Source: Syntrophomonadaceae bacterium
GTDB taxonomy: Bacteria; Bacillota; Syntrophomonadia; Syntrophomonadales; Syntrophomonadaceae
Direction of reading: 5' to 3'
Assembly: GCA_012729715.1 (NCBI GenBank)
Contig: JAAYCQ010000038.1
Location: 1-38,593 of the forward strand
Length of the DNA: 38,593 bases
In this document: piece by piece, positions 1 to 38,593 of the stretch
Layout of the letters: every line of letters begins with the position of its first letter
Numbering within the stretch: the first letter of the stretch is position 1
The notes under the pieces: model-generated
The model's database searches: none
Told to the model about the DNA's origin: nothing
Seen by the model: only the letters and a program-made list of their open reading frames with translations
Program-made: the position numbers and the translations under genes

Positions 1-188
1 ACAGCTGTTTCCCGGCCATAAGAGCCCAGGTAATGCAGATTGCGGGTATCGGAGCGTATATCCCAGTAGCGCAGGTTAAGTATCTGACATATTTCTCGGC
101 AGCGTCTGCTTATTACTTCCGGGTTGTCAATCTTCAAGTTGTTAATAAATAACCTGAATTTATCAGCCAAATCATTGCGGTTTTCCAT
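1..188 (-). CDS. N-terminal fragment of a nucleotidyltransferase, possibly SMODS/CD-NTase (CBASS cyclase)-like; truncated by the window edge
   Basis: Manual reverse-strand translation MENRNDLADKFRLFINNLKIDNPEVISRRCREICQILNLRYWDIRSDTRNLHYLGSYGRETAV; GGAGGGG SD before ATG at 188; GSYGRxTA resembles the G[GS] motif of nucleotidyltransferases. Not in the supplied ORF track. Confidence 0.6.
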   Translation of the reverse strand, partial: MENRNDLADKFRLFINNLKIDNPEVISRRCREICQILNLRYWDIRSDTRNLHYLGSYGRETA

Positions 189-319
189 CATTTCCCCTCC
201 AATCAATCCTGTCATCATTTACCTAAAAACACAACAGTTTCAGTCGAGCCCAGGAGGCCCCAGAGCGCTAATTGGCTTTTTTTACGCCTTGTACCTATTT
301 TAACATGAAACCTACAATT

Positions 320-1069
320 TCAGGATAACATCTTTTTTAAAACGCGGATGGTGTTTTTCATGTTAAACCGGCGCTCCAGGTGGTATTCCAGGTACTTTTC
401 CAGAAATGTTTCCAGCCTATCCAAAGCAGCAGTCGAAGCCCTTACCCGTTGCAGAGTATTGAGATTCCCATTTATCATTAACCTTAACAACCCCAATACC
501 TCACCCGATAAACTCATACAGTCGTTTTCCCCGGCAATACAATCTGGGCAGAGCATACCACCGGCGGCAGGACTAAAAGATTTAAGCATGTTCCCCTGTT
601 GCCCACAATTAATGCAGTGATCCAGGACCGGCCGGTATCCCAGCTGCACCAGCAATTGCATCTCAAAATAGCGCAGTATCAGCGGATTTAAGCCATTATC
701 ATTTATCTCTTCCAGAACCGCAAGGGTCAACCGGTACAGTTTGGGCATAGCCATCCGATCCATCAGGGTTTTATCCAGTAATTCCAGGAGATAAACACAG
801 TACAGGGTACGCTTAATGTCTTCACGACTATTACCATAGAAATCAAGCAGCTTGCCCTGAGTTATCAGATCCAACTCCTTACCCCGGTGAAAAAAAAGCA
901 AAGAATGACAAAAGGGCTGTATGCAAGCACGTAGACTGCTGCCCGGTTTCTTAATACCTCGGGCAATGCCCCTTAATTTGCCTTCCTTCTCTGAAAAGAC
1001 CGTAACCAGCTTGTCGCTTTCCCGGTAATCCATGCTTTTGATAATAATACATCGGCTCTGGTAATACAC
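320..1069 (-). CDS. recO: DNA repair protein RecO
   Basis: ORF 249 aa; RecO N-terminal OB fold (IIIKSMDYRESDKLVTVFSEKEGKLRGIARGIKKPGS) and Cys zinc-binding region; GTG start. Confidence 0.95.
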   Translation of the reverse strand: MYYQSRCIIIKSMDYRESDKLVTVFSEKEGKLRGIARGIKKPGSSLRACIQPFCHSLLFFHRGKELDLITQGKLLDFYGNSREDIKRTLYCVYLLELLDKTLMDRMAMPKLYRLTLAVLEEINDNGLNPLILRYFEMQLLVQLGYRPVLDHCINCGQQGNMLKSFSPAAGGMLCPDCIAGENDCMSLSGEVLGLLRLMINGNLNTLQRVRASTAALDRLETFLEKYLEYHLERRFNMKNTIRVLKKMLS

Positions 1070-1981
1070 TTATCTCCCACCCCAGAATACATTCATAACT
1101 TTAACCGGTTGGTTAACACATTCCACCGGCAGCTTTAATTTCTCCTCCAATTGTTCACAATAATTATCGGCCTCCTGCTTACTGCTGTATTTAAAATTAA
1201 AGGCCAGGTAAATTTTCCTTACTCCTTTAACACCCAATTCTTCTAATCGTTTACTGAACAAATCGGGGTTTTTACTATAAGTATGATCTATATAGGCAAA
1301 AAAGAAATCATTATACTTACTTATTCGGGGACGAGCCATTGGTTTGAAATCTTCCTTTATTTCCTGCCGTAAGCATGAATTTAGTATGCGTGAAGTAATA
1401 TTTTCCATGGCTATTTCGTTTTTAACCAGGGCCATACGTGGTACTGTAACTATAACGCTGGGAATACCGCATTCACGAGCTATTTTTTCAATAGTTGCTA
1501 TCTTAACCCCATCCAGGGTATAACTATGTACAGCATAACCAGCCAGGCGAGGTATGATAATAATATCCGGGGATAACCCCAGGGAAGGTAAATGATGTCC
1601 TCCATCAAAAATTATGGCCCGGTAAGTTTGGGGCCTCATCTCTTTTAGATATTGAAACCCAGCCGGACTACTATGCCAGGTATCCAATTCCGAACATTCA
1701 ATAATACAACTACTTCCCCCTGCCAGGTGTTTATCCAATATAGATGCGAAATTCCCGCTTTCTTCTGGAGTTACTGCCCGTACTATTTCTTCATGGTTAT
1801 CAAGTTTGCGTAACCCGGGGTTGGAAATAAAATTATAACTGCTGTGGGTGGAAAACATATAGGCATAGAGGTTTAATCCCTGCTCGTAGCCCAGGGACTT
1901 TATCAATGGGGAGGGATAATTAATCATGACTGCAGTGTAAAAAGCAACCAAAATAATAACCAGATAGATTTTTTTTCTCAC
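1070..1981 (-). CDS. Conserved hypothetical protein with N-terminal signal/TM anchor
   Basis: ORF 303 aa directly abutting recO; hydrophobic N-terminus KKIYLVIILVAFYTAVMI; no family recognised. Confidence 0.8.
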   Translation of the reverse strand: MRKKIYLVIILVAFYTAVMINYPSPLIKSLGYEQGLNLYAYMFSTHSSYNFISNPGLRKLDNHEEIVRAVTPEESGNFASILDKHLAGGSSCIIECSELDTWHSSPAGFQYLKEMRPQTYRAIIFDGGHHLPSLGLSPDIIIIPRLAGYAVHSYTLDGVKIATIEKIARECGIPSVIVTVPRMALVKNEIAMENITSRILNSCLRQEIKEDFKPMARPRISKYNDFFFAYIDHTYSKNPDLFSKRLEELGVKGVRKIYLAFNFKYSSKQEADNYCEQLEEKLKLPVECVNQPVKVMNVFWGGR

Positions 1982-1990
1982 TTTGGCGGA

Positions 1991-2665
1991 CTATCCTTTC
2001 AGCAGTCCTCCCCTTTGCCGGTACTCCTGCACCAGAGCAGCAGCATTACTGCTGCCAATGCGATCGACTCCCGCATCTATAAGCTGCAGAGCAAAATCCA
2101 GGCTCCTCACCCCACCACTGGCTTTTATCTTTAAACTCTCACTTTTATGAGCCTTAATTACCTTTATATCCTCCAGGCTAACCCCGCGTGTGGAAAAACC
2201 GGTGGAGGTCTTGATGAAATCAGCACCGCTTTCACTGACCAATTGGCTAAGCATTTCCAACTCCGCTCTATCAAGCAAGGCTGTTTCAACAATAACCTTT
2301 AATAAAAAATCATAATCCTGCTTTAATTCCAGCAAACTCCTGATCTCTTGCTTTATTAGGGTAAAATCTCCATCCTTGACCGCCCCGATATTTATGACCA
2401 TATCCAGTTCACTGGCCCCTTGCCCCAGAGCCTGTCGGGCAGAGAATACCTTGGTAGCACTATCTTCGGCACCTAAAGGGAATCCAATAACTGTACATAA
2501 TTTTACCCTGCTTCCGGCCAGATACTCTTTTGCCAGGGCCAGACGACAGGGATGAATGCAAACAGCAGTCATACCGTAGTAGACTGCCTCTTCGCACAAT
2601 ATTCTTATATCTTCCCTTTTAGCCTCCGTTTTAAGATTGGTGCTGTCCATCCAGGCAGCAATCAT
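1991..2665 (-). CDS. deoC: Deoxyribose-phosphate aldolase
   Basis: ORF 224 aa with DeoC motifs (CTVIGFPLGAEDSATKVFSARQAL, ELDMVINIGAVKDGD, FIKTSTGFS, KASGGVRS). Confidence 0.96.
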   Translation of the reverse strand: MIAAWMDSTNLKTEAKREDIRILCEEAVYYGMTAVCIHPCRLALAKEYLAGSRVKLCTVIGFPLGAEDSATKVFSARQALGQGASELDMVINIGAVKDGDFTLIKQEIRSLLELKQDYDFLLKVIVETALLDRAELEMLSQLVSESGADFIKTSTGFSTRGVSLEDIKVIKAHKSESLKIKASGGVRSLDFALQLIDAGVDRIGSSNAAALVQEYRQRGGLLKG

Positions 2666-3561
2666 TAATAATCTCCTCCACTCAGGCGATAGCCCAACTG
2701 TTTCAAATTAATCTCGTTATCGCGCCAGTTCTTCTTAACTTTAACCCATAAATCTAAATAAACCGGCCTTCCCAGCATAGCCTCTATATCCTGACGTGAT
2801 TGTTCCCCAATATTTCTTAACATTTGCCCGTTCTTACCTATAATAATCCCCTTCTGGGAGTCTCGTTCCGTATAGATAACTGCCCTCAAATAAGTTTTGC
2901 CTTTAGCCTGGCTGTCAAACTCCTCAATTTCGACTGCCAATGAATGCGGTACTTCATCCCGGGTTAGTATTAAGGCCTTTTCCCGAATAAGTTCAGCGGC
3001 AATAAAAGATACCGGTTGGTCGGTTAAATCATCCTCAGGGTAATAAAGCGGGCCTTCCGGCAGATAAGCATAAGTCTTTTCCAATAAACCGGGAATATTA
3101 GTCCCCAGCGTAGCCGACAGACATATGATTTCAGCAAAATTCATTTGGCTGGTAAAATCCTTGATATGTGCCTCCACCTTGCTTTCATTAGCCAGGTCGA
3201 TTTTATTTACCAGCAAAAATATGGGTACGGCAGCATCCTTAAGCTGGTCCAAAATAAACTGCTCGCCACCCCCAAATGGCCGGCTGACATCAGTCATATA
3301 GTAGATTAAATCTACTTCTTCCAGACTGCGGGTAGATACTTTTACCATGTATTCTCCCAACAGGTGTCGGGGCTTATGAATACCGGGGGTATCAATAAAT
3401 ATTATTTGGCCGTCCGGGGAAGTATATATTCCTTGTATGCGGGTACGGGTGGTCTGTGGTTTTTCCGATACTATTGCAATTTTTTCTCCAATGACGGTGT
3501 TCATTAAAGTGGATTTACCCACATTGGGGCGTCCCACTATGCTTACAAAACCTGATTTCAA
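2665..3561 (-). CDS. era: GTPase Era
   Basis: ORF 298 aa; GRPNVGKST, DTPGIHKP, NKID, C-terminal KH domain (IIIGKNGQMLRNIG). Confidence 0.97.
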   Translation of the reverse strand: MKSGFVSIVGRPNVGKSTLMNTVIGEKIAIVSEKPQTTRTRIQGIYTSPDGQIIFIDTPGIHKPRHLLGEYMVKVSTRSLEEVDLIYYMTDVSRPFGGGEQFILDQLKDAAVPIFLLVNKIDLANESKVEAHIKDFTSQMNFAEIICLSATLGTNIPGLLEKTYAYLPEGPLYYPEDDLTDQPVSFIAAELIREKALILTRDEVPHSLAVEIEEFDSQAKGKTYLRAVIYTERDSQKGIIIGKNGQMLRNIGEQSRQDIEAMLGRPVYLDLWVKVKKNWRDNEINLKQLGYRLSGGDY

Positions 3562-3573
3562 AAGTTAACCCCC

Positions 3574-3960
3574 CTAGTTTCCCAGAGAAAAAATTTGAGG
3601 AAGCATTGCACTCAAATTATATTCTTTGTAGCTATTTTTTTCATCGGTAATTATTACATTCATTTCAGGGGAAAATTCGGCCAGCACCTGCAAGCATGCC
3701 CCACAAGGATAAATATATCCCTGACCACTTCCACTGATTGCTATGGACTCAAACTTCTTCTCTCCGGAGGTTACGGCTTTGAAAACGGCTATGCGTTCAG
3801 CACAGACGGTGAGACCATAGGAAGCGTTTTCCACATTGGCCCCGGTATAGATGGTACCGCTTTTACCCAGCAAAGCGGTGCCCACTTTGAAACCCGAATA
3901 GGGAGCATAAGCATTATTTCGGGCTTCTTTAGCCTTACTAATTAGTTCATCGATGATCAT
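3574..3960 (-). CDS. cdd: Cytidine deaminase
   Basis: ORF 128 aa; YAPYSGFKVGTALLG, NASYGLTVCAERIA, PCGACLQVLAEF. Confidence 0.95.
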   Translation of the reverse strand: MIIDELISKAKEARNNAYAPYSGFKVGTALLGKSGTIYTGANVENASYGLTVCAERIAVFKAVTSGEKKFESIAISGSGQGYIYPCGACLQVLAEFSPEMNVIITDEKNSYKEYNLSAMLPQIFSLGN

Positions 3961-3989
3961 TTACTGACCCTTCCTTAGCATAATTAATT

Positions 3990-4065
3990 GTGTTTCACGC
4001 GGATCGCGCGGATTATGTTAGGATTTACGCGGTTTTTTTGGGAACCACGCAGATTCAATTAGGGT
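3990..4065. repeat. Degenerate intergenic ACGCGGAT-type repeat
   Basis: cACGCGGATcgCGCGGATTatgttaGGATTTACGCGGttttttt...ccACGCAGATT between cdd and dgkA. Confidence 0.5.
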
Positions 4066-4087
4066 TAAAAACGGAGTTTTTCTAACG

Positions 4088-4121
4088 ACAATTCAAAATT
4101 AAAAATTAAACATTAAGAATT
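4088..4121. repeat. AT-rich intergenic element (AATTCAAAATTAAAAATTAA...AAGAATT)
   Basis: Same low-complexity motif class as the elements around 28587-28696. Confidence 0.4.
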
Positions 4122-4474
4122 ATTTTAATATGTGGTCCAAAGATGACCACGGCCATTAATAGAGAGCCTATGGCAGCAAGCAATACCGCACCGGCAGCTA
4201 GATTTTTTGCCAGTTTGGCCAGGGGGTGATACTCTGTGGTTACCAGATCTACTGTTTTCTCGACCGCCGTATTTACCGTTTCTGCTACCAAAACCATAAA
4301 AATCGTAAGAATCAACAGTCCCCATTCAGTATAGTTAAGCTTAACCACCAGGGCTACAATTACTGCAATTATTGTGGCCAGAATATGTATTTTCATATTC
4401 TTTTCAGTTTTAATACAATAAATTAGGCCTGCTATGGCACAGGAAAAACTTTTTCTTAACCTGCGCATTTCCAC
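4106..4474 (-). CDS. dgkA: Diacylglycerol kinase / undecaprenol kinase family
   Basis: ORF 122 aa; NMKIHILATIIAVIVAL, EWGLLILTIFMVLVAETVNTAVEKTVDL. Confidence 0.93.
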   Translation of the reverse strand: MEMRRLRKSFSCAIAGLIYCIKTEKNMKIHILATIIAVIVALVVKLNYTEWGLLILTIFMVLVAETVNTAVEKTVDLVTTEYHPLAKLAKNLAAGAVLLAAIGSLLMAVVIFGPHIKIILNV

Positions 4475-4478
4475 CCAT

Positions 4479-4949
4479 TTACCTTTCTAGCTTAACTGCC
4501 TGCATTATTTTCTCTTCCAGGGAACGCATTACCCTGGCTTCCTCATCAGTTTCGTGGTCATACCCCATAAGATGCAGCATGCCATGGGCTACCAGGTAAC
4601 CCAGTTCCCTTTGCAGACTGTGCCCATATTCATTACTCTGCAGTGATGCCTGTTCCAGGGAAAGAACTATATCACCTAAAATATTCAGCTCTTCACTGGA
4701 ATCATAATCAGGTTCATCTTCAGACAATTCATTCATAGCAAAGGAGAGAACATCCGTAGGACGATTTTGCTGTCGATAAATGAAATTCAGTTCCTGAATG
4801 TAGCTATTATCAACTATCATTACACTAACTTCGCTGTTTTTAGGCAATCGAACTGTTTTGGCTACCGCATTACATACATTAACAATTACCTGCTGCAGTT
4901 CCTTCCCGTAATTAATCTTGTTCTGCTGGTTGATTATCATGGTCTCCAT
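4479..4949 (-). CDS. ybeY: Endoribonuclease YbeY (rRNA maturation)
   Basis: PTDVLSFAM and HGMLHLMGYDHETDEEARVM zinc motif; start chosen at METMIINQQ after a GGAGAG SD. Confidence 0.95.
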   Translation of the reverse strand: METMIINQQNKINYGKELQQVIVNVCNAVAKTVRLPKNSEVSVMIVDNSYIQELNFIYRQQNRPTDVLSFAMNELSEDEPDYDSSEELNILGDIVLSLEQASLQSNEYGHSLQRELGYLVAHGMLHLMGYDHETDEEARVMRSLEEKIMQAVKLER

Positions 4950-7107
4950 GTTTTTCTCTCCTTTTTTCAAACTCACGCACGATTATTTCAGGATATTCGA
5001 TACGTTTATGGTATAGCCCTTCAAGACTCTTACAAAATGAATTAGCAATAACATCCAAATCCTTAAAGGTTAAATCACATGATTCTAATTGTCCATCATT
5101 AAGCTTATCTTGAATTATCCGGCGCACCATATTCTTTATCTTGTCCGGCGTAGGGTCCTGCAGTGACCTTACTCCAGCCTCGACCGAATCTGCCAGCATG
5201 ACCAGAGCTACTTCTTTGCTCTGCGGTTTTGGGCCTTCATAGCGGAAAGTATCCTCACTCAAGGTACCTTCCCGATCCTCTTCCAGGGCCCGGCTATAAA
5301 AATATTTAGCCAGGCTAGTACCATGATGCTGTTCAATAAAATCAATAATATCCTGCGGTATATGAGCTTCCCGAGCCAGTTCTACCCCCTCCCGGACATG
5401 GGAAGTGATTATTAAGGCACTTAAAGCCGGGGCTATTTTTTCGTGAGGATTATCAAATCCCCGCTGGTTTTCTACAAAATAATCTGTCCTCTTAATTTTG
5501 CCAATATCATGATAATAAGCTCCTACCCTGACTAATAGTGGATTTGCACCAATTGGCTCTGCAGCAGCTTCCGCTAAATTACCTACCATTAAACTGTGGT
5601 GATAGGTTCCCGGTGCTTCCATCAGCAGTTTTTTTAATAATTCATTGTTGGGATTCGATAATTCCAATAATTTAATCATACTGGTAATAGAGAAAGCGGA
5701 TTCCAGATAAGGAAGAGCCCCAATCATCAATACTGCGGAAAGAATACCATTAACTGCGCCAATGATCATACCTACTAGTATGAGGTTCAGGGTAACATTC
5801 CCGCCAATCAAAGACAAGGTTAAAATACTGATTATGTTCGCCAGGGCAATATAAAAACCGGAACGAGCCAGATCCGAGGTCTGGTTCAGGCGGTAAACCT
5901 GAAAAATACCAACGGTTCCACCAACAAAAGCGGTTATCGTATAAAATAACTGGTTGCCATCGGTTAACAGGCCTACGTACAGGGCCATAATCATGGTCAA
6001 AAAATAAGCCAGACGGTTGTCCAACAAGATGGCAATTAACATAGACCCGGCAGCTACCGGAGCCAAATAACCAATTAGAGCATTTATATCCGGCATTTCC
6101 CCAATTTTTATTACCGTAAGAAAGCGAGTAATAGATAATATCAAAATAAAAATTAGGCCTATTAAGAGCATTAATTTGTGGTCTTCAAAGATCTTCTTAT
6201 AGTAGCGGCGTATGAATTCTATAGTCAACCAAAATGTGAGTAAAACAAAAATAGCAGAACCAACCAGGGTCAGCGGATAGCTTTTGCTTCTTTGAATTCC
6301 CAGTTGTTCCAGGATAGATATTTGTTCGGCCGTAACCCGCTCACCTTCACGGACAATTTTTTCACCCGCCTTGACCGTTTTCTGGACCGGTTTAACCGCA
6401 TCCATAGCTTCCTTAATAGCCTTGTCCGTAGCTTCCTTATTAAAAACCAGGTTGGGTTTAATGGCATTAATGATTACTATTTTCATTGTTTCCCGGGCTT
6501 GCAGGGAATACTCCAACTGGTCTATTTGTTTGGAAGCCTGGTCGAAAACACTGTCCAGAGTCTCCTCGGTTATGGGTTTTTGCATCAGGCCGGGAATAAT
6601 ACTTAAGGCAGTCGCCTGCATTTGCTGTAAATCCTCAGGGGTAGCATTATTCAAATATTGAGCCAGTTGGCTGGAATTATTTCTAAGTTCAATATTTTTA
6701 CCCTCTTTATTAGTACTGTCCAGTAGGTCCTGTAACTTATCATTATTATCTTCCCCAGCAGCCCTGATATCATTGACCAGGCTAAAAAAACTATTTATCT
6801 CATTCCTGGTTGCGGTCAGGGCATAGGTGTCCTCCTGATAAACCTTTTGAACCTTATCGGCAGCCTGCTTCCTCAGTTCCTCAGTTTTAGCCTCATCAAT
6901 TATTATCGATGTAGTGTTGGACTGAATATCGCGTCGTGCAACTTCATCCGGCTTCAAAGTTACCTGTTTGGGGTTAAAATTACTAAATACAATTAGAATG
7001 GTAATAGAAAAGAAAATTAAAACACCCAGCACCTTTTTGGTGTTGGTTTGTCCCAGAAAAGCTAACAATCTTTTGCTGATTATATCAGAAATGATCTGTA
7101 TTCTCAT
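4912..7107 (-). CDS. pgpH: PgpH/YqfF-type 7TM-HD c-di-AMP phosphodiesterase family protein
   Basis: ORF 731 aa; extracellular 7TMR-HD region, multiple TM helices, HD domain (TYHHSLMVGNLAEAAAEPIGANPLLVRVGAYYHDIGKIKRTDYF). Confidence 0.93.
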   Translation of the reverse strand: MRIQIISDIISKRLLAFLGQTNTKKVLGVLIFFSITILIVFSNFNPKQVTLKPDEVARRDIQSNTTSIIIDEAKTEELRKQAADKVQKVYQEDTYALTATRNEINSFFSLVNDIRAAGEDNNDKLQDLLDSTNKEGKNIELRNNSSQLAQYLNNATPEDLQQMQATALSIIPGLMQKPITEETLDSVFDQASKQIDQLEYSLQARETMKIVIINAIKPNLVFNKEATDKAIKEAMDAVKPVQKTVKAGEKIVREGERVTAEQISILEQLGIQRSKSYPLTLVGSAIFVLLTFWLTIEFIRRYYKKIFEDHKLMLLIGLIFILILSITRFLTVIKIGEMPDINALIGYLAPVAAGSMLIAILLDNRLAYFLTMIMALYVGLLTDGNQLFYTITAFVGGTVGIFQVYRLNQTSDLARSGFYIALANIISILTLSLIGGNVTLNLILVGMIIGAVNGILSAVLMIGALPYLESAFSITSMIKLLELSNPNNELLKKLLMEAPGTYHHSLMVGNLAEAAAEPIGANPLLVRVGAYYHDIGKIKRTDYFVENQRGFDNPHEKIAPALSALIITSHVREGVELAREAHIPQDIIDFIEQHHGTSLAKYFYSRALEEDREGTLSEDTFRYEGPKPQSKEVALVMLADSVEAGVRSLQDPTPDKIKNMVRRIIQDKLNDGQLESCDLTFKDLDVIANSFCKSLEGLYHKRIEYPEIIVREFEKRREKHGDHDNQPAEQD

Positions 7108-7169
7108 GAATACTCCCCTTAGTTAATCGAACTGCCGTTTAAATAAAAGGAGGTGAAAAGCTAGTCCGT

Positions 7170-8144
7170 TTACTGATGATACTCCGCCGCTTCATAGCAC
7201 TCGTAAGCGTTAATAATCTTTTGTACCAGCGGATGGCGAATGACATCTTCTTTACTCAGATACTCAAAGGATACACCCTTTACCTTGCCCAATATCTTCT
7301 GAATTTCTATTAAGCCTGAATACTCTTCTTTAGGTAAATCTACCTGAGTTATATCACCTGTAATAACTGCCTTGGACCCAAACCCAAGCCGGGTTAAAAA
7401 CATTTTCATCTGCTGGGGGGTGGTATTTTGGGCTTCATCCAGGATAATAAAAGCATTATTAAGGGTACGTCCCCGCATATATGCCAGCGGAGCAATTTCG
7501 ATAATGTTCTTTTCTAAATAGCGCTGGGTAACATCTACACCCAGTATATCAAATAGCCCATCATATAAAGGCCGCAAATAGGGGTTAACCTTTTCGATAA
7601 AATCTCCGGGCAGAAATCCCAGTTTTTCTCCTGCTTCTACCGCCGGTCGTACCAGAATGATACGTTCTACATCTTTATTTTTTAGGGCATTGACCGCCAT
7701 TACTACCGCCAAATAAGTTTTTCCAGTACCGGCTGGGCCAATACCAAAAACCACATCATCTCTTACGATAGCCTGTACATAGCGCTTCTGCCCCAGGGTT
7801 TTAGCTTTTATACCCTTCCCCCGGACCGTAGTTACAATAGTACCGGAGACAATATCCCGGTGCCTGGTCTTTTTCCCCTGCTGCAAGAGATTGTGCATAT
7901 AGTTGATATCACTAATGTTTAACTGCTCTTCACTCTCAACTATTTCTATTAGACTACGTACCAAATCAAAGCAAAGATTTACTTCTTCTTCAGTATTACC
8001 TTTAATATAAATATCTGCACCCCGGGCAGAAATATCCGCAGGACATATACTTCTGAGATATTTAAAATTATCATCCCCGCTGCCAAAAAATATGGCAGCC
8101 TCTTTGTTATCTTTAAGTGATATTCTGGCTTCTTTTTCAGCCAA
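7170..8144 (-). CDS. phoH: PhoH family ATPase
   Basis: ORF 324 aa; GIGPAGTGKTYLAV Walker A, LRPLYDG, FIILDEAQNTTPQQMKMFLTR. Confidence 0.95.
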   Translation of the reverse strand: MAEKEARISLKDNKEAAIFFGSGDDNFKYLRSICPADISARGADIYIKGNTEEEVNLCFDLVRSLIEIVESEEQLNISDINYMHNLLQQGKKTRHRDIVSGTIVTTVRGKGIKAKTLGQKRYVQAIVRDDVVFGIGPAGTGKTYLAVVMAVNALKNKDVERIILVRPAVEAGEKLGFLPGDFIEKVNPYLRPLYDGLFDILGVDVTQRYLEKNIIEIAPLAYMRGRTLNNAFIILDEAQNTTPQQMKMFLTRLGFGSKAVITGDITQVDLPKEEYSGLIEIQKILGKVKGVSFEYLSKEDVIRHPLVQKIINAYECYEAAEYHQ

Positions 8145-8237
8145 TAAAAGTCCCCCTATTTCTTGCCCAATATTTTCGTAGCAGTCCTTACGTATTTACT
8201 ATATCAATTTCTTAGTTATTATAGCATATATGCCCGT

Positions 8238-9473
8238 TCAATTACTATTTGGGGATATATTTATGGGCTGCGTAGTAGCTATATCTTCTATAGCCTCAAC
8301 TGAAATCCGCGCTCGTAATATGGGGTCACTGGGACGAGAAAGAATATCAACCCGGGATTCGCTTATTTTAGTATTATCGCCCATTTTCCGAGCCAGTGTT
8401 TTCATAGCCCGCTCCTGGGCTAACTTAACTGCTTCTTTTTCGGTAAAATCACGGGTTTTCTTAATTTTCTCCTTTAGTTCTACCTGAAAAAAGCCAAAAT
8501 CGCCCAGGGGACTTTTTACTATCCTTTTCTTTATCTTTTGCTCATAAAGATTATAAGTCTTTTCCCTTTGACCTTTAACCAAAAATGTTTTCCAGGGCGT
8601 TTCAATATATATTTTTCTTAATTTCCTGCCGCTTAAAACCAGCTTTTCTTCATGTAGGCGGCATTCTCCGTAGCCTTCATGCCACACCCGGGCTTTAACC
8701 TGCCCCCGTGCCCTTACGGTGTATGGTTCCTCCTGTTCCTCTTCTTTCTCCTCCTCGTCATTGTTGACTATATAAGGACTTTTCTCGGGAAAAACAACAC
8801 CTGATATGAGAATATCACCTTTCTTAACTACATCTCCAGGTTTGACATTGGCCTGGCCATCCAGGGCTAGTACCTCCTCAATCACCCCGTCCCGGGTAGC
8901 TACTATATGGCAGGGACCGCTGATATCGGTTTTGGGTAGAATTTTTTCTACCACCTGGATTCGGGCCTTGACCCCGCGAATGTCCAGTTTAACATAACTC
9001 AGTTCACCAAGGTCCCGCAACATAGCTTCTTCTGCTTCAATGCGGCTGAAATTCCATTTAGCCGCTCCCTGATAAACTCCGTGTTTGGCTGCAGTAAGTA
9101 ATATCTTGCTGGACTCCACCTTTTTATTGCCATCAACCTCTACAAACCATACAAATGAGGACATAATATAAAGGGCAAGAATGAAGATTAATGCCCCGGT
9201 GAAAAACCCCATCCTTCTGCGGAACAGGTTACGATAAAAAGGCAGTCCCTGTTTTTCCCTTACATCCAGCTCATAATCATTCTCTTCGCTAATCGACTGC
9301 AGAGCTTTTAGGCCGCTGGTTCGAACCTTAAAATTCAAATCATCGCCGTTTTTTTTAATATCCCATATATATATCCCCCGACTGGACGCCATATTGATAA
9401 TTTTTTCCTGATTTTTACCCTTAAGGGCAACCTTTATGGTTCCACCTACCTGATCAAATAGCTTATTACCCAT
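8238..9473 (-). CDS. yqfD: Sporulation protein YqfD
   Basis: ORF 411 aa upstream of phoH, next to yqfC; TM segment and POTRA-like/YqfD region (FVEVDGNKKVESSKILLTAAKHGVYQGAAKWN). Confidence 0.9.
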   Translation of the reverse strand: MGNKLFDQVGGTIKVALKGKNQEKIINMASSRGIYIWDIKKNGDDLNFKVRTSGLKALQSISEENDYELDVREKQGLPFYRNLFRRRMGFFTGALIFILALYIMSSFVWFVEVDGNKKVESSKILLTAAKHGVYQGAAKWNFSRIEAEEAMLRDLGELSYVKLDIRGVKARIQVVEKILPKTDISGPCHIVATRDGVIEEVLALDGQANVKPGDVVKKGDILISGVVFPEKSPYIVNNDEEEKEEEQEEPYTVRARGQVKARVWHEGYGECRLHEEKLVLSGRKLRKIYIETPWKTFLVKGQREKTYNLYEQKIKKRIVKSPLGDFGFFQVELKEKIKKTRDFTEKEAVKLAQERAMKTLARKMGDNTKISESRVDILSRPSDPILRARISVEAIEDIATTQPINISPNSN

Positions 9474-9485
9474 GCTTTCCTCCCG

Positions 9486-9788
9486 TTAGTCCATATACTT
9501 TATAGCCAGCACCTCACCGGTAACTTTCATTTCATCAGCCATCAGAGCCTTAATCTCCAGCTCATTTCCTTCAATCTCCAAATAACCGCGGCTCAGGTTT
9601 ACCCGCAGGCGGTTAAGATTATATTCAATAACCCCCCTGTGGTTCTCAATATACAGCTCATTTCTGCCAACTAGCGTTACCCTGGGTAAGTCCAGCACAA
9701 GGTCCCTGGGTATATCCAGAAATTCTGCCATAGCCTGCCGGATAACATCTTTACGTTTCTCCATCAAGGCACCCCCAATTCTTTTCAA
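9486..9788 (-). CDS. yqfC: Sporulation protein YqfC
   Basis: ORF 100 aa; LDLPRVTLVGRNELYIENHRGVIEY; gene order yqfC-yqfD-phoH. Confidence 0.9.
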   Translation of the reverse strand: MKRIGGALMEKRKDVIRQAMAEFLDIPRDLVLDLPRVTLVGRNELYIENHRGVIEYNLNRLRVNLSRGYLEIEGNELEIKALMADEMKVTGEVLAIKYMD

Positions 9789-9844
9789 GCTTTATTTAGC
9801 ACCTTCCATTCAAATATATGTCATAAAAACACCGTACATTCAAA

Positions 9845-9882
9845 AATAAGACCCTCTCCCGTAAAAGCCGGGAAAGGGCCTT
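9845..9882 (-). terminator. Rho-independent terminator (second of a tandem pair)
   Basis: Minus strand GGCCCTTTCCCGGCTTTTACGGGAGAGGGTCTTATTTTTG; ~10-bp stem with one mismatch and U-rich tail. Confidence 0.7.
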
Positions 9883-9912
9883 AAAAAACAAAACTCCGGG
9901 AAAATCCCGGAG
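9881..9912 (-). terminator. Rho-independent terminator (first of a tandem pair)
   Basis: Minus strand CTCCGGGATTTTCCCGGAG followed by TTTTGTTTTTT; perfect 8-bp stem. Confidence 0.85.
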
Positions 9913-9956
9913 GCTATTAAGAGAATAGACAGGAAAATAGACGCGGACATGTAGAG

Positions 9957-10073
9957 TTAGTAAAAGGATACAGCCACAATTCCCACCAGAAATGATAAAA
10001 TAACTACCCCTACTATAATTATGACCGCCGTTTTTTGTTTTTTATTTTGCATGCCTCTATTCATAAAACTCAT
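9957..10073 (-). CDS. Small single-TM peptide (38 aa)
   Basis: Manual translation MSFMNRGMQNKKQKTAVIIIVGVVILSFLVGIVAVSFY*; SD AGGGGTGAAGG before ATG; followed by tandem terminators. Below the ORF-track length cutoff. Confidence 0.65.
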   Translation of the reverse strand: MSFMNRGMQNKKQKTAVIIIVGVVILSFLVGIVAVSFY

Positions 10074-10160
10074 AACCTTCACCCCTTTAGAGCCTAATTA
10101 AATTACATTTCTATCATTATCATACATTTAGAGCCGCTAATTCAAGCTTAAAGATAAATT

Positions 10161-10190
10161 AAAAAGCCCGGCAAACGTATTTGTTTGCCG
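10161..10190 (-). terminator. Rho-independent terminator, bidirectional potential
   Basis: CGGCAAACgtatttGTTTGCCG, 8-bp perfect stem; minus-strand tail GGCTTTTTAATTT. Confidence 0.75.
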
Positions 10191-10191
10191 A

Positions 10192-10300
10192 GCCTGTTTT
10201 CGGTTTTAAGTAACCCCCGTACATTGGTTAAATGGTCGCTGCCTTTACTCTACCCATGTCCTGCGGACCGGTTACTCACATTCTTTATACATCCCTTACC
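10192..10300 (-). ncRNA. Candidate structured noncoding RNA between rpsU and its downstream terminator
   Basis: Minus strand GAGTAACCGGTCCGCAGGACATGGGTAGAGTAAAGGCAGCGACCATTTAACCAATGTACGGGGGTTACTT: closing GTAACC/GGTTAC, internal GTCC-GCA-GGAC hairpin, then terminator at 10161-10190. No known class recognised. Confidence 0.35.
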
Positions 10301-10362
10301 ATTATTACAAATTGTTTTACTCAGCTGCTCGGGAAGGTATTTCTGAAAGACTGACCATATAT

Positions 10363-10539
10363 TTAGAATTTCTTTTTCTTACGGGCAGCTTCAGATTTTT
10401 TCTTTCTCCTGATGCTTGGTTTCTCATAATGATCATGTTTTCTAATATCCTGCATAACCCCCGATTTCTGGCAAGAACGTTTAAATCTCTTTAGAGCACT
10501 ATCAAGGGATTCGTTTTTTCCTACTTTTACTTCGCTCAT
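10363..10539 (-). CDS. rpsU: 30S ribosomal protein S21
   Basis: Manual translation [58 protein letters not shown]; missed by the ORF track (58 aa). Confidence 0.97.
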
Positions 10540-10616
10540 TGTTTCCCTCCCCTCATCCGACTAGGCTGAAATAAATACCCATATATTTTACTATCATGTA
10601 GCCGTTTAAGTCAAGT

Positions 10617-10961
10617 TTAGCCCGGAGGCCAGAGCATTTCTCTGCCACCCAGCAGGTGATAATGCAAGTGCATAACCTCCTGTCCACCCATGGTACCACA
10701 ATTATTAACCAGACGATATCCATCTTTGGCTATTTTTTGCTCCTTGGCTATTTGCGCAGCTATTACTTGAATATGACCCAGAAGCGATTTATCAGTATCA
10801 CCAATGTCGTTGAGGGAAGCAATGTGTTTTTTAGGGATTAAAAGAACGTGCACCGGAGCCGAAGGATTAATGTCCTCAATAGCAATAAGCATTTCATCTT
10901 CGTAAATTACTTTGGATGGTATGTTTTTTGCTGCAATTTTGCAAAACAAGCAATCCGACAT
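10617..10961 (-). CDS. HIT family (Hint-like) nucleotide hydrolase
   Basis: ORF 114 aa; CLFCKI N-terminus and HLHYHLLGG histidine triad. Confidence 0.95.
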   Translation of the reverse strand: MSDCLFCKIAAKNIPSKVIYEDEMLIAIEDINPSAPVHVLLIPKKHIASLNDIGDTDKSLLGHIQVIAAQIAKEQKIAKDGYRLVNNCGTMGGQEVMHLHYHLLGGREMLWPPG

Positions 10962-11238
10962 GCTAATTTAGTCACCCCCTCCGGTAAAATCTCCAGTTGC
11001 ATGGATAGATGTAGCTTGTATTCATTTTATCAAATAATAGGACTAATACCAAACTTCTTTTGTGGGCAAATTGCGATTGGATGATAAAGGATGCTTGAAT
11101 GATTCTTACATATTTCCTACCCAACAGCCTAACATAACCGTTTTTTTTACATGTAACATTTTTTTCTTATCTTATTATAACGAACGGTACATTATAATGA
11201 GGTTGAGCTTATAATACACTGCTCCAGAACAATGTAAG

Positions 11239-11254
11239 AATTTCTTAAGAAATT
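11239..11254. promoter_or_regulatory. Perfect 16-bp palindrome upstream of the two-component operon (candidate operator)
   Basis: AATTTCTTAAGAAATT. Confidence 0.4.
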
Positions 11255-11338
11255 TATCCGGTTTTTTGTTAGCCTTGCCCATTAAGGTATAGCTAGGTTC
11301 TTGGGTTTACGATTTATTGAATGAAGGGTGGTGATACT

Positions 11339-12040
11339 GTGGAAAAACAACGGGTCCTGGTGGTCGATGATGACCGGGAAATTGTTAACGCCATCGCTAT
11401 CAACCTCCGGAATGAGGGTTATGAGGTAATAAAGGCCTATGATGGATTACAAGCCCTCGATATTATCAGCACCCAGAACATACAGTTGATTATCCTGGAT
11501 GTGATGATGCCAAAACTGGATGGGCTATCTGCAACCCTGAAGATTCGTGAAGAGAAAAACATTCCTATAATCATTTTATCGGCCAAATCCGAAGATACAG
11601 ATAAAATACTGGGGCTTTCCATGGGCGCTGATGATTATGTTACCAAGCCTTTCAATACCATGGAGCTTATGGCTCGGGTCAAGTCGCAGTTAAGGCGCTA
11701 TCTGCGCCTGGGGGATGTCAATGTCACTAACAAGGCCAACCTCCTGCAATCGGGCGGACTGTGTTTTGACCTGGAAAATCATACCCTGACGGTTGATGGC
11801 GAACCAGTTAGATTGACCGCCACGGAAACGAAGATTGTGGAGCTATTAATGCGTTTTCCCGGGCGCATCTTCCCGGCTGAGGAAATTTACCAGCGGGTCT
11901 GGGAAGAACCGGCCTACAAGGTGGAAAACACCGTTATGGTACATATTCGCCGTATCCGGGAGAAAATCGAAATAAACCCGAAAGAGCCTAAATACTTAAA
12001 GGTGGTATGGGGCATTGGATACAAAATTGAAAAAATCTAA
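11339..12040 (+). CDS. OmpR/PhoB-family response regulator
   Basis: Receiver domain (VLVVDDDREIV, ILDVMMP, KPF) and winged-helix C-terminus (VMVHIRRIREKIE...YLKVVWGIGYKIE); GTG start at VEKQRVLVV assumed. Confidence 0.95.
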   Translation: MEKQRVLVVDDDREIVNAIAINLRNEGYEVIKAYDGLQALDIISTQNIQLIILDVMMPKLDGLSATLKIREEKNIPIIILSAKSEDTDKILGLSMGADDYVTKPFNTMELMARVKSQLRRYLRLGDVNVTNKANLLQSGGLCFDLENHTLTVDGEPVRLTATETKIVELLMRFPGRIFPAEEIYQRVWEEPAYKVENTVMVHIRRIREKIEINPKEPKYLKVVWGIGYKIEKI

Positions 12041-14063
12041 ACCGTTTACAGCCTGGCTGTGCTTTTTTCTGGCCGTTAGTATTATGATCGGCCTGCTAAT
12101 TACTGTTTTCGCTGGGTTAGGGTACTCAGGAGGAAATTGGGAGGTCTTGAAGGCTCCTTTTACTGATTATAAAAACAGCACTGCCTTCAAGCAGCGGACA
12201 GCTGACTATTATGGGCGGCTCTTCTCTTTGGTAGCCGATCCTTCAACTTATGATGCCGGCTACATAGAAACAACTAAAAGATTCCTGGATAATGAGGGAG
12301 AAAACCTGAAGTATTATGCAGTTAACAAAAATAACAACTTTCTAGTACAGAATATCACGCCGAAGCCGTCTTCTCTTTCTGATTCAGGAAAGACACCGGC
12401 CTTACCTGCCGGATATAGCTACTGCTGGTATTTTGATGGGGAAAAGCTGCGGGTGATTGACCATGGTGAACCAATTGATATACAGAGACGGGACAGCAGC
12501 TATCAGGGAATATTTCATGGTTATAAGTACAACATTACTCCCATCTATTTGTCTAATATCCAGGTCATGCTGGCAGTCAAGGATAACCTGGTGGAAAACC
12601 CGTACGCTCATTCCAAATATTATGGCGATCAACAGTTCCTGTCTATCATCGGCTGGATTTATACAGGCCTCCTGGTGTTGGGATTGTTGTTGCTGGTCTT
12701 TGCAATAATCAATCGTCCATCCAAGCGCGAATTTGACCGTAAGCTGGCCTCCTGGATGGGTCAGATGTGGATGGAAGTTAAGCTAGTTTTTTCCCTCCTG
12801 GTTCTAATGTTTTTTGGGGGAGTTGCCTATTCTTATTATCCAGGTTGGGACGATCCAGTCCTGGTAGACATATTGCTTAACGCTACCTTAACCAGTTGTA
12901 TGATAATTGCTTGCTTCTGGTGGTTTTACCTTATACTCATTGACCTGATTGTCCACGGCAAAGGCTTTTTTACCCACAACGCGATTAACTCCCTTTTAAC
13001 CGGGTACAAAAAATACGAAAAAAGGTATCCCTGGCAAAAGTTGATGCTGAAACGAGCCTATATGCTGGTGGCAGCCGAAGCGGTTCTGGCTATAATATCG
13101 GTTATCTTTGTATTGACAGCCCTCGGTTCCGGTGGGTCGGCTTTATTGCTGGCTTTCCTGATAGCCGGTGCCGGCATATACCTTATTTACCGGTATCTAA
13201 AGCGCTACGAAGAAACCATAAGCGATCTAGGTAACCTTATGGATCATATTGAGCTTATCAAAAATGGTGATATGGGCACCAAGTTAGAAGTTGCAGAAGA
13301 TGCCGACATTTACCCTGCCGTACAAAACCTCAACTACATTCAGGAAGGTATGGGCATTGCCGTAGCCGAGAAGATGAAATCCGAACGCATGAAAATTGAT
13401 CTTATTACCAATGTATCACATGATTTAAAAACCCCGCTGACATCTATTATCAGCTATGTTGATCTGCTGAACAAAGAAGACGGTCTGCCCGAACATGTAA
13501 ACGATTACATTAAAATTCTGGCCCAAAAGTCGGAGCACTTGAAGAACCTGATTCAGGATTTATTCGATTTGTCCAAGGCCAGCAGTAACAACCTGCCGTT
13601 GGATATGGAGACAATCGATTTAGCCCGTCTGGCTAAACAGGCCTTGGCGGACATGGAAGAGCCGATTGCTGCCTCTGGTCTCACTTTCCGGATTAATATT
13701 CCTGATGAACCCATATACATCATAAGTGATGGCAAAAAATTATATCGGGTCCTGGAAAACCTGATTATGAATACCCTAAAGTATTCTCTTTCAGGCTCAC
13801 GAGTATTTGTTGATTTAACCGTGGACAGTAAAGAAGTACTGGCCACCATCAAAAATACGGCCAACTACGAAATGACCTTCGATGAAGATGAAATACTGCA
13901 GCGCTTTGTGCGTGGAGACAAATCTCGAAGCAGCGAAGGATCCGGACTGGGACTGTCCATTGCCCAAACCTTCACCGAGGTTTGCGGTGGCAAGTTTTCT
14001 GTAAAAATCGATGGCGATTTGTTTAAAGTTGAACTGCGGTTTGAAACAGGGTCTGAAAGTTAG
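12015..14063 (+). CDS. Membrane sensor histidine kinase
   Basis: ORF 682 aa, TTG start overlapping the regulator by 26 nt; several TM segments, H-box NVSHDLKTPLTSIISY, N-box, G-box GSGLGLSIAQ. Confidence 0.93.
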   Translation: MDTKLKKSKPFTAWLCFFLAVSIMIGLLITVFAGLGYSGGNWEVLKAPFTDYKNSTAFKQRTADYYGRLFSLVADPSTYDAGYIETTKRFLDNEGENLKYYAVNKNNNFLVQNITPKPSSLSDSGKTPALPAGYSYCWYFDGEKLRVIDHGEPIDIQRRDSSYQGIFHGYKYNITPIYLSNIQVMLAVKDNLVENPYAHSKYYGDQQFLSIIGWIYTGLLVLGLLLLVFAIINRPSKREFDRKLASWMGQMWMEVKLVFSLLVLMFFGGVAYSYYPGWDDPVLVDILLNATLTSCMIIACFWWFYLILIDLIVHGKGFFTHNAINSLLTGYKKYEKRYPWQKLMLKRAYMLVAAEAVLAIISVIFVLTALGSGGSALLLAFLIAGAGIYLIYRYLKRYEETISDLGNLMDHIELIKNGDMGTKLEVAEDADIYPAVQNLNYIQEGMGIAVAEKMKSERMKIDLITNVSHDLKTPLTSIISYVDLLNKEDGLPEHVNDYIKILAQKSEHLKNLIQDLFDLSKASSNNLPLDMETIDLARLAKQALADMEEPIAASGLTFRINIPDEPIYIISDGKKLYRVLENLIMNTLKYSLSGSRVFVDLTVDSKEVLATIKNTANYEMTFDEDEILQRFVRGDKSRSSEGSGLGLSIAQTFTEVCGGKFSVKIDGDLFKVELRFETGSES

Positions 14064-14653
14064 ACGTTCGTTGTTTGAACCCGACCGATTTTGCCGTAGG
14101 TTTTGCTAACATCCTTAACTGTCATGTTAACTCTACTGCCCAACAGAGGTTTTAACTCGACCAATTCCCTACGGGGAATGATAACGGTAATAACTAACCG
14201 GTCGTTTCCGTTAATTCCGTAACCCTTAAAGGTGGTCACGGAATAACCCAGAGTACGAAGTTGATCGGCCAACTTTATCCCCTCTTGCCAATGCTTGTGA
14301 ATGCTGACCTCCAGGGTACCCAGAGCCAGTTTGTTCTCGATTAGACTTCCCAGGTAGACCCCGCCTAACCTACCGGCAGCAAAGAATACCAGGAATACCA
14401 GGCTGGAAGAAGTAGCCAGGCATTTAAAAGCCAGAGCAAATATCATGGCATCTATAAAAGTGGTCACGTAAACCAGCTTCATAACCCTCTTGGTTAGAAG
14501 TATGGTTTTCAAATTACCCAGCGTGGTACTCAGCAGATTCAATCCAAAAATAGCCACCAGGTTTAAGATTTCTATCTGGTAAACCCCAATCATGCTAAAT
14601 AAAACAGTTACAGGTGTTATCAGGTTTTGCCATAGAGCATTAATGTAAATCAT
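14060..14653 (-). CDS. UPF0316 / DUF2179-type membrane protein
   Basis: Start reset to MIYINALWQ with SD GGAGGTGA; N-terminal TM helices plus C-terminal DUF2179-like domain (GYSVTTFKGYGINGNDRLVITVIIPRRE). Confidence 0.8.
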   Translation of the reverse strand: MIYINALWQNLITPVTVLFSMIGVYQIEILNLVAIFGLNLLSTTLGNLKTILLTKRVMKLVYVTTFIDAMIFALAFKCLATSSSLVFLVFFAAGRLGGVYLGSLIENKLALGTLEVSIHKHWQEGIKLADQLRTLGYSVTTFKGYGINGNDRLVITVIIPRRELVELKPLLGSRVNMTVKDVSKTYGKIGRVQTTNV

Positions 14654-14683
14654 ATATATTTCACCTCCAAATCCGCAAATCAA

Positions 14684-14717
14684 AAGCCAGGTACGTTAAA
14701 AAAGCAGTACCTGGCTT
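14684..14717 (-). terminator. Terminator-like hairpin in the leader of the UPF0316 gene
   Basis: AAGCCAGGTAC-12 nt-GTACCTGGCTT, perfect 11-bp stem; minus-strand tail TTTTGATTT, 31 nt upstream of the ATG at 14653. Confidence 0.6.
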
Positions 14718-14725
14718 ATTATCTT

Positions 14726-14805
14726 AATACTAAAGTTAAAGAAAACTTTGGGTATTGATGCCCCTTTCTGCATTATTAATAGTTAGACGTCTAATTGTAA
14801 CTATT
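14726..14805 (-). promoter_or_regulatory. Structured 5' leader: two additional hairpins upstream of the terminator-like stem
   Basis: AATACyyAAAGTT/AACTTT..GTATT (14726-14756) and AATAGTTA/TAACTATT (14778-14805), the latter containing the palindrome TTAGACGTCTAA (14783-14794). Confidence 0.4.
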
Positions 14806-14928
14806 TGTTCCTTTAGATGAGGTTCTTTATATCTTTTATTTTCCTGGGGATTATCCGTAGAACTTGACCGAATTTTTAAGTAACCTGCCTTCATCCGACC
14901 TGCTGATCCCATGAATCTCCCCGTCCCT

Positions 14929-16428
14929 TTACTTCTTATATGTCCTTATCCCATTAGAATCCATATATATTTTTTTTGCATCCATTAATTTTTGCAGATA
15001 CGGATTGTGATCACCACCGGTATCTTCCAACAATTTCTGCAGATTAAAAAGGTCGTTATAAGTTAAATACGGATAATCCGCGCCTCCGAATTTTCCATTG
15101 GCATAGTAACAATAATACAAGTTTTTATCACTCTTAATCCACGAATTACAGGTATTCTCTATTCCCTTCAACATTTTGTCTCCCAAAAGCGTGAAAGAAG
15201 AATTTCCCGTCGTTTTTCCCAACTTATAGAGAAACCGGATTTCCTCTAGCTGATGGTTCAGAGAACTATGAGGTAATCGATATTTCCCATTTTCATGATA
15301 ATAATCCTGCACCAGCCAACCTTCTTTTCCCCGGGAATCAAGGACAGTGTAATGATGCTTATTTGCAAATTTCATAAAGAAATTCCCATATTTCAGGGCA
15401 TAATCCAAAAACCGTTGTTCATTAAACTTTTCATAGGCCTCAATAAACAAAATCCCTAAATCGGTATTAAATCTACTATCATAGAAATCAGCTTCAATTC
15501 CATAAGCATTATAAAGCCAATTACTCCTGGGCATAGTCTTCATGTAGCCTTTTGCGTCCATATTCTGAGCTTGTATGTAAAGCTGAGCATATCCCAAATC
15601 ATCTGCAGCTTTGCTTCCGCCTGTTAAAATAAAACCTGATACCACATATACCCCAGGATTTTTCCAGTAGGTGTTTTTCTGATAGGGGGAGTAGGTTTTG
15701 GGCATTATATAGTATGAACCATCCATGAGCCATCGGTTATCTTTTGCATAGCTGTACCCTACCCATATTTGCCTCATAGCCCCATAGTTCCAATCCAGCA
15801 AGGGACTATCCGATTCCAAGGCCCAGATCTCACCCCAGGTCCCAGGTTTATTTACAAAACACATCTGCAGTTGGAAACCTTCTGCCGTTTTTGTTACCAT
15901 TATTTCATGGCATAAGTCATTCATAGCCTTTACTACACCGCAGCCCAAATCCTTGTAGATAAAAGGCTGATTTAATAATATGTGCCTGTTGCCTATAGTT
16001 AAAAACAAATCCGTAACCGGGAGTCTTCCTTCGGTAAGTTCTTGTTCCTCTATCCATTTACCCATTTTTTCATTATAGTATGTAAGGGTTCCGTTTACCC
16101 CTTTGTAGGAGATTATATAAATAAGGTTTTCTCCCCCGTGTTCAAAAGTAATTTTGTCATGCCAATATAAATCCCCGTTGTTAAACTGAAATTCTCTGCT
16201 CTCTATTGTCGAATTATTCCAGTGCTGTTTTTCCCGTTTAACCGTCGCCAATTCCAATTGGAGAACGGTATGAGGGTTCTTTACTCTTTTTTGTATGTAA
16301 GCTTCTCGTTGTTGTTGAGGAGAAACAGCAACACCAAATGCTTCTGCCGTTTGAAGCTGCAGAGTAATTGCTCCTATTAATCCGGCAATAATAAAAATCG
16401 TGATTACTTTAATAAACTTCTTTCTCAT
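14929..16428 (-). CDS. Secreted or anchored D-glucuronyl C5-epimerase-like protein
   Basis: ORF 499 aa; N-terminal signal/TM; alpha/alpha-toroid-like C-terminal half (NAYGIEADFYDSRFNTDLGILFIEAYEKFNEQRFLDYALKYGNFFMKFA); family assignment by resemblance only. Confidence 0.55.
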   Translation of the reverse strand: MRKKFIKVITIFIIAGLIGAITLQLQTAEAFGVAVSPQQQREAYIQKRVKNPHTVLQLELATVKREKQHWNNSTIESREFQFNNGDLYWHDKITFEHGGENLIYIISYKGVNGTLTYYNEKMGKWIEEQELTEGRLPVTDLFLTIGNRHILLNQPFIYKDLGCGVVKAMNDLCHEIMVTKTAEGFQLQMCFVNKPGTWGEIWALESDSPLLDWNYGAMRQIWVGYSYAKDNRWLMDGSYYIMPKTYSPYQKNTYWKNPGVYVVSGFILTGGSKAADDLGYAQLYIQAQNMDAKGYMKTMPRSNWLYNAYGIEADFYDSRFNTDLGILFIEAYEKFNEQRFLDYALKYGNFFMKFANKHHYTVLDSRGKEGWLVQDYYHENGKYRLPHSSLNHQLEEIRFLYKLGKTTGNSSFTLLGDKMLKGIENTCNSWIKSDKNLYYCYYANGKFGGADYPYLTYNDLFNLQKLLEDTGGDHNPYLQKLMDAKKIYMDSNGIRTYKK

Positions 16429-17744
16429 TTTTCTCCCACCACTTTCCCTAAACTGCCCTCAACCCGACCTTCGTTAATCCCCTCCACTCTAATCTGGACG
16501 ATTTCGCCGCACAGGTCGTGGGGAGACTGGAACCTGACTTCGATATAGTTGTCACTGAGGCCAGTGTAATCTTGCTCTCCGGTTTTCTTTTCGACCAGCA
16601 GGGTAAGTTCCTGCCCTATCTGGCTGGCAATGAACTCATCATGTTTTCTCTGAGCAAGGTTTAGAAGTTTCTGGCTGCGGGCCTGTTTTTCCTGTGGTGG
16701 TACCTGCGGTGTCATAGAAGCAGCTCTGGTGCCGGGGCGTCTGGAATAAGGGAAAACATGCAAATCCATAAAGGGTAGGCTATCTATGAGGTCGTAGGTA
16801 TCCTGAAAATCTTTTTCATATTCCCCAGGGAAACCTACCATAATATCTGTGGTCAGGGCTACACCGGGAATACGAGCGGCAATTCCCTGCAGTAGGTCAT
16901 AATAATATTCCCGGCTGTAACGCCGGTTCATAGCTTTAAGTATGTCGTTGCTGCCGCTCTGCAGGGGTATGTGAAAATGGCGGCACATCCTGGTAGAGTT
17001 ATCGGCTATAAAATTTATAAGTTCCTGACTGACTTCCAGGGGTTCCAACGAGCTCAAGCGCAGGCGATAATCGCCTCCTATTTCAGTCAGGATTTTATCC
17101 AGGAGCCGAAATAGGTCCCAATTATCCAGGTCTTTGCCGTAAAAACCGCTATGGATGCCAGTTAATACTATTTCCCGATAACCCAGGGAAAGCAGCTGTT
17201 CTATTTCCTGCATGACATGTTCCGGCAACTTGCTGCGTACAGGGCCGCGGGCGCGGGGTACAATGCAATAGGAACAGCCGCTCTCGCAACCATCCTGAAT
17301 CTTTACAAAAGCCCGGGTACGTTTATGCTGCTGGGAGTATAATACGGGCCTTAATCTTCTATCCTTATCTGGTAAATGCTCTATTACTATCGGTTTTGGC
17401 TGCTCTGGGTCCAGTTCTTCAATAATGCCAGCAATATTTTCTTTATCCAGGTTGCTAACTATAAGGTCAATTCCTTCAATACCGGCCAGTTCTTTAGCGG
17501 CAACCTGAACCATACAGCCGGTAACCGCTACCAGAGCACGTGGATGGCGGGCTGCCCGCCGTATAATGGCCCTGGATTTACGGTCACTAACATGGGTGAC
17601 GGTACAGGTATTTATGAGATAAACATCAGCTTCGTCAGTAAAATCAACTATTTCATAACCCCGATGGATAAATTCTTCTTTTAATTGTTCCGTTTCCACC
17701 TGGTTGACCTTGCACCCCAGGGTGTAAAAGGCGATTTTTTTCAA
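16425..17744 (-). CDS. mtaB: tRNA (N6-threonylcarbamoyladenosine) methylthiotransferase MtaB
   Basis: ORF 439 aa; FYTLGCKVNQVETEQL, radical-SAM CESGCSYC, VGFPGEYEKDF, TRAM domain. Confidence 0.95.
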   Translation of the reverse strand: MKKIAFYTLGCKVNQVETEQLKEEFIHRGYEIVDFTDEADVYLINTCTVTHVSDRKSRAIIRRAARHPRALVAVTGCMVQVAAKELAGIEGIDLIVSNLDKENIAGIIEELDPEQPKPIVIEHLPDKDRRLRPVLYSQQHKRTRAFVKIQDGCESGCSYCIVPRARGPVRSKLPEHVMQEIEQLLSLGYREIVLTGIHSGFYGKDLDNWDLFRLLDKILTEIGGDYRLRLSSLEPLEVSQELINFIADNSTRMCRHFHIPLQSGSNDILKAMNRRYSREYYYDLLQGIAARIPGVALTTDIMVGFPGEYEKDFQDTYDLIDSLPFMDLHVFPYSRRPGTRAASMTPQVPPQEKQARSQKLLNLAQRKHDEFIASQIGQELTLLVEKKTGEQDYTGLSDNYIEVRFQSPHDLCGEIVQIRVEGINEGRVEGSLGKVVGEK

Positions 17745-17831
17745 ATATTATTTACTCCTTTCGGAAGCAAGAATACCATCAAAATAGTGTTGTTAGAGAG
17801 CCTGGACAGTATGAAAAAATAATAGGCCCGG

Positions 17832-18716
17832 TTAAAGTCGAGATTTTACATTTTTGACTAGTTGATAAACGGAACCCATCATCAAATCCTGAGGATAGTA
17901 AGACATCGCTCCCTTTATATAGGTATTATAAAGTTCTATAGTGATGGATTCGTCACTCTGCCCCCTATTAAGTTTTTCCTTTATTAAATCAAAAGCTTGT
18001 ACTGCCGCGTCTAAAGCCCCAGAGTAGAACTGCTGCACCTGTTGAGCGCCGACTGACACGTCCCCATGGCCAACCCCCAGCACTTCTGTGGGATACTGCC
18101 TTAATCTCTTAATCGTATCCCGGTAAATATCATAATCCTGGAAGAAAACCGGAGACATTATACCACTGGGGGCCTGGTAACCACCAGCATCAGAAATAAA
18201 CATGGCTTGATCGCTGGGCAGATAGGCCGCCAGAGAGCAGGCACTATGCCCAGGAGCCTCAATAATCTCGAGCTTTAGCTCGTCATCTACAATAATAGTA
18301 TCCCCTTCACCAAGGGTAAAGTCTACCTTAACCCGGTCTATCTCAAGCGGTCCCGAAATAGTTGGCAATAGCTGTTTTTCATTATAAGCATCGATAATAA
18401 AGGCATCGGCCCTCTGCAAAATCGGTTTTAACTTTTCATGTGACAACATTTTATGGGTAACAGGACTAGCTGCCACCTGAGCTGCCGGGAAAAGGTCTTT
18501 TAACATTGGAATGCCGCATACATGGTCAAAATGAGAATGCATGACCAGAATGTGTTTTATATCCGGCTTATTTTCAAGGTCTGACCATTGCCGGGCAAAT
18601 ATGCTTACCCCTACACTTGTACCACATTCTATAAGGGTCGCCTCTTTTTGCCCCACAATGAAGTAATTAAAATTACCATTACCCAGAACCATTACATTAT
18701 CTGTCAGCCTTGTCAT
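17832..18716 (-). CDS. Metallo-beta-lactamase fold hydrolase
   Basis: ORF 294 aa; HSHFDH, APGHSACS, GHGD motifs. Confidence 0.93.
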   Translation of the reverse strand: MTRLTDNVMVLGNGNFNYFIVGQKEATLIECGTSVGVSIFARQWSDLENKPDIKHILVMHSHFDHVCGIPMLKDLFPAAQVAASPVTHKMLSHEKLKPILQRADAFIIDAYNEKQLLPTISGPLEIDRVKVDFTLGEGDTIIVDDELKLEIIEAPGHSACSLAAYLPSDQAMFISDAGGYQAPSGIMSPVFFQDYDIYRDTIKRLRQYPTEVLGVGHGDVSVGAQQVQQFYSGALDAAVQAFDLIKEKLNRGQSDESITIELYNTYIKGAMSYYPQDLMMGSVYQLVKNVKSRL

Positions 18717-18863
18717 TATACTCCCCCCAATATCTTAATTAACCCTTCATCTCTGGTCGACTTAGCCTGGTTTAACACTTCTTTATACTTTTGTAATAAA
18801 TAAATCGGATAATTTGCAGGGTTTTTTATGTTCCTATCGTTATTATTAATGTATGGGAAGGAG

Positions 18864-19175
18864 GTGGTCAAGGTTTGCCATGATGAGACAGAAGGTTTCC
18901 TGGCCAGGGATCCACAAGCATTCGAAGAATTGATTAACCAGTATAAAGCCTATGTTTTGCGATTATTCTACGTATTATTAATGACCCGTACGATGCCCAG
19001 GATATTGCCCAGGAAGTGTTTTTACAGCTTTACCGTTCTCTTCCCGAGTAGAAACCTGACCACCTGAAAGCCTGGATAGGCCGAATTACTACCAATAAAG
19101 CTATTGTCACTATAAGATGACGATTATTCATCAAGAGCGGGGAATAAGCATCAACCAGCTTCCCTGAGCACAAAT
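18864..19175 (+). pseudogene. Decayed ECF-type RNA polymerase sigma factor
   Basis: Frame A: CHDETEGFLARDPQAFEELINQYKAYVLRLF; a shifted frame continues RIINDPYDAQDIAQEVFLQLYRSLPE*KPDHLKAWIGRITTNKAI (sigma region 2), with a frameshift, an in-frame TAG, and no intact region 4. Confidence 0.85.
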
Positions 19176-19204
19176 TATGGCAGCGTAATAATATATATTA
19201 GTCA

Positions 19205-19244
19205 AAGGTGTCAAGGTGTTGGGAGAACCGTCCCCTGACACCTT
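19205..19244. repeat. Palindromic intergenic repeat abutting rsmE stop
   Basis: AAGGTGTCA...GGGAGAACCGTCCCC...TGACACCTT; 9-bp perfect arms. Confidence 0.75.
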
Positions 19245-19986
19245 ATCCCAGATCCCCGTATTCATAGAGGATTATGCTGGCAGCGACCAGGCCGGCGGTT
19301 TCAGTTCTTAGTATTCTGGGGCCCAGGGAGGCGGTAACAATTCCCTGACGGGATGCTGCCAGAACCTCACTATCAGAAAATCCGCCTTCGGGTCCGATTA
19401 GTATGAATATCTCTTTTGCACCTGTAAATTGTTCACCCTGTAGCAGGGCCTTGAGGCTATTTGTATCTTCATTCTCATATAGCATTATGGCAGGTTTGTC
19501 CCCTATCTTCTCAAGCAGAGAGGTAAAATTCATTACCGGCATTACCTCTGGGATTAGATTACGGCGACATTGTTTACAGGCTTCCCGGGCGATGGTTTGC
19601 CAGCGATGAACCTTTTTTTCAGTCTTATCCCCCGCCAGGCGTACTACGCTGCGCTCACAGCTTACCGGGTAAATAGCGGTTACACCTATCTCTACTGATT
19701 TCTGTATTATAGTGTCCATTTTTTCGCCTTTGGCTATACCTTGAGCCAGATACAGTTTTAGTGCCGGTTCGCTTTCCCGCAAACCGGTATGTATTATTTC
19801 CCCGGTAAGAATACCGTTTTCCCTGCCTTCCAGCCGAACCTGGTATTCCCGTCCAGTTCCATCGAAGCACACCACGATATCCCCGGTGGTAAGGCGCAGG
19901 ACCTTTTCTATATGCCTGGCTTCTTCCTGGTCTATGCAGACGGTATTTTCTTTTATATTCTGGGGAGAAATAAAAAAGCGGTGCAT
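19243..19986 (-). CDS. rsmE: 16S rRNA m3U1498 methyltransferase RsmE
   Basis: MHRFFISPQNI; IQKSVEIGVTAIYPVSCERSVV; ILIGPEGGFSDSEV; LGPRILRTETAGLVA. Confidence 0.95.
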   Translation of the reverse strand: MHRFFISPQNIKENTVCIDQEEARHIEKVLRLTTGDIVVCFDGTGREYQVRLEGRENGILTGEIIHTGLRESEPALKLYLAQGIAKGEKMDTIIQKSVEIGVTAIYPVSCERSVVRLAGDKTEKKVHRWQTIAREACKQCRRNLIPEVMPVMNFTSLLEKIGDKPAIMLYENEDTNSLKALLQGEQFTGAKEIFILIGPEGGFSDSEVLAASRQGIVTASLGPRILRTETAGLVAASIILYEYGDLG

Positions 19987-20005
19987 TTGACACACTCTCC
20001 TGGAA

Positions 20006-20035
20006 GGGTTGACAAGGGGACGGGATTGTCAACCC
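20006..20035. repeat. Palindromic intergenic repeat between prmA and rsmE
   Basis: GGGTTGACAA-GGGGACGGGA-TTGTCAACCC; 10-bp perfect arms and GGGGACGG core. Confidence 0.75.
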
Positions 20036-20036
20036 C

Positions 20037-20963
20037 TTATGCTTTGCGGGCAGCGACACCTATCCAGTCTACATCGCTTAATACTTGTTCTATAATAAAA
20101 CCATGTTTTTGCAGTTGTTGTTCTACTCCCGGCCAGCGGCTATCTACTATACCGGAACCGAAGAAATAGCCTCCGGAAGGCAATACTTTCGCGGCTTCGG
20201 GAATAAGATGGATTACTACTTCAGCAGTTATGTTGGCCAGTATCATATTAGCTTTTTTGCTATGCAAAACCTCTACGATATCTCCCTCTTCAACTTGAAT
20301 AATATCCTGCAAGCCGTTTAGAAGGATATTTTCCCGGGCCACTTTGACTGCCACATCATCAACGTCCATGGCAAATATGGAACGGGCACCTAGCTTAGCC
20401 GCACCGATGGAAAGGATACCGGAACCACATCCGGCATCTACTATATATTCCCCACCTTTGACATACTGGTCGACAAAGCGCAGGCAAAAACGGGTAGAGG
20501 CATGGATGCCAGTTCCAAAGGCCATACCGGGATCTATTTCAATTATTACTTCCCCATCCTGGGTCGGGTAATCTTCCCAGGAGGGTTTAATTACCAGCCT
20601 CTCACCTACTTTAAAGGTATGATAGTATTTTTTCCAGGACTGTTCCCAGTCCTCATTTTTTACCTCATCTATAAAGACCTTGAGCTTAGGATTATTGAAG
20701 TTATCCTTTACTGCTTGCAGGCAGGAATAGAACTCGTCCATAACCTCTTTATCTTCATGAAAATAGGCCTTTACCACCACAAATTCGTGATCCAGGAAAT
20801 CCGGTGATACCGACTGGGATTCCCAGTTCTCGGCATTAACATATTTTCGAGCTGCCTGGGGGTCTTCAATGACTACCCCGCCTGATCCCAGGCGATGAAA
20901 TATGCCGGCAATAGCTTCGACACATATGCCTTCGGTAAGTACGCTAATTTCTTTCCATTTCAT
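20037..20963 (-). CDS. prmA: Ribosomal protein L11 methyltransferase
   Basis: ORF 308 aa; DPGMAFGTGIHASTRFCLRF, VDAGCGSGILSIGAAKLGA, ANITAEVV. Confidence 0.96.
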   Translation of the reverse strand: MKWKEISVLTEGICVEAIAGIFHRLGSGGVVIEDPQAARKYVNAENWESQSVSPDFLDHEFVVVKAYFHEDKEVMDEFYSCLQAVKDNFNNPKLKVFIDEVKNEDWEQSWKKYYHTFKVGERLVIKPSWEDYPTQDGEVIIEIDPGMAFGTGIHASTRFCLRFVDQYVKGGEYIVDAGCGSGILSIGAAKLGARSIFAMDVDDVAVKVARENILLNGLQDIIQVEEGDIVEVLHSKKANMILANITAEVVIHLIPEAAKVLPSGGYFFGSGIVDSRWPGVEQQLQKHGFIIEQVLSDVDWIGVAARKA

Positions 20964-21012
20964 ATTTGCACCTCTATCGTCTTAGCAAACAGGAGAATCG
21001 TCCCCTTTGCCC

Positions 21013-22155
21013 CTATCCCATTGCATCCTTGAATTTATCAAATATTCCTTTCTTACCGGCCTTCTCCTCTTCGTTGTCATCATTAAAGGCCATAAGCAGT
21101 TCCTTCTGCTTCTTACTCAAACGTTTGGGGATAGTTACTTCGATTATTACCCGCAAGTCTCCCTGGCGATGGCTGTGCAGGTGAGGTATGCCTTTGCCCC
21201 TTACCGTAATAATATCGCCTGGCTGAGTACCTTCAGGAATATTGAGCTCATGGCTGGCTCCTCCTAATAGAGGTATTTCCACCTGTGTGCCCAGCGCAGC
21301 CTGCACAAAATCAATGCTCTGGGTGGTAATCAGATTATAACCGTCTCTTTGTAGGCGCGGGTGGGGTCTTACCAGTATGGTTATATAAAGATCACCCGGC
21401 GGGCCACCACGAATACCCTGTTCGCCTTCATTTTGAATTCTTAAACGGGAACCATTGTCCACACCGGCGGGAATCCTGACCTGAATTTTACGAGTTTTTC
21501 TGACCTGACCGTTACCCCGGCAAGCAGGGCAGGGTTTTTCGATAATTTTACCCTCGCCGTGGCACCGGCTACAGGGACGTACGGTTTCAAAGCGTCCAAA
21601 CGGTGTACTCTGTACACTGCGTACCTGACCACTACCGTGGCAATCGGGACAGTTTTTAACACTGGAACCAGGTTCAGCTCCACTGCCGTTACACTTATCG
21701 CATTTTTCCACCCGCGGCAGTTCAATATCCTTTTCCATACCAAAAACTGCATCTTCAAAGTTAACCTCCAGACGCATCTCCAGGTCTGCGCCCCGCTGCG
21801 GCCCGGTGCGGGTACGCCGCCCGGCAGTGCCAGCACCTCCAAAAATAAGGTCGAAGATATCGCCAAAGCCACCCATGTCGCCAAAACCTCCGAACCCTCC
21901 GCCGAATCCCCCGGCGTTACGGGTTGGATCAAAGGCATCATGCCCAAAACGGTCATAAGCTTCCCTTTTGTTATCGTCGCTGAGTACCTCGTAGGCATCA
22001 CTTACCTCTTTGAACTTATCCGCCGCATTGGGATCATCCCGATTAACATCAGGATGATACTTACGCGCCATCTGGCGGTAAGCTTTTTTTATTTCCTCCG
22101 CCGTGGCATTTTTAGATACTCCCAAAACCTCATAGAAATCTCTTTTTGTGGCCAT
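21013..22155 (-). CDS. dnaJ: Chaperone protein DnaJ
   Basis: ORF 380 aa; J-domain with HPD, G/F region, four CxxCxGxG zinc repeats. Confidence 0.98.
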
Positions 22156-22184
22156 TATTCCCCACCTTCCTGAAAAACAGGGTA

Positions 22185-22211
22185 ACCCGGAAACGATAGA
22201 AGCTTCCGGGT
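22185..22211 (-). other. Inverted repeat in the dnaK-dnaJ intergenic region
   Basis: ACCCGGAA-N11-TTCCGGGT, 8-bp stem; weak terminator or processing hairpin. Confidence 0.4.
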
Positions 22212-22332
22212 ACTATCCTCCTCCCAAGTCCAGGGTCCCTGTATATTTTATGCCCTAACCAGGGGCAAATATTTTAATTCTTAAACTATTAAATTATAGT
22301 TTAATAAATACTGGCCTGGCAAGGGTTTCACT

Positions 22333-24144
22333 TTATTTGTCATCATCATCGGGAATGTTATAATCAGCATCAAACACCTCATCGGAACCCGGCTCCGAGT
22401 CTTGTTGCTGGTTTACGTTTTCATACATTTTGGCCGTAAAAGCATAAATGGCTTCAGTCAGGGCTTCAGTTTTAGCTTCGATAGCGCCCATATCATCCCC
22501 TTGTAAGGCCTGGGTAAGTTCCTCTTTGGCAGCCTCAATTTTGCCCTTGGATTCCTCATCTATCTTATCGGCAAATTCTTTCAGGGTTTTATCAGCCTGG
22601 TAAATCATGCTATCAGCATTATTTCTGGTCTCAATTTCTTTCAGGCGTATTTCATCCTCTTCCGCAAACTTCTCGGCATCTTGAACCATTTTTTCGATTT
22701 CATCATCGCTAAGTCCGCTGGAGGAAGTAATGGTAATCCTCTGTTCTTTATTGGTGGCCAGGTCTTTGGCGGTTACATGAACTATTCCGTTAACATCAAT
22801 ATCAAAGGTAACTTCTACCTGTGGTACACCCCGGGGTGCAGAGGGAATACCGGTAAGCTGGAACCGGCCCAGGGTTACGTTATGCTGCGCCATTTTCCTT
22901 TCACCCTGCAATACATGAATATCTACCGAAGTCTGGTTGTCAGCCGCAGTGGTAAATACCTGGCTCTTGGCCGTAGGTATAGTAGTATTACGTTCAATAA
23001 TTTGGGTAAAGACACCACCCAGGGTTTCAATTCCCAGAGATAAAGGGGTAACATCCAATAATACCACATCGGTAACTTCCCCCGACAGCACCCCAGCCTG
23101 AATAGCTGCACCAACAGCTACTACTTCATCCGGGTTAATACCCTTGAAGGGTTCTTTGCCGGTGAAATTCTTAATAGCCTCCTGGACTGCCGGTATTCTG
23201 GTCGATCCTCCCACCAGTATCACTTTATCAATCTGGGTAGATTTCAAACCCGAGTCTTTCATAGCCTGACGCAGGGGTCCCATAGTTTTTTCCACCAGGT
23301 CGGCGGTCATTTCATTAAATTTAGCGCGGCTAAAGGTGCGCTCCAGATGCAGGGGACCATCCTGGGTAGCCGTTATATAAGGGATATTTATATCGGTACT
23401 CATTACCCCGGATAATTCATGTTTAGCTTTCTCCGCTGCCTCTTTCAGGCGGTGCATAGCCATTTTGTCACTACGCAAATCAATGCCATTATCTTTTTTA
23501 AACTCATCAACCAGCCAATCAATGATTTTATTATCAAAATCATCTCCGCCCAAACGGTTATTCCCACTGGTGGCTTTTACTTCAAATACTCCATCCCCAA
23601 TTTCCAGTATGGAGACGTCAAAGGTTCCTCCACCCAGGTCAAAAACCAGAATAGTCTGGGTCTCATCTTTATCCAAACCATAAGCCAGGGCGGCTGCGGT
23701 AGGCTCGTTTATAATCCTTAAAACTTCTAAGCCTGCTATTTTACCGGCATCTTTAGTAGCCTGACGCTGGGAGTCGGTGAAATAGGCCGGAACTGTTATT
23801 ACTGCCTGAGTTATTTTCTCGCCCAGATAAGCTTCAGCATCGGTTTTTAGCTTTTGCAAGACCATAGCGGATATTTCCTGGGGCGTATATTTCTTACCGT
23901 CAATATCTACTTTATAATCAGTACCCATCTTTCTTTTTATGGATACTACAGTTCTTTCAGGGTTGGTAATAGCCTGCCGCCTGGCAATACGCCCCACCAA
24001 TCTCTCATTAGATTTGGAAAAACCAACTACAGAAGGGGTAGTACGTTCACCCTCGGCATTAGCAATAACGGTCGCTTCACTGCCTTCCATGACAGCAATG
24101 CAGGAGTTGGTAGTACCCAGGTCAATCCCGACAACCCTACTCAT
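22333..24144 (-). CDS. dnaK: Chaperone protein DnaK (Hsp70)
   Basis: ORF 603 aa; [33 protein letters not shown]-terminal [12 protein letters not shown]. Confidence 0.98.
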
Positions 24145-24185
24145 TTACAACACCTCCAGATTAATTATAAAAAGAATTGCTGTTT

Positions 24186-24728
24186 TTATTTGCTCACCTT
24201 CACCAGACTAGGCCTTATAACCCGGCCATGAAGGATATACCCGGTTTGAAATTCCTCAATAATAGTATTTTCAGAATGCTCATCGCTTTCCTCCACTATC
24301 AGGGGCTGGTGATACTGGGGATCAAAAGCCTGCCCCAGGGCTTCTATCGGCTCTACTCCTTCATTCTTAATTATTTCCTGCAGACTTCTGGTAATCATCT
24401 CTACACCCTTGCTCAAACCTTCCAGATCCTTGCTATTGTCAAACTGAGCCAGGGCCCTTTCCAAATCATCAATTACCGGCAGCAGTTTTTGGATTAAAGG
24501 AAGAAGAGCAAATTTACTGTATTCTTCTTTATCCCGGGCGGCCCGCTTTTTGAAATTCTCCAATTCGGCCAGGGATCTCAGATAGAGATCATAGTTCTTT
24601 TGACTTTCCTGCTGACTCTTTTCCAGTTCACTTTTCAGGGCAGTGATTTCATCCACTTCGGTTTCCAAATCAACTGGTTCAGTTCCCGGATTCTCTTCTT
24701 GCATTTCCATAATATCCTTGCTTTCCAT
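24186..24728 (-). CDS. grpE: Nucleotide exchange factor GrpE
   Basis: ORF 180 aa; YLRSLAELENFKKRAARDKEE, GYILHGRVIRPSLVKVSK. Confidence 0.95.
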   Translation of the reverse strand: MESKDIMEMQEENPGTEPVDLETEVDEITALKSELEKSQQESQKNYDLYLRSLAELENFKKRAARDKEEYSKFALLPLIQKLLPVIDDLERALAQFDNSKDLEGLSKGVEMITRSLQEIIKNEGVEPIEALGQAFDPQYHQPLIVEESDEHSENTIIEEFQTGYILHGRVIRPSLVKVSK

Positions 24729-24743
24729 GGATATTAATCACCT

Positions 24744-26309
24744 CTATTCCATGATATCTATATTGTCAGGGTCTAATTCATCATTTTTCATTTTGATGAC
24801 CGTATTTATGCGCAATATTGCAACCGCCACTTCCCCGGCAGTTTTAATAGCATAGCGCTTTACCGGAGCCGGGTCAAATATGCCGTTTTCCAACACGTCT
24901 ACCAGTTCACCACTGTCGGCATCAAAGGATATGCTATTCTTATCAGCTTTCTTTTGGGCAGCAATTATGTTACCCAGTTTATCCAGGGGGTTAAAACCGG
25001 AATTGCCGGCCATACAACTAAAGGGTTTTAAGAGTGCTTCCCGCAAGGCCAGTATGCCATAAGAACTCATCCCTCCGGCTTCCCGGGCCAATTCCTCCAG
25101 TTTGCCTGCCAGCCAGATTTCCAGGGCTCCCCCTCCAGGTACAATACCACCACGCAAGGCTGCCTGCAGGGCAGATGCCGCATCCCGGGCCATACGCTCT
25201 CTCTCATCTACAACCTCCCCGGTGGAAGCACCTACAATCAGAGTAGCCAAATTTTCACCCTTGCCGCCATAAACGCAGGTATGTTTAAGTTTTTCATCTA
25301 CTTTTACTAACTGGGCATAACCCAGGCAACTCTTTAAGGTTTCTAGCGACCGGTTCAGGGTGCTAGCTTTTATCTTGCGGGCTCCGCTATGCCGGCAAAG
25401 TTTTTCCAATTCCCGTGAGGAAACCCTCTGTAGAGCCATTATCCCGGCTTCGGTGAGTATCTCTTCACCCAGACTATCTATACTCCTATCCACTACCACC
25501 AAATTAACTCCCAGTTGGATAAGCTGATTTAAACCCTCTTCATACTGCTGACGAGCCTGGAGATAATATTGAAAACCAGACTCCGTCTTCATGGCTTCCC
25601 GGTCTAAATCCTCGGGCCGCAGATCGTCATCTACTACTAAAATTACAGCATTCTCAATAACGGCAGGCATTTCTTTGTTCACGGGTTGTTTGTTTAACAA
25701 TACCCCTTTAAAAACCTGGTTTTCTGTGCCTTCGCGGGCATTAACCGTATCCGCAAATTTGAAATCGCTGTCCAACAATTTATCAATACCTATCAGTCTG
25801 GCACCTTCCACCACCAATCCGGCCAGATCCCGCTGCCCCCTCCCGGCAATAAGAGCAATGTCAAAAAGCCTCTCATCTTCCAGGGATTCGATTTTCAGGC
25901 TGGTTTCTTCTATATTATTCAAGGTCACCTTAATACCGTGGTTAATCCCTTCTATAACCCGGGTAACTGGTACTCCTTTTAAAACCTGGGCGGTTCCTTC
26001 AGCCACCAAAGCCCCGGCAATTATGGTAGCAGTGGTAGTGCCGTCACCTACTTCTACCTGCTGGGCGCGGGCAGCATTGATAATCATCTGGGCTACCGGG
26101 TGGGTGACATCCATATATTTTAGTATGGTTACCCCATCGTTGGTTACCACTACGTCACCAAAACGATCCACCATCATTATATCCAGACCCCGGGGGCCAA
26201 TGGTACCCTCAACGGTCGATGATATAATCCTGGCCACACTGGTATTGGTTAACAGGGTTTGAAATTTATCATCTTTTTCCTGATTACCGGCAAGGAGCTT
26301 ATCGGGCAT
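24744..26309 (-). CDS. Archaeal-type (group II/III) chaperonin, thermosome/TCP-1 related
   Basis: ORF 521 aa; TVEGTIGPRGLDIMMVD, VVTNDGVTILKYMDVTHPVAQMI, VEVGDGTTTATIIAGALV, GGIVPGGGALE, DPAPVKRYAIKTAGEVAVAILRINTVI; thermosome-like rather than GroEL-like motifs. Confidence 0.93.
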   Translation of the reverse strand: MPDKLLAGNQEKDDKFQTLLTNTSVARIISSTVEGTIGPRGLDIMMVDRFGDVVVTNDGVTILKYMDVTHPVAQMIINAARAQQVEVGDGTTTATIIAGALVAEGTAQVLKGVPVTRVIEGINHGIKVTLNNIEETSLKIESLEDERLFDIALIAGRGQRDLAGLVVEGARLIGIDKLLDSDFKFADTVNAREGTENQVFKGVLLNKQPVNKEMPAVIENAVILVVDDDLRPEDLDREAMKTESGFQYYLQARQQYEEGLNQLIQLGVNLVVVDRSIDSLGEEILTEAGIMALQRVSSRELEKLCRHSGARKIKASTLNRSLETLKSCLGYAQLVKVDEKLKHTCVYGGKGENLATLIVGASTGEVVDERERMARDAASALQAALRGGIVPGGGALEIWLAGKLEELAREAGGMSSYGILALREALLKPFSCMAGNSGFNPLDKLGNIIAAQKKADKNSISFDADSGELVDVLENGIFDPAPVKRYAIKTAGEVAVAILRINTVIKMKNDELDPDNIDIME

Positions 26310-26323
26310 AATTACCTCCCTGG

Positions 26324-27349
26324 TTAAAAGCGTTTTTTTATTATTTCTTCAATGATGTCACGAACTGAATCCAGGCTGCCCACAGCCTTCCAGTACTCCA
26401 TGCGTACGGGACCCATTAAACCCATTTTCCCCTGTTCCCCCTGTGTTTGGTAGCTAGCAAAAACGAAACTTAAGTCTTTAAAGTCTTCGGATTGGTTTTC
26501 CTGCCCAATCCTGATATCAACTTCATCACCTAAAGATTCCGGCAACATTCCCATCAGCTGAGTTTCCTCTTCCAAAAAAGCCAGTATCTTTTTAAGTTTA
26601 TCAACATCCTTAAACTCGGGTTCGTTCATTATGTTAAGGGCTCCGCTGATAATTACCCTTTCTTCACTAGAATTATCCAGCAGACTCTCTATCGCTTCCA
26701 GAGTGCGATCAATCACCTTGCGGCGTTGCTTTAGTTCATCCCTCAACTGTTGCAAATCGCTGCGCTGTATCTCAGTTATTTTCTTCCCGGCCAAAACCTG
26801 GTTAAACATGCGGCCAATTAACTCCATTTCCGGAGCGGTAATTGACTGCGGTACTTCAATATTGCGATGCATAACTACACCCAGGTCAGTTACCAATAAT
26901 ACCAGGGCCTTGCCCGGTTCAATAGGGACAAGCTGGAGGTATTTAAACTTGCTCAGACGAACTGAGGGAATAATAACAAAGGAAGTATATTTGGTTATTT
27001 GGGCCAGGAAATGGCCGATTTTTTGTACCAGGTCATTTACTTCCTGGAAACTATCATCCAGCAGGTGCAGCAAAACCTGAGTCTCTTTTTCATCCAGGTT
27101 CTCCTGTTCCATCATACAATCGACATAATAGCGGAAACCCTTCTGGGAAGGAATACGGCCAGCCGAAGTATGCGGCTGTTCCAGGTAACCCATGTCCTCC
27201 AGATCGGACATTTCATTACGTACCGTTGCCGCGCTTATCTTCAGACCATGTTTTTTAACCATGGCCCGGGAGCCAACTGGTTCCGCGGTTTCCACATAAT
27301 CCTTAATAATTGACTCCAGAATCAATTTTTTTCTTTCATCCAGTGTCAT
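26324..27349 (-). CDS. hrcA: Heat-inducible transcription repressor HrcA
   Basis: [68 protein letters not shown]; start reset to ATG at 27349 after SD AGGTGAGG. Confidence 0.97.
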
Positions 27350-27365
27350 TATCCTCACCTGCCTG

Positions 27366-27392
27366 TTAGCACTCTCTCTTATTGAGTGCTAA
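27366..27392 (-). promoter_or_regulatory. CIRCE operator (HrcA binding site)
   Basis: TTAGCACTC-N9-GAGTGCTAA, exact match to the CIRCE consensus. Confidence 0.97.
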
Positions 27393-27406
27393 TCAGTATT
27401 TACTAA

Positions 27407-27435
27407 AAAATAGCACCTGTTTTATCCTTTGTCAA
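27407..27435 (-). promoter_or_regulatory. Sigma-A promoter of the hrcA-dnaK operon
   Basis: Minus strand TTGACA-N17-TATTTT, immediately upstream of CIRCE. Confidence 0.8.
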
Positions 27436-27444
27436 GCCTTCGAA

Positions 27445-28578
27445 TCAGGCGATAAACTGGCATAAAACCTGATTAGATAGAAAATAACCGGCTTTAGTAA
27501 ACTTAAGGTGACCATTTACTATATTCAATAATCCCCCGTCTCTATAGTACGCAATTATTTCCTTATATTCGCTGGTAATATCTACCCCAAAACGCTGTTT
27601 GAACTGGTTTAAGTCAATTCCTGCACATAAACGTAAGCCTAGTATAAGAGCATCAGTCATTAATTCCCTTTCTGACATACGTTCCAATTCTTTAACCGGC
27701 CACTGTTTACAGGTAGATAAAGTATCAACATACTGTTTCAGGTGGGGCTCATTCATAAAACGACCCCCGTTTTTAAAGCTTACTGCCCCGGCACCCAGAC
27801 CCAGATATTCTTCTGCCTTCCAGTAGCGCAGGTTATGACGGCACTCATACCCGGGCCTGCAAAAGTTGGATATCTCATAATGATCAAATTCCTTACCTTC
27901 CAAGTATTCCATGGCCTGGTCAAACATATACCACTCATCATCTTCATTAAGCATCTTAAGACGACCATCGGCCACATCTTTTCCCATAGGGGTTTCCTCC
28001 TCCAGTTGTAGCAGGTAAATAGATAAATGAGAAGGATGGCAATCCGCCGCCTGCTTAAGACTCTGCATCCATTTGTCCAGAGATTGTCCTGGTAAGCCAT
28101 AGATTAAATCCAGGTTAAAGTTTTTCCAGCCCCGGGTATGAAGCAGTTCTATGGTTTCCATAACTGCTTTAGCATTATGGACCCGTCCGAGCAAAGTCAA
28201 TTCGTCATTAAAAAAGCTTTGCACTCCCAGAGAGATACGGTTTATTCCCGCTTCCTCCATTTGTGCCAGCTTAATTTTATCCAGGGTAGCCGGGTTAGCT
28301 TCCAGGCTGATTTCAGCACCGGGTAAAAGGATAAACTCATTGGTGATGGTTTGCAGGATAGATTTAAGCTGCTTCCCGTTAAGCAGGCTGGGTGTACCCC
28401 CACCCAGGTATATGCTCTCCAGTTGCACCGATGGCATTTGCTGCCCCCGTATTTTTATTTCATTTAACAGCGCCTGAGTGTATTTATCCAGATAAGATTG
28501 GTCGCCCAAAGGAAGAGAAAAGAAGTCACAATAATTGCACTTCTTAATACAAAAGGGGATATGAATATACGCGCCCAT
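27445..28578 (-). CDS. hemW: Radical SAM heme chaperone HemW (coproporphyrinogen III oxidase-like)
   Basis: MGAYIHIPFCIKKCNYCDFF, YLGGGTPSLL, GLPGQSLDKW; start reset from 28623 to 28578. Confidence 0.93.
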   Translation of the reverse strand: MGAYIHIPFCIKKCNYCDFFSLPLGDQSYLDKYTQALLNEIKIRGQQMPSVQLESIYLGGGTPSLLNGKQLKSILQTITNEFILLPGAEISLEANPATLDKIKLAQMEEAGINRISLGVQSFFNDELTLLGRVHNAKAVMETIELLHTRGWKNFNLDLIYGLPGQSLDKWMQSLKQAADCHPSHLSIYLLQLEEETPMGKDVADGRLKMLNEDDEWYMFDQAMEYLEGKEFDHYEISNFCRPGYECRHNLRYWKAEEYLGLGAGAVSFKNGGRFMNEPHLKQYVDTLSTCKQWPVKELERMSERELMTDALILGLRLCAGIDLNQFKQRFGVDITSEYKEIIAYYRDGGLLNIVNGHLKFTKAGYFLSNQVLCQFIA

Positions 28579-28586
28579 ACTGGGCG

Positions 28587-28696
28587 AATTTTTAATTTTT
28601 AGTTTTGAATTTTTAATTCCCATATCTGTACAATAAGGAAAAGCCTTGCTTTTCCTTCCTTAATTCAAAATTTAAAATTCACAATTCAAAATTAAT
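28587..28696. repeat. AT-rich intergenic element with a central inverted repeat
   Basis: gaatttttaatttttagttttgaatttttaattc ... aattcaaaatttaaaattcacaattcaaaatt, flanking AAGGAAAAGC-CTT-GCTTTTCCTT (28635-28657). Confidence 0.5.
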
Positions 28697-28697
28697 T

Positions 28698-30497
28698 CTA
28701 GTCATCTTCTATATTCATTACACTCATAAAAGCGTCCTTGGGTACTTCTACCCGGCCAATTTGTTTCATTTTCTTTTTACCCTCTTTTTGTTTCTCCAGC
28801 AGTTTTTTCTTACGGGTAATATCACCGCCGTAGCACTTGGCCAGGACATCCTTGCGCATGGCTTTAACGCTCTCCCGGGCAATTATCTTGCTGCCTATGG
28901 CTGCTTGTATAACTACTTCATACATCTGCCGGGGTATGATACGACGTAATTTCTCCACTATGGCCCGGGCCCGATAATAAGCACGGTCATTATGGGCAAT
29001 AAAGCTTAAGGCATCTACTACTTCTCCGTTTAACATTATATCCAGTTTAACTAAATCCGAGGTCTCGTAACCGACAATTTCATAATCCAGGGAAGCATAG
29101 CCACGGGTACGGGATTTTAAGGCATCAAAAAAATCGTATAGTATTTCCGACAAAGGCAGTTTGTAAGTAATCATTACCCGCTGCGAGGTAAGGTACTCCA
29201 TGGTTACGAAGCTGCCCCGTTTTTCCTGGCATAATTCCATAATGGCTCCCACGTATTCGTTAGGAGTCATGATGGAAGCTTTAACGTAAGGCTCCATGAT
29301 CTGCTCGGTTTTCTGGGCCGGTGGCCAGTGGGTAGGATTTTGCACATAAAATTCACTGCCATCAGTCAATAGTATCTTGTAAACTACGCTGGGGGCAGTA
29401 GCCAGCAGGCTGAGATCATACTCTCGTTCCAGCCTCTCCCGGATAATTTCCAGATGCAGCAAACCTAAAAATCCACAACGAAAGCCGAAGCCCAGAGCAT
29501 CAGAGGATTCCGGTTCGTAAAAGAGGGAAGCATCATTCAGTTTCAAACGGTCCAGGGCATCGCGCAATTTCTCAAAATCATTATTCTCCAAAGGATAAAG
29601 CCCGCAATATACCATGGGTTTTACTTCCTGGTAACCGGGCAAAGCCTTGTCTGCAGGCTCGGAAGCCTGGGTTATGGTATCACCTACCCGGGTATCTTTA
29701 ACGTTTTTTATACCCGCCGCCAGGTAACCAACTTCGCCGGCACTTAGTGATTCAACTTCGGTCATATAAGGGGACAGCACTCCGATTTCGGCCACTTCGA
29801 ATTCCTTGCTGCTGGACATCATCCGGATAATGTCACCCTTGCGCAGACTCCCGTTAAACACTCTAATATAGGATATGGCTCCCTTATAGGAATCAAAGTA
29901 GGAATCAAATATCATAGCCTGCAAAGGGCCGCCTTCATCACCCTGAGGAGGTGGTATGCGCTCCACTATGGCTTCCAGCACCTCTTCTATTCCAGTTCCC
30001 AATTTGGCCGATATAGGTAATACCTCTTCATTATCCAGACCCAGTACATTTTCCATCTCCTGTTTAACCAGATCGGGCTGGGCACCGGGGAGGTCAATCT
30101 TATTAACTGCTCCAATAATCGCCAGATTCAAATCCATGGCTAAATAAACGTTGGCCAGGGTTTGAGCCTCTATTCCCTGGGAAGCATCAACCACTAGCAG
30201 AGCACCTTCACAGGAGGCCAGGCTGCGGGATACTTCATAGGTAAAGTCTACATGCCCGGGAGTGTCTATCAGATTCAGGATATACTCTTCTCCATTGCGG
30301 GCCTTATATTTCAGCCTAACCGGCTGCAGTTTTATAGTTATACCCTTTTCCCTTTCCAAATCCATCTTGTCCAGGAACTGCTCGCGCATTTCCCTATCGC
30401 TTAAAGCACCGGTAAATTGCAGCAAGCGATCAGCCAGGGTGGATTTACCATGGTCGATATGGGCTATTATACTGAAGTTTCTAATTTTATCTTGCAA
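28698..30497 (-). CDS. lepA: Elongation factor 4
   Basis: ORF 599 aa; [37 protein letters not shown] start with GGAGG SD. Confidence 0.98.
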
Positions 30498-30509
30498 TGT
30501 ATAACCTCC

Positions 30510-30585
30510 GGGTGACAGGGGACGGTTCCTCTGTCACCTAATTTTGCGGGTGACAGGGGACGGTTCCTCTGTCACCTAATTTTGT
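30510..30585. repeat. Tandem pair of 38-nt palindromic repeats directly upstream of lepA SD
   Basis: 2x GGGTGACAGGGGACGGTTCCTCTGTCACCTAATTTTG(C/T); each unit has GGTGACAG/CTGTCACC arms. Confidence 0.85.
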
Positions 30586-30698
30586 ACTAATTGAGAACTT
30601 GATTAATTGTCTAGTGCAAGGAGTAAGGGGTGAGGAAGGACCGCGTGTGCCCTTCAGGGTATCCCCATGATATACAAGATTTCAATGTATTTGTATTG

Positions 30699-30726
30699 AT
30701 TATAGCGATTTTTGTCACGGATTCAA
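30699..30726 (-). promoter_or_regulatory. Candidate sigma-A promoter for lepA
   Basis: Minus strand TTGAAT-N16-TATAAT. Confidence 0.6.
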
Positions 30727-30824
30727 TTATACCTGATTATTTTTTTCACTTCAATTGAAGGGCTGGGTAGGATTTGCGAAAAGATGTTAGCCGGGTCAAC
30801 AGAAGATATAAGCGGGGTACTGAA

Positions 30825-32393
30825 TTAAGCATGGCTGGAAAAACGTTTCCTTATCATATTAAGAACCAGTTCACTTTCTTCCAGTTTAAACAGGTAGATA
30901 ATAACCGCGTAGAATAATGCTCCCAGCATAATACCGGTGCTAACACTTATAAGCAGGTTAAGCTTGAAGGCCAATCCCAGAGTGCCCATAAGATAATTCA
31001 TAGTTTCCCGAACTACTCCATACATTAAGAGGGAAGCCCCGGTTGATATAGTAAAACTAAGTAATATTTTGCTCCCCCCGAGTTTGCCTACCTTAAGTCT
31101 TAATATGCTTAAAAGTAATACCAGGTTCAATATTCCGGCTAACGAATAGGCCAGAGCCAGGCCTTTATGCCCCATAGGTCCGGCAGATAAATTAATAGAA
31201 AGAAATATATTACCGGCAATGGTAATAGCAGCTACAATTACCGGGGTCAGGGTATCCTTTAAGGCATAGAAACTGCGGTTTAATACTTGTATGGAGGAAT
31301 AGGCAAACAGTCCAATACAATAAAAAAACAAGGCTTCATTAGTTGCAGTGGCCATGGTTGGTGTAAATTCGCCCTGCTGGAAGAGTAATTTGATAAGGGG
31401 TTCTCCAATAGCCATAAGCCCCAGAGAAGCAGGAATAGTAACCAGGAAAATGGCTCTTAGGCCCAATGAGCTGCTGCGCTTGAACATATCCAGTTCCCCC
31501 CGGGCAGTAAGGGCGGTCATGGTAGGAAATATGGCGGTGGCGATGGAAACAGCAAAGATACCAATGGGAAGATTCATAATCCTCTGAGCAAGGTTGAGAG
31601 CACTGATGGTTCCTGCCCCCAGGCTAGAAGATAGGTTCTGGGTAACAAACAGGTTTAACTGAACTACTCCCAGACCTGCCAGTACCGGAATCATCAGAAT
31701 CATAATTTGGCGAAAGCCTTTATCCCGGTAGTCAAAGGAAAAGGTGTATTTCATGCCTACTTTACGCAAGGCTGGTATCTGAACGGCAAAATTTAAAACA
31801 GCCCCAATGATTACTCCATAAGAAAAAGCCGCTATCCCCAGGTATTTTACAAAAGCTAAACCAATAAGAATAATACAGAGATTATACACCAGACTACCTA
31901 TTGCCGGGGAAGCAAAGTGATTATAGGAATTTAAAATACCCATGGCAAAACCATTTAGGGCCATGAAAAAGGTTTGGATAAACATTATGTGAGTAAGGGT
32001 TACGGCCAGGTTAATATACTGGGGAGGCAGGCCCGGTGCTAACAAAGTCACCAGGGGACGAGTATAAACATAGGCAAATACGATAAGTACCAGTAAAAAA
32101 ATCAGGGTATAGTTAAAAACTATACTGGCCGATTTCCAGCCTTCGTCTTCACGATTGGTAGCCACACAGGCTGAGAAAACGGGAATAAAAGCTGAACTTA
32201 GTGCTCCGCCGACTAATAACATATATAAAAAATCAGGAATGGAAAATGCCGCCCGGTAAGCATCAGTTATGTAGTTCTGACCAAATATGGTGTACATGGC
32301 CACTTCCCGGCCATATCCCAAGATCCTGGCAATAATAACGGTAACCATTAAGAGTATGGCGGCTTTGGCTACACGCTTTCCGGTATTACTCAA
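30825..32393 (-). CDS. murJ: Lipid II flippase MurJ (MviN)
   Basis: ORF 522 aa; GREVAMYTIFGQNYITDAYRAAFSIPDFLYMLLVGGALSSAFIPVF; multi-TM MviN signature. Confidence 0.95.
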   Translation of the reverse strand: MSNTGKRVAKAAILLMVTVIIARILGYGREVAMYTIFGQNYITDAYRAAFSIPDFLYMLLVGGALSSAFIPVFSACVATNREDEGWKSASIVFNYTLIFLLVLIVFAYVYTRPLVTLLAPGLPPQYINLAVTLTHIMFIQTFFMALNGFAMGILNSYNHFASPAIGSLVYNLCIILIGLAFVKYLGIAAFSYGVIIGAVLNFAVQIPALRKVGMKYTFSFDYRDKGFRQIMILMIPVLAGLGVVQLNLFVTQNLSSSLGAGTISALNLAQRIMNLPIGIFAVSIATAIFPTMTALTARGELDMFKRSSSLGLRAIFLVTIPASLGLMAIGEPLIKLLFQQGEFTPTMATATNEALFFYCIGLFAYSSIQVLNRSFYALKDTLTPVIVAAITIAGNIFLSINLSAGPMGHKGLALAYSLAGILNLVLLLSILRLKVGKLGGSKILLSFTISTGASLLMYGVVRETMNYLMGTLGLAFKLNLLISVSTGIMLGALFYAVIIYLFKLEESELVLNMIRKRFSSHA

Positions 32394-32448
32394 ATTCTCA
32401 ACTCCAGTAGTTAATCTATAAGGTGAATCGCAGAATAATCATGTGTAG

Positions 32449-32470
32449 GGAACGGCCCCTGTGCCGTTCC
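32449..32470. repeat. Palindromic intergenic repeat upstream of murJ
   Basis: GGAACGGC-CCCTGT-GCCGTTCC; 8-bp perfect arms. Confidence 0.65.
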
Positions 32471-32533
32471 GCCATGGGTTAGAAACAAAATATGGGGTTA
32501 ATAAGAAAATAGATTTTTATTTTACGTATGCCC

Positions 32534-32836
32534 TCATTCATAGAGGAAAACGGCATCAAATATAATCCAGATTTTTTTCAGATAGTCTGTTGCATCATAA
32601 AAATAAACCCTGGTTTTATTCCCAACCAACTTAAGGTTGGTACCCAGCCTGTCCAACGAGCAATCATAGCTATTACCCAGAGCATCCACCCTTATGTTCC
32701 CCTGGTTATAGTCCAGGTTAAACACAGCCGCTTGCTCGTCCCGGGTTAAGCTATTAATGCCTTGATTACTGGTATTAAGCCCCATTATTACTAATAAAAT
32801 AAGTCCGCCAAGTATGAGTATTTGATAAAATTTCAT
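32534..32836 (-). CDS. Hypothetical protein, N-terminal TM segment
   Basis: ORF 100 aa abutting spoIIP; YQILILGGLILLVIMGL anchor. Confidence 0.65.
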   Translation of the reverse strand: MKFYQILILGGLILLVIMGLNTSNQGINSLTRDEQAAVFNLDYNQGNIRVDALGNSYDCSLDRLGTNLKLVGNKTRVYFYDATDYLKKIWIIFDAVFLYE

Positions 32837-33877
32837 CTAACTGATTTCCTCCTCTAGAACCTCCAACAATATCTGAGTAAAAAGCTCCCCGGCATATTTG
32901 GCTTCAGTAAAAGAGTTGTAATCGCTGCCAACTTCCAATAACAAGGAGTGGTCAAAAAACTCCTGGTTAAAAGTACCCGGCCTGGTTCTAATTCCCTTAA
33001 TTAATCCCGGGTACATCTTTTCACCCTGCTGATACAGCTTTTCGGCAAAGGCCAGATTATCTTTCCAGTGGGGATGCTCCTTACGTTCATCAGTCCCTAC
33101 TATTATAAGTATACGGGCTGCCTTCTTACCTCTTACATTAATAGTGTCCGCACTTTCTTTTCCGGGTATGCTATCCCGGTGAACATCAAAAAGTGCCAAA
33201 AGCTTTTCTTTAGAATTCAGAATATCCTTAACCGTTTCCCGGGAATTAGTATAGCTTTTATCATAATCCGGATAATCATGGATATTGTCAATAAAATCCG
33301 CCTGTATTCCTGCCGACTGCAGTTGTTCCCTAATCAGGCCGGCCACATCATTTACCAGGCCTTTTTCCCCATCACAGCGGGCTTTGCCGCTATCCGGAAT
33401 ATAAGTTTCGGCACTATGAGTACAATATAGTACTACCTGGTACTCTTCCAGTGCCTGGTAGTATTTTATTTCCACCTTATCTTCTTGCGGTTTAACAGGG
33501 GATTTGATGTCAGCCCAGCTTTTATCGCTTTCCTGTATTCTTATATGTTGCCCCCGGGATGCAGGGAGCTGTAAGTTAGCTACCATAAGGTTTTCCGGCA
33601 TTTCTCGCCTAAAGTCCACCAACCAGCGGTCAGCTGTGGCATTTTGCCCGGCCAGGGCTACACTATTCAAGGCAAAAAGATTAATGGCCGTTTCCGGGCT
33701 AATCCCGATGGCTATTGCAGACAGATCCAAACTGAATTTATCACTTCCGTCTAACCTGTCTTTATTAATACCAGCAAAATCAATCCCTACACCGGCTATT
33801 ATAACAATTAGAAACAGCTGTAGAAAAACAATATTTTTTAGAAAATTAATAAAATTTTGGCCCTGCATCCTGTCCAC
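32837..33877 (-). CDS. spoIIP: Stage II sporulation protein P
   Basis: ORF 346 aa; YCTHSAETYIPDSG, LFDVHRDSIPG, ILIIVGTDERKEHPHWKDNLAFAEKL, LLLEVGSDYNSFTEA. Confidence 0.93.
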   Translation of the reverse strand: MDRMQGQNFINFLKNIVFLQLFLIVIIAGVGIDFAGINKDRLDGSDKFSLDLSAIAIGISPETAINLFALNSVALAGQNATADRWLVDFRREMPENLMVANLQLPASRGQHIRIQESDKSWADIKSPVKPQEDKVEIKYYQALEEYQVVLYCTHSAETYIPDSGKARCDGEKGLVNDVAGLIREQLQSAGIQADFIDNIHDYPDYDKSYTNSRETVKDILNSKEKLLALFDVHRDSIPGKESADTINVRGKKAARILIIVGTDERKEHPHWKDNLAFAEKLYQQGEKMYPGLIKGIRTRPGTFNQEFFDHSLLLEVGSDYNSFTEAKYAGELFTQILLEVLEEEIS

Positions 33878-33941
33878 CTCCCACCTCTTATCTTATTAAG
33901 CTTATGGTGGTAGTGAGATGAATATTCCCTGCGCCTTTTTA

Positions 33942-33970
33942 TTGCATTTTAAATCTGATAATGCTATAGT
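33942..33970 (+). promoter_or_regulatory. Sigma-A promoter of rpsT
   Basis: TTGCAT-N17-TATAGT. Confidence 0.7.
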
Positions 33971-34005
33971 ATTTCTGTTAGCTTTGAATTCGAGGAGGTG
34001 AAAGT

Positions 34006-34272
34006 GTGGCAAAAAGTAAAACTCCGGCCAAGAGAGCCAGAAAAGCTGAAGAAAATCGGCTTAGAAATAAAGCTTATAAGAGCAGGCTGAAAACAGCTAT
34101 CAAAAAGTATGAGTCAGCTCTGCAAGAAGATAATCAGGAAGCTGCCAGGGATAATCTCTTACAAGTAACCTCCCTCATTGATAAAAGCGTAAACAAGGGA
34201 GTATTGCACAAGAATACGGCAGCCCGGCGTAAATCCAGCCTGGTAAAGAAGTTTAATAGTGTAGGTCAGTAA
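34006..34272 (+). CDS. rpsT: 30S ribosomal protein S20
   Basis: ORF 88 aa, GTG start after GAGGAGGTG SD; AKSKTPAKRARKAEENRLRNKAYKSRLKT. Confidence 0.97.
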   Translation: MAKSKTPAKRARKAEENRLRNKAYKSRLKTAIKKYESALQEDNQEAARDNLLQVTSLIDKSVNKGVLHKNTAARRKSSLVKKFNSVGQ

Positions 34273-34277
34273 AAATG

Positions 34278-34306
34278 AACCTGTCTTTGGGCAGGTTTAT
34301 TTTTTA
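34278..34306 (+). terminator. Rho-independent terminator of rpsT
   Basis: AACCTGTC-TTTG-GGCAGGTT followed by TATTTTTTATT; T tract overlaps the convergent holA stop. Confidence 0.85.
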
Positions 34307-35277
34307 TTGCATATTTCAATGAGAAGACCTTCCATAATAGTTTTGTCATTTTGACCGGTACTTTTCAACCTGATATCGGCATCCAGGAATTGTTTAAATA
34401 CATACTGTAATTCATCCCAGGTAAAATTACGGGCCTGATCCAGCATTTTTTTAACCGCAAAATCCTTCATCCCGGTCAGTCGGGATATTTCCTTTATATC
34501 AATCCGCTCTTCCTGATAACACTTAACTTTACCCAGAGAATTAAACTGGCGTACTATCATGAATAATATAAATACTGGGTGTTCTCCCTGTTCCAGTAGT
34601 TGATAAAAAGCCTGAAATGATGCCTTTAAATTTCTGTCTAATAAAGCATTGGTAAGCTTGAAAACCTTGATTTCATCCCTGCCTTCAAGCTGCTCTTCGA
34701 TATCCTTGGCATCAATGGTTTTACCCTCTGATACCAGACAAAGTTTCTCAATCAGGTTATATAGATAATACATATCCTGTCCGCTTTTAACCATCAAACT
34801 AATTCCCGCATTATTAATCTTGCGACCCCGGGCGGTAAATTCGTCCTTAATCCAGTTGGCCAGGTATTGCGGGTTGGCAGGCTTGCATTCAATAACCGTG
34901 GCTTGTTTGTCCAACAGTTTTACCAGAACGTTGCTGGCATTGTGTTCTATCGCAGTTATTAGCAAGGTTTGTCCCGGAGTTTCCCGCTGCAAATAGTCCT
35001 GTAAAACCTTAAGGATTTCCTCGTTGCGGCTACTTTTACGTCCCGATTTGCCCAGCCAGAAAGGCCGTTTTATAATAACCACTCTTTGCAGGGAAAAAAG
35101 GGGACTGAATTCGAGTTCTTCCAATAACCGGGGGGGGCTTAGTTCATCTCCATCCAGATAAAGCAGCTCTACTTCTTCCCCGCTCTCCTCCTGCATAAGG
35201 TAATGTATTTCTTTTATTTTCTGGTCTATCAGGAAAGCTTCAGTTCCCCAGATGAAATAGGTGTTATTACCAGCCAT
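34297..35277 (-). CDS. holA: DNA polymerase III subunit delta
   Basis: ORF 326 aa; YFIWGTEAFLIDQKIKEI, RVVIIKRPFW, clamp-loader delta organisation. Confidence 0.93.
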   Translation of the reverse strand: MAGNNTYFIWGTEAFLIDQKIKEIHYLMQEESGEEVELLYLDGDELSPPRLLEELEFSPLFSLQRVVIIKRPFWLGKSGRKSSRNEEILKVLQDYLQRETPGQTLLITAIEHNASNVLVKLLDKQATVIECKPANPQYLANWIKDEFTARGRKINNAGISLMVKSGQDMYYLYNLIEKLCLVSEGKTIDAKDIEEQLEGRDEIKVFKLTNALLDRNLKASFQAFYQLLEQGEHPVFILFMIVRQFNSLGKVKCYQEERIDIKEISRLTGMKDFAVKKMLDQARNFTWDELQYVFKQFLDADIRLKSTGQNDKTIMEGLLIEICNKK

Positions 35278-35374
35278 ATACTTACTCCTTATCCCTAACC
35301 CCTTAAGCCTTACTACATTTATGGATATAATAACATATTTACAGTAGGCAGATTAATTAGCTGTTTAAAACACT

Positions 35375-36772
35375 TTACCATTTGAGCCAGGCCAGTAGCC
35401 TGCGAAAGCTATATCCCCCATTAAAAAGCATGAGCACTAATGGTCTTTTTTTGATCTGCAGCTCCCGCCATAACCTGATGAAAAATACCAGAGCCAGTAG
35501 AGCTGATAATAACTCGGAGGCTGAAAAAGCCAGCCATACTCCCTGGATATTATAATAGCGGGGCAGGATAATTATAAGGGGAAGGAAGAACCCCACCTGG
35601 CGTAATAGTGATAAATACATAGCAGTAGTTCCTTTACCCAGTGCCTGCAAAACAGAATAAAGGATAATTATTGGTCCCATCAAAGGTAAAACCAGAGTTG
35701 CCAGACGCAGGCAGCTTATACCCATTATCAGCAGGGCGGGGTCATTAGAAAAGAACTGCATTACCCACAGCGGATAATGTTGAATAATAAACCAACCCCA
35801 GCCAATTAATAATAAAGATAGAACTGATGCTTTAACCAGGGTTTCTTTTACCCGATCATTTTTTCCCGCACCGTAGGCAAAACCAGCCATCGGTGTCGCT
35901 CCCTGGGATAGCCCGTAAACCGGCATGTATATGATGGAGCGAATATGCATAAATATCCCCAGGACTGCCAGTGCCGTACAGCTATAGGCTACCAGCACCC
36001 GATTCAGAAAGGCCATGATAAAAACGCTGCATATTTCCATAACCATGGTGGGAAGGGCCACCTGGTAAACTCCTAATAATACCTTCATACTGGGGCGAAA
36101 ATGCCTTATGGCCCAGCTCAAGTAAAGCCGTTTCTTAACTACTACCAGCACAATTAGGATAGAGGTTAACAACTGGGCCAGGACGGTGGCAATGGCTGCT
36201 CCTTTAAGCCCCATTCCTGGTACAGGCCCCAGGCCAAAAATAAAAAGCGGGTCAAAGGCAACATTAAGAGCTGCACCGGATAAAGCTACCATCATAGGCA
36301 GAAAAGTATTTCCTTCTCCCTGGATGATACTGCTTAACACAATAGGGATAAAGGTAAAGATACAACCTACCAGAATAATACCAAGGTATTCTTTACAAAG
36401 TAAAAAAGTCTCCTGATTAGAACCGAAAAGCAACAACAATTGGTCCAGGTACTGCCCGCCAAGTAGCAGAAATAGTAAACCATAGATGATTCCGATAAAT
36501 AATCCATGCCAGGCAACATTATCGGCAAATTTAATATCACCCTGGCCCAATGTTCGGGAAATAAGAGAGGTAAGACCCACACCGGTAGCTGAGGCTAAAG
36601 AGGTTATTAAGACTTGTATGGGAATGGTTAAAGTAATAGCTGCCAGAGCTTGTGCCCCCAGACGAGCTATAAAGAAGGTATCAACCAGGCTGAACAGGGA
36701 GTAGGAAAACATGCCCACCATGGCGGGGAAGGACAATTTTAGCAGTAACCGACCTACACTTTTGTTTAGCAT
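35375..36772 (-). CDS. MATE family efflux transporter
   Basis: ORF 465 aa, ~12 TM; LLKLSFPAMVGMFSYSLFSLVDTFFIARLGAQALAAITLTIP. Confidence 0.93.
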   Translation of the reverse strand: MLNKSVGRLLLKLSFPAMVGMFSYSLFSLVDTFFIARLGAQALAAITLTIPIQVLITSLASATGVGLTSLISRTLGQGDIKFADNVAWHGLFIGIIYGLLFLLLGGQYLDQLLLLFGSNQETFLLCKEYLGIILVGCIFTFIPIVLSSIIQGEGNTFLPMMVALSGAALNVAFDPLFIFGLGPVPGMGLKGAAIATVLAQLLTSILIVLVVVKKRLYLSWAIRHFRPSMKVLLGVYQVALPTMVMEICSVFIMAFLNRVLVAYSCTALAVLGIFMHIRSIIYMPVYGLSQGATPMAGFAYGAGKNDRVKETLVKASVLSLLLIGWGWFIIQHYPLWVMQFFSNDPALLIMGISCLRLATLVLPLMGPIIILYSVLQALGKGTTAMYLSLLRQVGFFLPLIIILPRYYNIQGVWLAFSASELLSALLALVFFIRLWRELQIKKRPLVLMLFNGGYSFRRLLAWLKW

Positions 36773-36837
36773 ATAATCATTTCTTATTCTATCGCCTCCC
36801 CACCTTTAATTAGGAAAATTATTTGGGGCGCAGCAAA

Positions 36838-36860
36838 ATCCCGGGAACTATGCCCGGGAT
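36838..36860 (-). terminator. Terminator-like hairpin downstream of the DUF4282-like gene
   Basis: ATCCCGGG-7 nt-CCCGGGAT, 8-bp perfect stem; short T run. Confidence 0.5.
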
Positions 36861-36871
36861 TGGCCAAATAA

Positions 36872-37207
36872 TTATTCGGTAACATCGCCCACCGAACTTG
36901 TAATGTCCGGAGGAGTTGAATACAAGTCAGGATTACTGGTACTATAACTGGGAACATTGGGCAAACCATTTTCAATTTGTTTCAAGGACTGGAATATTTT
37001 AAATATAACTATTATGATCTCGCAATAAAGCCTTACCACCAGAGGTCCTAGTAAAATACAGAGCAAGCCACCAACTCCGCTGTCGTTGAAGGCCATCGCT
37101 ATACCACCGATAACACAAGCAATTACCCCAACCCAGAAAATAATTTTTATAATGATTGGAGTGATCATGGTATCGAAACTACTAACCTCTTTTAACCATT
37201 CTCCCAA
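36872..37207 (-). CDS. DUF4282-like small membrane protein
   Basis: ORF 111 aa; two TM helices and LVVRLYCEIIIVIFKIFQSLKQIE. Confidence 0.65.
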   Translation of the reverse strand: MGEWLKEVSSFDTMITPIIIKIIFWVGVIACVIGGIAMAFNDSGVGGLLCILLGPLVVRLYCEIIIVIFKIFQSLKQIENGLPNVPSYSTSNPDLYSTPPDITSSVGDVTE

Positions 37208-37521
37208 AGTATCACCTCCTTAAAATATATAGGAATGTGCAATTCCATAATTTATATGTCATAATAGCAAGGAATTCGACTATAATCTGGCAATGCATCC
37301 CCTTTTTGATACTATGCTCTGATAATTTTTCTTATTCCGATATATATTAATGAGGAAATAGACATGACAAAGTTGTCGTGAAAAAAATTCGAATTTAGAA
37401 CCTGATCAATTGTTTAGAGTGAGGGGTTAGGGGTTAGTGGTAATGATTATAGGGGTAGTCGGTATTAATAACGCATATAAAATCTGTATCAAAATAGTGT
37501 TCCAGAAAGGAAATCAGTAAT

Positions 37522-38593
37522 ATGTCTATACTTATTAAAAATGCCACAATAGTTACTATGAATGAGAACCGAGATGTTTTTTGTGGTGATTTGCTTATAG
37601 AAAATGACCGCATCAGCAGGATAGGAAAGCTAGATTGGTATACAGCTGATACAGTAATAGATGCCGATAATCAACTGTTACTGCCGGGTTTTGTCCAAAG
37701 TCATGTTCACCTTTGCCAGGTACTTTTTCGCGGTATGGCTGATGACCTGGAATTGCTGGACTGGCTTAAGCAACGCATCTGGCCTCTGGAGGCCAGTCAT
37801 GACGAAGAATCCCTCTACTATTCATCACTCCTGGGTTGTGCCGATCTGCTGCGCGGAGGTACTACATCCATAATCGATATGGCTACCGTAAACCATACGG
37901 AATACGTTTTTACCGCGGTTAAACAGGCCGGAATTCGTTACCTGGGTGGCAAATGTCTGATGGATCATGGTGATGATGTACCGCCGCCACTCTTGGATAC
38001 CCCCGAGAGGGCCCTGCAGGAAAGCCTGGAACTATATCAGCGCTGGAATAATTACGATAATGGTCGTATCCGCTACGCTTTATGCCCACGCTTCGCCGTA
38101 TCCTGCAGCGATACCCTGCTGCGGGAAGCAGCATCATTATCTCAACAATATCAAATACCGGTACATACCCATGCCTCCGAAAACCAGGGAGAAATTGAAC
38201 TGGTAGAAAAGGAGCGGGGAATGCGTAATGTTATTTACCTGAACAGCTTGGGCCTGTGTAATGACAGGCTAATATTAGCCCACTGCATTCATTTAAATAC
38301 CGATGAAATGAGATTACTGGCAGAAAGTCGGAGTAATATCGTACACTGCCCCAGCGCCAATTTAAAACTGGGTTCAGGTATTGCCCCTATCCCCCCGCTA
38401 CTGGATATGGGAGCCCGGGTTTCATTAGGTGCTGATGGTGCACCATGTAACAATAACCTCAGCATGTTTATGGAAATGCGCCTGGCTGCTCTTATCCAGA
38501 AGCCCTTCCATGGTCCCCAGTCTATGCCCGCTCAAACCGTAGTGGAAATGGCTACCCTGGGTGGAGCCAGGGCCATGGGATTGGAACATGAAA
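37522..38593 (+). CDS. Amidohydrolase, MtaD/SAH (5'-deoxyadenosine) deaminase-like; truncated at right edge
   Basis: Manual translation MSILIKNATIVTMNENRDVFCGDLLIENDRISRIG...LLLPGFVQSHVHLCQVLFRGMADDLELLDWL...HTHASEN...LAHCIHL...HCPSANLKLGSG...LGADGAPCNNNL; open to the window end and absent from the ORF track. Confidence 0.92.
   Translation, partial: MSILIKNATIVTMNENRDVFCGDLLIENDRISRIGKLDWYTADTVIDADNQLLLPGFVQSHVHLCQVLFRGMADDLELLDWLKQRIWPLEASHDEESLYYSSLLGCADLLRGGTTSIIDMATVNHTEYVFTAVKQAGIRYLGGKCLMDHGDDVPPPLLDTPERALQESLELYQRWNNYDNGRIRYALCPRFAVSCSDTLLREAASLSQQYQIPVHTHASENQGEIELVEKERGMRNVIYLNSLGLCNDRLILAHCIHLNTDEMRLLAESRSNIVHCPSANLKLGSGIAPIPPLLDMGARVSLGADGAPCNNNLSMFMEMRLAALIQKPFHGPQSMPAQTVVEMATLGGARAMGLEHE

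Follow-up and report, generated by a model that had tools for sequence, protein, structure and literature searches.

In the dnaK operon of an uncultured Syntrophomonas-type bacterium we find a gene whose product is a Group III chaperonin, the bacterial, thermosome-like kind, as phylogeny, fold and sequence features agree. At a probability of roughly 0.87, we consider this protein to be an ATP-driven, self-closing double-ring chaperonin that is made together with the Hsp70 team under HrcA, beside GroEL/GroES. Group III chaperonins, their position in the dnaK operon, a solved structure and the idea of a hand-off from DnaK have already been published (PMC5635000, PMC5220055, PMC5904260).

Operon layout and predicted HrcA control

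The gene, here called cpn, is a 521-aa open reading frame at 24744-26309 of the window, by which we mean the whole 38,593-nucleotide stretch of DNA that was analysed. The initial annotation had these coordinates exactly right and gave no strand, which is minus. The thermosome/TCP-1-type motifs quoted there are present in the translation, which matches Pfam Cpn60_TCP1 over nearly its full length (2.3e-110, residues 29-508). Pfam matches of all neighbours likewise bear out the proposed order hrcA-cpn-grpE-dnaK-dnaJ, entirely on the minus strand: the heat-shock repressor gene hrcA (26324-27358; Pfam HrcA), grpE (24186-24728; GrpE), dnaK (22333-24144; DnaK) and dnaJ (21013-22155; DnaJ), with prmA (20037-20963, minus strand) as the next gene downstream of dnaJ and a gene for an RsmE-type methyltransferase after it. 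The spacers are as short as had been claimed, with each value one less than the 15 and 16 nt given: 14 nt separate hrcA from cpn and 15 nt separate cpn from grpE, and a ribosome-binding-site-like sequence precedes the downstream gene at both. The true start of hrcA is probably the ATG at 27349, because the alignment of relatives begins only at residue 3-4.

Upstream of hrcA, a motif scan found an exact CIRCE operator, TTAGCACTC-N9-GAGTGCTAA, at 27366-27392, where 0.01 occurrences would be expected by chance in the window. Just upstream of it lies a sigma-70-type (sigma-A-like) promoter-like site, TTGACA-17-TATTTT (27407-27435, minus strand), in which a TG precedes the second hexamer. This is a consensus match only, and since the promoter scan of the window gave as many consensus matches in total as chance predicts, it is the position of the site, not the match, that lends it weight. 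The CIRCE thus stands between a promoter-like site and the first gene of an operon that includes hrcA itself, which is how an HrcA/CIRCE regulon is recognised. Exact CIRCE elements are common among relatives: 28 of the 29 loci L003-L031 have one, the remaining locus ending shortly beyond hrcA, and of the 62 named Group III loci that were scanned, 54 do.

Through this operator, HrcA would repress the operon, and heat or protein damage would release it, upon which cpn would be made together with GrpE, DnaK and DnaJ. Operon logic leads us to expect both heat induction of cpn and one common transcript. Separate transcription from the dnaK operon had been named beforehand as evidence against this arrangement; a scan of the hrcA-cpn and cpn-grpE spacers found no terminator-like sites. 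Further downstream, a promoter-like site within the 177-nt gap between dnaK and dnaJ (TTGCCA-18-TATAAT, 22293-22322, minus strand; 11/12 consensus, a consensus match only) may be a second promoter, and dnaJ may therefore also be made separately.

Two other regions of the window deserve mention in their own right. At 18828-19240 on the plus strand, inspection by eye suggests a decayed gene for an ECF-type sigma factor, with region 2 motifs spread over two frames and interrupted by stops; the longest open piece gave no Pfam match. At 14929-16428 on the minus strand, directly downstream of an MtaB-like gene, a 499-aa protein without a Pfam match is encoded, which we take, as a lead only, to resemble heparan-type C5-epimerases.

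Family assignment

Curated NCBIfam models for both thermosomes and GroEL score cpn below their cut-offs, as is expected for a third group: the best-matching thermosome models gave 308.7 bits against a cut-off of 671.1, 300.4 against 450 and 290.5 against 400, and the GroEL model gave 139.1 against 582.1. Among solved chains, the best sequence matches are 9RWQ (1.6e-183) and 5X9U (5.7e-139), with thermosomes at about 1e-68. A tree of 98 rows resolves Group III, archaeal thermosomes and GroEL as one group each with 100% support, the Group III clade comprising 61 rows (100% SH-aLRT), and a careful 37-row tree agrees (Group III clade support 100/99). These trees do not include CCT, and the three groups are connected by long branches, which makes the order in which they split less certain. 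In the larger tree, cpn nests in its genus, then in the Syntrophomonadaceae, and then in Bacillota Group III, its nearest named relative being Syntrophomonas sp. UBA5432 at 92% identity. The initial annotation had called the protein an archaeal-type Group III chaperonin and proposed placing it against GroEL and thermosomes; its reading is borne out by phylogeny, fold and sequence features, with cpn outside GroEL and within the Group III clade.

Could this bacterium instead have acquired cpn recently from an archaeon, as a thermosome gene? The thermosome-like motifs, the lid and the fact that thermosome models match best among NCBIfam models would fit such an origin, which we nevertheless regard as highly improbable, given how far those models stay below their cut-offs, the clade of their own formed by the archaeal rows, the stepwise nesting of cpn within genus, family and Bacillota Group III, and its divergence, which follows that of hrcA from genome to genome (r = 0.84). 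That cpn is a divergent GroEL is scarcely credible at all: the two share a superfamily and GroEL models match weakly, but the score is far below the cut-off, cpn lies in a separate clade and has a predicted lid helix, and a true GroEL is encoded elsewhere in the genome. Both ideas were rejected on profile scores and tree. An origin of Group III as an offshoot of Methanomassiliicoccales thermosomes is disfavoured by the tree, its log-likelihood being 23.5 lower, with an AU p of 0.055, just short of rejection.

Predicted structure and comparison with known chaperonins

The AlphaFold2 model of cpn, made from 50 relatives, has a mean pLDDT of 90.2, and in the PDB it is matched best by 5X9V and 5X9U, both Group III structures (TM 0.89-0.95), Group II structures reaching about 0.80-0.89. 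The built-in lid protrusion, for which the initial annotation had suggested a structural check, is predicted in the apical domain as helix 243-265, and in the lid alignment it is 3-4 residues shorter than that of thermosome alpha. R157 and D376, which correspond to the catalytic residues Arg155 and Asp373 of Ch-CPN from Carboxydothermus hydrogenoformans (PMC5635000), are invariant in 50/50 aligned sequences; the GDGTT and GGG motifs are intact, and a six-residue gap relative to thermosome alpha 1A6D falls at the nucleotide-sensing loop, before R157. At the lid tip, the hydrophobic residues L237, F243, Y246 and F253 (Ch-CPN numbering) have been called strictly conserved (PMC5635000). In cpn, two of these are kept as F246 and Y249, while L237 is replaced by M240 and F253 by Y256, both conservatively, and family-wide neither position is strict, with L in 40 and F in 35 of the 50 aligned sequences. 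As departures from the published pattern, the two substitutions weigh against our main reading.

Ch-CPN (5X9U, 5X9V; PMC5635000), at 43-44% identity, is as such the closest structural counterpart, sharing with cpn the ATPase residues, the missing nucleotide-sensing loop and the built-in lid; the window protein differs in its length of 521 aa, its uncultured Syntrophomonas-type source, and M240 and Y256 at the lid tip. By sequence, ACIII (9RWQ; PMC12696368) matches cpn better than any other solved chain; it is a resurrected Group III ancestor and hence a reconstructed, not a natural, protein. The molecule name of 9RWQ in the PDB reads 'Ancestral Group II Chaperonin (ACII)', as opposed to ACIII in the paper. 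Group II thermosomes (Thermococcus KS-1, 1Q3S; Thermoplasma, 1A6D) have in common with cpn the domain layout, a built-in lid and the absence of GroES. They differ in belonging to a separate clade at about 30% identity, in their longer lid, in having the nucleotide-sensing loop, and in having prefoldin as a partner in archaea.

It should be noted that assignment to Group III would also entail a double ring of eight subunits and a non-cooperative ATPase; ring assembly, ATPase activity, lid closure and folding by cpn would follow by analogy with the tested relative (PMC5635000). The protein would then act as an ATP-driven double-ring folding chamber, and because the lid is built into each subunit, it would have no need of GroES.

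GroEL/GroES and prefoldin in the same genome

No GroEL/GroES had been seen in the window by the initial annotation, and there is none; a search of the whole genome located both on contig C7 (G000:C7, L002), GroEL with 543 aa and GroES with 96 aa; an exact CIRCE precedes groES. A Group III chaperonin and GroEL/GroES are thus confirmed to occur side by side in one genome, with the same repressor predicted for both, and a separate HrcA-controlled groES-groEL operon would run in parallel with the dnaK operon. Although the chaperonin fold is common to both, this GroEL differs from cpn in needing GroES, in its clade and locus, and in sequence (26-33% identity over matched stretches). A PF00118 search of 27 bacterial genomes with a Group III gene showed GroEL as well in 26 of them. 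G446, considered as a Group III carrier without GroEL, was set aside, as its full DnaK is missing too and the assembly is most likely incomplete. A prefoldin_2 search gave no match in the window's genome, and a match in each of four archaeal controls.

Distribution, loss and selection

Of 399 genomes sampled evenly across the phylum, 123 (31%) carry a Group III gene, all matches being 1e-139 or better, the one exception being the second half of the gene that is broken in G024. The initial annotation had spoken of a rare family, and while the family is indeed a known one, rarity is too strong a word within this phylum. All 30 family loci have cpn in the dnaK operon, in the same gene order. Among 63 named Group III loci, hrcA lies directly upstream in 58 and grpE directly downstream in 54, contig ends explaining two of the upstream and three of the downstream exceptions; Group III genes were earlier reported to lie in the dnaK operon in every case but one (PMC5635000). 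Four loci (L068, L072, L087 and L088) show hrcA-cpn-dnaJ instead, and dnaK-grpE, where it could be located, lies at another place in the genome, and in L071 and L108 the Group III gene stands apart altogether. The latter belongs to Candidatus Cyanaurora vandensis (Cyanobacteriota), whose long-branched Group III chaperonin (L108:4995-6512) lies outside any dnaK operon, and which has two GroELs beside it.

Many genomes of the window's order are without cpn and still have hrcA and grpE adjacent, 160-670 nt apart. On the tree of neighbouring genes, presence and absence of cpn change 10 times, at least 5 of these changes being forced by well supported branches, counts that alone do not tell gain from loss. 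A decayed Group III remnant with a large internal deletion does, however, lie between hrcA and grpE in G039 (L053, 728-1371), and the copies of G024 and G031 are disrupted by frameshifts; together, these show that loss occurred, and it did so repeatedly in sister species keeping hrcA-grpE. Many close relatives lack cpn or have only a broken copy, so the window's family can do without it, a point against our main reading. G024 belongs to the window's family and is assembled in a single contig; its frameshift falls at an (AT)9 tract within the Group III coding sequence (L032, minus strand, near 1502), and the split may reflect decay, phase variation or a sequencing error. A sister genus without a Group III chaperonin was seen to carry a second full-length DnaK of a lineage unlike the operon copy (L235, G006:C100).

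Do these losses mean that cpn is a dispensable stress reserve that duplicates GroEL, housed in the operon as behind a convenient heat-shock promoter and slowly being lost family-wide? We hold this to be possible, at clearly less than even odds. The changes on the operon tree, the clean absences with hrcA-grpE intact, and the remnant and frameshifted copies all agree with it, as does the report that few proteins of Syntrophomonas wolfei are as abundant as GroEL/GroES (PMC4324140). A mere reserve sits less well with the retention of the gene in close to a third of the sampled genomes of the phylum, and with the strong purifying selection acting on it in the window's genus, where dN/dS is about 0.08 (0.08-0.12), close to that of hrcA.

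Relationship with the Hsp70 team

The position of cpn within the dnaK operon also raises the question whether it works specifically downstream of DnaK/DnaJ/GrpE as their partner, receiving clients from DnaK or DnaJ physically at its lid tips. This hypothesis has been proposed before (PMC5635000, PMC5220055), and the grpE gene directly downstream in most named loci would agree with it, but we judge it rather doubtful: in four loci cpn stays with hrcA and dnaJ while dnaK-grpE is elsewhere, in two it is wholly apart, dnaK operons without cpn occur in many sister species, and shared control alone accounts for the linkage. We are just as tentative about the more specific idea that transfer at the lid tip replaces the absent prefoldin, as reported for Hsc70 with CCT, with which the result of the prefoldin_2 search is consistent. 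The four loci that keep cpn with hrcA and dnaJ and not with dnaK suggest that shared control, and perhaps DnaJ, may count for more than a contact with DnaK. Both this hand-off and the redundancy with GroEL refine our main reading of an HrcA-controlled, self-closing chaperonin, and the weight given to them is therefore not exclusive of the figure given for it.

A comparable linkage in archaea bears on the same question. In Thermoplasmatota relatives of locus L130, all 38 grpE loci examined have a Group II thermosome gene immediately upstream of grpE-dnaK (L130:4983-9693; L185-L214; L227-L234), with a thermosome-grpE distance of usually 60-75 nt in the closer relatives, while among other archaeal thermosome loci 0 of 16 lie beside grpE-dnaK. 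As mcrA is present in 12/12 tested genomes of these relatives, we infer them to be Methanomassiliicoccales. In a quick tree, their DnaK falls among other archaeal DnaK sequences (100% support), as does their thermosome among archaeal sequences in the 98-row tree, so that the archaeal linkage appears to be independent of the bacterial one, in favour of the hand-off. A transfer of the whole operon between these archaea and Bacillota was considered and is unlikely, given the grouping of their DnaK. We found no earlier report of the archaeal thermosome-grpE-dnaK linkage in the open-access literature searched, and it may be new. It is conceivable, if unlikely, that lidded chaperonins became linked to grpE-dnaK at least twice, as Group III in Bacillota and as Group II in Methanomassiliicoccales-type archaea, and that this reflects a shared prokaryotic hand-off of clients from Hsp70 or its J-protein, in the bacterial case without prefoldin.

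Taken on its own, the window's cpn extends Group III by one member, encoded by an uncultured bacterium of syntroph type. The archaeal thermosome-grpE-dnaK linkage provides a comparison case for the proposed coupling to Hsp70, and with sister species that do or do not carry cpn, and culturable carriers such as Paenibacillus, the function of these chaperonins is measurable by removal.
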